From assembly GCF_000010985.1 (NCBI RefSeq), contig NC_013939.1:649501-713500 (forward strand): a stretch of 64,000 nucleotides of DNA, in the 5' to 3' direction. Made by a program: the position numbers and the translations under genes. This document shows positions 1 through 64,000 of this stretch, piece after piece (the first letter of the stretch is position 1; each line of letters begins with the position of its first letter). The notes beneath the pieces were generated by a model. It did no database searches. It saw nothing but the letters and a program-made list of their open reading frames with translations, and was not told where the DNA came from. The stretch comes from Deferribacter desulfuricans SSM1 (lineage in GTDB: Bacteria > Chrysiogenota > Deferribacteres > Deferribacterales > Deferribacteraceae).

Positions 1-645
1 ATGAACTTAAAGATTAAATATAAGACAGTCCAGGAATATAATAAAGAATTTCTAAAAACAATTGGTATATCTGAAGATGTTTTGAAACGAGATGGCTGCT
101 ATGTATTCCCTGTGAAAAAGGGGATGTATCCACAGGCTGAAGGTAAAGAGTTGAAATTTAGAACAATGAGTAGAAAGATAGAGTTGTATAGTAAATTCCT
201 TGATAGGCTTGGATTTGATCCCATCCCTAAATATACCAAAGCTCCTAATCCTGCACCGGATGAATTTAGACTACTATTTGGTAGAATGAGTTATCATACA
301 CATGCAAGGACACAAAATAACAGGTGGCTTTTAGCATTGCATAATTTTGATGTGAAATTATGGATACATCCAAAGAGGGCTGCTCAGCTGGGTATTACAG
401 ATGGAGCAAAAGTAAGAATCAGAAAAGGGGACAAGGTGTCAGATGAGCTTACAGCATATGTAACAGATCTCATCCATCCTGAATGTATATTTATCCCTCA
501 TGGATTTGGTAGATTTTCAAAGTTTATGAAGTATGCATATGAGATGAAAGGAGCATCTGATGCTGAGTTTTGTTCAAATGGTGTTGATCCTATTAGTGGT
601 GCGGCTGCATTTCATAATGGCTTTGTAAAAGTGGAAAGAGTGTAG
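1..645 (+). CDS. Molybdopterin oxidoreductase catalytic subunit, C-terminal part (5' truncated)
   Basis: Only the last 214 residues are inside the window; family members are normally over 700 residues, so the ATG at position 1 is probably internal. The visible part is the C-terminal molybdopterin-dinucleotide-binding domain: a stretch around residues 88-110 (LLFGRMSYHTHARTQNN) and the following HPKRAAQLGITDGAKVRI segment are the usual cofactor-cradling and beta-barrel elements of PsrA/PhsA/TtrA-type enzymes. It is followed 9 bp later by a four-cluster ferredoxin subunit and an NrfD-type membrane anchor, so it is the catalytic subunit of a three-subunit quinol-linked complex. Polysulfide/thiosulfate reductase is the likeliest role by architecture, but arsenate or tetrathionate as substrate cannot be excluded from this fragment. 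Confidence 0.85.
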   Translation: MNLKIKYKTVQEYNKEFLKTIGISEDVLKRDGCYVFPVKKGMYPQAEGKELKFRTMSRKIELYSKFLDRLGFDPIPKYTKAPNPAPDEFRLLFGRMSYHTHARTQNNRWLLALHNFDVKLWIHPKRAAQLGITDGAKVRIRKGDKVSDELTAYVTDLIHPECIFIPHGFGRFSKFMKYAYEMKGASDAEFCSNGVDPISGAAAFHNGFVKVERV

Positions 646-654
646 GGGTGAATT

Positions 655-1230
655 ATGAGTAAAAAAGAAAAATATGTAATGCTTTATTTGATTGATAGAT
701 GTATTGATTGTAAAGCATGTATGGTTGCATGCAAAGCTCAATGGAGTGTACCAGAGGATCACTTCAGAACGCATGTCGATGAAAAATTTGATATTGTAGA
801 TGAAATAAATAGAGAATCTAGGATGTATTTTTTACCATCACAATGTAACCATTGTGATGATCCTCCTTGCGTGCACGTATGTCCAACAAAAGCAAGTCAT
901 AAAAGAGATGATGGCATTGTGTATATTGATAGAGGACGTTGTATAGGCTGTAAGTACTGTATAGTATCTTGCCCCTATGATGCTAGGTTCTTTAATGAGG
1001 AGCTTGGAGTAGCAGAGAAATGTACATTTTGTTTGCCGAGGATAAAAGAAGGTTTTGAGCCGGCATGTGTGCACACCTGTTTAAGTAGAACAAGGATTTT
1101 TGGTGATATAAACGATCCAGAAAGCGAAGTGAGTCAGGTATTGAAGGAAGCGATAAAACGTAAGGATAAGATATGGAAACTGAGAGAAGATTTAGGTACA
1201 GAGCCTAATATTTATTATATAAAATCGTAG
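655..1230 (+). CDS. 4Fe-4S ferredoxin electron-transfer subunit (PsrB/PhsB/NrfC type)
   Basis: 191 residues with four cysteine clusters: CIDCKACMVAC near residue 18, CNHCDDPPCVHVCP near 64, CIGCKYCIVSCP near 99, and CTFC...CVHTC near 124-143. This is the standard four-cubane wire that passes electrons between an NrfD-type quinol site and a molybdopterin active site. The start ATG at 655 has AGGGGTGA just upstream. It lies 9 bp after the catalytic subunit and 9 bp before the membrane subunit, so all three are one transcription unit. It has no signal peptide of its own, which fits co-export with the molybdoenzyme. Confidence 0.93.
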   Translation: MSKKEKYVMLYLIDRCIDCKACMVACKAQWSVPEDHFRTHVDEKFDIVDEINRESRMYFLPSQCNHCDDPPCVHVCPTKASHKRDDGIVYIDRGRCIGCKYCIVSCPYDARFFNEELGVAEKCTFCLPRIKEGFEPACVHTCLSRTRIFGDINDPESEVSQVLKEAIKRKDKIWKLREDLGTEPNIYYIKS

Positions 1231-1239
1231 GAGGAGAGT

Positions 1240-2127
1240 ATGGTACTTCAAGAAGCTTTTGAATGGCAAATTGCGTTGTATCTCTTTTTAGGAGGGGTAG
1301 GTGCAGGGGCTATCCTAAGTGCAGTTATTGTTGATTTTTATGATAGAGAGAAATATTTGGCTTATATCAAGGGTGCATCCCTTGTAGGTATGCCTGCGGT
1401 GTCTATAGGATGTTTATTTTTGCTGATTGATTTGGGGCAAGGTTTAAAAAAACCATGGTTATTGATCTATCTTTTATCTAACCCTACATCTGCAATTACC
1501 TGGGGTACAGCGATACTATCGTTGTTTATTTTTATTTCCTTGATATATGCTGCGTATAATTTTAATTTTATCAAATTTGGTGGCGGTACATTTGTTAAAA
1601 TAGCGTTGATTTTGTTATGTCTTGGGACAGGTGGCTATACAGGGGTATTACTTGGGTTATTAAAAGCGATTCCTTTGTGGCATCAAACAGCTTTGCCAAT
1701 ACTGTTTATAATTTCAGCTGCATCAACAGGGATATCAGCAGCAGTAATTATGAAAGAGTTGTTTATAAAAGATAAAGGCGAACTTCATATGATTGAAACA
1801 ATGCACTACTATCTTTTATTGATTGAATTTGTAATTGTTTTTGGAATGATTCTGATTGGTTTAAACGGTGTACCAGAGATGGTATATTCTATGAAATTGT
1901 TGTTAGTGGGCAAATATGCATTTCAATTTTGGAGTATGTTTCTAATATTGGGTTTGATATTACCAATTATTGTTTACACTTTTGTGGAATCTAAAAAACT
2001 ACATTTATCTAAAAAGAGTATAGTATTGATTGAAGCTTTAGTCCTTTTAGGTGGTTTTTATTTGAGGTATTTAATAATCCATGCAGGAGCATACACAGAG
2101 AAATTTGTACAGTATATTGGGAGGTAA
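1240..2127 (+). CDS. NrfD/PsrC-family quinone-interacting membrane subunit
   Basis: 295 residues, nearly all hydrophobic, with about eight predicted transmembrane helices, and the family N-terminus EWQIALYLFLGGVGAGA. NrfD/PsrC proteins bind menaquinol in the membrane and feed the ferredoxin subunit. GGAGGAGAGT directly precedes the ATG. Position right after the molybdoenzyme and ferredoxin subunits supports a PsrABC-like complex. Confidence 0.92.
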   Translation: MVLQEAFEWQIALYLFLGGVGAGAILSAVIVDFYDREKYLAYIKGASLVGMPAVSIGCLFLLIDLGQGLKKPWLLIYLLSNPTSAITWGTAILSLFIFISLIYAAYNFNFIKFGGGTFVKIALILLCLGTGGYTGVLLGLLKAIPLWHQTALPILFIISAASTGISAAVIMKELFIKDKGELHMIETMHYYLLLIEFVIVFGMILIGLNGVPEMVYSMKLLLVGKYAFQFWSMFLILGLILPIIVYTFVESKKLHLSKKSIVLIEALVLLGGFYLRYLIIHAGAYTEKFVQYIGR

Positions 2128-2130
2128 ATA

Positions 2131-2466
2131 ATGAGAAGAATAATTGTAGGGATAATTTTATTGGGAGTAATGTTTGTAGGTTTAAATGTTGCGAAAGGTT
2201 ATAGCTCAGATTTGAGTTTAGAGCAGAGTAAGAAGATGATAGAGCTTGGCGAGGAATCTTTGAAAGAAAAGGATATGGCATCAGCGATAATGTATTTTAG
2301 GAGAGCAGTACAGTTTAATCCTTATAATGTAGATGCATGGGAAAAATATGATGAATTAATGAAACTAAGGGCCAAGAATGAACCCATTAAATGGGATAAG
2401 ATACAAGTAAATTGTTCTGGCAGTGGGCAATCCTCCTCTAATGATCCATTTGCTGAATTTGAGTAA
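2131..2466 (+). CDS. Small exported TPR protein, end of the molybdoenzyme operon
   Basis: 111 residues. Residues 1-24 form a signal peptide or single membrane anchor, followed by one clear tetratricopeptide-like repeat (SLKEKDMASAIMYFRRAVQFNPYN). It starts 3 bp after the NrfD stop with its own GGGAGG ribosome site, and a terminator hairpin overlaps its stop, so it is the last gene of the operon. I do not recognise a specific family. A periplasmic assembly or docking role for the reductase is inference from position only. Confidence 0.7.
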   Translation: MRRIIVGIILLGVMFVGLNVAKGYSSDLSLEQSKKMIELGEESLKEKDMASAIMYFRRAVQFNPYNVDAWEKYDELMKLRAKNEPIKWDKIQVNCSGSGQSSSNDPFAEFE

Positions 2467-2497
2467 AGGGAGCCTTTAGGGTTCCCTTTATCTTTTC
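2465..2497 (+). terminator. Rho-independent terminator of the molybdoenzyme operon
   Basis: Ten-bp stem AAAGGGAGCC / GGTTCCCTTT (one G-T wobble) with a 5-nt loop, followed by a T-rich tract. It overlaps the stop codon of the TPR gene. Confidence 0.8.
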
Positions 2498-2540
2498 TAT
2501 TTTATTTACTTTTTTTTTATTTTGTGAGATAAATGCAAAC

Positions 2541-2936
2541 ATGGAATTTAAGAATTTATTGAAGAGGAGAAACTTTTTAAAGCTTATTTTCTTATTGCCA
2601 ATCTATTTTATATATAAGTTTTTAAAAATAGATGCTGCTAAGTCAAATAAGATGGCTATCACTCTGGATTTAAATCAGTTATCTGATAATTCTGTATTAT
2701 TATTAAGAGATGAAAAGGTAGCAGTAGTTAATAAAAATAACAAAGTTTATGCTTTGAGTATAAAATGTACTCATTTGGGTTGCACTTTAAACTCTGATGG
2801 TGAAAAGTTTGTTTGTCCATGTCACGGCAGTAAATTTAGTTTTGATGGCAAAGTATTGCATGGCCCAGCAAATAAAGATTTAAATAAACTTAATTTTAAG
2901 ATTAATAAAAATAAGATTAAAATTTATTTATTATGA
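2541..2936 (+). CDS. Rieske iron-sulfur protein of a bc-type quinol oxidoreductase
   Basis: 131 residues. An N-terminal KRRNFLK motif followed by one hydrophobic helix (about residues 13-28) looks like a Tat-type signal anchor. The 2Fe-2S ligands are in CTHLGC (near residue 77) and CPCHGSKF (near 92), spaced as in Rieske proteins; a GPA turn follows. It transfers electrons from quinol at the Qo site to cytochrome c. It overlaps the next gene (cytochrome b) by 4 bp (ATGA), so the two are translationally coupled. The Shine-Dalgarno sequence is weak. Confidence 0.93.
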   Translation: MEFKNLLKRRNFLKLIFLLPIYFIYKFLKIDAAKSNKMAITLDLNQLSDNSVLLLRDEKVAVVNKNNKVYALSIKCTHLGCTLNSDGEKFVCPCHGSKFSFDGKVLHGPANKDLNKLNFKINKNKIKIYLL

Positions 2937-3556
2937 GTTTTGTTAAAGAGTTTATTAAACACTTATTTCCAAGATTTATTTTAAAAGAAAACCTTAAAAT
3001 AACATATACTTTTTGCCTTGGTGGATTGGCTTTTAGTGCTTTTATAGTTTTAATTGTTACTGGTGTTTTATTAATGTTTTATTATGTACCTCATCCTGAG
3101 CATGCTTATAATTCTATACTCTATCTTGAAGAAAATGTATTTTTGGGAAAATATATTAGAAACTTGCATCGTCTTTCATCTCATGCGTTATTAATTTTAA
3201 TTTTTTTGCACACTGTAAGAGTAGTGCTAACAGGGGCTTTTAAAGTAAGAAGTTATAATTGGATAGTAGGGTTACTATTGATGTTTTTATCTATAGTTGC
3301 TGGTTATACTGGCTATTTACTTCCCATGGATCAGCTTGCTTATTGGGCTACACAAACAGGTATGGAAATTTTAAAGCTTGTGCCTTTGGGTGATGAAATA
3401 GTTAATTTAATTGCTCCAGATGGCGTTGGTGGATTTATGACTTTATCAAGATTTTATACTTTACATATTGTAATTGTACCTATGTCTATTTTTTTGTTAA
3501 GTATGATCCATTTTTACAGAATTAGGAAAGATAAAGGGGTTTTGCCATACTTATGA
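2933..3556 (+). CDS. Cytochrome b, N-terminal (b6-like) subunit
   Basis: 207 residues with four predicted helices. The two heme-ligand pairs are seen: LHRLSSHALLILIFLH (13 residues between histidines) and LHIVIVPMSIFLLSMIH (14 between). This is the spacing of b6-type cytochromes, where the protein is split into separate N- and C-terminal chains. The following gene encodes the C-terminal chain and overlaps by 4 bp. Together with the Rieske protein and tetraheme cytochrome it forms a menaquinol:cytochrome c oxidoreductase. Confidence 0.93.
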   Translation: MSFVKEFIKHLFPRFILKENLKITYTFCLGGLAFSAFIVLIVTGVLLMFYYVPHPEHAYNSILYLEENVFLGKYIRNLHRLSSHALLILIFLHTVRVVLTGAFKVRSYNWIVGLLLMFLSIVAGYTGYLLPMDQLAYWATQTGMEILKLVPLGDEIVNLIAPDGVGGFMTLSRFYTLHIVIVPMSIFLLSMIHFYRIRKDKGVLPYL

Positions 3557-3960
3557 AAAAGGTAAAAAGTGAAGAATATTTTTTCCCTATAATTAAAAAA
3601 TCATTTATGATTTTTTTGATAATTTTAATGGTATTAGCGTATTTTATTGATGCACCTTTACAACCCCCTGCAAATCCAGCAGTAGTGCCAAACCCTTCAA
3701 AATCTGCTTGGTTTTTACTCTGGATGCAGGAATTGGTAAGTTATTCAGGATATATGATATATTTTGTAATTTTTTTGTTTTTATACATGTTATATTTACC
3801 AAAAATTAGAAAAGGCTTTATACCTGAAAACGCAAAATGGTTTCAAAAAGGGTGTACTTTTGAAATAGTAACATTTTTAATAATATTGATGCTTATTAAT
3901 ATATTTACAATTATAGCTTATTATTTTAGGGGACCGTATTGGCAATTAATAGGTTTTTGA
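3553..3960 (+). CDS. Cytochrome b C-terminal subunit (subunit IV-like)
   Basis: 135 residues with about three transmembrane helices. It matches subunit IV of b6f-like complexes by size, by place in the operon and by the loop PPANPAVVPNPSKSAWFLLW. In most bc complexes the Qo site has PEWY at this spot; here the residues read S-A-W-F, so the usual glutamate is absent. It overlaps both neighbours (4 bp upstream, 22 bp downstream). Confidence 0.88.
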   Translation: MKKVKSEEYFFPIIKKSFMIFLIILMVLAYFIDAPLQPPANPAVVPNPSKSAWFLLWMQELVSYSGYMIYFVIFLFLYMLYLPKIRKGFIPENAKWFQKGCTFEIVTFLIILMLINIFTIIAYYFRGPYWQLIGF

Positions 3961-4694
3961 TATTAATAATTTTTGTAGCAATAAATGCTTATTCTGCTGC
4001 AAAATGTGTGAAGTGTCATACTGTTCATTATGAAAAAATCGGCTCATGTAGTGTTTGCCATAGAGGGATAGAAAAATCGAGCAGACAGGATATTGCTCAT
4101 TATAGAATTATTAAAGGTAAATATTCATATTATTTTTTTGATAACTCCACTCGAGTTACCAAAGGTTATGAACTTATTGAGTTAGGTCATTGTAGAAGAT
4201 GTCATATAATAGCTGGGAAGGGGAATTTGTTGGCTATTAATCTTGATTTGAGTTGGAATTACAAAAGTGATGATGAAATTTTTGATAGCATAAAAAAGCC
4301 TAATAATTTTATGCCTGATTTTCGTTTTTCTGATGAACAAATTGTTTATATAATAAATGCCATTTATAATGGGGCAAAAAATAATTTATCTAAAAAGATT
4401 GTTGAAGTTATTCATATTAATAAGGGGGATGAAAAAGAGATTTTTAAAGAAAAATGTGGTGGCTGTCATAAAGTTTTATCAAAAAATAGTGGTCCGCTTG
4501 GAGAAGGGGTTTATGGACCAAATTTATCAGGACTCTTTAGTAAATATTACTACAAAATAAATGATAGATTTTGGGATTATGATTTGTTTAAAAAATGGCT
4601 TAAAAATACAAGAGATGTTAAGAAAAATTCTTTGATGCCAAATTTGATTCTAAAAGATGATGAAATTAAGAAGATTTATCAAGTAATAAAATAG
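3939..4694 (+). CDS. Tetraheme c-type cytochrome of the quinol oxidoreductase operon
   Basis: 251 residues with an N-terminal signal or anchor helix (about residues 5-20) and four CXXCH heme sites: CVKCH at 23, CSVCH at 37, CRRCH near 85 and CGGCH near 172. The last site lies in a cytochrome-c-like domain ending in a methionine-containing loop (NSLMPNLIL). The start is a TTG inside the preceding gene, because no ATG precedes the signal helix. It probably takes electrons from the Rieske protein in the periplasm. Confidence 0.88.
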   Translation: MAINRFLILIIFVAINAYSAAKCVKCHTVHYEKIGSCSVCHRGIEKSSRQDIAHYRIIKGKYSYYFFDNSTRVTKGYELIELGHCRRCHIIAGKGNLLAINLDLSWNYKSDDEIFDSIKKPNNFMPDFRFSDEQIVYIINAIYNGAKNNLSKKIVEVIHINKGDEKEIFKEKCGGCHKVLSKNSGPLGEGVYGPNLSGLFSKYYYKINDRFWDYDLFKKWLKNTRDVKKNSLMPNLILKDDEIKKIYQVIK

Positions 4695-4853
4695 TTGGTG
4701 TTATACAGTAATGGTTGTTCTAGTTTTCCAGATTGCTTCTTCTGCCAATAACGTTAAACTTTGGTAATTATCATTTAGAACTTGTATACTCAAGAAACTA
4801 TAAACTCAACATCTTCCACTAGTAGGTGGGTTTGCAATAACCAAAAATGCAAT

Positions 4854-4910
4854 CATTGCGAGCGTTAGCGAAGCTATTTATTGACTTTAGCAAAATACCA
4901 TTGTGCAATA
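4854..4910. repeat. Two small dispersed repeats in the intergenic gap
   Basis: In the 249-bp gap after the cytochrome, 4854-4882 carries CATTGCGAGCGTTAGCGAAG, the first of at least five ATTGCGAGCG-type copies in this window. 4901-4910 carries TTGTGCAATA, an inverted copy of the TTGCACAATA motif also found near the IS end. No gene is seen in the gap up to the tRNA at 4944. Confidence 0.6.
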
Positions 4911-4943
4911 CTCTTGATTGTATGAAGGATAAACTTTGAAGAA

Positions 4944-5029
4944 TGCCGGAGGCGGGACTCGAACCCGCACAGCCATTTCTGGCCACAGGATCCTTAGTCC
5001 TGCGTGTCTACCAGTTCCACCACCCCGGC
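4944..5029 (-). tRNA. tRNA-Leu, anticodon AAG
   Basis: An 86-nt cloverleaf with a long variable arm typical of leucine tRNA. The acceptor stem is GCCGGGG/CTCCGGC (one G-T pair), the discriminator base is A, and the T arm is GCGGG TTCGAGT CCCGC. The anticodon arm is CAGGA-CTAAGGA-TCCTG, placing T33 before A34-A35-G36, so the anticodon reads AAG (CUU codons). CCA is not encoded. A34 in a leucine tRNA is uncommon in bacteria. Confidence 0.93.
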
Positions 5030-5044
5030 GTTTGACTGAGACCG

Positions 5045-5073
5045 CTTATATTATTTTTAAAAATTTTTGTCAA
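5045..5073 (-). promoter_or_regulatory. Promoter of tRNA-Leu
   Basis: On the minus strand TTGACA (5068-5073), 17 bp, then TATAAG (5045-5050), with the tRNA 5' end about 16 nt further on. It overlaps the very end of the upstream hydrolase gene region. Confidence 0.75.
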
Positions 5074-5074
5074 G

Positions 5075-5623
5075 TTATTTTATCAAAGCCTGAACTTCCT
5101 TAAACTCTTTAGCATCAGACCTTTCAAGTAGTTGAAACAGTACTGTTTCAACCACTGTGATTTTGGCTCCAGCATCTCTCATATACTCTAATCCAAACTT
5201 CCAGTTGTCTTTAAATCTTGAGCAAACTGCATCTGCAACGGTAAAAACATTGTAACCATTCTCCAATAAATCGATTGCTGTTTGCAATACACAAATATGT
5301 GCTTCCATACCTGTTAAAATAACGCTTTTTCTACCCAGGGATTTTAATTTTTCTAAAAATGATTGTTCTTTACAGCAAGAGAAGGTTAATTTTTCTACAT
5401 GTTCATCAGTCAAAAGTTCTTTTAGCTCATCAACAGTTTCACCTAAACCCTTAGTATATTGCTGGGTGTAAATTACTGGAATGTTTAATATTTTAGCAGC
5501 TTTTATTAATATTTGGTTATTTTTTAAAATTTTTTCATAAACTTTCTCTGGCATAATTTTTACTAATTTTTTTTGAATATCCACCACTACTAAAACAGCA
5601 TCATCTCTTTTTAAGCTATACAT
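5075..5623 (-). CDS. Isochorismatase-family cysteine hydrolase (YcaC-like)
   Basis: 182 residues with the isochorismatase fold. The catalytic aspartate lies in AVLVVVDIQ near residue 15, and the nucleophilic cysteine in GMEAHICVLQTA near residue 111, with the non-prolyl cis-peptide context before it. A lysine near residue 79 (VEKLTFSC) probably completes the triad. Length and the AHICVLQTA motif fit the YcaC-like hydrolases of unknown substrate better than nicotinamidases. It starts 13 bp after aconitase, with a GGGGGAG site, so it is likely co-transcribed with it. Confidence 0.85.
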   Translation of the reverse strand: MYSLKRDDAVLVVVDIQKKLVKIMPEKVYEKILKNNQILIKAAKILNIPVIYTQQYTKGLGETVDELKELLTDEHVEKLTFSCCKEQSFLEKLKSLGRKSVILTGMEAHICVLQTAIDLLENGYNVFTVADAVCSRFKDNWKFGLEYMRDAGAKITVVETVLFQLLERSDAKEFKEVQALIK

Positions 5624-5636
5624 TTGCTCCCCCTTT

Positions 5637-8267
5637 TTATTTTTTTACTATATTTCTTAATACAAAAGGCAAGATACCATCATTTATAAAATATTCCACT
5701 TCTATGTCTGTATCAAGTCTTGCAATAACTGGAAATTCTACAGTCTTATCATCCTTTTTTGCTACTATTGTTAGTTGTTTTTTAGGTTGTATATTTTCGA
5801 TACCTAAAATATCTATCTGCTCACTTCCTGTAATACAATATTTTTCATATGAATCACCAGGTAAAAATTGTAAAGGCAAAACACCTATCCCAATTAGATT
5901 GCTGCGATGTATCCTCTCAAAAGATTCTGCTATTACAGCTTTTATACCAAGAAGCTTTGTTCCTTTTGCTGCCCAATCTCTTGAAGAGCCAGATCCATAT
6001 TCCTTTTTAGCAAAAACTACAAGAGGAGTACCTTCAGAAATGTATTTCATAGCAGCATCGTAAATAAACATCTCCTCATTTTCTTGATACTTAATTGTAA
6101 AACTACCTTCTTTACCTTTTAACATCAAATTTTTTACCCTCACATTACCAAAAGTTCCCCTTATCATTACTTCGTGATTGCCTCTTCTTGAACCATATGT
6201 ATTAAAATCTTTTACATCAACCCCTTTACTTAACAGATATTTACCGGCTGGATAATCTGCTCTGATGGCGCCGGCTGGTGAAATATGATCTGTAGTAACT
6301 GTGTCTCCTAATAATAGAAGTATTCTTGCATTTTTTATATCTTTTGGTGGCTCTAAATCGATTGAGAAGTTATCAAAATAGGGGGGCTTTTTAATATAGG
6401 TTGACTTTTCATCCCATTCAAAAGTTTTAGAAGTGTTTATATGGATTTCATTCCAATGTTTATCCCCTTTATCAATATCTTTATACTCTTTTTCATAATC
6501 AGATTTTGTTAGAGATGTTGATAACAGTTTGTCTATTTCTTCATTTGTTGGCCATATATCTTTGAGATATACAGCTTCACCGTTTGGATCATATCCGATG
6601 GGTTCTTTATCAAAATCAATATCTATTCTGCCAGCTATGGCGTATGCAACTACTAAAATAGGTGATGCAAGAAAGTTTGTTTTTACTTTATTATGAATTC
6701 TGGCTTCAAAGTTTCTGTTACCAGATAAAACGGAAGCAACTGTTAATTTATTATCATCAATAGCCTTTTCTATCTCATTTGGTAATGGTCCGCTGTTTCC
6801 GATACAGGTGGTGCAACCGTAAGCAGTAACATGAAATCTTAAAGCTTCAAGATATGGTAACAAATTACATTTTTGCAAATAATCGGTTACAACTTTAGAA
6901 CCGGGTGCTAAAGATGTTTTTACATAAGGTTTTGTAGTTAGCCCTTTTTCCACAGCTTTTTTAGCTAAAAGACCTGCACCAATCATAACTTTCGGATTTG
7001 AAGTATTTGTACATGATGTAATTGCTGCTATTACCACCGAGCCATCTTCAATGGTTACTTTTTCATTATTATTGAAGATTCCTGTTTTTTTCTTATCTGG
7101 ATTGATTTCTTTAAACTTCTCTTTTAAATCTGTTAAAAATATTTTATCATGGGGTCTTGATGGACCAGCTACAACAGGTTTAACTTTTGAAAGATCAAAT
7201 TCTAAAATATCAGTATAATTAATAGTATCCCAATTTTCTCCAAAGAATAAATTTTCTTTAGCATAATTTATCATTAATTTTGCATCTTCTTCTCTGTTTG
7301 TTAAAACAAGATATTCAGCTGTTTTTTCATCCATAGGGAAATATGTAGCTGTTGAGCCATTTTCTGGACTCATATTTGATATAGTAGCTCTATCAGGAAC
7401 TGAAAGGGTTTTTATACTATCACCCAAAAACTCAACAAATTTTTCTACTACACCATATTTTCTCAAAAATTCAGTTAAGGACAATACCAGGTCAGTTGTC
7501 GTAGTATATGGCTGTAATTCCCCCAAAAGGTGCACACCTATTACCTGAGGAATACTAAGGTAATAGGGCTGTCCAAGCATCACAGCTTCTGCTTCTATAC
7601 CACCAACTCCCCATGAGAGTACTCCGATACCGTTTACCATAGGCGTGTGGGAATCTGTCCCAATTACAGTATCTGGAAAAGCAATAGTTTTTCCGTCAAT
7701 TATTGAAGTTTTAATAGGTCTTGATAAATATTCTAAATTTATTTGGTGACAAATACCATTGTTTGGTGGAATTACTCTAAAATTGTTAAAAGATTGTTGA
7801 GCCCATTTTAAAACTTTGTATCTTTCTTTATTCCTTTCAAATTCTTTTTCGACATTTTTTGCCAGAGAATAAGATGTGCCAAAATAATCTATTTGTACAG
7901 AGTGATCAATAATGAGGTCAGTCTGTACAGTAGGATTTACATTTTCTGGTGATACACCAAGTTTTAGTGCTGCATCTCTCAACGCTGCTAAATCAACAAC
8001 AGCAGGGACCCCAGTAAAATCTTGCATTAAAACTCTTGATGGGAAATAAGGTAGTTCAATTTTTTCGGTGTTTTTTGGATCCCAGTTTAGTATCGCATCT
8101 ATGTGGTCTTTTTTAACTATTTTTCCATCGTAGTTTCTTAATAGGTTTTCTAGTAGCACTCTGATGGTAAAAGGTAGTTTTTCTACTTTTTTTTCTTTGT
8201 TTAACTGTTTTAAATTAATATAGTAAAAGTTACTGTTTTTAAATTTTGATAAAACTTCATTTTGCAT
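5637..8267 (-). CDS. acnA: Aconitate hydratase A
   Basis: About 876 residues, the length of bacterial aconitase A/IRP-type proteins. It interconverts citrate and isocitrate in the TCA cycle. The [4Fe-4S] ligands are in SCTNTSNP and GCTTCIGNSGPL; the C-terminal swivel domain has GRRGNHEVMIRGTF and GSGSSRDWAAKG. Two in-frame ATGs lie at the start (8273 and 8267). AGGAGG ends only 1 nt before the first but 7 nt before the second, so 8267 is the better start. An XRE-cupin regulator is transcribed divergently 120 bp away, and a YcaC-like hydrolase follows. Confidence 0.96.
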   Translation of the reverse strand: MQNEVLSKFKNSNFYYINLKQLNKEKKVEKLPFTIRVLLENLLRNYDGKIVKKDHIDAILNWDPKNTEKIELPYFPSRVLMQDFTGVPAVVDLAALRDAALKLGVSPENVNPTVQTDLIIDHSVQIDYFGTSYSLAKNVEKEFERNKERYKVLKWAQQSFNNFRVIPPNNGICHQINLEYLSRPIKTSIIDGKTIAFPDTVIGTDSHTPMVNGIGVLSWGVGGIEAEAVMLGQPYYLSIPQVIGVHLLGELQPYTTTTDLVLSLTEFLRKYGVVEKFVEFLGDSIKTLSVPDRATISNMSPENGSTATYFPMDEKTAEYLVLTNREEDAKLMINYAKENLFFGENWDTINYTDILEFDLSKVKPVVAGPSRPHDKIFLTDLKEKFKEINPDKKKTGIFNNNEKVTIEDGSVVIAAITSCTNTSNPKVMIGAGLLAKKAVEKGLTTKPYVKTSLAPGSKVVTDYLQKCNLLPYLEALRFHVTAYGCTTCIGNSGPLPNEIEKAIDDNKLTVASVLSGNRNFEARIHNKVKTNFLASPILVVAYAIAGRIDIDFDKEPIGYDPNGEAVYLKDIWPTNEEIDKLLSTSLTKSDYEKEYKDIDKGDKHWNEIHINTSKTFEWDEKSTYIKKPPYFDNFSIDLEPPKDIKNARILLLLGDTVTTDHISPAGAIRADYPAGKYLLSKGVDVKDFNTYGSRRGNHEVMIRGTFGNVRVKNLMLKGKEGSFTIKYQENEEMFIYDAAMKYISEGTPLVVFAKKEYGSGSSRDWAAKGTKLLGIKAVIAESFERIHRSNLIGIGVLPLQFLPGDSYEKYCITGSEQIDILGIENIQPKKQLTIVAKKDDKTVEFPVIARLDTDIEVEYFINDGILPFVLRNIVKK

Positions 8268-8289
8268 AATCATACCTCCTTAATTGTAT

Positions 8290-8317
8290 ATTATAGCATT
8301 TTATCTTTAAAAATCAA
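8290..8317 (-). promoter_or_regulatory. Promoter of acnA
   Basis: Minus-strand TTGATT (8312-8317), 16-bp spacer, TATAAT (8290-8295), about 22 nt before the chosen start. Confidence 0.65.
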
Positions 8318-8324
8318 AAATATA

Positions 8325-8354
8325 TTGACAAACAATATTATATTCAGTTAAACT
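8325..8354 (+). promoter_or_regulatory. Promoter of the XRE-cupin regulator
   Basis: TTGACA (8325-8330), 18-bp spacer, TAAACT (8349-8354). It is back-to-back with the acnA promoter, so a regulator bound here could affect both. Confidence 0.5.
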
Positions 8355-8387
8355 AAACAAAATAAAACAATCATTAACGGGTGATGT

Positions 8388-8978
8388 ATGGCAGATTTTG
8401 ATATTAACATTGGTGAAAGAATTAGAAAACTTAGAAACGATAGAGGGATGACATTACAGGATGTTGCAAATTTAACAGGTTTTTCTAAGGCATTAATTTC
8501 ACAAATTGAAAATAATGTTGTCATGCCACCTATTACTACTCTAGCTAAGATAGCTAATGTTTTAAATGTGAAGATGACATATTTTTTTGAAGAAGAGATT
8601 AATTATAAAGATTATTATGTTGTAAAAAAGGGTGACAGGCAATTTGTTTTTAGAGAAGGTGCAAAGCATGGATATTTGTATGAAGAGTTAGCACATATAA
8701 AAAATAATGATCTTTTTGAAACTTTTGTCGTTACCATTAAGCCTGGAGATACTCACAAGAAGCTTTTTAGCCATGAAGGTTATGAGTTTATGTATATACT
8801 TGAAGGTCGCATAAAATTATATTTAAATAATGATATTATCGAGTTAGGGGAGGGGGATTCTATCGCATTTAGTTCTAAAATTCCTCATTATGCTGAAAGT
8901 ATATACAGTGGGCCTTCTAAGATTTTAAGTGTGAGGATGAAGAAGATAGATATCCAAAAACTTAAGGGGAGTAAATAA
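8388..8978 (+). CDS. XRE-family regulator with C-terminal cupin sensor domain
   Basis: 196 residues. Residues 8-65 are a Cro/CI-type helix-turn-helix (IGERIRKLRNDRGMTLQDVA ... SKALISQIENN). Residues about 115-190 form a single-domain cupin (HEGYEFMYILEGRIKLYLNN ... GEGDSIAFSSKIPHYAE). The architecture is that of PuuR/SutR-like regulators that sense a small ligand in the cupin barrel. It is divergent from acnA, which suggests but does not prove control of acnA. It ends in a terminator shared with leuB, converging from the other side. Confidence 0.9.
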   Translation: MADFDINIGERIRKLRNDRGMTLQDVANLTGFSKALISQIENNVVMPPITTLAKIANVLNVKMTYFFEEEINYKDYYVVKKGDRQFVFREGAKHGYLYEELAHIKNNDLFETFVVTIKPGDTHKKLFSHEGYEFMYILEGRIKLYLNNDIIELGEGDSIAFSSKIPHYAESIYSGPSKILSVRMKKIDIQKLKGSK

Positions 8979-9003
8979 AAAAGAGGCCGTTATAGCCTCT
9001 TTT
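8979..9003. terminator. Bidirectional terminator between the XRE-cupin gene and leuB
   Basis: Nine-bp stem AAAAGAGGC / GCCTCTTTT with a 7-nt loop, between converging genes. It has A-tract and T-tract on opposite sides, so it can work in both directions. Confidence 0.85.
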
Positions 9004-9008
9004 AGTGA

Positions 9009-10085
9009 TTAAATATATTCGCAAATTAAATTACCCATTTCTTCGGTATTGACCTTTTTTTCACCATCTTTACCTGAGAAAATATCTGCTGTTCTATAAC
9101 CTTCATTTAAGACTTGTTCAATTGCATTTTCTATGTCAGTTGCTGCAGAATCACTTTTTAATGAATATCTTAACATATAAGCTGCCGATAAAATCTGAGC
9201 TATAGGATTTGCAATATTCTGACCAGCTATATCAGGTGCTGTACCACCTATTGGTTCGTATAGACCAAATCCTGACTCGTTTATTGATGCTGAGGCTAAC
9301 ATCCCTAATGATCCAGAAAGCATGGCTGCTTCATCACTTAAAATATCTCCAAACATATTTCCTGTTAAGATTACATCAAACTGGTTTGGATTTCTTACAA
9401 GTTGCATAGATGCATTATCAACATACATATGTTGCAATTCCACATCTGTATAAAACTTCTTATGAATTTCTGTAACCGTTTCTCTCCATAGGACGCTACT
9501 CATAAGTACGTTTGCTTTATCTACAGATGTTACTTTATTATTTCTCAATTTAGCTGCTTCAAAAGCTAAATGTGCGATTCTTATGATTTCTTCAACACTG
9601 TATTTCATAGTGTCCACAGCATAGGTTCTATCTTCGCTGATATATTTTGGCTGACCAAAATAGATGCCACTGGTTAATTCTCTAAAAATTACAATATCTA
9701 TTCCCTCACTAATTAATTCGTTTTTTAAACTGCAAGCATCTTTTAAAGGTTTAAATACTTTTACAGGCCTAATATTTGCAAAAAGATTAAAATGCTTTCT
9801 TAAAGGCAACAATGCACCTCTTTCTGGTTGCTTTTCAGGTGGGAGATTCTCCCATTTTGGTCCTCCAACAGATCCAAAAAGAATTGCATCTGAGTTTTCA
9901 CATATTTTTACAGTGTGCTTTGGCAAGGGTGTATCGTATTTGTCTATAGCTATACCACCTACATCAGCAAATTCATAGGTTAATTGAATGTTATATTTTT
10001 TAGAAATTTTATCTAACACCTTAAGTGCTTGTTTCATTACTTCTGGGCCAATCCCATCACCTGGTAAAACAGCGATTTTGTGCAT
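9009..10085 (-). CDS. leuB: 3-isopropylmalate dehydrogenase
   Basis: 358 residues. It oxidatively decarboxylates 3-isopropylmalate in leucine biosynthesis, using NAD. The N-terminus [16 protein letters not shown] and the signature [21 protein letters not shown] followed by [20 protein letters not shown] are those of LeuB rather than isocitrate dehydrogenase. No leuACD neighbours are present, so the pathway is scattered. The start ATG has GGAGATGAG before it. Confidence 0.96.
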
Positions 10086-10111
10086 CTCTCATCTCCTATG
10101 ATTTTTCTGAA

Positions 10112-10140
10112 TATATACACCATATTAAAAGTAAAGTCAA
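10112..10140 (-). promoter_or_regulatory. Promoter of leuB
   Basis: Minus-strand TTGACT (10135-10140), 17-bp spacer, TATATA (10112-10117), about 26 nt before the leuB start. Confidence 0.6.
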
Positions 10141-10212
10141 ATTTAAAAAAGTTTAATGACGTGATAATGGTATGTTGATTTGTTAGTTGGTGTCAAATTT
10201 ACAATTGAAGTC

Positions 10213-10321
10213 TTGCAAAATTGCAAAAACTAAAATTATATACAACTATTTGCTAAATATTGTAAAATAAAAATGGAGAAAACCTTTGGATATTTTTTTA
10301 TTGCAAAAATGCAAAAAAGTA
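10213..10321 (+). promoter_or_regulatory. Pair of TTGCAAAA-type repeats upstream of the TRAP operon
   Basis: Two similar tandem sites: TTGCAAAATTGCAAAAA at 10213-10229 and TTGCAAAAATGCAAAAAAG at 10301-10319. They lie about 60-170 bp upstream of a sigma-54-like promoter. The place and duplication are what one expects of activator binding sites; the protein is unknown. Confidence 0.4.
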
Positions 10322-10378
10322 AACCAACTTTAAATTGAGAAAGTGTTATAAAATAAGGGATGATTATAGATTTTATTT

Positions 10379-10394
10379 TGGCATCAAAATTGTA
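10379..10394 (+). promoter_or_regulatory. Sigma-54-like promoter of the dctPQM operon
   Basis: TGGCA at 10379-10383 and TTGTA at 10390-10394, with the 16-bp -24/-12 layout. The match to TGGCAC-N5-TTGCA is good except for T instead of C in the -12 dinucleotide. It lies about 46 nt before the dctP start. No convincing sigma-70 box is visible nearby. Confidence 0.45.
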
Positions 10395-10439
10395 TATTAC
10401 ATAATTGCATTATATTCAAAAAATATTGGAGGTTGTTTT

Positions 10440-11429
10440 ATGAAACTTTTAAGAAACATGATGTTTTTAATGGTAGCATTTAGTTTGTTGGTTGTTCCTG
10501 CTATGGCGAAACCTATTAAGGTAAAATTTAGCCATGTTGTTGCTGTGGAAACTCCTAAAGGGAAAGCAGCTGAGTATCTTAAAAAACTGTTAGAAGAGAG
10601 AACTAATGGTAAGATTAAAATGGAAGTTTATCCAAATGCTTCACTCTATGGTGATAGAGAAGCTGTTGAAGCGTTGAAAATGAATGCAATTCAACTTGCC
10701 TGTCCAAGTTTTTCAAAATTTACAGGTTTTGTTCCTCAGTTGCAACTTTTTGACCTTCCTTTCTTATTTGACTCTACAGAGCATTTACATAAGTTTATGG
10801 ATAGTGAATGGGGTAAAAAAATATTAAAACTTGTTGGTAGTAAAGGACTTGTAGGTTTAGCTTATTGGGATAATGGTTTCAAAGTATTATCAAATAATAT
10901 TAGACCAATAATTCTTCCTAAAGATGCAAAAGGGATAAAGTTTAGAATTATGTCATCAAAAGTTCTTGAAGAGCAATTTAAAGTTATTGGTGCTATTCCA
11001 CATGTATTACCATTTTCAGAAGTTTATTCTGCGCTTCAGCAGGGTGTAGTTGATGGTGCTGAAAACCCATGGTCAAACTTTTACACAAAGAAATTTTATG
11101 AAGTACAGAAGTATTTGACAGTAAGTTATCACGGATATCTAGGTTATATGCTTGTTACAAATAAAATCTTTATGAAAAAACTTAAAAAAGCTGGTTTAGA
11201 CAAAGTTTTCTTAGATTCAGTAAAAGAAGCTACAGAATATGAAAGAAAATTGGCTAAAGAACTTGATGAATATTATTACAATAAAGTTAAAGAGTATGGA
11301 AAAATCCAAATTCACGTGACTACACCTGAAGAGAGAAAAATCTGGAAAAAAACTATGATGCAAATCTATCCAAAATTTTATGATGTAATAGGTAAAGAAT
11401 TTATAGATGCAGCGTTAAATACTAAGTAA
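10440..11429 (+). CDS. dctP: TRAP transporter solute-binding protein, DctP family
   Basis: 329 residues from the ATG at 10440, chosen because GGAGG sits 10 nt upstream and the protein then begins with a clean signal peptide (MKLLRNMMFLMVAFSLLVVPAMA). It binds a carboxylate, probably a C4-dicarboxylate such as succinate, fumarate or malate, in the periplasm. The DctP signature KFRIMSSKVLEEQFKVIGA followed by PFSEVYSALQQGVVDGAENP is present, including the arginine that pairs with the substrate carboxylate. The membrane subunits DctQ and DctM follow. Confidence 0.94.
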   Translation: MKLLRNMMFLMVAFSLLVVPAMAKPIKVKFSHVVAVETPKGKAAEYLKKLLEERTNGKIKMEVYPNASLYGDREAVEALKMNAIQLACPSFSKFTGFVPQLQLFDLPFLFDSTEHLHKFMDSEWGKKILKLVGSKGLVGLAYWDNGFKVLSNNIRPIILPKDAKGIKFRIMSSKVLEEQFKVIGAIPHVLPFSEVYSALQQGVVDGAENPWSNFYTKKFYEVQKYLTVSYHGYLGYMLVTNKIFMKKLKKAGLDKVFLDSVKEATEYERKLAKELDEYYYNKVKEYGKIQIHVTTPEERKIWKKTMMQIYPKFYDVIGKEFIDAALNTK

Positions 11430-11444
11430 GATAATAGGTTAGGT

Positions 11445-11468
11445 GCTCCCCTTTAAGGGGAGCTTATT
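11445..11468 (+). terminator. Intercistronic hairpin between dctP and dctQ
   Basis: Perfect stem GCTCCCC / GGGGAGC (11445-11463) with a TTTAA loop, then a short T-rich stretch. As it is inside the operon, it probably reduces read-through or stabilises the dctP message, giving more binding protein than permease. Confidence 0.6.
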
Positions 11469-11483
11469 TCTGTGAGGGTGGAT

Positions 11484-12008
11484 ATGAAAAAGATTTTTGA
11501 AACACTTGATAAATGGCTTGACTATATAAATATGACGGTAATGACTGTTATGATGGCATTAGCCACAATTGTTGCTTTTATAAATGTTGTTTTAAGATAT
11601 GTTTTTAACACTTCACTTGTATGGGCAGGTGAATTAACGTCATATCTTTTTATATGGTCAGCTCTGTTTGGTGCTGCTTATGGATTTAAAATAGGTTTGC
11701 ATATCGGTGTTACAGCCGTAATACAGGCTTTAAAGCCTAAAATAGCAAAATTTGTTATGACAATTTCTTTAATAGTTATTTTTATTTATTTGTGTTTGTT
11801 AGTTAAATGGGGTTATGATTTTGTAATGTTTAATTATGAATTAGAGCAGGTTTCAATCGATTTACATCTACCTTTCTGGATTATTTATCTATGTGTTCCA
11901 ATTACAATGAGTATAGCTGCATATCAAGTTTTATTAAAAATTATAGCGACTATTAAGATACCGGCAGATAAATTTAGTTATGATATGATAATGAAGGAGC
12001 AACACTGA
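11484..12008 (+). CDS. dctQ: TRAP transporter small permease subunit DctQ
   Basis: About 174 residues with four transmembrane helices, the DctQ topology. An upstream in-frame GTG at 11472 is possible, but GAGGGTGG is well placed for the ATG at 11484. The motif VNVVLRYVFNTSLVWAGELTSYLFIW is characteristic. It forms the membrane complex with DctM; the stop codon and the dctM start share one base (TGATG). Confidence 0.93.
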   Translation: MKKIFETLDKWLDYINMTVMTVMMALATIVAFINVVLRYVFNTSLVWAGELTSYLFIWSALFGAAYGFKIGLHIGVTAVIQALKPKIAKFVMTISLIVIFIYLCLLVKWGYDFVMFNYELEQVSIDLHLPFWIIYLCVPITMSIAAYQVLLKIIATIKIPADKFSYDMIMKEQH

Positions 12009-13288
12009 TGGTGGCGATAACATTATTCGGACTTTTGTTTTTATTTTTAATAGTTGGGATACCAATTGCTGTATCTCTTGGTCTATCTACTACAATTACA
12101 ATGTTACTTTTTACTGATCAGCCAACACTTGTAATTGCTCAAAAAATGTTTACTTCTATTGATAAATTTGCACTTATGGCTATCCCTCTTTTTGTTTTGG
12201 CTGGAAATTTTTTATCTCAAGGTGGAGCAGCAGAGAGAATTATTAGGTTTGCAAAAGCTGTTGTGGGGCACTTACCTGGTGGCTTACCTATGAGTGCTAT
12301 CTTTGCATGTATAATATTTGCAGCTGTTAGTGGATCTTCTCCAGCAACTGTTGCTGCGATAGGTTCTATTATGATTGGAGCAATTCAGGAAGCTGGGTAT
12401 TCACCTAAATTTTCTGTGGGTTCAATTGTATGCGCAGGGTCTCTTGGTATTTTAATTCCACCTTCCATTGTATTGATTGTGTATGGTGTAACTGTTGATC
12501 AATCTATTGGTAAGTTGTTTATGGCTGGTTTCGTTCCAGGCGTTTTTCTTGGAACAATGTTGATGGTAGTTACATATATTGCTGCAAGAAGAGCAGGTTT
12601 TAAAAAGCAGAAAAGAGCTCCATTTTCAGAAATATGGAAAACTTTTAAAGAAGCGTCTTGGGGGTTATTTGTTATTGTAATAGTGATTGGTGGTATATAT
12701 GGTGGTATATTTACTCCTACTGAAGCTGCTGCTGTATCAGCTGTTTATGGCTTTTTTGTTGTTAAATTTATATACAAAGATTTAAAATGGAAAATGATTC
12801 CAAGAGTTATTATGACATCTGCAGCTACTTCTGCAATGATCCTTTTTATCATTGCAAATGCTATGCTTTTTGCTTACTTTTTGACAATTCAGCAAATACC
12901 TCAAGCTTTGGCTCAGTGGATAATTGATATGAATTTTAATAAAATAGTGTTTTTAATATTTATTAATATTCTTTTGCTGATAGGTGGAAATTTTATGGAA
13001 CCATCAAGCCTTATTATGATTGTAGCACCGTTGATATACCCAGCTGCAGTAAAATTGGGTGTAGATCCAATACATCTGGGTGTTATTATCACTGTTAATA
13101 TGGAAATAGGTATGCTTACACCACCAGTAGGGTTAAACTTGTTTGTTGCAAGTGGCGTATCAGGTATGAATTTGCAGGAGGTAATAAGAGCATCAATGCC
13201 TTGGTTTTTTGCCCTACTGATTGGCTTAATAATTATTACTTACGTGCCTCAAATATCACTGTTTTTACCAAATCTTATTTATCGTTAA
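12008..13288 (+). CDS. dctM: TRAP transporter large permease subunit DctM
   Basis: 426 residues with about 12 hydrophobic segments. It is the sodium-driven channel subunit of the TRAP dicarboxylate transporter. Family motifs include AIPLFVLAGNFLSQGG, AAVSGSSPATVAAIGSIMI and GMLTPPVGLNLFV. It is the last gene of dctPQM and is followed by a strong terminator. Confidence 0.95.
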   Translation: MVAITLFGLLFLFLIVGIPIAVSLGLSTTITMLLFTDQPTLVIAQKMFTSIDKFALMAIPLFVLAGNFLSQGGAAERIIRFAKAVVGHLPGGLPMSAIFACIIFAAVSGSSPATVAAIGSIMIGAIQEAGYSPKFSVGSIVCAGSLGILIPPSIVLIVYGVTVDQSIGKLFMAGFVPGVFLGTMLMVVTYIAARRAGFKKQKRAPFSEIWKTFKEASWGLFVIVIVIGGIYGGIFTPTEAAAVSAVYGFFVVKFIYKDLKWKMIPRVIMTSAATSAMILFIIANAMLFAYFLTIQQIPQALAQWIIDMNFNKIVFLIFINILLLIGGNFMEPSSLIMIVAPLIYPAAVKLGVDPIHLGVIITVNMEIGMLTPPVGLNLFVASGVSGMNLQEVIRASMPWFFALLIGLIIITYVPQISLFLPNLIYR

Positions 13289-13294
13289 TTATAT

Positions 13295-13320
13295 CGGGGT
13301 GTTTTGTCGCACCCCGTTTT
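13295..13320 (+). terminator. Terminator of the dctPQM operon
   Basis: Seven-bp stem CGGGGTG / CACCCCG, loop TTTTGTCG, then TTTT. Confidence 0.8.
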
Positions 13321-13333
13321 ACCCAATATTGAC

Positions 13334-13710
13334 ATTGCACAATAGTCAAAGACTTTGAAATTATTTATTTTGAGATTGTTTCGTCGCAGTTGCTCCTTGC
13401 AATGACAAAAATTAGATTTTTAATAAAGTGACAAAAATACAAGTAATCTATTGTTATTTCATTTTTTGATGGATTAAGACTGTTTAGTCACTGTATTTCA
13501 TTCAGTGACTAAAACTGAGAAAGATACGGCAACTTAGTTTATTCATAATAAGAATAAATTGCCGTCATTGCGAACGTTAGCGAAGCAATCTCATGATGAT
13601 GTTAATTATCAACAAGTTAGTCTATTATGCAACATCTTCAACTCGTCAATTGTAGCTAAATGGCTTGGTAAGTAATCTAAAAAGTTTATTTTTTGTTGTG
13701 CAACATCCTC
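13334..13710. repeat. Repeat-bearing intergenic region after dctM
   Basis: There is no gene between 13321 and 13825. The stretch holds two repeat families. The ATTGCGAGCG family has one full copy at 13564-13592 (GTCATTGCGAACGTTAGCG...) and an inverted variant at 13372-13406. The TTGCACAATA family occurs at 13334-13349, with TGCAACATCTTC-type relatives at 13623-13640 and 13695-13710. The copies are imperfect, as expected of old relics. Confidence 0.6.
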
Positions 13711-13825
13711 AATGAAACTAATTTGCAACAAATTTAAATATGAATTATTTTTATAATGAAAACAAAATATGTGGAGTATTTTTTAGAAAATTTATTATGA
13801 AAGAAAAGTAAATAAGTATTATAAA

Positions 13826-13853
13826 AAAAAGCGGGCCTGATGCCCGCTTTTTT
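13826..13853. terminator. Terminator downstream of sdhB
   Basis: Stem AAAAAAGCGGGC / GCCCGCTTTTTT with loop CTGAT. It overlaps the sdhB stop codon and can act on both strands. Confidence 0.85.
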
Positions 13854-14562
13854 AATAGTTTCTATTCATTAACATTCTACGAATTTCTACGATAGCTTTA
13901 GTTGGGTTAAGCTCTTTTGGACATGCCTCAACACAGTTGTAAATTGTATGACATCTCCAAACACCATGTTTATCATTTAAGATAGGTAATCTTTCATCAG
14001 CTCCTTCATCTCTTGAGTCAGCAAGATATCTCCATGCTCTCAAGAAAGCGTTTGGCCCAAGATAGTTTTTATCTGCCCAGTATGAAGGGCAAGATGAAGA
14101 ACAGCATCCACAAAGGATACATTCATAAAGCCCATCAAGTTTTTTCCTATCTTCTGGTGACTGATAAAACTCTTTGTCTGGAGTTGGAGATTTTCTGATT
14201 AAATAAGGTTTTACTGTGATGAATTTTTCAAAAAAATCTGTTACATCAACAACAAGGTCTCTCATTACAGGCATGCCTGGTAAAGGCTGAATTACAAGAT
14301 GGTCTGTACCAAGATCTTCAATTTTTGTAATACATGAAAGCATATTTACGCCGTTTACATTTATACCATCAGATCCACAAACACCTTCACGGCATGATCT
14401 TCTGAAAGCAAGAGTTGGATCTTGCTCCCATTTAATCTGATTGAGGCCTTCTAACATGAGCATACCGGGCCTTCTTATTTCTACTTTGTATGTTTGATAA
14501 TAAGGTTCTTTATCCTTTTCTGGGTCATATCTAAATATTTCGAAAGTAACATATCTACTCAT
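13852..14562 (-). CDS. sdhB: Succinate dehydrogenase / fumarate reductase iron-sulfur subunit
   Basis: 236 residues. The N-terminal 2Fe-2S domain has CREGVCGSDGINVNGVNMLSC; the C-terminal domain has CILCGCCSSSCP and CHTIYNCVEACP for the 4Fe-4S and 3Fe-4S clusters. It moves electrons between the flavin subunit and the membrane quinone site. Last gene of the order sdhC-sdhD-sdhA-sdhB, 17 bp after sdhA. Confidence 0.96.
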   Translation of the reverse strand: MSRYVTFEIFRYDPEKDKEPYYQTYKVEIRRPGMLMLEGLNQIKWEQDPTLAFRRSCREGVCGSDGINVNGVNMLSCITKIEDLGTDHLVIQPLPGMPVMRDLVVDVTDFFEKFITVKPYLIRKSPTPDKEFYQSPEDRKKLDGLYECILCGCCSSSCPSYWADKNYLGPNAFLRAWRYLADSRDEGADERLPILNDKHGVWRCHTIYNCVEACPKELNPTKAIVEIRRMLMNRNY

Positions 14563-14579
14563 AATTATCGCCCCCTATC

Positions 14580-16346
14580 TTAATATACTCTTGGTTTTGG
14601 TGGGAATGGATCAACAGTAAGAGGCTTCATTCTTACTGGTCTATATTTAACCTCAAATTCACCGTCTTGATAGAAAACTTCAGTATGCTTTAAGTAGTTT
14701 TCATCATCCCTTTCAGGATAATCATCTCTATAGTGCCCACCACGAGATTCTTTTCTTTCAAGAGCAGCTTTAGTAAGCGCTTTTGCTACCATAATCATAT
14801 TATTTAATTCTAATGCCTCAATTAATTCGAGATTATAGATATTTGATTTATCATTAACTCTAAAGTCATCCATTTTCTTTTCTAACTCATCAAGTTTTTC
14901 TAAAGCTTCTTTTAATCCTTCTTCTGTTCTAAACACGGAAACATTTTTCTGCATTGTTTCTATTAATTCGTTGTAAATTGGGCCAAATGTGTATTTACCA
15001 TTAGAGTTAGCAAATTTTTGGAATAGTTTGATACCAAAATCACCAGCATCGTCTTTTAATGGAACAAGTTTATTATTTTGAGCCCATTTTGCAGCTTGTT
15101 CACCAGCTGTCCTACCAAATACTACTAAGTCAAGCAATGAGTTTGTACCAAGTCTGTTAGCACCATGAACTGATGCAGCAGCACATTCACCTGCAGCAAA
15201 GAATCCTGGAACTGGCTCTTCAGGGTTTTCACCTTGAGCTTTTACAACTTGGGTTAAGTAATTAGTTGGAATACCTCCATTTTGATAGTGAGCTGTTGGA
15301 ACAACTGGTATTGGTTCTTTTGTACAGTCAACGCCAGCAAATACAAGTGCTAATTCGTGAATACCTGGAAGTTTTTCCATAATAGCATCAGCACCTATAT
15401 GATCTATTTTTAATAAGATATGATCTTTATTTGGTCCAACACCTCTACCTTCTAAAATCTCTCTCATCATAGAACGGGAAACTATATCCCTTGGTGCAAG
15501 GTCTTTAATAGTTGGAGCGTATCTTTCCATAAACCTTTCACCATTTGCATTAAGAAGAATACCACCTTCACCACGAACACCTTCTGTGATGAGGTTACCT
15601 GCACCATAAATACCAGTTGGGTGGAACTGGAAGAATTCTGCATCACACCATGAATATCCAGCTCTCATTGCCATAGCAATACCATCACCAGTGTTGATGT
15701 GAGCATTTGAATTTGTTTTAAAAATTCTACCACTACCACCTGTAGCAAAAACTACAGCTTTTGCATGGAATATATGAAATCCACCATTTTGGATATCCCA
15801 GCAAAGAACGCCGTTTACAGCTCCATCATTTGTTAAAAGCTCTAAAGCATAGAATTCACTGAAGAAGTGTGTACCTTGAGCCACTGACTTTTCATAAAGG
15901 GTTTGGAGCATAGCATGCCCAGTCCTGTCAGCAGCATAACATGCTCTTTTTACAGGTCTTTTACCAAACTCTGCAGTATGACCACCAAATGGTCTCTGAG
16001 CTATCTTACCTTCTGGTGTTCTACTAAAAGGTAAACCAATGTGCTCAAGTTCGATAATCATTTCTGGAGCTAATTTAGTCATATATTCACATGCATCTTG
16101 ATCAGCTAAATAGTCAGAACCTTTTACTGTGTCAAACATGTGCCAATGCCAGTGGTCTTCTTCTAAGTTTCCTAATGCTGCAGAAATACCACCCTGAGCT
16201 GAAATTGTATGGCTTCTTGTTGGATAAACTTCTGAAATTACAGCTGTTTTACAATATTGAGATGCTACCTGTGCAGCGTTGAGCCCTGCACCACCAGCAC
16301 CAAGTATAATAACATCAAACTTATGATATTCAACTTTCACAGACAT
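14580..16346 (-). CDS. sdhA: Succinate dehydrogenase / fumarate reductase flavoprotein subunit
   Basis: 588 residues. The FAD-binding GAGGAGLNAAQVA motif is near residue 16, with SHTISAQGGISAALGN holding the histidine for covalent FAD. The active-site sequences are FQFHPTGIYG, TEGVRGEGG and PTAHYQNGGIPTN. It interconverts succinate and fumarate on the cytoplasmic face. Subunit composition and operon order resemble the SdhCDAB type; direction in vivo cannot be told from sequence. Confidence 0.97.
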   Translation of the reverse strand: MSVKVEYHKFDVIILGAGGAGLNAAQVASQYCKTAVISEVYPTRSHTISAQGGISAALGNLEEDHWHWHMFDTVKGSDYLADQDACEYMTKLAPEMIIELEHIGLPFSRTPEGKIAQRPFGGHTAEFGKRPVKRACYAADRTGHAMLQTLYEKSVAQGTHFFSEFYALELLTNDGAVNGVLCWDIQNGGFHIFHAKAVVFATGGSGRIFKTNSNAHINTGDGIAMAMRAGYSWCDAEFFQFHPTGIYGAGNLITEGVRGEGGILLNANGERFMERYAPTIKDLAPRDIVSRSMMREILEGRGVGPNKDHILLKIDHIGADAIMEKLPGIHELALVFAGVDCTKEPIPVVPTAHYQNGGIPTNYLTQVVKAQGENPEEPVPGFFAAGECAAASVHGANRLGTNSLLDLVVFGRTAGEQAAKWAQNNKLVPLKDDAGDFGIKLFQKFANSNGKYTFGPIYNELIETMQKNVSVFRTEEGLKEALEKLDELEKKMDDFRVNDKSNIYNLELIEALELNNMIMVAKALTKAALERKESRGGHYRDDYPERDDENYLKHTEVFYQDGEFEVKYRPVRMKPLTVDPFPPKPRVY

Positions 16347-16370
16347 ATCTTTTACCCCTCACATAATTTT

Positions 16371-16688
16371 TTATAATGATGAAACTACTGATAATGCAAG
16401 TATAGCTAAAGTAACACCAACGATCCAGTAAATTGCAAGAATAATTGCTCTCCATGTTGGGTTAGATACGTAGTCATCAGTAATCATTTTGAAGCCGTTT
16501 AACGTATGGAATATACCAAAAGCGAAAAGTGGTCCCAATACTATCTTTTTCAAACCCCATTCACCGCTTTTAATCATTGAGAAAAAGTGTATAAAAATTA
16601 CAAGGATTAAGATAACACCAGAAATCCTTTGCATTAACCATTCAAATACACCTCTGTCGCTTGAACCCATAAACTTATAATATTTCAT
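16371..16688 (-). CDS. sdhD: Succinate dehydrogenase membrane anchor subunit D
   Basis: 105 residues with three transmembrane helices. EWLMQRISGVILILVIFIHFF resembles the helix-I region of SdhC/SdhD anchors, with an arginine-serine pair near the quinone site. Short gaps join it to sdhC (12 bp) and sdhA (24 bp). Confidence 0.88.
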   Translation of the reverse strand: MKYYKFMGSSDRGVFEWLMQRISGVILILVIFIHFFSMIKSGEWGLKKIVLGPLFAFGIFHTLNGFKMITDDYVSNPTWRAIILAIYWIVGVTLAILALSVVSSL

Positions 16689-16700
16689 ACCAGTTCCTCC

Positions 16701-17054
16701 TTATGAAAATATAGGTATTGCACCAATGATAAAAACAACAATTACTAAGAAAATAACAACCATAAACTGCTTTGCAAAAACGCCTTTTTCAGCGCCGTTG
16801 CTAAAATCGATTAAAACTATTCTGAAACCATTAAATGCATGATAAATGAATGTTAAAAACACAACTGCTCTTACTCCGGCATTTGCAGTGAGGCTAGTAA
16901 ACCATTCTGCTACGCCAGCTTTACCTAAAATGTGAAAAATAAGGTAAAGACCTAAAATTACACCGGTAATTCTGTGAAGCAACCATGCGGTCATACCGGT
17001 GTGCTTACGATAAGAAACTTTTTTGGGATACGTGATAAGATCTTTTCTTGGCAT
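16701..17054 (-). CDS. sdhC: Succinate dehydrogenase cytochrome b556 subunit C
   Basis: 117 residues from the ATG at 17054. A TTG-started longer frame (from 17084) exists, but GAAGGGG is placed exactly for MPRKDL. Three helices; AWLLHRITGVILGLYLIFHILG carries the conserved HRxTG motif of SdhC, and a second histidine in helix II (YHAFNGFRI) may bind heme b. First gene of the sdhCDAB operon. Confidence 0.92.
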   Translation of the reverse strand: MPRKDLITYPKKVSYRKHTGMTAWLLHRITGVILGLYLIFHILGKAGVAEWFTSLTANAGVRAVVFLTFIYHAFNGFRIVLIDFSNGAEKGVFAKQFMVVIFLVIVVFIIGAIPIFS

Positions 17055-17104
17055 TTTACACCCCTTCTTTATTTTAGGATACAAACATCGTTAAATTTAT
17101 CATA

Positions 17105-17149
17105 AAACTAACATAAGAAAAACTTTTTGTCAATTAGATTGTATACAAT
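17105..17149 (-). promoter_or_regulatory. sdh promoter region with adjacent palindrome
   Basis: Minus-strand TTGACA at 17128-17133, with a weak TAGTTT 17 bp downstream (17105-17110). Directly upstream is a perfect 12-bp palindrome ATTGTATACAAT (17138-17149), a candidate operator. Confidence 0.5.
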
Positions 17150-17260
17150 ATACAGGTAAAATCCTATTGTTTAATCAAGTTAAAAATTTGTGAATAAGAT
17201 ATTTGTTATAATAGAACAATGTTATTTAAAATATATATAAGTTGTACTAAAGAAAGATAA

Positions 17261-17589
17261 TATTGCACAGAAATAACTGCTTAATTTACAAGATTGCTTC
17301 GTTAACACTCGCTATTACGGCATTTTGAGTTATTGCGACCCCGCCATTTAGTTGTATGACAAGTTTAGATTTAGTATGTGGCTGTTGCACAATAGTAATA
17401 GCTTAAGACCCAGATTGCTTCGCTGACGCTCGCAATGACGGTATTTTTGGGTCATTGCAAGACAACAAAAGTTGGAAAAGAAATCTCATAATTATGATAA
17501 TTATTAATTATTAGGTTGTCGTACAACAGCCTTGAAAGTATTTAAAACTATGATTTACTATTTATAGTTGCTGCGATGAAACAATCTCA
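17261..17589. repeat. Repeat-bearing intergenic region upstream of the diguanylate cyclase
   Basis: There is no gene between the sdh promoter and 17633. The stretch holds inverted ATTGCGAGCG-family copies at 17291-17320 and 17412-17441 (AGATTGCTTCGCTGACGCTC...), a variant at 17568-17589, and TTGCACAATA-family copies at 17261-17276 and 17383-17400. Confidence 0.6.
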
Positions 17590-17598
17590 AGATTTTTA

Positions 17599-17626
17599 TT
17601 GTAATATAAGCTAAATAATTTATAAT
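17599..17626 (+). promoter_or_regulatory. Promoter of the diguanylate cyclase, giving a leaderless message
   Basis: TTGTAA (17599-17604), 16-bp spacer, TATAAT (17621-17626), then only 6 nt before the ATG at 17633. Transcription should start at or next to the A of the ATG, and no Shine-Dalgarno sequence is present. Confidence 0.6.
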
Positions 17627-17632
17627 TTAGTT

Positions 17633-18580
17633 ATGTATGAAAGTTTAAAAAGAAATATTTTTGTTATTTTAACCTCAATTTTGCTTATTTATGAAACATA
17701 TAATAAAACAAATGAAAATTTGCTTCTTTTAACATCACTTCTTTTAACGTGTTATATTGCTGCCACTTTGATAAAAAAAGTCGAATTAGATGAGGTCCTT
17801 TTCGCTTTATTTGTAATTTTGATTGGTTATTTATCTATTGCAAATAGAGAGTTTATATATTTTCAAATTTTAGCAATTACCTTTTTAGTTTTTGATAGTA
17901 AATTTTATGTTATAAAGGTTATTTTAGCTATTCTATTGATATTGTTTGATTTATTTTATCTAAATATTAGTATTTTATCAACATTTTCGTTAATGATATT
18001 ATATAGTTTATTTTTTTCAATTTTTATAAAATTGTTAATAGATAGATTAGAAGAGGAGATAGATGAATTATCCATTACAGATGATCTTACAGGCTTACTG
18101 AATCAGAAAGGTTTTTTGAAAAAGTTCGAGGAGGAATATTATAGATCTGTAAGATATAAGAAGAACTTTACCGTGATTATGCTTGATTCGGATGATTTAA
18201 AGAAGGTCAACGATACTTACGGACACAAATATGGCACTAAAGTGATACTTTTTATTGCTGATGAAATCAAAAAAAATATCAGAAGGACAGATTTTGCCTG
18301 TAGATATGGTGGTGATGAATTTATGATATGTTTAGTGGAAACACCTATTAACAATGGTAAGATTTTTGCAGAGCGTTTGAAAAATAATATTGCAATGAAA
18401 CCAGTATTTACTGATAAAGGAAGAGGTTTTAATGTAACGGTTAGTGTTGGTGTGGTTGGGTATCCACACACTTCAGAAAAAAGTTTTGAGCTATTAGATT
18501 TAGTTGATAAAGCATTATATGAAGCAAAAAATAAAGGTAAAAATAGAGTAGAAATATTGACTAAAAATTCATCACTTTAA
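17633..18580 (+). CDS. Membrane-bound diguanylate cyclase (GGDEF)
   Basis: 315 residues. Residues 1-145 hold about five transmembrane segments of an unclassified membrane sensor. The GGDEF domain follows, beginning DDLTGLLNQKGF, with the active site CRYGGDEFMI and an inhibitory I-site RRTD exactly five residues before GGDEF. It makes cyclic di-GMP from GTP and should be product-inhibited. It stands alone, with a leaderless-type promoter. Next downstream is an unrelated AMMECR1 gene. Confidence 0.93.
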   Translation: MYESLKRNIFVILTSILLIYETYNKTNENLLLLTSLLLTCYIAATLIKKVELDEVLFALFVILIGYLSIANREFIYFQILAITFLVFDSKFYVIKVILAILLILFDLFYLNISILSTFSLMILYSLFFSIFIKLLIDRLEEEIDELSITDDLTGLLNQKGFLKKFEEEYYRSVRYKKNFTVIMLDSDDLKKVNDTYGHKYGTKVILFIADEIKKNIRRTDFACRYGGDEFMICLVETPINNGKIFAERLKNNIAMKPVFTDKGRGFNVTVSVGVVGYPHTSEKSFELLDLVDKALYEAKNKGKNRVEILTKNSSL

Positions 18581-18659
18581 GTAATGTTATGCTAAAACTA
18601 ACTCTAACGCATGAATATTTAAAAATAATCCACATGAAATTCACAAACTATAAATATAA

Positions 18660-18793
18660 AAAACCTGTTGACAAATTAACCCTGGAAAATAAGGGGTTTT
18701 TTGTAATATATTGATAATTAAAGAGATAAATATAAATGCTTGCAATAAACTATTAATCCTATATTTTTTTAATATAAATTATCAACAGGTTTT
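18660..18793 (+). promoter_or_regulatory. Leader with long inverted repeat before the AMMECR1 gene
   Basis: AAAACCTGTTGA at 18660-18671 is the exact reverse complement of TCAACAGGTTTT at 18782-18793, just before the ribosome site AGGAGGTGG. Between them is a weak terminator-like stem AACCC/GGGTT (18678-18698) followed by TTTTTT. The weak stem may simply end the upstream diguanylate cyclase transcript; together the elements could also form an attenuator. Confidence 0.4.
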
Positions 18794-18809
18794 CAACAGG
18801 AGGTGGTTT

Positions 18810-19370
18810 ATGAAGGATTTAAGTGCTACTGCTAAAAAATATTTATTGGAGATTGCTAGGATTACGATAGAGAAAAAATTTGAAAGTATATTATATGAAC
18901 CAGATAATATTCCGGGCGAGCTTAACTTTAACTCAGGTTGTTTTGTTACTCTACATGACAAAAGTGGTAATTTGAGAGGTTGTATTGGTAATTTTCGAAA
19001 TGATATTAATATAGTGTATAATGTAAGGGATATGGCTATTCAGGCTGCTTTTCATGATCCGAGATTTCAACCTTTAAAAAAAGAGGAGTTAGATAATGTT
19101 GTCATAGAGATTTCTGTTTTAACACCTATGCAAAAAGTAGAAGATATAGATGAAATAGAGGTTGGTAAAGATGGTCTTTATGTAAAAAAAGGCTTCTTTA
19201 GTGGTGTATTATTACCTCAAGTGGCTGTTGAACATGGTTGGGATAGATATGAGTTTTTATCTTATACTTGTATGAAAGCTGGATTACCTTATGATGAATG
19301 GAAAAAAGGGGGTGTTGAAATATTTAAATTTCAAGCAATAATATTTGATGAAAATGAGTTTAAAAATTAG
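18810..19370 (+). CDS. AMMECR1-domain protein
   Basis: 186 residues from the ATG at 18810, preceded by ACAGGAGGTGG; an in-frame start further upstream has no ribosome site. It is a full AMMECR1 domain with the family core FVTLHDKSGNLRGCIGNF and later QAAFHDPRFQPL and EISVLTP. AMMECR1 proteins often occur with Memo and a radical-SAM protein, but neither partner is here. The biochemical function is unknown. It converges on the degenerate IorB-like gene, overlapping its end by 11 bp. Confidence 0.92.
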   Translation: MKDLSATAKKYLLEIARITIEKKFESILYEPDNIPGELNFNSGCFVTLHDKSGNLRGCIGNFRNDINIVYNVRDMAIQAAFHDPRFQPLKKEELDNVVIEISVLTPMQKVEDIDEIEVGKDGLYVKKGFFSGVLLPQVAVEHGWDRYEFLSYTCMKAGLPYDEWKKGGVEIFKFQAIIFDENEFKN

Positions 19371-19773
19371 CTATTGGCTTAGATGACATAAAGATTTCTA
19401 ATAAATCTTTTTTATTATTATCAGTAAGATAACCTGTAAAAAAAGCTGTTGAAGTATCGGGAAATGATTTTATTAGACAGCCAGCTAATTGCCAGTAATG
19501 ATTGTTATTATTTAAAATAATATCTGGTTTTACTACTAAGTGCTTAGAATTTTTAACAACATTATCTAAATCAATAATTACTTTTTTTACTTCATTTTTT
19601 TTGCTTCCTATAATTTTAATTGTGGTTTGATGGGCTATGTCAGGGATAGTCAAATTGTTTCCACATATTTTTATAAAATAATCTGCGCTTTCAAAAGTTT
19701 CTATTAAAAGTGGTAAAATTTCATATAAAAATAAATCTTTATTTAGGTAAATGAATGTTATCTGATAGTTCAT
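19360..19773 (-). CDS. Degenerate IorB-like (PFOR gamma-type) protein
   Basis: 137 residues from an ATG that overlaps the upstream stop by 4 bp (ATGA), a layout of translational coupling. Position after the IorA-like gene, and a weak resemblance to the indolepyruvate oxidoreductase beta/gamma fold, suggest an IorB relic. The usual glycine-rich GxAQRGG region is replaced by DIAHQTTIKII, and the protein is shorter than the usual about 190 residues. I consider the assignment tentative and catalytic activity unlikely. Confidence 0.45.
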   Translation of the reverse strand: MNYQITFIYLNKDLFLYEILPLLIETFESADYFIKICGNNLTIPDIAHQTTIKIIGSKKNEVKKVIIDLDNVVKNSKHLVVKPDIILNNNNHYWQLAGCLIKSFPDTSTAFFTGYLTDNNKKDLLEIFMSSKPIANF

Positions 19774-21089
19774 TTTATTGCTCCATATGGGCAAAACTCT
19801 TTGCAGAAGTTACAACCTATACATAACGATGTATTAATAGATATTTTTTTATTTATAATGAAAAGCGCAGGGCAGAAAGTGGATTCTATGCATTTTGGAT
19901 TTTCATTTTTGAAAATGCACTTACATTTTTTCTCTTTAATAGTTAGTGATTTTTTCTGCGGTATGTTTTCACAAGAGTATGGGAAAATAAAGTTTTTATT
20001 AGGAAGCTTAAATAAGTTTTTTACTGTTTGAAAGTTTGCTATTGAACAGGTAGGTTCTGAGTCTGCAAGTAAAACAACCCTTTGATGAGGTCTTGTTTGG
20101 TTAATTAGCTGGATATGTGCATCGGAAAGATTACCTATAAAGATTGTATCAACTTGAATCTTTTCAAAAGTTAGTCCAAAGTATTCACTAAAAGAGATAT
20201 TTTTAATGTTAAAAATGGATTTTATCCTTTCACAATTAATATTTGTGAAAACCAGCTGATATTTTTCAAAGATTTTTTTTAATGGTATGAATGGACACCC
20301 CGGGCAAAGATAATCTTTTGTCTCAAAATCGATTTCATCATCATTTTTGATATTTAATTTCAGACTAATATTGTAGTTATAAGCTAGCTGTTTGAAAAAT
20401 TTGAGCTCATCTTTGTAAATATTTAATTCTTTATTAGAGATGGATTCAATAAATTTATTTTTAATATTCGGAACAAGGTATGGGATAAAGAATTTTTCCG
20501 GATTATAAAAAGAAATAACATTTGAAATATTAGTTTCTTTAAAATAATTGGAGAGCAAAGCTTCTGCTAATTGAAATTGTTCATGTAATAAATCTTCCTC
20601 TATTGGCTTCATAGTTTCGTTTGTAAGATATGGTTTTATTACAGAGTGATCTCTTTCAATTTTATGATTTCTCGAAATATTATTGAAAATATTTGGAGAT
20701 AAAACCACATTTACAGGCAAGTTTGTTTCGATGGAGACCTTTTCAGCAAGGTTTAATAATTCTAGCAGGTTGTCCAGTTCTTTTATAAATAAAGTGGGTA
20801 TTTCGAAATATTCAGGCAGTAATCTGGTTATTATAATTAGGGGTGCCCTTAATCTTACTAATTTTTGGAATCTTGGTATTTTGTGAAAAAGGGCTAAAGA
20901 CTTTAAGCCAACTGAAGCTGTACTCTGTAAAATGTCCAATGCATCACTTTTATTTAATGAAATACTAGAAGATTTTAATGGGAACAGTTTTTCTCTGTAT
21001 ATAAAATCGTATTTATTTGAATCTAAATAAGTTTTGAAAATATGGTCAATTGAAAGTAAGTTCTCTTTTCTTTCTTCATTTAATTGCAT
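19770..21089 (-). CDS. Divergent indolepyruvate ferredoxin oxidoreductase alpha-like protein
   Basis: About 439 residues (ATG at 21089; a TTG at 21128 is also possible; no clear ribosome site). IorA family marks remain in order: a GARAL-like helix segment (STASVGLKSLALFHK), CPGCPF in place of CPGCPHR, and a C-terminal CPAL segment followed by CIGCNFCKEFCPYGAI for a 4Fe-4S cluster. It is well short of the about 600 residues of true IorA. The TPP-binding GDS/GD...N residues are not recognisable (IGNLSDAHIQ at that place). It may have kept only the iron-sulfur and structural parts. Confidence 0.6.
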   Translation of the reverse strand: MQLNEERKENLLSIDHIFKTYLDSNKYDFIYREKLFPLKSSSISLNKSDALDILQSTASVGLKSLALFHKIPRFQKLVRLRAPLIIITRLLPEYFEIPTLFIKELDNLLELLNLAEKVSIETNLPVNVVLSPNIFNNISRNHKIERDHSVIKPYLTNETMKPIEEDLLHEQFQLAEALLSNYFKETNISNVISFYNPEKFFIPYLVPNIKNKFIESISNKELNIYKDELKFFKQLAYNYNISLKLNIKNDDEIDFETKDYLCPGCPFIPLKKIFEKYQLVFTNINCERIKSIFNIKNISFSEYFGLTFEKIQVDTIFIGNLSDAHIQLINQTRPHQRVVLLADSEPTCSIANFQTVKNLFKLPNKNFIFPYSCENIPQKKSLTIKEKKCKCIFKNENPKCIESTFCPALFIINKKISINTSLCIGCNFCKEFCPYGAIK

Positions 21090-21135
21090 GAGGTGAATAA
21101 TATATTTTTTGTTAAAATTTTCAATCAATTTTTAA

Positions 21136-21155
21136 AGAAGGGGAAAACCCCTTCT
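21136..21155 (-). terminator. Terminator downstream of the FmdE-like gene
   Basis: Perfect eight-bp stem AGAAGGGG / CCCCTTCT with a 4-nt loop between the FmdE-like gene and the IorA-like gene. The following T-tract is short. Confidence 0.6.
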
Positions 21156-21201
21156 ATGATTGTAATGTAAAGTGAAGTTACGTTAGCAATAATATAGTAA
21201 A

Positions 21202-21849
21202 TTAATATGGGAAGCAGTCAGGACAAACTTTTTTGCCATCAACAAGCCTTGTATAATTTTCTGCAACTGCATCTCCACAGCTTTCACATATTACAAGGTT
21301 AAAGCATGATTTCCCTTTTGGCACTTTAAAGTCAAAAGGCCCTTCGATTTCTACAATGTCTTCAAGTTTTAATGAGAAGGGTCTTTTAAAAGCAGGTGTT
21401 GCAACTTCTGCAGGTACATCTGTTGGTCTTACCCCTTTTATTCTGTACTCTGTTATGAATGGAGCTTGAAAAGCTTTTTGTAAAAGTTCTGGTTTGATTT
21501 TTACTTTTACAGCTTTTTCATTTACTTTATCAACCAAAGTAAAAGTCCATTTCCCTTTTGCTTCCTTTTTCATAATCCCTTTTCCAAAGGTGCAACCTGT
21601 TGCAAATTGAACACCATCAGCAAAACAACCCGCAGCATGTTTGTCACCTACATTAATAATAACAAACTTATCCATATTTCTTTCTCTGCTTGTTCCAAGA
21701 GCTTTTAAAGCTGCAAGTCCAGCCACATAACCCATTGGCATACCGCCACAAATATGTCCATGCATGTTAAGTGCTGAATACAAAAATTCCCTTTCTTCGT
21801 CGGTAAGATTTTCGATTGAGTTTACAATCTCTCTGTGTTTGTCAAACAT
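21202..21849 (-). CDS. FmdE-like protein with C-terminal zinc ribbon
   Basis: 215 residues. The N-terminal two thirds is the FmdE domain (formylmethanofuran dehydrogenase subunit E-like): HGHICGGMPMGYVAG near residue 30 and GDKHAAGCFADGVQFATGCT near 67, with conserved His and Cys ligands. The last 30 residues form a DksA/TraR-like zinc ribbon, CESCGDAV...CPDC. In bacteria without methanofuran such proteins are of unknown function, often near molybdoenzymes. It starts 13 bp after a TauE-type exporter, so the two are one unit. Confidence 0.85.
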   Translation of the reverse strand: MFDKHREIVNSIENLTDEEREFLYSALNMHGHICGGMPMGYVAGLAALKALGTSRERNMDKFVIINVGDKHAAGCFADGVQFATGCTFGKGIMKKEAKGKWTFTLVDKVNEKAVKVKIKPELLQKAFQAPFITEYRIKGVRPTDVPAEVATPAFKRPFSLKLEDIVEIEGPFDFKVPKGKSCFNLVICESCGDAVAENYTRLVDGKKVCPDCFPY

Positions 21850-21862
21850 ATTGACCTCCTGT

Positions 21863-22600
21863 TTAAAATAATTTTATTAATAACTTAATTGCTAAAATTA
21901 GCAAAATGACGCCTAAGAATTTTTTTACTGTAGCTGGTTTCATTTTTAGATGCATAAAGTGTGTACCTAAATACCCCCCTAAATATGCTGCCAATCCCAC
22001 AAAAATTAATAGTTTGATATTTATATGTCCCATTGCAAGATAAGCAAAAAATCCAGTGATTGATGAAAAAGGGACCACAAAAGCAGTTACTGTCGCCACT
22101 TTTTTGGGGTTGAAGCCAAGCATTATCATCAGTGGTGAAATTAAACCGCCGCCACCAATACCCAAAAGTCCTGAGATAAAACCAGCTAATGAACCGATAA
22201 GTGCTAATGCAATGTAAGGGGAATCTTCTCTATAATTATCCTCATATTTAGAAGCTCTAAAAAATAGCATCATAAAAGATGAAAAGATTAAGAAGATTAT
22301 AAATATGATTAGAACAATTTCTTTAGGTATGATTGTGGAGAAATATGCACCAATAGGTGCTAAAATCATTGAAGCAACTATAATGGGTATCCCAATTTTT
22401 ACATCAAGTCTTTTATTTTTTATATTTGAGTAAGTAGCTCCTATCAAGGATATGGTATTGATAAAGAGCCCTGTTGGTTTGGCTTCATTTAGAGGTATTC
22501 CAATCCAATACATTATAGGGACTAAAACTATTGCTGAGCCAACTCCTCCAAGTGCAAAAAGAAAACTGAATATGAATGCTAATATGGTAATTAAGAGCAT
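21863..22600 (-). CDS. TauE/SafE-family anion exporter
   Basis: 245 residues and about eight helices arranged as two repeats. Repeat cores are FLFALGGVGSAIVLVP near residue 14 and FISGLLGIGGGGLISP near 140, the standard TauE/SafE glycine-rich loops. The family exports sulfite, sulfonates or related anions. The link with the FmdE-like protein just downstream is conserved only by position here. Confidence 0.9.
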   Translation of the reverse strand: MLLITILAFIFSFLFALGGVGSAIVLVPIMYWIGIPLNEAKPTGLFINTISLIGATYSNIKNKRLDVKIGIPIIVASMILAPIGAYFSTIIPKEIVLIIFIIFLIFSSFMMLFFRASKYEDNYREDSPYIALALIGSLAGFISGLLGIGGGGLISPLMIMLGFNPKKVATVTAFVVPFSSITGFFAYLAMGHINIKLLIFVGLAAYLGGYLGTHFMHLKMKPATVKKFLGVILLILAIKLLIKLF

Positions 22601-22677
22601 TTTCTACACCTCATTATTTTTGCAAATATAAAAATATAGGTATGAAATTAGAAAGTCAATAATTATTTTGAAGAAAA

Positions 22678-23487
22678 TTAATCTAAAATGAGCTCGTCGG
22701 TAGCGGCTATAGTATTTGTGAAAAGTTTTTTTGATTTAATAACCATTTTATCAAGGAAACAGTCGGTATACTCTGGATTATGATGAAATAATACTAAATT
22801 TTTTACTTTTGCTTTTTTTGCAAAAGATGCCCCGTATTCAAAGGTGGAGTGCCCCCAACCACTTTTAGGTATCCCGTCCTTTTCCCCTCTGTAATCTTCT
22901 GGGGTATAAGTAGTATCATAAATGAAATATTTTACGTGGTTAGCTACCTCAACTAACATTTCATCTTTTGGTGAGCCATGTTCGTAATCTGTAGCATAAA
23001 GGAATGAATAGTTTTGATTTTTATATAAAAACATGGAGGCACCATTTGGGTGATTACCTTCATAAGGTGTTATCGAATGATTACCGATTGTTATTTTTTC
23101 ACCATGAAAAATATTTTCTATTTGTAGATTACAATTTAATTTTTCGTGTGAAACCGGGAAAAATGGCTCTTTAAATAAATGTTTTATAAACTCAGTAGAA
23201 TCTATATCATCCTTTTTATCTATAAATATTTTAATATTTGCGGACGGGTTATAAAAATAAGAAAAGAGTGGCAACCCCATAATATGATCCCAATGAAGAT
23301 GAGTTAAAAAGATAAATATATTTTTAAGGTTTTTTACACTATTAAGTTTATAAAGACCTGTCCCTGCATCAAAAATTATTGCCGTGTCATTTGAAGACAA
23401 AAATAGTGAAGGTGTAGAACCACCATATTTTACATAAGAATAACCAGAAACTGGAATTGTTCCTCTTGAGCCTAATATCGTTAGCAT
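22678..23487 (-). CDS. MBL-fold metallohydrolase
   Basis: 269 residues. The metal site THLHWDH is near residue 62, a further histidine lies in GNHPNGAS, an aspartate in FLYATDYEHG and a histidine in LVLFHHNPE, so the dinuclear site is complete. The N-terminus LTILGSRGTIPV...YGGSTPSLFL is typical of a class seen beside sensory genes. It overlaps the upstream ATPase gene by 7 bp, so it works in the same operon. Substrate unknown; a cyclic-nucleotide or phosphodiester target is a guess. Confidence 0.88.
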   Translation of the reverse strand: MLTILGSRGTIPVSGYSYVKYGGSTPSLFLSSNDTAIIFDAGTGLYKLNSVKNLKNIFIFLTHLHWDHIMGLPLFSYFYNPSANIKIFIDKKDDIDSTEFIKHLFKEPFFPVSHEKLNCNLQIENIFHGEKITIGNHSITPYEGNHPNGASMFLYKNQNYSFLYATDYEHGSPKDEMLVEVANHVKYFIYDTTYTPEDYRGEKDGIPKSGWGHSTFEYGASFAKKAKVKNLVLFHHNPEYTDCFLDKMVIKSKKLFTNTIAATDELILD

Positions 23488-24311
23488 TGTGAAATATTTT
23501 TTACTAGGGTTACTTTATTCCCTTTTTCATTATAAACGATATCGTCAAAATACATCTTGGTAATGAGTATCCCTCTACCATGAAGTTTTAAAAGATTTTC
23601 TTCAGGATTCATATTTAATGTGGATGTGTCAAAACCGTTTCCCATATCTTCCACAACCACTGTTATTTTTTCAGGAGTGATTTCGATTTCCATAGTTACA
23701 TATCTGTTTTTATACTTTTCATCACACATCTTCATCTTTAATAATTCTTGATATGTACCATTTTCAGTTGCTTTAAATTTATCATCGCCACTTATTTCAA
23801 GGTTGCCGTGCTCAATAGCATTTGTTAAAATTTCGGAAATCCCTATTCTTATTTTTTGAATTTCTGAAATTTTTAAAAAATATACAAGTTCTTTTGTCAA
23901 ACCGTAAACAATTTTGTCAACATTTGCTATATCATTAAAGACTTTTATAACTTTTTTGATATATTCAGGTTTTGAAGAAGTGTTGTATGTTTCTATTATG
24001 CCACCATGGTAAATTGCATCAATAACCCCTCTCAGACAAAAATCTGTAAAATCTTGAGAAATATTATAACAGAGCATATTCCCTTCGCACGATATTTTGT
24101 TTCCAATTAAAACTAGTGGGATTTTTTTGTTTTGTATGTTTAATAAATCTGCTGGTGAGTCGGTGATTATCATTATCCATGACAAATCTATTTCTTCTAA
24201 TATTTTATCGTCTTTTATTTCGATTAAATCAAAATCTTCGTTTTCACAAAAAGTTACCAATCTTTCTTTTACATCTGTAAGTTCTTTTAAATAAAGACCT
24301 ATTTTTTTCAT
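23481..24311 (-). CDS. RsbW-like ATPase (GHKL) with N-terminal receiver-like domain
   Basis: 276 residues. Residues about 1-110 look like a degenerate receiver or other alpha/beta domain. Residues 130-276 form a GHKL ATPase of the anti-sigma/RsbW type, with N-box SEILTNAIEHGNLE, G1 VEDMGNGFD and G2 LHGRGILITKMYFDD. There is no H-box. It is the first gene of a unit with the MBL hydrolase, and starts 6 nt after a consensus TATAAT, so its mRNA looks leaderless. Function could be serine kinase in partner switching, or supply of an ATPase to a separate histidine domain. Confidence 0.8.
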   Translation of the reverse strand: MKKIGLYLKELTDVKERLVTFCENEDFDLIEIKDDKILEEIDLSWIMIITDSPADLLNIQNKKIPLVLIGNKISCEGNMLCYNISQDFTDFCLRGVIDAIYHGGIIETYNTSSKPEYIKKVIKVFNDIANVDKIVYGLTKELVYFLKISEIQKIRIGISEILTNAIEHGNLEISGDDKFKATENGTYQELLKMKMCDEKYKNRYVTMEIEITPEKITVVVEDMGNGFDTSTLNMNPEENLLKLHGRGILITKMYFDDIVYNEKGNKVTLVKNISQC

Positions 24312-24317
24312 AAAATA

Positions 24318-24346
24318 ATTATATCAGATGTTTAGTGTTTTGTAAA
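24318..24346 (-). promoter_or_regulatory. Promoter of the RsbW-like gene, leaderless layout
   Basis: Minus-strand TTTACA (24341-24346), 17-bp spacer, TATAAT (24318-24323), then 6 nt and the ATG at 24311. There is no Shine-Dalgarno sequence. Confidence 0.65.
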
Positions 24347-24380
24347 TATTTACAGTAGAAATTTATAAATTAGGCAGGAC

Positions 24381-25439
24381 TTAAATATTTTTATAAAATT
24401 CTTCTAAAAGTTTCAGATACGAGTCTGATATTTCTATTTCATATTTGTGGCCCCAATTAAATGTTAACATGTTATCAGGAAAAAGTTTTTGCGATATGTA
24501 TTCTATGCTTGATAGAATATTTTTAATTTCTTTATTATCAAAAAACTCAATCTTGTTTTTTAGTTTTACTGGACAATTTTGGATAAACATTTTGTAAAAA
24601 AGCTTATATTTTTCTCTTAAAATTTCAATTAAATGTTCTTTATTATATTTTAATTTACCACAAAACTCAGTAATTATGAGTAATGATAATATGAACTCTA
24701 TGATAAACTTATAATTTTCCTCATCTATGTCATTTAATGAAATATATAAATACAATCCTAACAGTAATCCAGATAATTTCTCTTTTATTTCTTGTAAATA
24801 GGATACTTCATACCAGCTAAATAGAGGTGATGTTTGCTTATTGTAAATAACAGCAGCTAAAGGTCTGATATCCATTTCAGTTTCTATATCTGATAATTTG
24901 AAATGCTTGTTTATATTTTTTAAATGAGAATTAATCTTTTCAATCTCTTCACTATTAAGTGTAGTAAAGTCTCCATCATAAAGTAAATCAAAAATTGCTC
25001 TAAACCATTCATCTTTTAGCATTATAAAAGTACTCGTTCTAGTAAATTGTTTCAATCTATTTATTTCAGATGGTTGTTTTATATACTTTTCTATTTTGGC
25101 ATTAATTTGGCTGATATTATCTTTTATGATATAACCATCAATACCCAATTTTACTAATTCAATTACGGTTTCTTTATCTTTAACACTAGTTAACATTATT
25201 ATTGGTAAATTGGTATAATAGCTTAGGCTTCTTAGTTCTTTTAAAAATATATTACCCGATTTAATAGGCATTTGAACATCCAATAATAACAAGTCTATAA
25301 TATTATTCATCATTATTTTTTCAGCTTCTATTGGGTTATTCGCACAAAAAATTAAAGTATCTTTATATTTTTCTTCTATTTCTTCTTTTATACTTTCCTG
25401 AATGAATTTTGAATCATCAACCAATAAAACTGTTGTCAT
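24381..25439 (-). CDS. Response regulator with large C-terminal helical domain of unknown type
   Basis: 352 residues. Residues 1-118 are a receiver domain (TTVLLVDDSKFIQESI, phosphoacceptor in DLLLLDVQMPIKSG, switch threonine-serine in MLTSVKDKE). Residues 140-352 are mostly helical and match no output domain I recognise; an HD-GYP or DNA-binding motif is not visible. It is divergent from the CheW-like gene and its start codon overlaps the -35 box of that promoter. It has its own AAAGG ribosome site. It may be an adaptor or output of the chemosensory system. Confidence 0.8.
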   Translation of the reverse strand: MTTVLLVDDSKFIQESIKEEIEEKYKDTLIFCANNPIEAEKIMMNNIIDLLLLDVQMPIKSGNIFLKELRSLSYYTNLPIIMLTSVKDKETVIELVKLGIDGYIIKDNISQINAKIEKYIKQPSEINRLKQFTRTSTFIMLKDEWFRAIFDLLYDGDFTTLNSEEIEKINSHLKNINKHFKLSDIETEMDIRPLAAVIYNKQTSPLFSWYEVSYLQEIKEKLSGLLLGLYLYISLNDIDEENYKFIIEFILSLLIITEFCGKLKYNKEHLIEILREKYKLFYKMFIQNCPVKLKNKIEFFDNKEIKNILSSIEYISQKLFPDNMLTFNWGHKYEIEISDSYLKLLEEFYKNI

Positions 25440-25461
25440 TAAAAAGCCTTTCGTTTATAAT
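25433..25461 (+). promoter_or_regulatory. Promoter of the chemosensory operon, leaderless layout
   Basis: TTGTCA (25433-25438), 17-bp spacer, TATAAT (25456-25461), then 6 nt and the ATG at 25468. The -35 box covers the start codon of the divergent response regulator. Confidence 0.65.
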
Positions 25462-25467
25462 ATATTT

Positions 25468-25881
25468 ATGATTATGTTTTTATTTTATATAAAAAATATT
25501 AGTTTTGCAATAGGTTTAAAATCAATTGTTTTCACAAAAAATTTAGTTAAAATCAGTAAATATCCAGGTTTAAGACCACCTTTACTAACATTTTATTTTT
25601 ATGATGAAAAAGTTATACCTATTTATAATTTAGGGTATTTTTTTAATGAGAATTCTTTAGAGTTTAAAGATTTAATTTTTATAGGTAATGAAGAAAAAAC
25701 TATTGCTTTAGTGGCGGATGATATGGATGTTGCAGATAATTATGAATATGTCAAATGTGATGATGTTAGTAACCTTTCATTTATAGAAAAAAATAAGCTT
25801 TTAGTGTTTAATGGGAGAAAACATTTAATTATAGATGAAAACAAACTTTTAAATGCCAAAGAGTTGCATATAAAAGGTTAG
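25468..25881 (+). CDS. CheW-like coupling protein
   Basis: 137 residues, a short CheW domain (FLFYIKNISFAIGLKSI ... GLRPPLLTFYFYDEKVIPIYNLGYFF). CheW proteins link chemoreceptors to the CheA kinase. The ATG at 25468 is chosen because the promoter -10 box ends 6 nt before it; ATG 25474 is an alternative, and the ATG at 25402 lies inside the divergent gene. It is the first gene of a tightly packed operon with MCP, CheA, CheB and CheR. Confidence 0.82.
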   Translation: MIMFLFYIKNISFAIGLKSIVFTKNLVKISKYPGLRPPLLTFYFYDEKVIPIYNLGYFFNENSLEFKDLIFIGNEEKTIALVADDMDVADNYEYVKCDDVSNLSFIEKNKLLVFNGRKHLIIDENKLLNAKELHIKG

Positions 25882-25893
25882 CAGGAGGAAAAT

Positions 25894-27900
25894 ATGAGCA
25901 AGATTTTATACAATACCAATTCTCGTAGAATTATAATTACCTATATTATTTTTTCACTGTTTTTTATTTTTACATCAACAGTGTATTTTTATAAGTATTT
26001 TAAAGAGAAATATGAAAAAAATGTAGAATTTGAAAAAATAAATATTGTAAATCTTATTACATCTAAAGAGCAGGAAAATTTGGCAATATTAAAAGGGTTG
26101 ATTGATGCCGATTTGTCAAAGATAACCTTATCTGAAAAATACAGTTTAGTAAAATACCAAAAGAATAAGGATGATAATTTTATACCAATAGAAGGAGTTA
26201 ATGTAAACAAGACGGTTCCCGTTACGAAAAAGTCTGTAGTGTATAACAATCTTGTATTACATAAACCAATTTCTTTGATAACAGGGGAAAAGAATAAGCT
26301 TACAATTAATACATTTTATAGAGAAGATATGAATAATCTTTATTTGTTAAGTCAACAGTTGATTTTTAAGGACTATAATTTAGCGATTTTACCTTATTAT
26401 CAAAGTATAAACGACCCTGCAAGATTTGATGTGGATAACCCATTTTTATTAAGTAATCAATTTACATTAAAAGGTGACAGTAGCCTGACGGGGAATGTGA
26501 TACTTTTTGTGATTTTAATGGTTATCATTTTTATAGTAGGGCTTTGGGGCGTTGTGAGATATCTCGCAAAAATTGACAATGAAACTCAGGCGTTTAAAAA
26601 TTTAATAGCTGAGCTATCAAAAAAGAAAATTTTGGATATAAATATAAATGACTTACCTGATGTATTAAAAGAGCTTTATAAAAACTTAAGGAATGATTTT
26701 AATGCTGTTTTAGAGAAGAACAAGTTGTTTGAAGGGGTAATTAGGTCTACAACAAACCTTGTAATTTTAAAAAATGTTGATGAAAATGTAACTTTTGTAT
26801 CTGATTCTGTTTATAAATATTTTGGCACTGATATTAATAATATAGAGGAGTTACTTACTCGAAAAGATTTTAACGATTTTCTTAATATGCTGGATTCATT
26901 AAATGATAATGAAGAATTTTCTTTTGAAGGGCACCAGTTTATAATCAGAAAAAGAAATGATACAAAGAATAATACTATCTTTATAATAGTGGATATCACT
27001 AAATATCATAATGAAAATGCCAGTTTAAGGAAAAGCTATTCAAACCTTAAAAAATATCTTGAAAATATAGAGTCTACTATTTACGAGCTTACATCAATTT
27101 CTAATGAATTAAAATCAACGGTGCTAAATACTTCTTCCTCTTTGTCCGAGCAAAGTTCAGCATTGTCTGAAATAAGCTCTGCACTGGATGAAATAAAAAG
27201 TGTAGTTAAAAACTTGGATATTTCTTTAGAAAAAATAAATGGGTTGATAGAGCATATTGAAGATAACAGTAGTGAAAATATTGAAAAGTTATTAGAATTT
27301 GAAAAGGTTATTGATAGGATAAACAATTCTGCAAATACTATTTCAATGGAAATTGCAGCACTTTCTGAAAAAGCATACAGTGTAACCTCTTTTGTTGAAA
27401 ATATCTTTGATATTGCTAATCAAACTAAGATTTTAGCTATTAACATAGCTATAGAAGCTGCGAAAACTGAGGAAGGTTCTGGTAAATTTACAGTTATTGC
27501 TACAGAAGTAAAAGAACTAGCTCAAAAAGTTGAAGCTTTATCTAATAATATTAAAAAGATTGTTTCAGATATGACTACAAGTGTAAATAAAACTACTATG
27601 TCAACTGAAGAGTCTATAAAAAATATATTGCAGTCCAAAGAGTATTTTAATCCATTGAAAAAGTTGATGTTTGACAATAAAGAAGCTGTTGAAAAAATAG
27701 CTAAGAGCATTTCTGACATTAATGAATCATTTAAGGATCATGCAATTGGAATTAATGATATTGCAACTACAATAAAAGATATTTCACAAGCAATTACAGA
27801 TATTACAAAATCAAGCGAAGAGACAAAAACATCAGCTTCTGTGATTTCAGAAAACATTATAAGATTAAGAGAAATTTTAAAACATGTAGATAATGAATAA
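25894..27900 (+). CDS. Methyl-accepting chemotaxis protein with internal PAS-like domain
   Basis: 668 residues. Transmembrane helices at about 13-35 and 200-223 enclose a periplasmic sensor; a PAS-like region lies at about 270-365; the rest is the coiled-coil signalling domain. The hairpin tip is recognisable but altered: IAIEAAKTEEGSGKFTVIA near residue 515, where most receptors have EAARAGEAGRGFAVVA. The gene overlaps cheA by 8 bp. A ligand cannot be named from the sequence. Confidence 0.9.
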   Translation: MSKILYNTNSRRIIITYIIFSLFFIFTSTVYFYKYFKEKYEKNVEFEKINIVNLITSKEQENLAILKGLIDADLSKITLSEKYSLVKYQKNKDDNFIPIEGVNVNKTVPVTKKSVVYNNLVLHKPISLITGEKNKLTINTFYREDMNNLYLLSQQLIFKDYNLAILPYYQSINDPARFDVDNPFLLSNQFTLKGDSSLTGNVILFVILMVIIFIVGLWGVVRYLAKIDNETQAFKNLIAELSKKKILDININDLPDVLKELYKNLRNDFNAVLEKNKLFEGVIRSTTNLVILKNVDENVTFVSDSVYKYFGTDINNIEELLTRKDFNDFLNMLDSLNDNEEFSFEGHQFIIRKRNDTKNNTIFIIVDITKYHNENASLRKSYSNLKKYLENIESTIYELTSISNELKSTVLNTSSSLSEQSSALSEISSALDEIKSVVKNLDISLEKINGLIEHIEDNSSENIEKLLEFEKVIDRINNSANTISMEIAALSEKAYSVTSFVENIFDIANQTKILAINIAIEAAKTEEGSGKFTVIATEVKELAQKVEALSNNIKKIVSDMTTSVNKTTMSTEESIKNILQSKEYFNPLKKLMFDNKEAVEKIAKSISDINESFKDHAIGINDIATTIKDISQAITDITKSSEETKTSASVISENIIRLREILKHVDNE

Positions 27901-30007
27901 TAGATTAAAAGAGATATTTTTATCCGAATCTTTAGAGCATTGTCAAAATATATTGGAATCTGCTAATAATCTATTAGATTCTAATTTACGCCAAAATACC
28001 ATTGAGTTGATTGCTCGTTATCTTCATACAATTAAAGGTTCATCCCGTATGATGGGCTATAAAACTTTTTCAAATTTGATTCATACTGTTGAAGATAAAG
28101 TCAAAGAGATGAGAAATAATCAGGAGCTGATAGATGAAACTTTTGTTGATTTTATTAAAAAAGTTTCAAAAAGATTAATCGATATACTGAATAATATTGA
28201 TAATGTTAGCGATTCAGATATTAATGAACTTATAGAAAAAATAAAAAGTATTAACAATATTGCAGAGTTTGAGATTGATTCGAATGATAAAGATGTAAAA
28301 GATAAAAAGGAAGAAGATGATACAGAACTTTTAAAATCGAATATTTATAAAATTCATGAAAAGGATTTAAACAATCATATCCAGCTTTTGTACAATTTGG
28401 TTATTGGGAGTGAGAAGGGTAAGTATCAATCTGAAAAATTAATAGATGCTTTTAGCACTTTTTTAGATAAGGTCAGTAATAACTTAGTTAATCTTACAGA
28501 TCAAAAAGTTAAAGAGCTATTTTCAAATTTAGTTAGTGAAACATATACAGCTTTTACTCAAATAAAAATGGAATTATTAGGCGATATTCAAAAATTAATA
28601 AATGAGTCTATTTATTGCCATAATAATGCTTTAGAATTTAAGATGTTTAGATTTAAAGATATTCTTGAGATTATTAAAAATAGCACACTTGAAATTGCCA
28701 AAGAACTTGGAAAAGATATAAAATTTATTGTCAAAGGGGAAGAGGTAAAGCTTGATAAAGATGTTTTACTCAAGCTTCAGGAGCCTCTTATCCATATTTT
28801 GAGAAATTCAGTAGATCACGGTATTGAAAAAGTTTCAGAGAGGTTAAAAAGTAATAAGTCTCCAGAAGGTACTATTTTAGTTGAGTGCGTTAGCGATGGA
28901 AAGTATGTGAAAATAACTATAGAAGATGATGGTAGAGGAATAGATATAGAAAAGATTAAAAAGAAAGCTGAGTCAAATGGCATTGATACAAAAGGTATGA
29001 AGGATATTGAAATAGCACATTTAATCTTCGAATCATCTTTTAGCACCAAGGATTCAGTTTCCACTCTTTCTGGGAGAGGGGAAGGTTTGAGTATTGTTAA
29101 AGAGGTATTAAATGAGCTTGGTGGAAGAGTTGATATTGAGTTTGAAAAAGGGAAGTATTCAAGGTTTATATTAAATGTGCCTGTGAGTTTTATGGAAACA
29201 GATGTGTTAATTTTTGAATATGCTGGTTATAGATTTGCACTATTTGAAAATTTAATAGAGCATTTAGTGGTTTTAGATGAAAAATCTATATTTCATAGTG
29301 ACAATGGTTTTTTTTACAGTATCAATGATAAAAATTATAGATTTCAATATACCTCAGAATTGTTAAAATGTGAAAATGATATCAATAACTATATAATATT
29401 CTTAAATTATCGAGGCAACATCTTTGGTATTACAGCAAAAAATATCGAAGGAGTGGTTAAAAGGAGATTGTATAAATACGATAATTTTATTGAAAAACAA
29501 GATTATTATTCGCATTTAATTTTTGAATCAGAAGATACATTTATCCCTATGTTGGATATAGAATACATTTTTGAGCAAATAAGCAAAATTGCCCCTGTGA
29601 AGAAGATCGACAAACCATCTACCACTCAGATTAAGAAACCCAAAATTTTGCTTGTTGAAGATTCTTTTGCAACCAGGGAGCTAGAAAAGCATATTTTGAT
29701 AGCAAACGGTTTTGAAGTTGTGGAAGCAACAAACGGTAAGGATGCACTTCATATTTTTAATAATAGAGATGATATCGAGTTAGTTATTTCAGATATAGAG
29801 ATGCCCGAAATGGATGGTTTTACATTAACAAAAAGTATCAGAACAGGTATGCAAAACCCAAATATACCAATCATTTTAGTATCTACATTATCTGATAAGG
29901 AAAGTATCGAAAAGGGGCTGAGAGCTGGAGCAAATTATTTTATAACAAAATCAGAATTTTCAGGTGAAGATTTTATAAATAAAATAAGGGGATTATTAGG
30001 TGTCTAA
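27893..30007 (+). CDS. cheA: Hybrid chemotaxis kinase CheA with C-terminal receiver domain
   Basis: 704 residues. The Hpt domain has its phosphoacceptor histidine near 45 (YLHTIKGSSRMMGY). A short dimerisation region precedes the GHKL ATPase with HILRNSVDHGIE near 301 and the GRGEGLSIVKEV G2 box. A CheW-like regulatory domain (about 435-570) and a receiver (about 580-704, phosphoacceptor in VISDIEMPEMDGF) follow. The P2 domain for CheY/CheB binding is missing or very short, as in Wsp- and Frz-like hybrids. It overlaps MCP by 8 bp and CheB by 8 bp. Confidence 0.94.
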   Translation: MNNRLKEIFLSESLEHCQNILESANNLLDSNLRQNTIELIARYLHTIKGSSRMMGYKTFSNLIHTVEDKVKEMRNNQELIDETFVDFIKKVSKRLIDILNNIDNVSDSDINELIEKIKSINNIAEFEIDSNDKDVKDKKEEDDTELLKSNIYKIHEKDLNNHIQLLYNLVIGSEKGKYQSEKLIDAFSTFLDKVSNNLVNLTDQKVKELFSNLVSETYTAFTQIKMELLGDIQKLINESIYCHNNALEFKMFRFKDILEIIKNSTLEIAKELGKDIKFIVKGEEVKLDKDVLLKLQEPLIHILRNSVDHGIEKVSERLKSNKSPEGTILVECVSDGKYVKITIEDDGRGIDIEKIKKKAESNGIDTKGMKDIEIAHLIFESSFSTKDSVSTLSGRGEGLSIVKEVLNELGGRVDIEFEKGKYSRFILNVPVSFMETDVLIFEYAGYRFALFENLIEHLVVLDEKSIFHSDNGFFYSINDKNYRFQYTSELLKCENDINNYIIFLNYRGNIFGITAKNIEGVVKRRLYKYDNFIEKQDYYSHLIFESEDTFIPMLDIEYIFEQISKIAPVKKIDKPSTTQIKKPKILLVEDSFATRELEKHILIANGFEVVEATNGKDALHIFNNRDDIELVISDIEMPEMDGFTLTKSIRTGMQNPNIPIILVSTLSDKESIEKGLRAGANYFITKSEFSGEDFINKIRGLLGV

Positions 30008-31025
30008 GATTAATGTTTTAATAGCTGATGACTCCGTTTTTATAAGAGAAGCTTTAAAAAGTATGCTGGAAGATTCTGCTGAAATAGGGGAAATTTTTCT
30101 CGCAGAAAATGGAAAACAAGCAATAGAAATTTGTGGTAAGAAAAGAATTGATGTAGTTCTTATGGATCTTGATATGCCTGAGGTAAATGGGGAGGAGGCT
30201 TCAAGGGTAATATATGAAAATTATAGATTGCCAATTATTGTAGTTACTGCGCTAGATAGCGCAATGATTAAACAAGCTTTTAGTTTAATTCAAAATTATT
30301 GTATTGATGTAGTGAATAAACCTGAAGGGTTTAGTAAAGGATTTCAGGATATTCTTTTAAGAAAAATAAAAAATGCAAGCACAATCAATTATAAATCAAA
30401 AAAGGTGGTCGATGGATTAAAGGATAAAATTAATGAAATTATATTGCCAGATGAAGATATATTAAAAAATTTATATATTTTTGCTATGTCCACAGGTGGT
30501 CCAAAAATTACACCATTAATTTTAAAACAGATAGAAACGATAAATGCTCCCTTTGTTTTAATTCAACATATTGAGCCCGAAATGTTTGAAGGTTATATAG
30601 AATGGATAGAGAGCAAAACTTCTAAAGAGATTATAAGTGTCGATTATGAATTATTATTTGAGCAAAAAGATTGTATATATGTCTTAAATCCTAAATATCA
30701 TACAGAGTTGAAAAAAATAAATTCTCGGTTTTTTAAATTACAAAAGATTTCTAAAAATGATTTATATACCCCTCCTGCAGATCCTTTTGTAATTAGTGCT
30801 GCAAAAATATTTAAAAGTAATATTAGATTTTTTGTGTTTACTGGGATGTGTTCTGATGGATTAGAAGGAGCAAAAGCAGTAAAAGAGAATGGTGGTAAAG
30901 TCTTTTGTCAAGAGCCAGAAGAAGCATTGGTTAGCACTATGTCTCAATCTGTAATTAATGCTGGCTATTGTGATAAGGTCTTTAGTGTGGCAGATTTAAG
31001 CAAGGTCATTGCCTATGAATTCTGA
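30000..31025 (+). CDS. cheB: Chemotaxis methylesterase CheB
   Basis: 341 residues from a GTG start inside cheA. Receiver domain at 1-120 (MDLDMPEVNG), then methylesterase at about 155-341 with Ser in FAMSTGGPK, His in VLIQHIEPEM and Asp in TGMCSDGLEGA. It removes methyl groups from, and may deamidate, the receptor encoded two genes upstream. Confidence 0.93.
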   Translation: MSKINVLIADDSVFIREALKSMLEDSAEIGEIFLAENGKQAIEICGKKRIDVVLMDLDMPEVNGEEASRVIYENYRLPIIVVTALDSAMIKQAFSLIQNYCIDVVNKPEGFSKGFQDILLRKIKNASTINYKSKKVVDGLKDKINEIILPDEDILKNLYIFAMSTGGPKITPLILKQIETINAPFVLIQHIEPEMFEGYIEWIESKTSKEIISVDYELLFEQKDCIYVLNPKYHTELKKINSRFFKLQKISKNDLYTPPADPFVISAAKIFKSNIRFFVFTGMCSDGLEGAKAVKENGGKVFCQEPEEALVSTMSQSVINAGYCDKVFSVADLSKVIAYEF

Positions 31026-32340
31026 AAATTTTAATATGTTATGCGAGAAAATTGAAAAGACTTCAGGCTTTAGAGTTTATGGCCTTTATGAAGATAATCT
31101 AAAGAATATAGTATCAAATTATGCAAAACAAATGATGTTAAATCCTGAAGAAATAATTGACCTTGCCATAAGTGATTCGAAAATCCTCGACAAAATCATT
31201 GAAGCTTTACTGATAAATGAAACATACTTTTTTAGACACGAATTTCAATTTGATATGATAAGAAAACATATATTGCCTGATATTAAAAAGAGTAAAGAGG
31301 CTATTAGGATTTGGTCTGCTGGCTGTTCAAATGGATGTGAGCCATACTCTGTTGCTATATTAATTGATAAATATTTTTCAGAATTAAGAGATAATGTTTC
31401 AATAATAGGCACGGATTTATCATCACATGCTATTGAAATTGCTAGAAGAGGAATTTATTCAAAATGGCATGTAAGGAATTTAGATAAGTCGTATTTAAGT
31501 AAATATTTTATATTAGATGATAATAAATTTATTTTGAAAGAAGATATAAGAGACTTAGTTAGATTTAAAAAGCACAATTTACTAAAAGATGATTATTTTT
31601 TAAATTGTGATATCGTATTTTGTAGAAATGTTTTGATTTATTTTAATGAGCAAAATATTAAATATGTTGTAGAAAGATTTATAGATGAATCCCTTAGTGA
31701 AAATGGGTATTTATTTTTAGCGCCAGGCGAATTTCATTTTCTCAATCAGTTAGGTTATAAGACTATTTTTATAGAAAATAATATAGTTTTTAAGAAGGGA
31801 AATTATCAGGATACTCAATATTCAATTAAAAGAGATAGGACAAAATTACCAATCACGGATAAAAAGGAAAGGTACTTACGAGAAATAAAATCACTAGAGT
31901 TGTTAAATAATAAAGAAGAAGCAATAAATCTTATTGAAAACGTTCAAGCAAAAAATGAAGAGTTTGATAAAGAGCTATTAATAGAGGAAATTATTTTGTA
32001 TCTCAACAATGATGATTTGTTTATTATTGAAAAGAAACTTAGGGAATATAGAGATTATTTGAGTGATGATGAATTTTATTTTATTAAGGGGTTAGTTTGT
32101 TATAAAGAAAAAAATTATGATAAAGCCGTTGATTATTTAAGAAAAGCTGCGTTGCTAAATGATAATTTTGTTTATAACCTATTTTTAGCGTTTGCTTTAG
32201 TCTCTAAAAATGATTTGAAAAATGCAAAATACTTTTTTAATATGGCACTAACATTAGTTGAAAAAGAAAGTAGTTTTGAATCATTGGTGGATAGAGAAGT
32301 TGCTAAAAAAATAATTGTGAAGTATTTAAATATTTTATGA
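31015..32340 (+). CDS. cheR: CheR methyltransferase with C-terminal TPR region
   Basis: About 441 residues; ATG at 31015 (a TTG two codons earlier is possible). The SAM-binding region is IRIWSAGCSNGCEPYSVAILI, and the CheR signature is FCRNVLIYFNEQNI. Residues about 280-443 form TPR-like helices, as in CheR proteins of non-flagellar chemosensory systems such as FrzF or WspC. It overlaps cheB by 11 bp. Confidence 0.92.
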   Translation: MNSENFNMLCEKIEKTSGFRVYGLYEDNLKNIVSNYAKQMMLNPEEIIDLAISDSKILDKIIEALLINETYFFRHEFQFDMIRKHILPDIKKSKEAIRIWSAGCSNGCEPYSVAILIDKYFSELRDNVSIIGTDLSSHAIEIARRGIYSKWHVRNLDKSYLSKYFILDDNKFILKEDIRDLVRFKKHNLLKDDYFLNCDIVFCRNVLIYFNEQNIKYVVERFIDESLSENGYLFLAPGEFHFLNQLGYKTIFIENNIVFKKGNYQDTQYSIKRDRTKLPITDKKERYLREIKSLELLNNKEEAINLIENVQAKNEEFDKELLIEEIILYLNNDDLFIIEKKLREYRDYLSDDEFYFIKGLVCYKEKNYDKAVDYLRKAALLNDNFVYNLFLAFALVSKNDLKNAKYFFNMALTLVEKESSFESLVDREVAKKIIVKYLNIL

Positions 32341-32355
32341 ATCGAGAGGTGTTTT

Positions 32356-33060
32356 ATGAATTTTGAAAAATTTACAGTTGTTGCAATAGATGATGAAGAG
32401 TCGATATTGATAAATGTGGAGAAAAAACTAAAAAAATTCTTTGATTGTGATGTGTTTGGTTTTACAAAATCTGATGAAGCAATTGAATTTATCAAGAATA
32501 ACAAGGTGGATTTGATTTTGCTCGATGTTTTGATGCCTGAAAAAAGCGGTTTTGATGTTTTAGAAGAGTTGAAAATTGATAAAGATACAAAAGATATTCC
32601 AGTTATAATGCTTACAGTAAGAGCAGATGCAGAGGCAATTGATGAAGCATTTGAAAGAGGTGCGGATGATTATATAATAAAATCATCTTACGAAAACGAA
32701 TTTTTAGCAAGAGTAAAAAGGATTTTAAAAGCCAAAAAGATGGAGAGAGAGCTGTTAAATTATGAAAGAGATAAAGTTGCGCTTCAGCTCGGTGGTGGTA
32801 TTGCTCATCATTTTAATCAACCGTTGACTGTTTTAACTATGGGTTTTGAAATAATACGAACCATATTGTCTAATAAATACCCTGAAGCTTTGCAAGAAAT
32901 AGAGAGATATTTAAAGATGTGTGAGGATTCAACAGATAGAATTTCAAAACTTGTAGATAAACTTTCATCTTTGAAAAAGTACGATACTATGCGATATGTG
33001 GGTGATTTAGAAATTATCAATTTATCCGTTGATAACGTTAACAATAAAAAGGAGGATTAA
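32356..33060 (+). CDS. Receiver-HisKA protein lacking a kinase ATPase domain
   Basis: 234 residues. Receiver at about 5-120 (VAIDDEESILINV, phosphoacceptor in LILLDVLMPEKSG), then a dimerisation/phosphoacceptor HisKA helix pair with GIAHHFNQPLTVL near residue 147. The protein stops after HisKA with no GHKL ATPase, so it cannot phosphorylate itself. Own GAGAGG ribosome site, 15 bp after cheR. It may be a phosphorelay intermediate fed by CheA or by the ATPase-only protein at 23481-24311. Its end converges on and overlaps the SDR gene by 4 bp. Confidence 0.85.
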   Translation: MNFEKFTVVAIDDEESILINVEKKLKKFFDCDVFGFTKSDEAIEFIKNNKVDLILLDVLMPEKSGFDVLEELKIDKDTKDIPVIMLTVRADAEAIDEAFERGADDYIIKSSYENEFLARVKRILKAKKMERELLNYERDKVALQLGGGIAHHFNQPLTVLTMGFEIIRTILSNKYPEALQEIERYLKMCEDSTDRISKLVDKLSSLKKYDTMRYVGDLEIINLSVDNVNNKKED

Positions 33061-33845
33061 TAGCAATCAGTTAGTGCTCCATCTACCAGTATGGATTGAC
33101 CTGTGATATAGCTGTTAGCTTCTGAGCATAAGAAAACCACTAATTTTGCAAATTCTTCAGCATTTCCGTATCTACCAAGGGGTATATTTTTTGCATTTTT
33201 TGATTGGAATTCTTCTAAAGATAATCCTTCCTTTTTTGCTTTTATTGAATCCAAATAATTTACCCTTTCTGTGGAGATTTTACCAGCTCCGACAGTATTT
33301 ACCAAAATATTATATATTCCTAATTCTCTGCTGAGTGATTTAGAAAGCCCCATAATGGCAGTTCTAAATGTATTAGAAAGTATAAGGTTATCTATCACTC
33401 TTTTAATAGATGAGGAAGCATTGTTTACTATTCTACCAGAGCCATTCTTTTTCATGTGGGGTAATACTGCTCTGATAGTCCTGATGTAGCTTAGAAGTGT
33501 TAAGTTGAATGCATTCAACCAATCCTCATCATTAAAATCTTCAAACTTGCCTGCTGGGGGACCGCCAGTGTTGTTAAAAAGTGCAAAAATTTGCCTATAT
33601 TTTTCTACAATATAGTTTACTGCAAGCTGAATATCATCAGGGTTTGTGATGTCACCTATAAAATAATCTGGTTTATTTTTTGTGATATCATAAATATTGT
33701 TAGATGCTTTTTTAAATTTTTCTTCATTTCTACCAAAAATTACAACATTTGCACCTTCTTTCGCAAACTCTAAAACCACTGCATAACCCAGCCCAGATGT
33801 GCCAGCCATAACCAAAACTGTTTTATTTTCTAAACCTAAATGCAT
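33057..33845 (-). CDS. Short-chain dehydrogenase/reductase, non-canonical active site
   Basis: 262 residues with a full Rossmann fold: GTSGLGYAVVLEFAKEGANV near the N-terminus and NNTGGPPAGKFED in place of NNAG. The usual catalytic YxxxK is missing; the aligned region reads LILSNTFRTAIMGLSK, as in a subclass of FabG-like SDRs with an LSNxxR motif. A good AAGGAGG site precedes the start. Substrate unknown. Confidence 0.85.
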   Translation of the reverse strand: MHLGLENKTVLVMAGTSGLGYAVVLEFAKEGANVVIFGRNEEKFKKASNNIYDITKNKPDYFIGDITNPDDIQLAVNYIVEKYRQIFALFNNTGGPPAGKFEDFNDEDWLNAFNLTLLSYIRTIRAVLPHMKKNGSGRIVNNASSSIKRVIDNLILSNTFRTAIMGLSKSLSRELGIYNILVNTVGAGKISTERVNYLDSIKAKKEGLSLEEFQSKNAKNIPLGRYGNAEEFAKLVVFLCSEANSYITGQSILVDGALTDCY

Positions 33846-33881
33846 TTTGCCTCCTTGATTCTTTTAAAATAATACGAATCA

Positions 33882-33926
33882 AGACATTACACAATAAAAT
33901 TTAAGGGTATTGCACAATAATAATTG
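33882..33926. repeat. TTGCACAATA-type repeats
   Basis: 33905-33926 reads GGGTATTGCACAATAATAAT, very like the left end of the IS element at 51202 (GGGTGTTGCACAGTAAAATT); a weaker partner ACATTACACAATAAAATTT starts at 33882. Confidence 0.5.
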
Positions 33927-33965
33927 CTCAATATCCTTAATCATAAAAAAATGAGAGTTTAAAAA

Positions 33966-33991
33966 ACCAGGGTAATTTAAATTACCCTGGT
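33966..33991 (-). terminator. Terminator of the flavoprotein gene
   Basis: A 26-bp perfect palindrome, ACCAGGGTAATTT and its complement, followed on the minus strand by TTTTTAAA. Confidence 0.8.
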
Positions 33992-33998
33992 ATAATTT

Positions 33999-35336
33999 TT
34001 ATTTAGACTCAAATATGTTTATAAGTTTTTCTGCTGCCATTACGATAGCGTTGTTTGCTGGGAAGAAAGTTTGGAAAGGTTGTGCACAATAACTGAAATT
34101 AAATAGATCATAACATGTGTTTCTATTTTGGATTGCAAGAGATATTGTGTCAATTCTTCCAGGAACACCTTCACCTGCTACAACCTGCCCACCTATAATT
34201 CTCATAGTTTTTTTATCAGCAATAAGTTTCACGTAAACTTTTTTAGCACCAGGGATTATTGGAAATCTTGTGGTTGTTTCTCCAATAGCTGTAACTATAT
34301 CAAAGCCCCTTTGTTTTGCTACTTCTTCAGTAAAGCCTGTACCACCCATTCTCCACTTTACAGCTTTAGTAATTGCTCCGTTTATAAAACCCTGATATTT
34401 ATAATTTCTACCCAAGATATTGTATGCCGCAATTTTACCCATAGGAACGGCATTGGTAGCAAGTTTACCAGCTATTGGTTTTCCGTCGATAAACGATAAA
34501 AAAGAAGCAACATCACCAACAGCATAAACACCATCAATATTCGTCATCATATGCTCATTAACAACTATTCCATATTGATCTATTTTTAATTCTGTATCTT
34601 TGAAAATCTCTATGTTTGGTTTAACTCCTACAGCAAAAACTACTAAGTCGTGTTCTCCTAGTTCAATAAAATTGCCATTTGATAAAACTACTTTTTCAAC
34701 GTATTTTTCCCCTTCTAAAGCATCCACTCTTGTATTTAATAATAAATTTATACCTGTTTCTCTGATATCTTCTTCTGGGTACTTAGCAAAATCTTCATCT
34801 AAAAGGTTTGGTAAAACTCTATTTTGCATTTCGACTAAATAGGTTTCAAGCCCTCTTTCCTTCATTGCAACGGCCATTTCAATCCCAATATTTCCAGCAC
34901 CAACAACAACAGCTTTTTTTGCACCTTTTTCAAGGTAAGATAATATGTTTTCAAGATCGCTCTCAGTTTTTACTGTTGCTATATTGCATAAATCACTTCC
35001 TGGGATTGGTGGAACAAATGGATTTGCCCCTGTTGCTATTATCAATTTGTCGTAAGTAAATTCACCACTTTTTTCAGTAAAGACAACCTTTTTGTTAAAA
35101 TCAACTTTTGTTGCTTTGTCTTTTACTAACTTAGCACCAACACTGGTCACAAGTTCATCACTTTTTCTGATTTTTTCTTTTTCTACTAAGTTTTCAATAA
35201 CATATGGAAGAGCACAGTAAATTACGCTGTAAGGCTCAGGTCTAATCATAGTAATTTCAACATCTGGGTTATGCATTTTGATTGTTCTTGTTGCTTGAAT
35301 TCCTCCTGGACCACCACCTATTACCACTACTTTCAT
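33999..35336 (-). CDS. CoA-disulfide-reductase-like FAD-dependent pyridine nucleotide oxidoreductase
   Basis: About 445 residues. FAD motif VVVIGGGPGGIQATRTI at the start, NAD(P) motif AVVVGAGNIGIEMAVAM near 155, and the second FAD motif GVYAVGDVA near 275. The single redox cysteine in SVIYCALPYVIE near residue 43 is that of CoA-disulfide reductases, NADH oxidases and NAD(P)H sulfur reductases. The longer start at 35351 reads through the ribosome site itself; AGGAGG favours 35336 (or 35339). With sulfur-respiration genes nearby, a sulfur/polysulfide role is plausible but unproven. Confidence 0.88.
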   Translation of the reverse strand: MKVVVIGGGPGGIQATRTIKMHNPDVEITMIRPEPYSVIYCALPYVIENLVEKEKIRKSDELVTSVGAKLVKDKATKVDFNKKVVFTEKSGEFTYDKLIIATGANPFVPPIPGSDLCNIATVKTESDLENILSYLEKGAKKAVVVGAGNIGIEMAVAMKERGLETYLVEMQNRVLPNLLDEDFAKYPEEDIRETGINLLLNTRVDALEGEKYVEKVVLSNGNFIELGEHDLVVFAVGVKPNIEIFKDTELKIDQYGIVVNEHMMTNIDGVYAVGDVASFLSFIDGKPIAGKLATNAVPMGKIAAYNILGRNYKYQGFINGAITKAVKWRMGGTGFTEEVAKQRGFDIVTAIGETTTRFPIIPGAKKVYVKLIADKKTMRIIGGQVVAGEGVPGRIDTISLAIQNRNTCYDLFNFSYCAQPFQTFFPANNAIVMAAEKLINIFESK

Positions 35337-35569
35337 CATCTTCCTCCTCATTTTATTGACGTAATCAAATGAGAATATATATAGTTATGAACATATGTCA
35401 ATATTTAAGTTGGCTATATATTGTTTCTGACTAATTTAAGTTTTTGATATATTTTTACCTTTTATCATAGTTTATCAATAAGTTATATGAAACTATATTT
35501 TGTATGTATAGGTTTAAAAACATTTATAATCAAACTTATATAACTAAATAAAACGTTTTGATGAAAAAA

Positions 35570-35672
35570 TTATCTAACAATTCTTATAATTGATTCTATT
35601 TGTATTTATTATCTAACAAAGTTAGACTAATAAAACAAAGTTGTTGACTACTAATATTGCTTTTGATATATG
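35570..35672 (+). promoter_or_regulatory. Promoter and repeats upstream of the FTR1 permease gene
   Basis: TTGACT (35644-35649), 17-bp spacer, TATATG (35667-35672). Upstream, TTATCTAACAA occurs twice about 40 bp apart (near 35570 and 35609), the second followed by a CTAAC-AAA-GTTAG inverted repeat. The repeats may be operators; no clean Fur consensus is visible. The remainder of 35352-35700 shows no gene. Confidence 0.45.
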
Positions 35673-35700
35673 ACGCTAAAAATAAATAAGGGAGGTTAAG

Positions 35701-36507
35701 ATGATATCATTTGTAATTACTTTTAGAGAAACACTTGAGGCAGCTTTAATTGTTGGGATAATTTTTGCTTATTTAATTAGGACAAATAATGAAGATTATA
35801 AGCGATATGTCAATTTTGGTATTGTTGCGGGAGTTGCTGCTTCTCTTATTGGAGCATTTGTTTTTAATGTTATTGCAGGTGGTTTTGAAGGGACTGCAGA
35901 AGAGATCTTTGAAGGGGTTACTATGGTTGTAGGCTCTCTGTTAATTATTACCGTAGTTGCTTGGATGGCAAATAAAAAGAATATTGCAGATGAAATTAGA
36001 GAAAAAGTTGATGTTGCTTTATCTTCGGGCTCTGCATTAAGTTTGTTTTTGCTTGTTACTTTATCAATTCTAAGAGAGGGGATTGAGACTGTAATATTTT
36101 TAAACGCAGCAATGAAAGATGCAGGTTTGTTACAAGTATTTTTTGCTTTAGCTGGTATTTTAGTTGGGGTTATAACTGGCTATGTAGTTTATAAGGGTCT
36201 ATCAAAAGTAAATTTAAAAACTTTATTCAATGCTTCTTCTGTTTTGTTAATATTGTTTTCTGCAGGTTTGTTTGCTCATGGGATTCATGAACTTCAAGAG
36301 GCTGGAGTATTACCTGTTATAATTGAGCATGTATGGGATATTAATCCAGCATCTGAAACACATCTTTTACATGAAAAGGGGTTGATAGGTAGTTTTTTAA
36401 AAAGCTTGTTTGGCTATAATGGGAATCCATCTTTGATCGAAGTTTTAAGCTATGTGTTAACACTCATTACAGGTGTGTTTATTTGGAGGAGAAAATCATT
36501 TAGCTAA
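35701..36507 (+). CDS. FTR1-family iron permease
   Basis: 268 residues with seven predicted helices. Two REXXE iron motifs: FRETLEAALIVG at residue 8 and LREGIETVIFL near 123, as in FTR1/EfeU permeases. It imports iron across the inner membrane. No EfeO, EfeB or P19-like partner is adjacent. Strong GGGAGG ribosome site. Confidence 0.92.
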   Translation: MISFVITFRETLEAALIVGIIFAYLIRTNNEDYKRYVNFGIVAGVAASLIGAFVFNVIAGGFEGTAEEIFEGVTMVVGSLLIITVVAWMANKKNIADEIREKVDVALSSGSALSLFLLVTLSILREGIETVIFLNAAMKDAGLLQVFFALAGILVGVITGYVVYKGLSKVNLKTLFNASSVLLILFSAGLFAHGIHELQEAGVLPVIIEHVWDINPASETHLLHEKGLIGSFLKSLFGYNGNPSLIEVLSYVLTLITGVFIWRRKSFS

Positions 36508-36515
36508 ATTTTAAG

Positions 36516-36548
36516 CTCCTGGTCTTTATTTTAGGCCAGGAGTTTTTT
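36516..36548 (+). terminator. Terminator of the FTR1 gene
   Basis: Stem CTCCTGG / CCAGGAG followed by TTTTTT. Confidence 0.85.
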
Positions 36549-36619
36549 ATTATCTATTTTTTAATTGTAAAATTTTAATTTTGGCTCATTTTATCCTTTA
36601 TTGATTTATGGAGGATAAG

Positions 36620-37357
36620 ATGAAACTTTTAAAAATTTTGTTAGTATTTTTTATATTTACAGGTGCTTCTTTTGCTGGAATTAATGTTGAGTATCAGTAT
36701 GATGGGAAAACTTATCAGGGTTACTATTTAGAAGTTAATAAGAGTTCGCCTTTAATTTTTATGGTTCATGACTGGGACGGAATCACAGATTATGAAATAA
36801 AAAGAACAGAGATGTTAAATAAATTGGGGTATTCTGTATTTGTTATTGATATGTTTGGTAAAGGGGTTAAGCCTGTTACGCTTGATGAAAAGAGAGCTCT
36901 AACTGGCGCTCTGTATAAAAATAGGATGAAAATGAGAGGGATTTTAAATGCAGCCATTGATAAAGCAAAATCAATTGGTGCAAATGTTAAGAGTGCTGCT
37001 TTTATGGGTTATTGTTTTGGTGGTGCGGTTGTATTGGAGCTTGCAAGAAGTGGTGCTGATTTTAAATCGTTTATAACATTTCATGGTGGTTTGGCAACTC
37101 CACCTAAACAGGATTATTCAAAAACAAAAGGGGAAATACTTGTTTTCCATGGAAGTGCAGATAAAGCGGTTAAAATAGAAGATTTTGCAAATCTTGTAAA
37201 AGAGTTAGAAAAATACCATATAAAACACGAAATGATTACATATAGCGGCGCACCTCATGCTTTTACAGTGTTTGGTAGTAAGCGTTATAGAGAGGATGCA
37301 GATAAGAAATCTTGGAAAAGATTTACAGAATATCTAAAAGAGATTTTTAGTTTGTAA
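36620..37357 (+). CDS. Secreted dienelactone-hydrolase-family protein
   Basis: 245 residues from the ATG at 36620, since the upstream ATG at 36608 covers the GGAGG site. A signal peptide (to about residue 19, ending ASFA) precedes an alpha/beta-hydrolase domain. The nucleophile is the cysteine in GYCFGGAVVLE, the usual DLH motif; Asp is in FHGSADKAV and His in SGAPHAFTVF. A periplasmic hydrolase of unknown substrate. Confidence 0.9.
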   Translation: MKLLKILLVFFIFTGASFAGINVEYQYDGKTYQGYYLEVNKSSPLIFMVHDWDGITDYEIKRTEMLNKLGYSVFVIDMFGKGVKPVTLDEKRALTGALYKNRMKMRGILNAAIDKAKSIGANVKSAAFMGYCFGGAVVLELARSGADFKSFITFHGGLATPPKQDYSKTKGEILVFHGSADKAVKIEDFANLVKELEKYHIKHEMITYSGAPHAFTVFGSKRYREDADKKSWKRFTEYLKEIFSL

Positions 37358-37364
37358 ATAAATA

Positions 37365-37455
37365 CGGAGAGGGAGGGATTTGAACCCTCGGAACCACAAA
37401 AGTGGCTCACCTGATTTCGAGTCAGGCCCGTTAAGCCAGGCTCCGGCACCTCTCC
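37365..37455 (-). tRNA. tRNA-Ser, anticodon CGA
   Basis: A 91-nt class II tRNA on the minus strand. Acceptor GGAGAGG/CCTCTCC, discriminator G, long variable arm, and anticodon arm CCTGA-CTCGAAA-TCAGG giving CGA. Confidence 0.95.
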
Positions 37456-37527
37456 AAAATTCTGTTTGTTATTTTATAGATGTAGATAGAAACATCAACA
37501 AAAATTATTTTTTGGGTGAAAAAGTAT

Positions 37528-37556
37528 TGAAAAAAAATTATTATTGTATTATATAG
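37528..37556 (+). promoter_or_regulatory. Promoter of the two plus-strand tRNA-Ser genes
   Basis: TTGAAA (37528-37533), 17-bp spacer, TATATA (37551-37556), 15 nt before the first tRNA. Confidence 0.65.
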
Positions 37557-37571
37557 TGCTTCGCCCTAAAT

Positions 37572-37661
37572 GGAGGGGTGGCCGAGCCCGGCTTAAGGCG
37601 GCGGTCTTGAAAATCGCTGTGGGTGATGAGCCCACCGGGGGTTCGAATCCCTCCCCCTCCG
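37572..37661 (+). tRNA. tRNA-Ser, anticodon TGA
   Basis: A 90-nt class II tRNA: acceptor GGAGGGG/CCCCTCC, discriminator G, anticodon arm GCGGT-CTTGAAA-ATCGC giving TGA, T arm GGGGG TTCGAAT CCCTC. Confidence 0.95.
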
Positions 37662-37672
37662 TTTTTTTGTTA

Positions 37673-37763
37673 GGAGAGGTGGCCGAGTAGGTCGAAGGCG
37701 CTCGCCTGCTAAGCGAGTGAACCCCCAAAAGGGGTTCCGCGGGTTCGAATCCCGCCCTCTCCG
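37673..37763 (+). tRNA. tRNA-Ser, anticodon GCT (integration target)
   Basis: A 91-nt class II tRNA: acceptor GGAGAGG/CCTCTCC, anticodon arm CTCGC-CTGCTAA-GCGAG giving GCT. Its last 20 bases are part of a 21-bp sequence duplicated at 58705-58725, so it is the attachment site of the integrated element that begins here. Confidence 0.95.
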
Positions 37764-37764
37764 T
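37744..37764. repeat. attL: tRNA-proximal attachment core of the integrated element
   Basis: The 21-bp sequence starting TTCGAATCCC and ending CTCTCCGT spans the tRNA-Ser(GCT) T-loop to its 3' end, and is identical to 58705-58725. The integrase gene begins 67 bp beyond. Confidence 0.88.
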
Positions 37765-37811
37765 CTTTTTTGTTATTTACTATCAAAGATTTAAAATCGG
37801 CCAATATACAC

Positions 37812-37833
37812 TGTGATAAAATTGTGATAATCA
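37812..37833. repeat. Arm-type tandem repeats at the left end of the element
   Basis: Two tandem 11-bp units, TGTGATAAAAT and TGTGATAATCA, 48 bp inside attL. They match the three-unit array at 58569-58601 and are candidate integrase arm sites. Confidence 0.6.
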
Positions 37834-38964
37834 CTTAAAAAAACGTTTATTATTTAGTTTGGATTCTTCACCATCATCTATAAAACGGCCATAAACACGA
37901 TAAACCATTTGAACACTTGTATGTCCCAAATTCCTTGCAACTTTTACTGGTGGATCTCCAGCTAAAAGAGCCATCGAAGCATAAGTATGTCGACAATGAT
38001 ACATAATCCTATATTTAATATTCAAAGCTTCCAATGTTGGTTTCCAAACATTTTTTCTAATAGATTCTGCAGTTGTGTAAGCTTTTCCGTATTGAGTATT
38101 AAATATAAACTCTGAATCTTTTACAGCATAGAACTTTTTATGATATTTTAAAGCGTCTATTACATCAGGATGTAACTTTATTTTACGTATTGAGCCAATG
38201 GTTTTTGGGGTGTCAAGTATTCCGTCAGTCATAGCTTCCATAATATAATATGTACCATTATCTAAATTAAGAAATTTCCATTTCATTCCTAGGACTTCTC
38301 CAATTCGCATTCCAGTAAGTATAAGTACTGAAAACATTGCATAGAATCTAGGATAATATTTTTTAATGTGTGATAATATCGCTTCAACCTCATTTGGTGT
38401 AAATGGATCTATATTGCTGGGTGGTATAGTAATTTTTCTTACACGTGATGGCAGATTTACATCAACAAGATTTTTTCTCATTGCAATATCAAAAACTTGA
38501 TTTATACATATTTTAGTATTTTTAATAGTTTTAGGTGAATATCCAAAATCGTATAATTCTTCTATGAAATTATCCAAATCATCCAATGTTACATCTTTAA
38601 TTTTTTTATTCCCTAAAATTGGGATTGTTCTTTGTGCATACTCTTTATATGATTTAATAGTTTTTTTCTTAAATTTCTTTTTGGATATAGTAATCCATTC
38701 CTCACAAAGCTCTGCAATTGTAGGATTATACTCATTATCATTTTGAGGATTTTTCAAGCCTAATTTCACTAGTTTAGTTGATTTAGGAAACCATTTTTCA
38801 TAGTCAAAAGTTCCATCTTGAATTTGCCTTTTAATTTGACTCATCATAATTTCAGCTTCCTCACGATTTCTAGGGGTATCATCAAGATGTAAAGATTCCT
38901 TACATTGCATTCCTTTGTATGTAAAAGAAATCCAAAGCTTTTTACCTCTTTTGAAAACTCCCAT
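37831..38964 (-). CDS. Tyrosine integrase of the element
   Basis: 377 residues. An N-terminal arm-binding domain (about 1-60) and a SAM-like core-binding domain (about 80-180) precede the catalytic domain. Catalytic residues: Arg in LILTGMRIGEVLGMKW, HxxR in MYHCRHTYASMALLAG, His in ARNLGHTS, and the tyrosine nucleophile in MVYRVYGRF. It recombines the tRNA-Ser(GCT) end. It shares its first base with the stop of the xis-like gene upstream, so the two are coupled. Confidence 0.95.
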   Translation of the reverse strand: MGVFKRGKKLWISFTYKGMQCKESLHLDDTPRNREEAEIMMSQIKRQIQDGTFDYEKWFPKSTKLVKLGLKNPQNDNEYNPTIAELCEEWITISKKKFKKKTIKSYKEYAQRTIPILGNKKIKDVTLDDLDNFIEELYDFGYSPKTIKNTKICINQVFDIAMRKNLVDVNLPSRVRKITIPPSNIDPFTPNEVEAILSHIKKYYPRFYAMFSVLILTGMRIGEVLGMKWKFLNLDNGTYYIMEAMTDGILDTPKTIGSIRKIKLHPDVIDALKYHKKFYAVKDSEFIFNTQYGKAYTTAESIRKNVWKPTLEALNIKYRIMYHCRHTYASMALLAGDPPVKVARNLGHTSVQMVYRVYGRFIDDGEESKLNNKRFFK

Positions 38965-39389
38965 TATACCACCTCCGGTTTTTTTCTTCCACAGTCCAGC
39001 ACCCGGAGGTTTGCAAATTCATACATTCTCTCTTTGATAAACAACACTTTTGAACCTAACTTTCCGTAATGGTAATTCATTTTAAGCTTCTTTTTGCTTA
39101 TAAGGTTTCTTAAATGCTGTTCGGTACATCTGAGTTCTTTAGCCATTTCTTTTGTGGTCAGTAACGTAAAATCTCCCTTGAACCTTTCTTTTAATTCTTC
39201 GTTCTCTTTCAATAGTTTTCTGACAATATTAGTTACTTCAATATACTGGAATCCATCAGGTGTGGTTACCATTGCGAAAATCCGATTAGTAGATAAAAGT
39301 TCCTCATCACTTTGTCGTATTTGATTGTCAAACAGCTCACCACCCCCTATTTTAGCTAAATTCCCTAAAAAATAAACTTCTTTCTTCAT
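38964..39389 (-). CDS. Excisionase-like DNA-binding protein
   Basis: 141 residues. The C-terminal half (about 75-130) is a winged-helix/MerR-type excisionase domain: LLTTKEMAKELRCTEQHLRNLISKKKLKMNYHYGKLGSKVLFIKERMYEFA (read as positions 77-127). The N-terminal half has a short coiled stretch. It is immediately upstream of, and overlapping, the integrase gene. Its 3' end contains a 17-bp sequence repeated near the right end of the element (38990-39006 versus 58556-58572). Confidence 0.75.
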   Translation of the reverse strand: MKKEVYFLGNLAKIGGGELFDNQIRQSDEELLSTNRIFAMVTTPDGFQYIEVTNIVRKLLKENEELKERFKGDFTLLTTKEMAKELRCTEQHLRNLISKKKLKMNYHYGKLGSKVLFIKERMYEFANLRVLDCGRKKPEVV

Positions 39390-39446
39390 ACAATCCCTCC
39401 TTAAAAATTATTACCCCCATTCGAGGGCAATAATAAAAACAGGGGT

Positions 39447-39465
39447 GGTCAATATAAAATTAAGG
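39447..39465 (-). promoter_or_regulatory. Shared element upstream of the xis-int operon
   Basis: Minus strand CCTTAATTTTATATTGACC, a member of a 19-bp motif seen before four genes of this element. Confidence 0.4.
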
Positions 39466-39576
39466 GGTGCAGAAAAATTTTATCAAATTTACCTTAATTA
39501 TATGATAATACTAAATATAAGTTAATTTGAAGTGGTGTACCAATTGGTACACAAATCTTTTTAATGAGTCTTTTTA

Positions 39577-40878
39577 CTACTCGATATCATATTTTTTTAC
39601 CCAATATCTTGTTGGAAAATGAGAAGGGTGTTGTTTCTTTCTTTTTAGTATATAACTTATAGCTTCTTTGTACCCATCCTCATCAAACTCAAAAACTTTA
39701 CCTTTTCTAAAGGCATCAATTTCGCCTGTTCTAATTAACTTTCTTACATAAGGCATAGATACATTACATGCTTTTGCAACATCACTTGTACGAAAAGTTG
39801 CTTTAATGCTGTAAGCTGTATTATATTTTCTTTTTAAATATATTTTAGCATCTTGATATATCCAATCTCGTATTTTAACTGAATCAACAGGCGAGTAATC
39901 AATTTTACAGAAACTTTTCATCTTTTTGCCAGGATAATATAATGATGTTGGTGTTATCCCTAAAAACCTTTCAATTGTTTTTGCTATTCCATATAAATGC
40001 ATATCATTGCCACATATTGATAAAACTAAACTACCATTATGAAAATACCAACAACCATCTCCATCAATAACACCTCTGATAAAATGCCTGTGTAATTCGT
40101 TATTTTTAATATAAGGGTAATTTGCATAATATGTTTTTCTTTCTCCACAACCAAGGCAGGTTAAATCGTGATAAAGATAGGGACTATAGAAGGTTATAAC
40201 AAAAATATTTTTCCTGTTCCTTTTTGAGCGATCTTCTTCCCTAATCGGATATTTTGATTCCATTTCTGATGCTATATCTTTTACTATTTGTTTATCTACC
40301 AACCCAAGCCTTACATAAAAATTAGTTCCACTTTTACCCAGATTACCATCCGTTAATATTATCCCCGCAATATAAGCTGTTTCTTCATTTATAATACCAT
40401 TCTTGAAGAAAAAATGATTTACTTTGTATTTATTTACAAACTGCGATCTTCTTCTCCCTTTAGGTACATCTGAATAATCGCCAAGCTTAGGTGATGGTTT
40501 AGTAAATTCATAACTTTCAATATCAAACCTGAACTTTTCATATGAAAAGGTTTTCTTATTGGCTAATATGCGGCACTTTGTAGAACAATAGATGTTTTTA
40601 TCATCTTTTTCACGGTGTTTATAGTTTGTGAATTTCGCCCCACAATATTCACAGATATATTCCCTCCTTGCTTCTGAGAGTGTAGTAAAAGGGATTAATG
40701 AGTATTGACGCATCTTTCTGATTGTCCAACCTTCAGACAATCCAACTTTTCTTGCTATATCTGATAATGCTAGTTTGTTTTCAATAATAAACTTCTGGAA
40801 CTTATAGATATTACTATCAAAGTTTTCTTTAATGAAAGTAGCTAATTTATCTTTAGATTTATTTATATTTGATCTCAT
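39577..40878 (-). CDS. Free-standing LAGLIDADG endonuclease with zinc finger and HTH domains
   Basis: 433 residues from the ATG at 40878, set by AAGGAGG; the TTG-started longer frame lacks a site. An N-terminal helix-turn-helix (LALSDIARKVGLSEGWTIRK) and a zinc finger (CEYCGAKF ... CSTKC) precede two LAGLIDADG helices, AYIAGIILTDGNL near 180 and FIRGVIDGDGCWY near 275, with the acidic metal ligands. The C-terminus (about 372-415) has another excisionase-like HTH. It is not in an intron or intein; it stands between xis and a small gene. Confidence 0.82.
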   Translation of the reverse strand: MRSNINKSKDKLATFIKENFDSNIYKFQKFIIENKLALSDIARKVGLSEGWTIRKMRQYSLIPFTTLSEARREYICEYCGAKFTNYKHREKDDKNIYCSTKCRILANKKTFSYEKFRFDIESYEFTKPSPKLGDYSDVPKGRRRSQFVNKYKVNHFFFKNGIINEETAYIAGIILTDGNLGKSGTNFYVRLGLVDKQIVKDIASEMESKYPIREEDRSKRNRKNIFVITFYSPYLYHDLTCLGCGERKTYYANYPYIKNNELHRHFIRGVIDGDGCWYFHNGSLVLSICGNDMHLYGIAKTIERFLGITPTSLYYPGKKMKSFCKIDYSPVDSVKIRDWIYQDAKIYLKRKYNTAYSIKATFRTSDVAKACNVSMPYVRKLIRTGEIDAFRKGKVFEFDEDGYKEAISYILKRKKQHPSHFPTRYWVKKYDIE

Positions 40879-40960
40879 TTTAACCTCCTTATTTCTTGAC
40901 AAAGATGTTAAATTTCATTAGCAATGAATTACTATTGTTATCATTTATATCAAATCTTGG

Positions 40961-40988
40961 GGGTTCTACAGTGGCAGCTGTAGAACCC
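40961..40988. terminator. Hairpin between the small gene and the endonuclease gene
   Basis: Eleven-bp stem GGGTTCTACAG / CTGTAGAACCC, loop TGGCAG. Its T-rich flank is on the plus-strand side, while the gene upstream is on the minus strand, so its direction is unclear. Confidence 0.5.
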
Positions 40989-40997
40989 TTTCCCTTT

Positions 40998-41312
40998 TTA
41001 ATTTTTAATAAGTTCTTCATATTCATCGGTTAGATAAGTCAGTAGAAACATACCCAACTTGCTTTTTCCCTGTTCAAAAGCTTCTATTATTAGGTTTGTA
41101 AGCTCCCTTACTGTGAAAGGGTAAGTCATTTTAGATACATTTAATTCATCATCAGTTAGGTAAAGCATAAATTTGTGATCATTTGTTTTTTCAAAATGAA
41201 GGAATCCATTGCAGTTATCCAGCTGATCAAATAAGAGTTTGTTTGCGTCAATTAACTCGGCTTTTTTGAATGAATAGTCCTTTGGGTGAATGTTTTTAAA
41301 TTTTTCGTTCAT
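40998..41312 (-). CDS. Hypothetical protein of the element
   Basis: 104 residues from the ATG at 41312, which has AAGGAGG upstream. No family recognised; it is acidic in the middle and has no signal peptide or membrane helix. A good promoter (TTGACA, 17 bp, TATATC) lies upstream near 41340-41390. Ends at a hairpin before the endonuclease gene. Confidence 0.6.
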   Translation of the reverse strand: MNEKFKNIHPKDYSFKKAELIDANKLLFDQLDNCNGFLHFEKTNDHKFMLYLTDDELNVSKMTYPFTVRELTNLIIEAFEQGKSKLGMFLLTYLTDEYEELIKN

Positions 41313-41441
41313 AACTACCTCCTTCTTTATTAAATATCCCAATCTGTAGGGATGATATATGATGATTTTCATTGATTGTCAATAAAAAATTGAATTTTAT
41401 TTGAAATAAATGTAACATTGTTAAATAACGAGGTTTTGATA

Positions 41442-41720
41442 ATGGGAAGAAAAAAGAATTTGATTACAGAAGAACTAGAAAAAATAAAAAAACAAAAAAT
41501 AACAATTAAGCTGAAGCAAGATATATTGCAGAATATAAATGAACGATATACTCTTTATCAATTAGAAAAAGTTTTTGGTAAGAAGATAGCTTCCCAGCTC
41601 AAAAAAGGTGAAGATTTAAATATTACATTAAAGACATTATATAAACTTTGTAAGCTTATGGGATGGCAGTTTCCAGATTGGTTTGCTGTTAAAGTTGAAT
41701 CTGAAGAGAACGATCAATAA
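41442..41720 (+). CDS. Small putative HTH protein
   Basis: 92 residues from the ATG at 41442. The segment YTLYQLEKVFGKKIASQLKKGEDLNITLKTLYKLCKLMGW (residues about 36-74) looks like a short Cro/CI-type fold, as in small XRE regulators. It is basic overall. Divergent from the 104-residue gene, it may control mobility genes. The assignment is tentative. Confidence 0.55.
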   Translation: MGRKKNLITEELEKIKKQKITIKLKQDILQNINERYTLYQLEKVFGKKIASQLKKGEDLNITLKTLYKLCKLMGWQFPDWFAVKVESEENDQ

Positions 41721-41735
41721 ATCAGTTTTATTTTA

Positions 41736-42164
41736 TTACTTATTGATTTCATCAGGTGATGGCACTTTCCCGTTGTTCAGTTCCCTCCACTTTTTTATGT
41801 TTTTATATTCTTCTTCAGTAACTTTTATATTCTTTTTCCCTTCAACTGTTGCTAAAAAAGCAGGTACATTATATTCCGTTAAATCGGTTCTGTGCATGCG
41901 ATTGAATACCCTGATAAATTTCTTAACAGCATATAGACATTTCTTTCCAGAACTTTTTTTCATTTCACCTTTTCTTACAAGCTTTAGAATATGGTGATAA
42001 AAGCTATTCAACATATTTTGATTCAATTTAGTAATGTCTTTAAGTTTAAATTTTTCTTCCAGGTAAGGGAAGAAATATTTTTTCAAAAACCGTTCGTTTT
42101 GTTTAACAGTACTATTACTGCCAGTGATATCATATTGTCTGGTGAATTGTTCATACAATCCCAT
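41736..42164 (-). CDS. SAM-like domain protein next to the broken recombinase
   Basis: 142 residues from the ATG at 42164 (GGGGAAG site). It looks like a phage-integrase core-binding domain alone (MLNSFYHHILKLVRKGEMK ... CLYAVKKFIRVFNRMH), with no catalytic domain. It directly follows the frameshifted recombinase, so the two may have worked as a pair. Confidence 0.55.
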   Translation of the reverse strand: MGLYEQFTRQYDITGSNSTVKQNERFLKKYFFPYLEEKFKLKDITKLNQNMLNSFYHHILKLVRKGEMKKSSGKKCLYAVKKFIRVFNRMHRTDLTEYNVPAFLATVEGKKNIKVTEEEYKNIKKWRELNNGKVPSPDEINK

Positions 42165-42165
42165 T

Positions 42166-43175
42166 TTACTTCCCCAAATAGTAATTAGTGATATCAATAC
42201 GGTGATGCCCAAGCTCTTCTGAAATTGTCAACCTTGCTTCAATATCTATTTCTTTTGCTTCTTCCAATGTTATTCCATAATAATCAGCCATGACATTCAA
42301 ATATGAGCCATTTAAAAATCCTGATTTCACAGGTGCATCAAACCCAGTTAATTCTTGGTATCTTGTCTGAGCATAATAATGCCTTTCCCCATGAAAATGA
42401 TAATTTGTGCCGTTTTGTTCATTGAAACTTTTTACTACACCATAAGCAAAATTCTGCCATTGTTGAAATTTCATATCATCAGGTATCAATGAACGATTGA
42501 AATCGAACTCTTTCTTAAAATCTCTTGCATAATCTAAAAGTTCATAACCTTTATCATTAAGAATGGGAACCTTTCTTGGATTTCCACCTTTTGTACCTTT
42601 GACAACATCAAGCAGATTATCTTTTTTATGGATACCTTTTAAATCATGTAATGCCGATTCTTTAAATCTCAATCCAAAGGTTCTTTCCATTTCTACTTGA
42701 ATCCTAAGGGCTATAAATCTTATATCACCAGTGGATAGATATTTCTCTGTTAAATAATCAGTAAGTTGATTATGAGTTTGTTCACTTACACTTCTATCGA
42801 TATTGTAGTACCTTGAACCTCTATTTAATCCTTCAGCTTTTGCAGATAGTTTTAAATCATCTCTTCCGTAATGGTCAAATACACGATTAAGGCTTGATAT
42901 AATATTGGTAGCATGGCCTAAGCCAATTTTACCATACCCACTTCACCTCTAAGATGTTCTGCAAAATCTTTCATGTGTTCGCTTGATAGCCTGGTAAGAT
43001 TTTTTATTTCTAAAACCTCTTTAGCATAATTAGCCAGTTTCATTATTGCATAGGCTGTTTTTTTAATAGTCCCTTCATTACCTGATCTTACAACTTCCAT
43101 TGCAAGCCTAAATGCTGCTTGCTTTCTACTTAAATCCTTTTCCCCTACAAAGTTTCTCTTTACTTTAATCTTCAT
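42166..43175 (-). pseudogene. Second tyrosine recombinase, split by a frameshift
   Basis: The frame from 43175 (GGAGGAGG site) runs 85 residues to a TAG at 42918. The next frame over then continues the protein from about 42930 with GKIGLGHATNIISSLNRVF to a stop at 42166, about 335 residues in all. One base lost around 42930 explains it (GEVG-YGKIG restored). The second part has the recombinase marks: Arg in LRFKES, HGERHYYAQTRY and LGHHRIDITNYYLG with the tyrosine. It resembles integrase-domain proteins of conjugative elements and is probably inactive. Confidence 0.75.
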
Positions 43176-43228
43176 ACTTTACCTCCTCCAATTAAACCTT
43201 TTCACTTCTCAAAAATAGTAACTGATGG

Positions 43229-43247
43229 GGTCAATATAATTTTTAGG
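43229..43247 (-). promoter_or_regulatory. Shared element upstream of the second recombinase
   Basis: Minus strand CCTAAAAATTATATTGACC, the best copy of the 19-bp motif. Confidence 0.4.
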
Positions 43248-43253
43248 TATTTC

Positions 43254-43282
43254 TTGAATTATTACGTTAAGTGTTATATAGT
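43254..43282 (+). promoter_or_regulatory. Promoter of higBA
   Basis: TTGAAT (43254-43259), 17-bp spacer, TATAGT (43277-43282). The ATG of higB follows after 10 nt, so the message would have a leader of only about 3-4 nt. Confidence 0.55.
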
Positions 43283-43292
43283 AATATGTAAG

Positions 43293-43577
43293 ATGATAAA
43301 AAATTTTAAGGATAAGGAAACGGAAAGACTGTTTAAAACAGGTATCAGTAAAAAGCTTCCATCACATATTATTAAAACTGCTATTAGGAAACTAGATATG
43401 TTAGATGCAGCTTATGAAATAAAAGATTTAGAAATACCTCCAGGAAACAGATTAGAAAGGCTAAAAGGTAATTTAAAAGAATACTATAGTATAAGAATAA
43501 ATGATCAATATCGAATAATTTTTAAATTTGAGCAGGGAAATGCTTATGATGTTCAAATTATAGATTATCATAAATAA
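43293..43577 (+). CDS. higB: HigB/RelE-type toxin
   Basis: 94 residues from ATG 43293 (MIKNFKDKETERLFKTG), the normal HigB start. The family pattern of a RelE-fold mRNA interferase is present: NRLERLKGNLKEYYSIRINDQYRIIFKFE, ending IIDYHK. It cleaves mRNA at ribosomes when not bound by its antitoxin, encoded 15 bp downstream. It is the usual toxin-first order of HigBA. Confidence 0.92.
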   Translation: MIKNFKDKETERLFKTGISKKLPSHIIKTAIRKLDMLDAAYEIKDLEIPPGNRLERLKGNLKEYYSIRINDQYRIIFKFEQGNAYDVQIIDYHK

Positions 43578-43592
43578 CTAGAGAGGTAAAAA

Positions 43593-43892
43593 ATGCCATT
43601 TATATTAAGAAGGATGCCTACACATCCAGGAGAAATACTTAGAGAAGAGTTTATGATTCCTTATGGGATAAATCAGGTTAAACTGGCTAAAGATTTAGGT
43701 GTGACATATAGAACGATTAACGAAATTGTAAATGAGAAAAGATCTATAAGCCCTGAAATGGCATTGAAGTTGGCTAAGTATTTTGGGACAACTCCAGAGT
43801 TTTGGTTGGGTTTGCAAATGAAATATGATTTATACAAAGCCAGCAAGAAGGCTGATATAGATCAGATCACACCTCTTGTACATGGTAATTAA
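43593..43892 (+). CDS. higA: HigA-type antitoxin
   Basis: 99 residues. HigA signature RRMPTHPGEILREEFMIPYGINQVKLA followed by an XRE helix-turn-helix (LGVTYRTINEIVNEKRSISPEMALKLAKYF) and the TTPEFWLGLQ end. It binds HigB and represses the operon. AGAGAGG ribosome site. The pair probably stabilises the element. Confidence 0.94.
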   Translation: MPFILRRMPTHPGEILREEFMIPYGINQVKLAKDLGVTYRTINEIVNEKRSISPEMALKLAKYFGTTPEFWLGLQMKYDLYKASKKADIDQITPLVHGN

Positions 43893-43929
43893 TAACGCAG
43901 GGTAATCACCCTGACAACATAAAATATTT

Positions 43930-44160
43930 CCAGCATTTTTCATGAATGCTTGCCTGAGCCGATAAATACATTTTTAGCGAAGTCCTACGAGTTTTAAGGC
44001 ACCCGTACAGCCCACAGGCAATCTATGTAAACCGGCAAAGCCGGATTATAAGGGGGTAATTTCCGATGATGGAAAAACAGTGAGTGTCGGCACCCTCACT
44101 GTTTTAAAGACGGCAAGACCTGTAAAAACAAGCTTGCAGCCAGTTTTTCCATCATCTAGT
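43930..44160. other. GC-richer structured non-coding block
   Basis: This block is visibly richer in G+C than its surroundings and has no open frame worth naming. It contains a CCGGC-AAA-GCCGG hairpin (44032-44044), a perfect 14-bp pair GATGATGGAAAAAC (44065-44078) / GTTTTTCCATCATC (44143-44156), and a competing 11-bp hairpin AAAACAGTGAG (44074-44084) / CTCACTGTTTT (44095-44105). The two pairings share bases and exclude each other. A structured RNA or an origin/transfer site are both possible. Confidence 0.5.
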
Positions 44161-44220
44161 CCAATTTTCTGTTTTTTCTGTAGAATCAATATTAATAATT
44201 ATCAATGGATTATCTCTCCA

Positions 44221-44432
44221 TAACCACATCATTCACATTGGAAATGTGAACGATGTGGTTATGCCTCCAATCTCTCCTTAATAAAAAATAATAAGATGAT
44301 TTCCATTCATGAATGAATATAAATAAGTTGAAGATTAATTAGTTAATTTACATTTTTTCCGTAAAAGCGGTAAGAAGTTACTGGTAACATGAGGATATTA
44401 TTAAAAAGTGCAAGCACCTTTTTAATAATATC
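44221..44432. repeat. Two large hairpins upstream of the ParR-like gene
   Basis: 44221-44261 folds as TAACCACATC...GATGTGGTTA with one mismatch in about 19 bp. 44394-44408 / 44418-44432 is a perfect 15-bp stem (GATATTATTAAAAAG). Neither has a terminator T-tract. They may be partition or replication sites of the element. The rest of 43893-44588 shows no gene. Confidence 0.5.
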
Positions 44433-44514
44433 TATGTACAATAATTCATTAATTGTAGAAAACTATTCTATCGCTACTTATTATCAATTTATTATCTATA
44501 TATTATCGACTTTA

Positions 44515-44533
44515 ACTGATTTTTATATTGACT
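44515..44533 (+). promoter_or_regulatory. Shared element upstream of the ParR-like gene
   Basis: CTGATTTTTATATTGACT, followed 8 nt later by TATAAT (44541-44546). Fourth copy of the 19-bp motif, here on the plus strand. Confidence 0.4.
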
Positions 44534-44588
44534 TGTGTGGTTATAATAATTGTAATAGGTAGGTTGATAGTTTGTTATGGAGGTGAGT

Positions 44589-44912
44589 ATGAAGAAGAAG
44601 AAATATACTTTAACTATTGATAGTGAATATTATGGAGAGGTTATTAACTTTTTAGAAAATGTTCCCCAACCGTTTAGGGGAATTGTGATAGCTGATATCC
44701 TAAATGAATATATTGAATTAATGGAAAAAGGGATAGTAAAATCTCCACATAAAAAATATTTGAAAGATATAAAAGAGGATAAAAAAGAAGATGATTTAAT
44801 ATCCGATAAAAACCCTAAAAATAATAATGATTCTTTACAATTTGACGAAAAAACAGAAAAAGAAGAAAGTAATCTTTCTTATGATGATATGATGAGTGAA
44901 TTTGATGAATAA
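44589..44912 (+). CDS. ParR-like ribbon-helix-helix protein
   Basis: 107 residues from the ATG at 44589 (GGAGGTGAG site). Residues about 8-45 look like a ribbon-helix-helix DNA-binding fold (YTLTIDSEYYGEVINFLENV ... GIVIADILNEYIEL), as in ParR adaptors; the rest is a charged, probably unstructured tail, as ParR has for binding ParM filaments. It converges on the ParM-like gene instead of lying downstream in the same operon, which is unusual. Its leader resembles that of parM (TAGGTTGAT ... GGAGG). Confidence 0.55.
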   Translation: MKKKKYTLTIDSEYYGEVINFLENVPQPFRGIVIADILNEYIELMEKGIVKSPHKKYLKDIKEDKKEDDLISDKNPKNNNDSLQFDEKTEKEESNLSYDDMMSEFDE

Positions 44913-44914
44913 AG

Positions 44915-44934
44915 AGGGCAGTTTTTACTGCCCT
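44915..44934. terminator. Bidirectional terminator between the ParR-like and ParM-like genes
   Basis: Eight-bp stem AGGGCAGT / ACTGCCCT with loop TTTT between converging genes; the restored ParM stop codon lies inside it. Confidence 0.75.
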
Positions 44935-45885
44935 TTACTATTTATCTGATTTTGCATGATGTAGAAAAACCCTCTTGCATTACTAAATTCTGAATAAGCA
45001 GGAATATAAGTGATATTCGAATATCTTTCAGGTAGATAATCTTTTAAATGATAAGCTCCACCACCAGCAACAATGATGATATCAGATTTCTTTATTTTTA
45101 TCATCGTACATACCTATTAAATTTTGAATCACAGTATCAGTGTACCATTTTTTTAGTTTAATAATATCTTCTTTTAATGGGATTTTGTTGCCATATAAGT
45201 TTATACTTTCATCTTCCAGCGCTGAAACAGCTTCATGTTCCGTTAATTCTAGAGCATACTTTGATTGTATTTCTTGCTGTAATTTTACAATCAACATATT
45301 CATCCCTTTTTTAACTAAACCTCTCGAATCAGCTTTTTTAACCTTACCGTTTTGAATAACAATAAATTCGATTGTATTGTAGCCTATATCAACCACAATC
45401 CCATTTTTAACATTGCTTTGATTTGTAGAAAGATAATCAAACAAACATCCAACACCTTGAACTAAGATTTTCACATCAATTGATATTTCAACATCATTGA
45501 CTGTAAAACTCTTTAACCTGTTTGACATTTCATTGATCTTATCATTGGTGTAGTATGAAAGAGGTAAACCCAGAGCAAATACCGCATTTGAATAATCAAT
45601 GTTAAACTTCTCAATAATATAATAAAGGATCAACGGAGAATATTTGTGTAGAAACTCATAACTTGTAGTGACAATAGCGTCAGCTTTTGCAGCATCTCCG
45701 ACAGTATAAAGCTGACCTTCAAAATAAAAATGTTTGTCTTCTTGGTAAAAGTTATCATTGAAATGATTAGATGATGGAATTGGTGCAATTGCGGTAGGGA
45801 ATTTTTCTAGCCGCAAACCACTTCCCTCATTAAAAGCAACCTTTGTACTGCCAAATCCTATGTCGATACTTATAACCTTTCTCAT
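44925..45885 (-). pseudogene. parM: ParM/StbA-like actin ATPase, frameshifted near the C-terminus
   Basis: The frame from 45885 encodes 267 residues with actin-fold phosphate motifs ISIDIGFGSTKVAFNEG (start) and GIVVDIGYNTIEFIVIQNG (near 165). It stops at 45082, but the next frame carries the missing end: SDIIIVAGGGAYHL, the adenosine motif, and FSNARGFFYIMQ, to a stop at 44925. One extra A in the run at 45095-45099 explains the break; without it the protein is about 319 residues, the usual ParM length. It may be a real mutation, slippage-tolerated, or a sequencing error. Confidence 0.8.
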
Positions 45886-45940
45886 ACTCCCTCCTTAACA
45901 AATCAACCTACAACTTCTTACGCTAAATATAAAAAGAAGT

Positions 45941-45959
45941 GGTCAACCTTATTTTTAGG
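45941..45959 (-). promoter_or_regulatory. Shared element upstream of the ParM-like gene
   Basis: Minus strand CCTAAAAATAAGGTTGACC, third minus-strand copy of the 19-bp motif. Confidence 0.4.
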
Positions 45960-46049
45960 TAAACACTTAAATTTTATGTCATAAATTTTATCCACTCTTG
46001 TAACATATTGATGATCCTATTATGTATTAATATGGCAGGAGATCATTTT

Positions 46050-46154
46050 ATGAATTTCTTGAAAAAAATAAGTGGATTTTTATGCAATAAATTTATTATC
46101 AAGCTAAATGTTATTATTATTTTTATCGCACATAATTCCTTTACTTCAGTTTAA
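46050..46154 (+). CDS. Possible 34-residue peptide
   Basis: A short frame with AGGAG 8 nt before the ATG. The peptide is basic at the start, then hydrophobic (VIIIFIAH). It stands alone in an otherwise gene-free 417-bp gap (45886-46302). It could be a small membrane peptide or a gene remnant; evidence is weak. Confidence 0.25.
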   Translation: MNFLKKISGFLCNKFIIKLNVIIIFIAHNSFTSV

Positions 46155-46302
46155 ATGCTTTGCGAAACTTTAAAAAATAAGCTTCATATCATTAGTATTT
46201 TCTTAACTCTTTAACTACTTTATACTATCATTCTAACTTTATTTATTAATCTCTTTGGTTCAAGTGATTTCACATTATCTTTTTAATATTTTAAATAATA
46301 AT

Positions 46303-48432
46303 CTAATAATGAATCAGTAACAGCATCCCATCAAAATATCCTTTATCATTATTAGGATATTTAAAAATGACTGGATCAGAAACTTTTATTTCGTCAACAA
46401 TAATACCTTTTAAAAGTTGCTTAAGCTTAATTTTTACATCAGCCAAAGATACATCATAATTTACAATTGGTATACTAAACTTTTTTTCAATTTTTTTAAA
46501 CCCAGTTTCTCTAACTACTTCACCTACAAAAATATTTTTCCCTTCAATCCATTTATTTGTATTCCATATTTTTACAATAATTCTTGGAAGTGCTTTATCT
46601 TTATTTTCTAAATATACAAAAATGTAATCCTGTGGTTTATTATTATAAAAACTATAAAAAACAGGTAATAATTTTCTACTTTTATCTAGTAAAGAATAAA
46701 AGGATTTTCCTATCTTTTTTATTGTAAAATCACTATATCTTATAAATCCATTTTTAACAAATAAATCTGAGATATCACTTTTATCTGTTAAAATAATAAA
46801 AGAAATTGGAACTTCTTCTAGGCCAAAAAGATTTTGAGTATAAATAGATAACACGCCTTTTTTTATATTATCCGAGAGATTACCTTTTAATACTTGTTTT
46901 TTTGGTTTAAGTATTTTGACTGATGATAATGTTTGTTCGGTTTTATCCAAAGAATAATAACAACTTACAGATAACAAAACTATACTGGAAGTTATCGCAA
47001 CTGCTTTTTTTATATATTCACCTTTATTTGGTATCAATTTTTTATAATCTTCATGAGAAGATTTAAAAATATAGTATTCATAAGCCGTTATCATTATAGA
47101 TAGCCAAATTAATCCTGAAACATAAGCACCAATAACATCACTAAACCAGTGTACACCCAAATAGATTCTACTAAATCCTATCAAGAAAACTATTATAATT
47201 GACGAAAAATAATAAATTTTTTTAATATAATTATTTTTAACTACTTTAAATATTAAAAAACCGGCAAAACCATAGGTAATAAAAGACATAAATGCATGCC
47301 CACTAGGAAACGAAGGTGTTATTTCATTAAAATAGTGATAAATTGCAACTGGTCTTTCTCTATTAAAAATATATTTAAGTGAAATAAGAAATATCAAACC
47401 ACCAAAAAAATTTACAGCGAAGAATAATAATTCTTTAATTTTTTTATAACTAATTAATATTATACTGATACTAATAAAAAAAAGAATAATAGGTAGTTTA
47501 CTACCAAGGTATGTAAAAAATATGAAAATTTCATTTGCAATTGAAGTATGAAATTTTTGTAGAAAATTGAATAAATTTAAGTCAAAACTAACTAAAGGGT
47601 CATTAAATATGATGTCTTCAACTATACCAAAGAATAAATATGTAAAAAAAACTGTAAAGATTATTCCTGTTGTTATAATCAAACCAGTTTCTTTTTCAGG
47701 ATCAAGTCTTTTCTTAAGTATCTCAAATATACGTGGCGCTTTATTTTTCAAAATTTTGATAATATGAGGTTCAATTGACTCTTCTTTAGTTGACAGTATC
47801 AATAATTTTATAAATTTACTAATAATAGAAAAAAATAATTTAGATATTTTGATAATAAGGTAAATTAGTAATATCAGTATTATAAATAATAAACTTAGTT
47901 TTCCAAAAATCTTTTCTATATATTGCCAGCTAGCACCAAATAAATAACCTCCACCTATATAAATAACACCCCAAAGTATGCCACTAATTATTGCGTAAAT
48001 ATTAAACTTTAATTCCTTCATATTCATAAGACCTGCCATAAAAGGTACTACAGGTCTTACGGGGCCAACAAATCTACCAAAAAATACACTTTTGCCCCCA
48101 TGTTTTTGGAAAAAAACTTTACCTAATTCGATGTATTTCTCTATTTTTTCATAAATTTTGCTTTTTTGTATTTTATTACCGTAGTATTTTGCCAGATAAT
48201 AGCTTGCCACATCGGCTAGAATAGCTCCAGATACTGATGATATCATTAAAATCCATATATCCAAAACACCTCTTGACGCTAAAAAACCAGTTGTAACTGT
48301 AATTATAGCTCCAGGAATGATAATACCTATAAATGCAAAAGATTCTGCAAATGCCATAATAAAAGATAATACATACACCAGTATCTGATGATTACTTATA
48401 GAAATTATTGTATTTTTAATAAATTCTTCCAT
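46303..48432 (-). CDS. DedA-PAP2-LssY triple-domain membrane protein
   Basis: 709 residues. Residues 1-200 are a DedA-type domain (FGRFVGPVRPVVPFMAGLM near 120), the family of lipid-carrier flippases. Residues about 255-450 form a PAP2 phosphatase with all three motifs: KYIFNRERP, PSFPSGHAF and SRIYLGVHWFSD. Residues 500-709 are an LssY-like C-terminal domain (KIWNTNKWIEGKNIFVGEV). One chain could dephosphorylate and move an isoprenoid or phospholipid. It is the last gene of an operon with a BcrC-like phosphatase and a two-component system. Confidence 0.88.
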   Translation of the reverse strand: MEEFIKNTIISISNHQILVYVLSFIMAFAESFAFIGIIIPGAIITVTTGFLASRGVLDIWILMISSVSGAILADVASYYLAKYYGNKIQKSKIYEKIEKYIELGKVFFQKHGGKSVFFGRFVGPVRPVVPFMAGLMNMKELKFNIYAIISGILWGVIYIGGGYLFGASWQYIEKIFGKLSLLFIILILLIYLIIKISKLFFSIISKFIKLLILSTKEESIEPHIIKILKNKAPRIFEILKKRLDPEKETGLIITTGIIFTVFFTYLFFGIVEDIIFNDPLVSFDLNLFNFLQKFHTSIANEIFIFFTYLGSKLPIILFFISISIILISYKKIKELLFFAVNFFGGLIFLISLKYIFNRERPVAIYHYFNEITPSFPSGHAFMSFITYGFAGFLIFKVVKNNYIKKIYYFSSIIIVFLIGFSRIYLGVHWFSDVIGAYVSGLIWLSIMITAYEYYIFKSSHEDYKKLIPNKGEYIKKAVAITSSIVLLSVSCYYSLDKTEQTLSSVKILKPKKQVLKGNLSDNIKKGVLSIYTQNLFGLEEVPISFIILTDKSDISDLFVKNGFIRYSDFTIKKIGKSFYSLLDKSRKLLPVFYSFYNNKPQDYIFVYLENKDKALPRIIVKIWNTNKWIEGKNIFVGEVVRETGFKKIEKKFSIPIVNYDVSLADVKIKLKQLLKGIIVDEIKVSDPVIFKYPNNDKGYFDGMLLLIHY

Positions 48433-48436
48433 GTCT

Positions 48437-49792
48437 CTACTCCATATTTATTGGTAACATAACTTTAAATTCAGTGTATGTTTCTCCATCGCTATCCACT
48501 GTAATTTCACCCTTATGAACTTTGACTATTTCTTTAACAATTGATAAACCTAGACCAAAGCTACCTTCACGATTAGTTCTTGATTGATCTATCTGGTAAA
48601 AACGATCAAATATTAAATATATTTTATCTGAAGTTATCCCTTTACCGCTGTTATAAATAGACAGAACAACTTTAATATCTTCTTTATATAAGTTAATCTT
48701 AACAATACCATTTTTATTAGAATATTTAATAGCATTGTCTAAAAGATTCATAAACATTCTTTTAATTAATTCTCTACTGCCCACTATAAAAATTTCTTCC
48801 ATATTTTTTTCTAATTTTATCTTTTTTTGTTTTATTTTAATATCATAAATTTCTAAAAGTTCTTTAATTAAACATGTTAAATTCATCTTTTTAAAATTTT
48901 TGAATTGCATATTAGATTCTAGGGACAGAAGCATAAGTAAATTTTTAATTAATAAAGAAAGTCTTTGGATAGTTATATAAATTTGGACTATCTCTTTTTT
49001 ATCTTTTTCACTAATAGCTGAATTCTGAATCAACTTTTCCAATGATAATAGTATAATAGTGAGAGGAGTTTTTAATTCATGAGAAATATTAGACATAAAC
49101 TCTTTTTCCCTTTTAAATTGTTTATCCAGTCTTTCTAACATTTCATTTAAAGAGCTAACCAGGAAATAGATCTCATCCTTTTCTTTAGGAACTGGTATTT
49201 TCATTGATAAGTTTGATGAATTAACTTTTGAAATGTTTTTAATTATATTCTGAAAGGGTGAAAGTATTTTATCAGTCAACCAATTAGTAATTAATATTAA
49301 TATTATTAAACATAAAAGAAACATTATAAATAATATTTTTGATAGCTGGACAATTTGCTCATCAATGTGTTCGATCGGTTTCCCTAGTAATAAAAAAGTT
49401 TCACTATTAAGTTTATATATCTTTACTCTAAATAGAACTTCACCCCATTTATCTTGTCCTATATCTAATATTTCTTTTGAAATTTTTAATCTAAAGTTAT
49501 AAGCGTCTTTTTTATTGTAAAATGGTATATATATTCTTTTAGCAATGTTATTCTCATATAAGGTATTATTTGAGCTGGTTATTACCTTAATAAAATAATT
49601 TTTATTATTAATAAATTTTTTATTATTGGATAATAAGTTGTTTTTAATATTCTTAGCTATTACATCCAGTTCTGAGTCGACCGACTTATATATCATATTT
49701 TTCATATAAAAGAAAATTGTTAATGTAAACAAAATTACTAAGGTAGTAAAAGAGAAAAAAATTAAAATACGAACTCTGTTTTTTATACTCAT
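48437..49792 (-). CDS. Sensor histidine kinase of the envelope operon
   Basis: 451 residues. A periplasmic domain lies between helices at about 10-30 and 155-175; then HAMP, HisKA (FMSNISHELKTPLTIIL) and a GHKL ATPase (NLLDNAIKYSNKNG, GLGLSIVKEIVKVHKG). Starts 1 nt after the response regulator stop. It probably senses envelope stress or cationic compounds and controls the PAP2/DedA genes around it; that role is inferred from the neighbours only. Confidence 0.9.
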   Translation of the reverse strand: MSIKNRVRILIFFSFTTLVILFTLTIFFYMKNMIYKSVDSELDVIAKNIKNNLLSNNKKFINNKNYFIKVITSSNNTLYENNIAKRIYIPFYNKKDAYNFRLKISKEILDIGQDKWGEVLFRVKIYKLNSETFLLLGKPIEHIDEQIVQLSKILFIMFLLCLIILILITNWLTDKILSPFQNIIKNISKVNSSNLSMKIPVPKEKDEIYFLVSSLNEMLERLDKQFKREKEFMSNISHELKTPLTIILLSLEKLIQNSAISEKDKKEIVQIYITIQRLSLLIKNLLMLLSLESNMQFKNFKKMNLTCLIKELLEIYDIKIKQKKIKLEKNMEEIFIVGSRELIKRMFMNLLDNAIKYSNKNGIVKINLYKEDIKVVLSIYNSGKGITSDKIYLIFDRFYQIDQSRTNREGSFGLGLSIVKEIVKVHKGEITVDSDGETYTEFKVMLPINME

Positions 49793-49793
49793 A

Positions 49794-50468
49794 TTAACCT
49801 TTTAAAAGATAACCTATACCTCTTACTGTTTGTATAATTTTATATTCTTTGTCACCGATTTTCTTTCTTATATTTTTAATATGTACATCTAAAAAATTAG
49901 ACATACTGAAAGGATCAAACTCATCCCCCCAAACATATTCGATTATTGCAAACTTTGAAACAACTTTATTTCTGTTTGAAACTAAATATTCAATTATCCC
50001 ATATTCTTTAGATGTAAGTTGTACTTCGCTATCATTTATATAAACTTTTCTTGTATTTAAATCTATTTTTAAGTTATATATTGAAATGATTTGTTCATAC
50101 TGAGAAAAAGTCCTTCTTAAAATTGCTTTTACCCTTGCTATTAATTCAGCTATTGAAAATGGTTTTGATAAATAGTCATCAGCTCCACTATTCAAACCTT
50201 TTATTCTATCATCTATTTCACCTTTGGCAGATATCATCAGGACAGGAGTTAATATTTTATTTTCTCTAATATGTTTCAAAATATTATATCCATTTATTTC
50301 TGGTAACATAATATCAAGTATAATTAAATCATAAGGGGAACTAAGGATCTTTTCCAAACCGGTAGCACCATCAAAAGAGACATCTACTGTGTAACCTTCT
50401 TCAGATAATATCTCTTTTATCTGTTTATTTAACTGTTTTTCATCTTCAATAATTAGTATTTTTGCCAT
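49794..50468 (-). CDS. OmpR-family response regulator of the envelope operon
   Basis: 224 residues. Receiver (ILIIEDEKQLNKQI, phosphoacceptor in LIILDIMLPEINGY, lysine in DYLSKPF) and a winged-helix OmpR/PhoB DNA-binding domain (EYGIIEYLVSNRNKVVSK ... IQTVRGIGYLLKG). Between the BcrC-like gene (8 bp) and the kinase gene (1 bp). Confidence 0.94.
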   Translation of the reverse strand: MAKILIIEDEKQLNKQIKEILSEEGYTVDVSFDGATGLEKILSSPYDLIILDIMLPEINGYNILKHIRENKILTPVLMISAKGEIDDRIKGLNSGADDYLSKPFSIAELIARVKAILRRTFSQYEQIISIYNLKIDLNTRKVYINDSEVQLTSKEYGIIEYLVSNRNKVVSKFAIIEYVWGDEFDPFSMSNFLDVHIKNIRKKIGDKEYKIIQTVRGIGYLLKG

Positions 50469-50476
50469 TTTACTCT

Positions 50477-51049
50477 TTATAATTTATTAATATAAGGAAT
50501 ACGCTTAATTATTAAACTAACTATTTTATCTAAAAATAAATTTATTTTGTAAAGTTTATGTTGTAATTTAAAAATTATCGTTGTAGAAATCACTGAAACA
50601 ATAAATGATCCTAAAATATCGAAAGGGAAATGTGCGCCAACATATACTCTACTAAATCCCACAACAATAGCTAACATAAACAAAATAATTCCTTCAAAAA
50701 CAATACCAAAAATAACCAAAGCAATGGATATGGAAAACACAAGTGTAGCATGATCACTCGGAAATGAAGTCTCTAATGAATGATGTATTAATGTGTGTCC
50801 TATTCCAAGTTCAAAAGGCCTTGGGTGATAGTAAAAAAGTGTAATGATAAAATTAAGTAATAAACCTAAACATGCCGAATAAAAAATAAAATAAGCCTTA
50901 TCTTTGTCATTAAAAAAATAACAGTATAAAATAATTAATATATAAAAATATGGAGAATAATTAGCTATATTAATAAAAATATGATCAAGTATTTTATTTC
51001 CAGATAGTGAATTTATTAATAAAAATAATTTTACATTTACATTTTCCAT
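50477..51049 (-). CDS. BcrC-like PAP2 undecaprenyl-diphosphate phosphatase
   Basis: 190 residues and five to six helices. PAP2 motifs: YYHPRPF, SFPSDHATLVFS and SRVYVGAHFPFDILGS. PSDH in motif 2 is the variant found in BcrC-type undecaprenyl-pyrophosphate phosphatases, which recycle the lipid carrier and give bacitracin resistance. First gene of the four-gene operon (this gene, response regulator, kinase, DedA-PAP2-LssY). The IS element ends 150 bp upstream and may supply or disturb its promoter. Confidence 0.88.
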   Translation of the reverse strand: MENVNVKLFLLINSLSGNKILDHIFINIANYSPYFYILIILYCYFFNDKDKAYFIFYSACLGLLLNFIITLFYYHPRPFELGIGHTLIHHSLETSFPSDHATLVFSISIALVIFGIVFEGIILFMLAIVVGFSRVYVGAHFPFDILGSFIVSVISTTIIFKLQHKLYKINLFLDKIVSLIIKRIPYINKL

Positions 51050-51201
51050 AAATCCATCAATAACAAAATGTTTATGAAGAATTCGTGAAGATGATAGTTT
51101 TGATTTTTGTATAATAAGTATTTTGTTATCAACATTAACAAGCTTTTTATTAAGTTGCCAATTATGAGACAGTATATTAATGATTTCAAATTAATAGTAA
51201 A

Positions 51202-52500
51202 GGGTGTTGCACAGTAAAATTTATGTAACATATTGATAATTAATCTATTATCTGCTAAAATATGCTTAATTTTGGATAAAGAGGGGGTAATTATGCCTTC
51301 AAAAGAGATAAAAGGGATGACAGTATCAGATATAGCAGCTCAAGATAAATTATCAAAACAAAAGCGCAATAGATTAAGGTTTTTAAATGAGTTAATAAAC
51401 TTTTCAAAAATTGAGAAAAAGCTAAAGAAGAAGTACAAATACACAGAGAATGCAAGTGGTCAACCAGCCTATCCACCGTTATTACTGTTCAAGATAGTAT
51501 TTTTGCAGAATTTGTACAATTTAAGTGATTATGAGATAGAGGAAGCCTTACATGACAGATTAAGTTTTATGGATTTTGTGGGATTATCGATGGAAGATGC
51601 TGTACCAGATCATTCTACAATAAGCAGATTTAGGAAGAGATTATGTGAGTTAAATTTGGATAAGGTATTATTTGAAGAAATAAACAGACAGCTCAAGCAA
51701 TCTGGATTTATTTTAGAAAAAGGAGTGATAGTTGATGCTACAGTAATAGAAGCTAAGAGTCGTCCAAATAAATGTATAGAGCCCAAAAATGAAGAAGAAT
51801 CTTCATCAAAAGAAGAAACAGCAAAGGAAGGGGACGTGGATATCAACTATTCCAGAGAAGAGGAAGCTAGTTGGTTAAAGAAGGGAAATGAAGTTTATTA
51901 TGGTTATAAGGCGCATGTAGTGAGTGATGCAATAGATGGTTTTATTTTAGCAGTAAATATGACAGGGGCAAATGTACATGAGTCAGGCTGTTTAGAGTCA
52001 TTGATATCAGAGTTAAGAGATAAGGGTTACAATGTTCCAATAGTATTTGCAGATAAGGGATATAGTAGCAAGAAGAATCGAGATATGTTGAAGTCAAAAG
52101 ATATAGAAGATTTTATTATGCATAAGAAGGTAAAGGGTGGGAAATTAAGTGAATTACAAAAAAAGCTAAATAATTTGTGTAAGCAGGTGAGATATAAAAT
52201 TGAGCGTAGTTTTGGTACATTGAAGAGTCAGTATGGTCTAAATAGATCGAGATATATGGGTTTGCGTAAGGTGTTGTATGAATTTCTGATGAAATCGATA
52301 TGTTTTAACGTAACAAAAGCAATCAGATTATGTTTTTAAAGGTGTATTGCGCCCAAAATTAGGGATTTTAGATGATTTGGAGTTATTTGAGGAGGTGAAC
52401 AAGGAATAAAAAGCCAAAAAGCAATAAAAATTGAGTAGAAAATTGAGCAAAATTTAAGAAAATGATGAAAATTGGAAAATACAGAAATTATGCAATAACC
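51202..52500. mobile_element. IS5-family-like insertion sequence, about 1.3 kb
   Basis: One transposase gene between imperfect terminal inverted repeats: left GGGTGTTGCACAGT (51202-51215), right ATTATGCAATAACC (52487-52500), 10 of 14 bases matching. TAGTAA flanks both sides, but a clean target duplication is not established. It separates the two envelope cargo operons of the integrated element. Confidence 0.7.
51293..52339 (+). CDS. DDE transposase, IS5-type
   Basis: 348 residues from the ATG at 51293 (GAGGGGG site). N-terminal DUF772-type helix domain (PPLLLFKIVFLQNLYNLSD), then DDE core with Asp in GVIVDATVIEAKSRP, Asp in IVFADKGYSSKKNRDML and Glu in YKIERSFGTLKSQYGLNRSRY (read as residues 314-334, Y-x-E-R pattern). 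GYKAHVVSDA is typical of IS5/IS1182-like groups. The frame is intact, so it may be active. Confidence 0.93.
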   Translation: MPSKEIKGMTVSDIAAQDKLSKQKRNRLRFLNELINFSKIEKKLKKKYKYTENASGQPAYPPLLLFKIVFLQNLYNLSDYEIEEALHDRLSFMDFVGLSMEDAVPDHSTISRFRKRLCELNLDKVLFEEINRQLKQSGFILEKGVIVDATVIEAKSRPNKCIEPKNEEESSSKEETAKEGDVDINYSREEEASWLKKGNEVYYGYKAHVVSDAIDGFILAVNMTGANVHESGCLESLISELRDKGYNVPIVFADKGYSSKKNRDMLKSKDIEDFIMHKKVKGGKLSELQKKLNNLCKQVRYKIERSFGTLKSQYGLNRSRYMGLRKVLYEFLMKSICFNVTKAIRLCF

Positions 52501-52621
52501 TTTAGTAAGTAACTTTTTATAAACAGATCCCTTTTGTCAATTATTCATTCTCAACTTAACAGCAGATTCACAATTAGTTATACACATTATTTAGTGAAAA
52601 TTTATCCATTAAAATGTTATT

Positions 52622-53236
52622 TTATAAGTTAAATGATATTTTTATCCCTTCTATAACCATACTTGTTCCAATAATTGCTATAATTAATCCCATTATTTTT
52701 TCGATGACAGCTATTACATTGTCTCCAATCTTTTTTGCAATGAACTCGCTTAAGCTAAATGATATATAAGTTAATAAACACATAATTCCAAAAATAAGTA
52801 TAACTAAAAAAATGTGGATATATGATGAATGGGCAACAAAATTCATGGCTGTTACGATTGTACCTGGCCCTGCTAAAATTGGTATTGCTAAAGGAGAAAC
52901 GGCTATATTTTCATCAATATTAACTTTTTCTAAATGTTTGATAGTTGACTTTTTAGACCGCAACATTTCAAAACCTACAAAGAAAATTAATATACCTCCT
53001 GTTATCTTAAATGCTGGTATTGAAATTCCAAATAGTTCAAATATTAATTTTCCTGAAATTACAAATACAGTAACTATAATAAAAGCTGTGACTACTGCTT
53101 TTAAATTTATTTTTTGTTTTGTTTTTCTATCAGCTCCTTCAACTAAACTTAAAAATATTGGCATATTTGAGATAGGGTTCATAATTGCAAAAAAACCAGT
53201 AAAAACGGTAAGGGAAAAAGTAAATAAATTATCCAT
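52622..53236 (-). CDS. MarC-family integral membrane protein
   Basis: 204 residues and six helices. MarC family pattern: FFAIMNPISNMPIFLSL at the start and SPLAIPILAGPGTIVTAMNF near 110. MarC proteins are of uncertain transport function. Starts 1 bp after the permease gene, hence one operon with it. Confidence 0.9.
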   Translation of the reverse strand: MDNLFTFSLTVFTGFFAIMNPISNMPIFLSLVEGADRKTKQKINLKAVVTAFIIVTVFVISGKLIFELFGISIPAFKITGGILIFFVGFEMLRSKKSTIKHLEKVNIDENIAVSPLAIPILAGPGTIVTAMNFVAHSSYIHIFLVILIFGIMCLLTYISFSLSEFIAKKIGDNVIAVIEKIMGLIIAIIGTSMVIEGIKISFNL

Positions 53237-53237
53237 A

Positions 53238-54515
53238 TTATTTCCTTTCTGTTTTTTTATAAATCCATTCCATTAAAAAACAAATACTAATAATAGCTAT
53301 TGATATTATAACACCAATAAAATTTGATTTGCATTGTTGGTTGATCAAAATTAATATTGCAACCAAGCATAAAATAAAACCTGTTAATGAAATTATTTTA
53401 TTACTGCCTGTTTCTTTAGATAATCTATAACCAACAAAATTGACGGCACTAAAAATTAATAAGAAACCAATGCTTCCAGCTGTAGATATACTTTCTAATT
53501 TGAGAATGTTGACTAAAATAAACGTAGTTAAAGCTGTAATTATTAGTCCTATGGGCTTATTCCAAAGTTTTGAAAGGAAATGGTGTGGCAGTTCATCATC
53601 TTCGGCGATTTCAAAATTTACCCTGCTACCGCCTAATAAAGATGCATTAATGGCTGAAAAGGTGGAAATAAGAGCTGCGATAGTAATAATTTTAAAACCA
53701 ATTGATCCTAACATAGGTTTAGCAGCTTCTGCCAAAACATAATCTTGTGCTGTTGTTATTTCAGAAAAAGGTAATGAGCCTACAGTCACTAAAGCTATTG
53801 TGAAGTAAAGTAATATGACAAAAATTACAGAAAAGTAGTAAGCTTTAGGAATATTTTTTTCAGGATTAATAATATCAGGTACCGCATTCGCTATCAATTC
53901 AAATCCTTCATAGGCGACAAAAATCACCATACCTCCAGCAAATAATTTTAATGGAGATTTCCAGTTAGAAACATTTAACTGGTATACATTAGGATTACCT
54001 ATCAAACCATATGATCCTATGATAATAAATGCAATTAAAATAATTAACTTGATAACTACAGCATACGATTCTATTTTGCCCACAACTACAATACTATAAT
54101 AGTTTATTATGGACGCTAAGATGATAATGGCACTGGCATAAATATGAAAATCAGTAGTTTTGTTGTGTGTTAATTCCAATAAATTGGGTGCGTAAGAACC
54201 AAAGGCCGAAGCATAAAGCGAAAGCATAATTATATAGCTTACCCATAAAAGATTATTGATTGCACCGCTAAAAACCGTTTTACCAAAGCCTTGATTGATA
54301 AATTTTACAGTACCTCCTCTATCGGGATATGTTTTTGAAAGGTTAACATAACTGTACGATGTCAATAATGCTATAATTCCAGCAAATAAAAAAGCTATAG
54401 GTGTCCCCCCTTTTGCTAAAGATACTGCTAGTCCAAGCACAGCAAAAATACCACCACCTACCATCCCTCCAATGCCTATGGAAATAGCTTCTTTCAATCC
54501 TATTTTTCTATTCAT
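53238..54515 (-). CDS. APC-family amino-acid/polyamine permease
   Basis: 425 residues and about 12 helices. The N-terminal GIGGMVGGGIFAVLGLA is the consensus G-rich helix I of the APC superfamily. Substrate cannot be read from sequence. No Shine-Dalgarno sequence is seen before the ATG at 54515. Confidence 0.88.
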   Translation of the reverse strand: MNRKIGLKEAISIGIGGMVGGGIFAVLGLAVSLAKGGTPIAFLFAGIIALLTSYSYVNLSKTYPDRGGTVKFINQGFGKTVFSGAINNLLWVSYIIMLSLYASAFGSYAPNLLELTHNKTTDFHIYASAIIILASIINYYSIVVVGKIESYAVVIKLIILIAFIIIGSYGLIGNPNVYQLNVSNWKSPLKLFAGGMVIFVAYEGFELIANAVPDIINPEKNIPKAYYFSVIFVILLYFTIALVTVGSLPFSEITTAQDYVLAEAAKPMLGSIGFKIITIAALISTFSAINASLLGGSRVNFEIAEDDELPHHFLSKLWNKPIGLIITALTTFILVNILKLESISTAGSIGFLLIFSAVNFVGYRLSKETGSNKIISLTGFILCLVAILILINQQCKSNFIGVIISIAIISICFLMEWIYKKTERK

Positions 54516-54849
54516 TGTAATATATCCGGTATTTTTTATTTATTGTTATAAGTTTGTTATCATTAACAATAACTACAATAATTTGGAATTTCAACCTTGA
54601 AATATAAGTTAGTATATAAGAGTTTTGTGTAAAGATTGAAATAAATATATTTATTGTAATTTTCAAATAGTTTTAGGAAAATAAAAAATAAGAAGAGAGA
54701 TACCTTATGCAATTAATATTATTTATAAATATCGAAAGATGAAATAGTAGAATTTATTTTTAGTGGTAAGAAATAAACGAGCTGAAAAATATGGGAGATT
54801 ACAGTATAAGAATTATTACACTAGGATAAATTATAATACAATTGCATTT
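54516..54849. other. Gene-free stretch
   Basis: 334 bp between the permease and the flippase-like gene. No coding frame, repeat or clear terminator is seen; strongly AT-rich. Confidence 0.5.
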
Positions 54850-55809
54850 TTACTTTTCTATTGATATTATTCTATAATTATTTTTTGATAGATAAAATTC
54901 ATTAAAAAAGAAAAGTAAAATTCCAAAAGCAAGTGGAATTAAAAAATATACTAATCTGAATATAAATAATGACCCTACCAATGCATTTACTTCGTAATAA
55001 TTTTTTAGATAAAAGATCATTATTCCATCAAAAACACCTGTACCACCAGGAACATGACTGCTAACTGCCGTAATTTGCGACACTAAATAAATAGGTAAAT
55101 ATTTAAAAAAACCGATACTATGATTAGGAAGTAAAAAGTAAAAAATAAGCCCTAAAAGAAGCCAGTCTAGAGTAGATATTGTAAATTGAAGTAATAATAT
55201 TTTTGGCTTTGCAATTGGGTAAAGAATGGCGCCAGATATAATTTTTTTCTGCTTTAAAAAAGAAAGAATAAAAAATATTAAAACTATTATCAAGGCTACT
55301 AAACCAAGTAGTTTGGCCTGAATTGTAAAGTGAATAAATGGTAATGACAATGAATAGCCAGGCTCTATAAATAAAAATACTACAAAACTTAGAGCGATAA
55401 GCCCTAACCAATAAATCCAGGAAAATAAAATCATATAATTGGTAATAAGTATTGGTGACATCCCAATTTTAGTCAGATATCTAAACCTTAGTGCACCACC
55501 CATAATTGCACCAAAGCCCAAATTATTGTTTAAAATAAATGAGGTTAATGAGTATAAAAATACTTTTTTATAGGGTATTTTTAACTTTATCTGTTTTACC
55601 GTAATCAAATCGTAAAAAGTAACGATGAAATAATTTAAAGCAGTTAATATAGCTACCAAAGTAATCATTTTACTATCAATAAGTAAAACAGCACTTTTAA
55701 CCTCTTCCCAGGATAAACTATGGAATATTTTTGCCAGAAAGGTAAATGTAAGGTATAAAATAACCAAAATTATTAATATATTAACTGCTTTTAGTATGTG
55801 TTTTTTCAT
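54850..55809 (-). CDS. MprF-type flippase-domain protein (LPG synthase TM / UPF0104)
   Basis: 319 residues and about eight helices. The family motif SHVPGGTGVFDGIMIFYL lies near residue 253, and LGFGAIMGGALRFRYL near 97. It is the integral membrane half of MprF alone, without the aminoacyl transferase half. Such stand-alone forms are proposed lipid flippases. It overlaps the phosphoesterase gene by 4 bp. Confidence 0.88.
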   Translation of the reverse strand: MKKHILKAVNILIILVILYLTFTFLAKIFHSLSWEEVKSAVLLIDSKMITLVAILTALNYFIVTFYDLITVKQIKLKIPYKKVFLYSLTSFILNNNLGFGAIMGGALRFRYLTKIGMSPILITNYMILFSWIYWLGLIALSFVVFLFIEPGYSLSLPFIHFTIQAKLLGLVALIIVLIFFILSFLKQKKIISGAILYPIAKPKILLLQFTISTLDWLLLGLIFYFLLPNHSIGFFKYLPIYLVSQITAVSSHVPGGTGVFDGIMIFYLKNYYEVNALVGSLFIFRLVYFLIPLAFGILLFFFNEFYLSKNNYRIISIEK

Positions 55810-56852
55810 TTATTCTGTTTTCTCTTATAAAATAAATATTCAAAATACATATCAACTAACAAAGCTATAATAAAAATGACAAGAATAATTTGTTTTAAAT
55901 ATATTTTACCTAAAGTAGCAAAATAAAGCTTGGCGATATTCCAATACTTTTTAATACCTATTAAAACAACATTTTTATCAATTTTTACGACTTCGGTACT
56001 GATATTTTCATTGCTAACATTTACTTTTATATAGTGATAAAAATTTGAATTCGGATCAGTACCTTTTAGTTCTGCACCAGCACCACCGGTAATTATATGT
56101 TTTAATCCCCTTTTTGTGTAAGTATAAAATCCATGTATATGTGATTCAAAAAGTATTGTTACATTATATTTTATAAATAAATCTTCCAATTCTCTTGCAA
56201 AATCAGGATTTTTTAAAGCATGAGCAAACTTAACCCCACCTTTGTCAAAATCTCTAGGATCCCAAAGTGGAACATGCATAAAAACAAATCTATATTTTAA
56301 ATTTTGTGAATTTTTTAACTGTTCTTCAAGCCAAAATAACTGTTCATCAGATATATTTTTTTCATTACTATTATCAAGCATAATAAATTTTGAATTACCC
56401 AGTGTAAAACTGTAATAAAATCTACCAAATATCGTATGATAAAAATAGTGATTTTGAAAAGCTACATCATGATTCCCTGGTAAAACTAAGGTAGGTATCT
56501 GAATATTTTTCCACTGGTTTAAAAAAGCCTGATAAGTTTCTTTAGTAGGATACATAACCAAATCGCCGCCAATTACAGCAAAAAGCAATGTATCATCCTG
56601 GTTTATTTTTTCTATTATATAATCAAAAATTGATGAATTTTTATTATCCCCCATAACTGCAAAAGAAAAATCTCCACCGTTATATCTATTATTTATTTCC
56701 TGCAAAGATTTAAAGTTTAAATCGTGTTCTTCTATCTTTTTCAAATCACCCAATTCTGACCAAACCCAAAATATAATTATTAAAATAATTAAAATGATTC
56801 TTAGGTATTTCCTTTTACTGAAATAACCGGTAATAATTTCACCTGTCTTCAT
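55806..56852 (-). CDS. Membrane-anchored metallophosphoesterase
   Basis: About 348 residues (ATG 56852; ATG 56864 also possible). One helix at each end (about 15-35 and 320-340) places the calcineurin-like domain outside the membrane. Metal-binding motifs: FAVMGDNKNS, VIGGDLVMY, LPGNHDVAF, MHVPLWDPRD and ESHIHGFYTYT. It overlaps the glycosyltransferase gene, so the three genes form one unit. A lipid head-group phosphate is a plausible target. Confidence 0.88.
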   Translation of the reverse strand: MKTGEIITGYFSKRKYLRIILIILIIIFWVWSELGDLKKIEEHDLNFKSLQEINNRYNGGDFSFAVMGDNKNSSIFDYIIEKINQDDTLLFAVIGGDLVMYPTKETYQAFLNQWKNIQIPTLVLPGNHDVAFQNHYFYHTIFGRFYYSFTLGNSKFIMLDNSNEKNISDEQLFWLEEQLKNSQNLKYRFVFMHVPLWDPRDFDKGGVKFAHALKNPDFARELEDLFIKYNVTILFESHIHGFYTYTKRGLKHIITGGAGAELKGTDPNSNFYHYIKVNVSNENISTEVVKIDKNVVLIGIKKYWNIAKLYFATLGKIYLKQIILVIFIIALLVDMYFEYLFYKRKQNK

Positions 56853-57984
56853 TTTTTTCCCCATCTTGTTTGATAATTTTTACAATTTCATCAGAAGCAT
56901 ATGTTTTTTTTATTTTATTTATGTTTTCTCTCATAAAATTTAATTTAGTATCATTATTAAGCAAATTTAAAACTTTTTTTACTAATAAGTGCGAATCTTC
57001 TTGTGAAAATTCAGCACAATTATTTTTTGTTAAATATAAAGCATTATTTGTCTCTTGATATGGAATAGGGTCAATAAGAAACATTGGTACACCACAAGCT
57101 AAAGCCTCGCTGACAGTCAATCCACCTGGCTTAGTAATAACTAAGTCAGAAGCGGTTAAATATTCTTCAATATTATTTACAAATCCTAATTTCTGCAAAT
57201 TTATATATTCATTGCTTTCAAAATATTTTATTTTTCCCAATAGGTTTTTATTTCTTCCGGCAATGACAATTAAATTTAGATATTTATTAGAAATAAATAT
57301 CTCTTGAATTATATCAAATATTCTCTTCTCACTTATAGCACTACCAATTAGAAGCAAGGTTTTTCTTGAATCGTCAATATTTAACTTAGCTCTAAGGTTT
57401 TCCGAATCTATTTTTTTTCTAAATTTATCTGCTATTGGAATACCGGTAATATGGATTTTATCGCTTCTAACACCAAGCTTTATTAATTCATCTTTTACTT
57501 CTTCATTTGCTACAAAGTAGCAGTCAATATTTTTGTCATACCACATTTTATGTAATCCATAATCAGTAACTGTTACATATATCTTTCCATGAAATATTCC
57601 ATCATCTTTCATCTTTGACAAAATATTGGCAGGGAGGAAATGAGTGCAAACTGCTTTTTCTACTGAGTTTTCTTTTATGAAGGATACAAAACCTTCCACA
57701 TTATCAAGACTTAACTTATCGATAATGCTAAGTATTTTACTTTTATCCCTATTTCTATCAGTAATTTTATAAATAGTTTTACAGGCTAAGTGGGAATGCT
57801 CACCAATAAAATCATATATTGAGCTGTATGACCATTGGAATAACTTGTTTGTAAAAAACAGTACATCTATGATATAATAACAAATATCATTTTTTATAAA
57901 ACTTTCAGCCAAAGCCCTTGCTGCTATTTTGTGTCCATTACCTGCCGTTACATAAAATAACCCTATTGGTTTGTTAACAGTCAT
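56839..57984 (-). CDS. MGDG-synthase/MurG-like glycosyltransferase
   Basis: 381 residues. The N-terminal MGDG synthase domain has FYVTAGNGHKIAARALAESF; the C-terminal GT28-like nucleotide-sugar site has LVITKPGGLTVSEALACGVP followed by YQETNNALYL. The family transfers a sugar from UDP- or GDP-sugar to diacylglycerol or a related lipid. First gene of the operon with the phosphoesterase and flippase. GGAGA ribosome site. Confidence 0.9.
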   Translation of the reverse strand: MTVNKPIGLFYVTAGNGHKIAARALAESFIKNDICYYIIDVLFFTNKLFQWSYSSIYDFIGEHSHLACKTIYKITDRNRDKSKILSIIDKLSLDNVEGFVSFIKENSVEKAVCTHFLPANILSKMKDDGIFHGKIYVTVTDYGLHKMWYDKNIDCYFVANEEVKDELIKLGVRSDKIHITGIPIADKFRKKIDSENLRAKLNIDDSRKTLLLIGSAISEKRIFDIIQEIFISNKYLNLIVIAGRNKNLLGKIKYFESNEYINLQKLGFVNNIEEYLTASDLVITKPGGLTVSEALACGVPMFLIDPIPYQETNNALYLTKNNCAEFSQEDSHLLVKKVLNLLNNDTKLNFMRENINKIKKTYASDEIVKIIKQDGEKNEDR

Positions 57985-58555
57985 AAATAGTCTCCAAAAG
58001 TATTAAATATATAAACATACCGCATTGAATGCTTTCATTATTATCTTTCATATGTATTTCATAATTTTTAATCATAAAATTATTAATAATAAAATCGTAA
58101 TATATCTCTAATCCTATGTTGAACTAAATTTATTGTTTAGGTTCTTTTTCAAAATTATTTTTTAAATAATTATATAATAATATCTTATTAACATATAAAT
58201 TTTATCAGCATTTAAATTACCTTTTAGCATATTTTATAATAATCCATTTATTATATTATTTTTTCTACATCAAACGTTATCATAACATTTATGAAGAAAT
58301 TATGAAGATAGATTTACTTTTCAACACTCACCATAGTTCAACTAATGCGTAAGATTTTTATCTCCTTGAAATTTATCATAAAATTTAACCCTTTTATTTC
58401 TTAACGATCTACTTTGTACATCATATTTAGCAAAAAGAAAGTTATAAAGGTTATTAAGGAATTGATTGCTAGCCCTAAGATTAAAATTTGTTTATGGTAA
58501 AAATATTTATAGGATCAGTAATTTTTTCATATAAGTAGTTAAAAGTTTTAACTTA
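57985..58555. other. Gene-free stretch at the right end of the element
   Basis: 571 bp without a credible gene on either strand; very AT-rich. It should hold the promoter of the glycosyltransferase operon, but no strong box is singled out. Confidence 0.5.
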
Positions 58556-58572
58556 CCGGGTGCTGGACTGTG
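58556..58572. repeat. 17-bp copy of the xis gene end
   Basis: CCGGGTGCTGGACTGTG is identical, in opposite orientation, to 38990-39006 at the 3' end of the xis-like gene. The flanking sequence differs. Confidence 0.65.
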
Positions 58573-58601
58573 ATATTATTGTGATAAAATTGTGATAAAA
58601 T
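58569..58601. repeat. Arm-type tandem repeats at the right end of the element
   Basis: Three tandem 11-bp units TGTGATATTAT, TGTGATAAAAT, TGTGATAAAAT, about 104 bp inside attR. They match the units at 37812-37833. Confidence 0.65.
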
Positions 58602-58704
58602 TTGTTATGCTTTGATTATTTGCAATTATAAAATGTTCTTAAAATCCTTTAAAAATAGCGTTTTTTATAATTTGGTTTAATTGTTCATATAGCTATTTGG
58701 GGTT

Positions 58705-58725
58705 TTCGAATCCCGCCCTCTCCGT
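58705..58725. repeat. attR: distal attachment core of the integrated element
   Basis: Exact 21-bp copy of 37744-37764. Beyond it the chromosome resumes with the lipoprotein gene. Confidence 0.88.
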
Positions 58726-58729
58726 TTAT

Positions 58730-60025
58730 TTATTTGTTACATTTGATTGGTCTGCCTATATAAACTTCAGCATAATCTCTATCTGCACCATATTTTACCC
58801 TATAATAATCCATGTCATCGGAAATATAGATATAACCTACCCCAATTCCAGTAGAAGAATCAACATTTTTAGTTTCAGGATAAATTTTCTTTTGAGTTTC
58901 CAAACCAAAATCGCTACATCTTCTATGAAAAGTATTATTATCTAAGGTGTTATTATCTATACATAATTCTATCCAATCATCATTTTCTTCCTTATAGTTT
59001 TTATCTCCATCATTGTAGCGCGATGTCCAGGCAGTGTAATAGTTTGTTTTATATTGTGATTTATCATAAATAAAACTTCCATCTTTCACAAACTCTGTTT
59101 TTTCGCAAACAAGTTGTCCGTTTACTAATTTGTACTTACAGGTATTAGAAAATCTACTATCACTACTGTGAGGAGAAGTTGTTGAGTCAGAAATTTTAAC
59201 CAGCCATTCATTGTTGTGATAATATGTACTTTTCTGAGGATAATCAAATATAAACATTATATGTCCTGTATTCCCTGTTACAGTATAATTATCACAAGTG
59301 TCTCCTTCTATATTTTCAGGATGCTTATAGACTAAAATATCCCCTGGCATTGCATCCTTTATATGAGTAACTCTGCCCCAGCATAAATTATCGGGATTAT
59401 CTAAGTCAGACATTGTTGCTTCTTCAGTTTCAACAGTAATATTATCTGCTGCTGCAAAAGCATCGGCAAAATCTGCTGCAAGAGGTCTTGCAGAATGATA
59501 GCATGTATCAACTTTATCAAAAAGAGGCTTTGCTATTCCCTGTACTACATAGTATCCAACATAACCTGAGCAATCTAAAAATAAATTGTATGATTCAATA
59601 TCGTCTCCACCTATATCAGTATAATTAGGATGTAATATAAATTGGCTACCATGGACATAGCCTGTATGATCAAGTTTTAATAATATATCGATTACTTGAC
59701 CATGAAAAGCTTCCCTAATTGTTTTTTCACAAGTAGGACACCATTGAACAAGTGGCAATTCATTAATAGGCTCATTTATACCTGAACAGTCTCCACCTTG
59801 ATACAATGTCATTAGTTCACACTCCATTGTATAGGTATGTTCTCCATCATCATAGTCATAAGTTTCATAATATTGACATACTTCTTCATTCGTATCTGTA
59901 GACATTAAGACCTTACCTCCGTTTTCTTCGCAATATTGAACAGCTTTGTCATAATCTGAGCTTGATGAACCATTAAAACAGCTGCTTACTAAAAACAGTG
60001 CAAAAATTATTAAATACTTATACAT
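58730..60025 (-). CDS. Lipoprotein with DUF333 and NlpC/P60-like domains
   Basis: 431 residues. Signal peptide with lipobox LVSSC at residue about 16. Residues 27-85 form a DUF333 domain (AVQYCEENGGKVL ... CQYYETY ... GGDC). Further on, LDCSGYVGYYVVQGI and TGHIMFIFDY supply the Cys and His of an NlpC/P60-like amidase, with PGDILVYKHPEN between. It probably cleaves peptidoglycan peptides at the outer or inner membrane surface. Many cysteines suggest disulfides. GGAGGAT ribosome site. Confidence 0.78.
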   Translation of the reverse strand: MYKYLIIFALFLVSSCFNGSSSSDYDKAVQYCEENGGKVLMSTDTNEEVCQYYETYDYDDGEHTYTMECELMTLYQGGDCSGINEPINELPLVQWCPTCEKTIREAFHGQVIDILLKLDHTGYVHGSQFILHPNYTDIGGDDIESYNLFLDCSGYVGYYVVQGIAKPLFDKVDTCYHSARPLAADFADAFAAADNITVETEEATMSDLDNPDNLCWGRVTHIKDAMPGDILVYKHPENIEGDTCDNYTVTGNTGHIMFIFDYPQKSTYYHNNEWLVKISDSTTSPHSSDSRFSNTCKYKLVNGQLVCEKTEFVKDGSFIYDKSQYKTNYYTAWTSRYNDGDKNYKEENDDWIELCIDNNTLDNNTFHRRCSDFGLETQKKIYPETKNVDSSTGIGVGYIYISDDMDYYRVKYGADRDYAEVYIGRPIKCNK

Positions 60026-60735
60026 TCTTATCCTCCATATTATATTTCAACAATGTATGAGAATATACCTTTTTAGCTTAAATCAATGATTTCTTGAGTA
60101 CACAAGATCTAATTGACAAAAGATAAAAGGCTTATATTCAATTTTAACATGCTTAAAATTGAGTTTCAACTATAGTTGTGATTATAATTGAATATTAATT
60201 TAAATAAAAAATAAAATAGTTATTTTTTTAATATCTAGAGAGTATAGAATATTAATTGTTGTTCTAACTCTCAGATTGTTTTGATTATGTTCTTAAAAAC
60301 AACATTATGTTAGATTCTTGTGAAATATTCTGGACCAGTTTGATACTTTTTTAATATTTTTCACTAATGACAAACAAAAAGCTATAAGAAATATTGATTA
60401 TTGATATAAAATTATATTTATACATTTATTTTAAATCTTTGTTTAAAAGTCTTTTTATAATACTTTGTTAGAAGCTTCGAAATATTCTAACTTGATTTTT
60501 GATTTATTTACAACATATTAATTATTGAGAGTGTTGTGCATATTTTGAATGGCAGTTTTCTGAAAATGAGATTGTTTAAACAGTTTTTTGTTTCTTAATA
60601 AGTTAAAAAGATTGTTATTACGAGCTTTATTGAAGGAACTCTAAAAAGTAATGTTTCTTTTAATGTGCAACATCTTCTATTAGATTATTATGAGCTTTAT
60701 TAGAATTAGTACTAAATTTATAATTTGGTGATTTA
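60026..60735. other. Gene-free stretch
   Basis: 710 bp without a credible gene; extremely AT-rich. It holds weak relatives of the TTGCACAATA family near 60532 and 60664 (TGTGCAACATCTTC). TATAAT at 60719-60724 lies 11 nt before the next gene. Confidence 0.5.
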
Positions 60736-61242
60736 ATGAAAATGCATAATAATATTTTGATAGTGATAAATATATTCATTTTATTATTTTTTATATCAGT
60801 TGAATGTTTTGGAGTAGAATATGCAGATTATGTGTTGGTTAAAAAATCAAAACACAAAATTTATCTATTAAAATCAGGCAAAATATTAAAATCATTTCAT
60901 ATTGCCCTGGGAGGTAATCCGAAAGGAGCAAAACAAAAACAGGGTGATGAAAAAACGCCAGAGGGTATATATTTTTTAGATTATAAAAATGAACGTAGTC
61001 GTTATTATAAATCTATCCATATATCTTATCCAAATACTTCAGATGTAAAAAGAGCCAAAAAGATGGGGGTTTCTCCAGGAGGAGATATTATGATTCATGG
61101 TCAAAAAAAAGGTTGGGGTTGGCTTTCGTTCATATCGCAAAAATTTGATTGGACAAAAGGATGTATAGCTGTAAGTAATAAAGATATGGATGTAATTTGG
61201 AAAATGGTAAAAGTAGGCACTCCAATAGAGATAAGGCCATGA
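60736..61242 (+). CDS. L,D-transpeptidase (YkuD domain)
   Basis: 168 residues. A signal peptide (about residues 1-27) precedes a YkuD domain: YADYVLVKKSKHKIYLLKSG at the start, and the active site IMIHGQKKGWG ... DWTKGCIAVSNKDMD with the histidine and nucleophilic cysteine. It cross-links peptidoglycan or anchors proteins to it. GGTGA lies before the ATG, but the -10 box is so close that the site may not be transcribed. Confidence 0.92.
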   Translation: MKMHNNILIVINIFILLFFISVECFGVEYADYVLVKKSKHKIYLLKSGKILKSFHIALGGNPKGAKQKQGDEKTPEGIYFLDYKNERSRYYKSIHISYPNTSDVKRAKKMGVSPGGDIMIHGQKKGWGWLSFISQKFDWTKGCIAVSNKDMDVIWKMVKVGTPIEIRP

Positions 61243-61243
61243 A

Positions 61244-61345
61244 ATGAAAATCATAAATCTTTTAATGCTAGTATTTGCAAAAGTAATATTTATACTATTT
61301 TCTTCCGTATTCAAATTAATACAAGATTTTAGGTCAAAAGTATAG
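61244..61345 (+). CDS. Possible 33-residue membrane peptide
   Basis: Short frame starting 1 nt after the L,D-transpeptidase stop; one hydrophobic helix (INLLMLVFAKVIFILFSSVF). AAGG lies about 8 nt upstream. It may be real or chance. Confidence 0.3.
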   Translation: MKIINLLMLVFAKVIFILFSSVFKLIQDFRSKV

Positions 61346-61389
61346 GTAATCTGTATCTAGCATTTTAGATATGATGAAGGAGAAATAAG

Positions 61390-64000
61390 ATGAAAATTGA
61401 AAAATTATTTAACTTTAAAGTATTTATTATTCTACTACTAATTGTGGAGATTTCTACTCTGTTTGGACGTACGATTTATGCTGATAATTGGAAAAAAGTG
61501 ACTACGTATCCTGGGAGTAAAAAAATTCTAAATTTAACAGTAAAGTTTTCTGAATGTTGGGAACGTAACATGTATAACTATAATGAGTGGATCAATTGCA
61601 AAAATAATAAAGACAGAATTTCCTGGGACACGGTTAGCAAAAGAGTGAGAAGAACCTATGAATTTACTCTAGATTATCCCGGATATGTAACATTTCATTT
61701 TGAGTCTAAGGTTCCAAAAGGGGTATTTTACCATCAGGAACCCAGTTTCTGGGTGCTTAAGAAAGGCAAAGATAATAATTGGCATGAAATAACTAAAGTT
61801 ACTTACTATAAATGCATGCAGGGATCCAAAGTAAGATCAGAGTCAAATATGTTTTTCTATAAGGTCAATCCAGATGGCTCGCTCAAGTACCTCGCACCAC
61901 CGCCCCTCTATGAGGCTGGAGAATATAAGATTATTATTGAAGCGGGCAAACGTACTGGGGCTTATGAGCTTTATTATGTTCCTGGAGAAGTGAATTTGCA
62001 GGTATACATTATCAATGTGCATAAAAATAATAATATTAAAAAATTAGAATGCGAAATGCATCAACTGCCTATAATCAAATATAATAAGATGAAAAAAAAC
62101 ACAAATAAAAATGAAGAATATATTTTTTTGACCAAATGGAGCGGAGATGAAATAGCTGTTGATATAAATGGAGATGGAAATTTTATAGATTTTGAAAATT
62201 GTAAACCAGCTAACGGTCCAATAATATTAAACAGAAAATCCGTAATAATAACTGGAATGGGTTCATGTGCCTTGATTGATTTTGCAGAAAGAGGTTCAGT
62301 AACTGTACATAATATGAGTAATTTTTCAATTGAAGATTATATTATTACACAAGGTGGCATTACTGCAAAAACATTCATGCCAGAAGGCGATATACGGGTC
62401 GATTTTAATGAAGATGATAGGAATTTTAAAGAAGTTGACTTTTCTATTTCAACACCTACTTGTATAGCGGGTGTACGAGGAACTATCTTTCATGTTTCTC
62501 ACCGACATGAAACTAATGCTACAAAGGTTTGTGTTGATAGAGGAAAGGTTGAGGTAACACCCAAGATGTTCTCTGATAAACCAAAAATGGTGAAATCAGG
62601 AGAATGTATAACTGTCGACAGTCATTCCTTTGGAACAGTAACTAAGCCAAGTTATTCATTAAACAATAATGGACTCATCGCATATTATCCATTGAATGGA
62701 GATACTGAAGACTATTCTGGATATAGGAATCATGGTGTCAACCATGGTGCCATTTTTTCCTCTGGATTTAGTGGAAAAGCTTTAAAATTTAATGGTACTG
62801 ATGCATACCTTGAAATACCTAGAAGGATAAAAGATGATTTTACGATAGAGGCTTGGGTAAAATCTGATTCTCAGAGTTTAACAGGAACCCAATGTTATCA
62901 AGGCAATGGTCTTATTTGGTCAGATGTAGGTGGCACAAACAATGACTTCATCTTAGCTCTATTAAATAACAAATTTTGTATGTTTACTGGCAATCCGGAC
63001 AAGAGCATTCTAAGTAGTACTACTGTTACAAAAGGCGGTTGGATGCATGTTGCAGTAACCAGAGAAAGAAAGACTGGCAAAGTTAGGATGTATGTGAATG
63101 GTAAAGAAGAAGCTTCTATGTTTGCAGGTAGAAACGCTCTAAATGCCAATCCTCAAATACATATAGGTGGCAACACACTTGATAGAAGGTTTTTTAAGGG
63201 TTTTATTGATGAAGTTCGAATTTATAACTTTGCTCGTACCAGTGAAGAAATCAGTTCGGATTTCAACAAAACAAAATCTTATATACCTACTTCAAATTTA
63301 TCTACTGGCCAATACGTGGTAATTCATCCAGATAATAATATTTCTTTTACTTTTAAAAACAGATATAAGTTTAAAGGTTATGATGACTATATAACCATAT
63401 CAAAAAACAGTATTTCTGATCTCAAAAAAGGGCAGGCACTTTCGATTTCTCTATGGTTTAAAGCTTCTGATTTGAGGGGCGTTAGATATTCTACTGATAA
63501 ATGGGGAGAGGGCTGGAGAACTATTTTGTCTAAAGATAATGGCTATAGTGGCAGTTGTTTTCCTGGGAACCCTTTTTATAAAAATGCTGGTTATATCCTT
63601 CGTATAATTAATGACAAGATACAATTTTCTTTGCGAAACAATAACTATAAAAACAATTATGCTGATCTCTATAGCCCTAACATATATCCAAACAAATGGT
63701 ATAATGTGGTAGTAGCTGTCTCAGCAGTTCCCGGCAATGGATTTGCCAAAATGTATCTAAACGGTAGAGAGGTAGATTCTAAGGTAATATCTAATCCGAC
63801 GGATTATATTGACGGTCGAAATCTATATTTGGGTGCAACTTTTTATGATCGAACATGTTGCAAAAGCCCAAAATATTATGATTATGTGAATGGTTCATCA
63901 GGTATGTCGCAATTTTTCAAAGGTGAAATAGCTAATGTTCAATTGTATGATAGAATACTTTCACCTCAAGAGATTTTAAATTTCTATATGAAGCAAAGAA
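61390..64000 (+). CDS. Large secreted FecR-LamG protein (3' end outside the window)
   Basis: An open frame of at least 870 codons from the ATG at 61390 (AAGGAG site) to the window edge. Signal peptide (about 1-32, ending TIYA). A FecR domain lies at about 355-415 (FSISTPTCIAGVRGTIFHVS ... CVDRGKVEVTP). Two laminin-G/concanavalin-like domains follow, each beginning with the LamG-type YYPLNGDTEDYSG or SISLWFKASD pattern and ending in GFIDEVRIYNFART and KGEIANVQLYDRIL. Such proteins are cell-surface or periplasmic binding proteins; FecR here is not the anti-sigma type. Confidence 0.82.
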   Translation, partial: MKIEKLFNFKVFIILLLIVEISTLFGRTIYADNWKKVTTYPGSKKILNLTVKFSECWERNMYNYNEWINCKNNKDRISWDTVSKRVRRTYEFTLDYPGYVTFHFESKVPKGVFYHQEPSFWVLKKGKDNNWHEITKVTYYKCMQGSKVRSESNMFFYKVNPDGSLKYLAPPPLYEAGEYKIIIEAGKRTGAYELYYVPGEVNLQVYIINVHKNNNIKKLECEMHQLPIIKYNKMKKNTNKNEEYIFLTKWSGDEIAVDINGDGNFIDFENCKPANGPIILNRKSVIITGMGSCALIDFAERGSVTVHNMSNFSIEDYIITQGGITAKTFMPEGDIRVDFNEDDRNFKEVDFSISTPTCIAGVRGTIFHVSHRHETNATKVCVDRGKVEVTPKMFSDKPKMVKSGECITVDSHSFGTVTKPSYSLNNNGLIAYYPLNGDTEDYSGYRNHGVNHGAIFSSGFSGKALKFNGTDAYLEIPRRIKDDFTIEAWVKSDSQSLTGTQCYQGNGLIWSDVGGTNNDFILALLNNKFCMFTGNPDKSILSSTTVTKGGWMHVAVTRERKTGKVRMYVNGKEEASMFAGRNALNANPQIHIGGNTLDRRFFKGFIDEVRIYNFARTSEEISSDFNKTKSYIPTSNLSTGQYVVIHPDNNISFTFKNRYKFKGYDDYITISKNSISDLKKGQALSISLWFKASDLRGVRYSTDKWGEGWRTILSKDNGYSGSCFPGNPFYKNAGYILRIINDKIQFSLRNNNYKNNYADLYSPNIYPNKWYNVVVAVSAVPGNGFAKMYLNGREVDSKVISNPTDYIDGRNLYLGATFYDRTCCKSPKYYDYVNGSSGMSQFFKGEIANVQLYDRILSPQEILNFYMKQR

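Follow-up and report, generated by a model that had tools for sequence, protein, structure and literature searches.

We analysed a stretch of 64,000 nucleotides from Deferribacter desulfuricans SSM1 (contig NC_013939.1, positions 649,501 to 713,500), hereafter the window. Plain coordinates count from its first letter, and other loci carry an L number. The window contains an island (37744-58725) whose boundary is based on a tRNA-Ser gene (37673-37763): a 21-bp repeat of the tRNA 3' end bounds it at 37744 and at 58705. An integrase gene, recognised by a domain match, occupies 37831-38964. On the minus strand lies a tyrosine recombinase gene of the MpsA type (42166-43175), which is broken in the window into two pieces with stops (ORFs 42166-42690 and 42918-43175, the former holding the PF12835 match); a second copy in the same genome is intact (L002:411-1415). 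A small ORF with a SAM-like domain follows the recombinase on the same strand (41736-42212), at the position that MpsB would take. Its own match to PF14659 (E 0.0008) is below the cut-off, and its relatives match PF13102 (E 6.4e-7) and PF13495 (E 0.004). A HigBA-like pair (43254-43892, plus strand; PF05015 and PF01381) comes next, and beyond a non-coding block stand a ParR-like gene (44577-44912, plus strand; NF010497 at E 6.6e-6, far below the cut-off) and a gene for an actin-like, ParM-type protein (45082-45885, minus strand; PF17989 ALP_N, E 1e-19). Elsewhere inside the island, 39577-40902 encodes a protein with weak LAGLIDADG and helix-turn-helix matches.

The non-coding block had been singled out in a preliminary description as GC-richer, structured and free of open frames. 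These traits hold: no ORF of at least 60 aa lies in 43893-44576, and the GC content is 0.46 and 0.41 in the two segments matched by the RNA models described below, versus 0.31 and 0.30 in the flanking 1-kb bins. Compared with dinucleotide shuffles, 43893-44180 folds unusually well on either strand, with z -3.66 on the plus strand (1 of 200 shuffles as good) and z -3.84 on the minus strand (0 of 200). Both long pairings proposed from the letters are present. The first joins 44065-44078 to 44143-44156 over 14 bp with 100% complementarity. The second, proposed as 11 perfect base pairs, extends to 14 nt at 93% (44074-44087 with 44092-44105). The two were taken to be mutually exclusive, and they do share five bases in the window; in the genome's other copy, however, the corresponding helices abut without overlap, as judged by eye. 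A switch built of two exclusive pairings is unsupported, since the overlap is not kept there. The limits of the block also needed correction: the RNA core spans approximately 43897-44181, and a conserved palindrome lies further out, at 44219-44263.

The second block copy is 72% identical to that of the window, and each is located 5' of a minus-strand gene for a PF12835 recombinase. When the intact recombinase of the second copy was used as query, relatives were found in 9 of 193 genomes, among them probably members of the family Deferribacteraceae, phylum Deferribacterota. In every locus from the six genomes of the order, the block again stands 5' of the recombinase. We built two RNA models, R1 for the 3' domain (8 seeds) and R2 for the 5' domain (6 seeds), with the window and the second copy in neither seed. 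R1 nevertheless matched these two at E 5.5e-5 and 5.8e-5, and R2 at E 0.012 and 0.055, the window matches lying on the minus strand at 43943-44059 (R1) and 44054-44181 (R2). Over the order, R1 found 12 places in 6 of 45 genomes. As L059 and L060 do not differ over 299 bases, 11 of these places are distinct. Among 384 genomes R1 picked out the same six and no others. R2 missed L025 and reached L026 at only E 0.51. Rfam 15, scanned with the window, L030 and L060, returned no family over the gathering threshold; for the block, whether the threshold was the gathering one or a relaxed one, all matches were chance-like. No plasmid or phage sequence matched the block in Blastn. A recombinase scan found none in viral_contigs; in genome_contigs it found none with a single sequence and six loci with an alignment, two of which are perhaps already in our set. 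An exact-pattern search hit 31 contigs of viral_contigs, none with an R1 match.

The copies share one architecture, and from it we read the block as most likely a minus-strand gene for a small, pseudoknotted RNA of about 285 nt, with its 5' end near 44181 and its 3' end near 43897. Automated folding did not lead to it: the consensus that RNAalifold drew from the first alignment was poor, and its values (-51.2 vs -50.6) did not tell the strands apart, so the helices were derived by hand and then tested. From the 5' side, a conserved 9-nt direct repeat, ACAGAAAAA/ACAGAAAA, stands out in the alignments of copies (44165-44181). It is followed by helix P1, the 14-bp stem of the first pairing (5' strand 44143-44156, 3' strand 44065-44078), which encloses P2 (44109-44142, arm limits in the window set by eye). 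The second pairing forms hairpin P3 (44074-44105), identified by its complementarity. Further towards the 3' end come hairpin P4 (44032-44044), helix P5 (5' strand 44015-44023, 3' strand 43948-43956, limits in the window set by eye) and hairpin P6 (43987-44006, arms 43987-43992 and 44001-44006). P4 and P5 lie in the R1 match, and P1, P2, P4, P5 and P6 are supported by covariation. Two pseudoknots complete the fold: PK1 joins the P3 loop (44087-44091) to the stretch before the P5 3' strand (43958-43962), and PK2 joins P6 loop bases 43997-44000 to 44010-44013, before P6. A TCGCTAA motif at 43974-43980 is found in all 12 copies and is invariant in the 10-sequence alignment.

Covariation was measured on two alignments, A8 (11 rows) and A9 (9 rows), whose rows were fitted to the models; this favours the structure, and the pair types nonetheless vary widely. 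In A8, 20 of 23 pairs are changed on both sides and 89.7% of cells pair; in A9 the figures are 24 of 25 and 89.2%. None of 500 shuffles reached any of five measures in either alignment, and structures slid along the alignment dropped to 29.5-47.6%. P1 has 98.9% of cells paired and nine of its ten modelled pairs changed on both sides. In P2 all 12 modelled pairs are changed on both sides (nine copies), and in P3 the modelled pairs hold in just 54% of cells. The pseudoknots were first spotted by eye, and their pairs were afterwards counted in ten copies: all 50 cells of PK1 pair, with three of five pairs changed on both sides, and 38 of 40 cells of PK2 pair. In the pseudoknot test, the cells paired, the cells changed and the score beat all shuffles; the numbers of changed pairs and of pair types were not above them (211/500 and 460/500). 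The preliminary description had named a regulatory or structural RNA among its candidates and covariance as a check, and the compensatory changes in homologues strongly support that candidate.

Two observations bear on the strand. At modelled pairs read on the minus strand, G-U exceeds A-C by 29 to 5 in A8 and by 21 to 5 in A9, in rows fitted to a minus-strand model; the A8 count covers ten rows, the eleventh (window 53919-54038, E 0.47) being probably a chance match. Moreover, the RNA is followed on the minus strand by a hairpin with a GATN loop, which a script located in 11 of 12 copies and inspection by eye in the twelfth (L029). In the window it lies at 43898-43913. The G-U excess and this hairpin indicate that the functional strand is most likely the minus strand, and hence that the RNA is most likely read in the same direction as the recombinase gene. 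The hairpin resembles a terminator, with a T tail that is clear in about half of the copies and weak in the window, L025, L026, L059 and L060. Taken singly, it is not above shuffles in several copies (of 60 shuffles, 11 were as high for the window, 16 for L024, 22 for L030 and 9 for L032), so the case for it rests on the repeated loop and position.

On the 5' side, a script found a strong hairpin with a TTCAC/GTGAA core, P0, in 12 of 12 copies, at a distance of 33-52 nt before the ACAGAAAA repeat; in each copy 0 of 60 shuffles was as high. In the window it is the palindrome at 44219-44263. Two more inverted repeats, seen by eye, precede it in six aligned copies from one group of relatives. A promoter-like element of a TTG-type box, 16 bases and a TA-type box, likewise picked by eye, precedes the palindrome, and with it the RNA, in the same six copies. 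Between the palindrome and the ParR-like gene of the window there is also a perfect 15-bp hairpin (44394-44432), with a similar one seen by eye in L024.

At 10 of the 12 places the RNA stands 5' of, and in the same direction as, a recombinase gene of the PF12835 type that is followed by the SAM-like ORF; at nine of them it directly precedes the recombinase. HigBA intervenes in the window copy and in no other recombinase-bearing copy, and in the identical L059 and L060 the recombinase is absent, the RNA leader standing before an AlpA-type gene instead. Nine aligned recombinases have invariant catalytic residues R168, H260, R263, H264 and Y331. Repeats of a tRNA 3' end also bound the islands of L026 (24 bp), L030 and L031 (21 bp each), L059 (60 bp) and L060 (16 bp). 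In L025 the search matched only the tRNA itself, and in the available stretches of L024, L029 and L032 the bounding repeat was not found; the script used for L060, L024, L025, L029 and L032 excluded L027 and L028. The fuller islands run in the order integrase, excisionase-like gene, SAM-like ORF, recombinase, RNA and cargo. The cargo comprises Vsr and a cytosine methylase in L030, KAP NTPases in L031 and L032, a restriction helicase in L029, and HigBA with the ParR- and ParM-like genes in the window. In L024:8786-10066 a transposase-like ORF apparently interrupts, as seen by eye, a ParR-like gene beside the second copy of the RNA. The tRNA-Gly islands of L059 and L060 carry CRISPR arrays (L059:6594-8189, 22 repeats; L060:7914-8912, 14 repeats) and otherwise show an integrase, the AlpA-type gene and the structured RNA. 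Their 34 spacers had no match at E 0.05 among the loci compared, five loci being excluded.

This arrangement recalls the mobilization module of SGI1, as described in the portions of the literature available to us. SGI1 transfer needs MpsA, an atypical relaxase of the tyrosine recombinase type, MpsB and the small RNA sgm-sRNA (PMC9299015, PMC6414798). The catalytic residues of MpsA are R162, H247, R250, H251 and Y319 (PMC9299015), and MpsB is a SAM-4-like protein of 98 aa (PMC6414798 for the length). The published order is promoter (ttgacg-16-taatat), oriT, sgm-sRNA core, hairpin, mpsA, mpsB; the sgm-sRNA core thus lies between mpsA and oriT, with its promoter beyond oriT and its end near a hairpin at the mpsA start (PMC9299015). 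We made the protein comparison through a gammaproteobacterial locus, L094, rather than through SGI1's own record. The protein encoded at L094:3360-4325 has R162, H247, R250, H251 and Y319, exactly the published residues and numbers of SGI1 MpsA, and the ORF after it is 98 aa long, the published length of MpsB. The recombinase is 33% identical to the L094 protein over 296 aa (E 3e-41, a single comparison), and hhalign of the recombinase set against a gammaproteobacterial MpsA-like set gave a probability of 100% (E 3.3e-51, 279 columns). At the level of protein sequence, these alignments show the recombinase to be homologous to MpsA-type proteins.

The two modules share more than the recombinase. 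In both, an MpsA-type gene is followed by a small SAM-like ORF; an RNA of similar size lies 5' of it in the same direction, with a hairpin end near the mpsA start; inverted repeats stand further 5'; and the whole belongs to an integrative island that also carries genes for an integrase and an excisionase-like protein. They come from different phyla. Comparison of the SAM-like ORFs with the 98-aa protein of L094 by hhalign gave no significant similarity (probability 0.8%, E 0.071), and R1, run without filters upstream of the gammaproteobacterial mpsA-like genes of L094, L037 and L039, found nothing credible (best E 2.6). The upstream regions of six Aeromonas loci (L094 left out) are too similar for a covariation test, with 2 of 88 pairs in sense and 1 of 109 pairs in antisense. 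The likeness seen between the RNA and sgm-sRNA is therefore one of place and direction. The preliminary description came close in proposing an oriT: the RNA occupies the position that the transfer sRNA has in SGI1, and it is the palindrome just 5' that, by analogy, is a candidate for an oriT inverted repeat.

Two other known systems also come close. PAGEV RNA (RF03037) is a structured RNA found on plasmids. On a Vibrio casei plasmid (L038:1458-1676) it directly follows a small ORF that in turn follows an MpsA-like gene; it thus lies on the other side of the genes and on the opposite strand, and no PAGEV match was found in the window, L030 or L060. TcpM of pCW3 and MobK of pIGRK are relaxases of the tyrosine-recombinase fold with an oriT upstream of the gene; PMC9299015 states that they are not related to MpsA or to each other, and the portions of it available to us mention no RNA for either.

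Given its structure, its strand, the usual placement of its gene before those of the recombinase and the SAM-like protein, and the homology of the recombinase to MpsA-type proteins, we infer a function in transfer for the RNA. By analogy, the locus is probably the equivalent in Deferribacterota of SGI1's mobilization module, with the RNA as a trans-acting transfer factor and the palindrome as candidate oriT. The transcript would start upstream, pass the palindrome region, fold into the core and end at the GATN hairpin. Just as SGI1 depends on sgm-sRNA, the RNA would then cooperate with the atypical relaxase of MpsA-like type and with the partner of that relaxase, so that a helper conjugation system could transfer the excised island. 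In this role the RNA, like sgm-sRNA, might hold the relaxosome together, recruit the helper or act in some other way. Two findings temper our confidence slightly: the RNA of the window does not adjoin the recombinase, and the 3' hairpins, taken one at a time, do not exceed chance. L059 and L060, which keep the RNA without a recombinase, also count against this reading. The window copy itself probably does not transfer on its own, since its recombinase gene is broken. Regarding a helper, PF19044, a T4SS-type ATPase domain, scores over the cut-off in 17 of the order's 45 genomes, among them that of the window, where the second replicon carries the match; it is no proof of a working transfer system, because it also matches 7 of 14 control genomes. 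The coupling protein PF02534 was found in two of eight genomes checked, the window's own not being one of the two, and PF03135 was found in none of the eight. Helper-driven transfer is possible in the order, and for the window's genome it is a supposition.

The same gene order could instead mean that the RNA acts in cis, its 3' hairpin forming an attenuator or a riboswitch-like control of the recombinase operon. At nine recombinase loci, RNA, hairpin, short gap, ribosome-binding site and start codon do follow in sequence, L059 and L060 carry the same leader before the AlpA-type gene, and the pseudoknots and invariant unpaired stretches resemble those of ligand- or protein-binding RNAs. Yet no conserved antiterminator was seen by eye, the hairpin stem varies freely, HigBA separates the RNA from the recombinase in the window, and in SGI1 the sgm-sRNA acts in trans and is not replaced by MpsAB given in trans (PMC9299015, as far as available). 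We regard such a leader as rather unlikely. A primer or copy-control RNA of a plasmid-like island, which the preliminary description had also proposed, is improbable. In its favour, the adjoining ParR- and ParM-like genes of the window suggest an extrachromosomal phase, and the proteins scanned from the window and L024 included none that was recognised as Rep-type. However, no specific support for a replication RNA was obtained, the scans covered some of the ORFs per element, and SGI1 keeps its replicon apart from its sRNA in the portions of PMC8409611 and PMC12217951 available.

Since tyrosine recombinases can use folded single strands, as in integrons, the block might also be a folded single-strand DNA site of the recombinase instead of an RNA, with the direct repeat and the palindrome as possible binding sites. 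We consider this very improbable: G-U is tolerated on one strand, with 50 cells against 10 A-C cells in total (G-T is also a mild wobble in DNA, and the count is not decisive), and the terminator-like end lies on that same strand. A TnpB-type guide RNA, an intron, a CRISPR RNA and a ColE1-like primer were dropped for want of positive evidence.

If the locus is indeed a counterpart of the SGI1 module, an RNA partner may be old and general in MpsA-type relaxases, and their relaxosome a ribonucleoprotein kept from Gammaproteobacteria to Deferribacterota, an extension that we put forward only tentatively. The RNA family would then provide a covariation-supported, pseudoknotted architecture for the RNA partner of an MpsA-type relaxase. 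The portions of the literature that our search could reach mention no such RNA outside SGI1-family elements. Nine gammaproteobacterial plasmids (L037, L038, L095-L100 and L102) bear an MpsA-like recombinase gene, and eight of the nine are typed non-mobilizable; such plasmids may be mobilizable by an MpsA-like route. The finding also points to small islands and plasmids that carry MpsA-like genes and are now typed non-mobilizable, and a distant, structurally well-supported counterpart makes it testable whether tyrosine-recombinase-type relaxases need an RNA.
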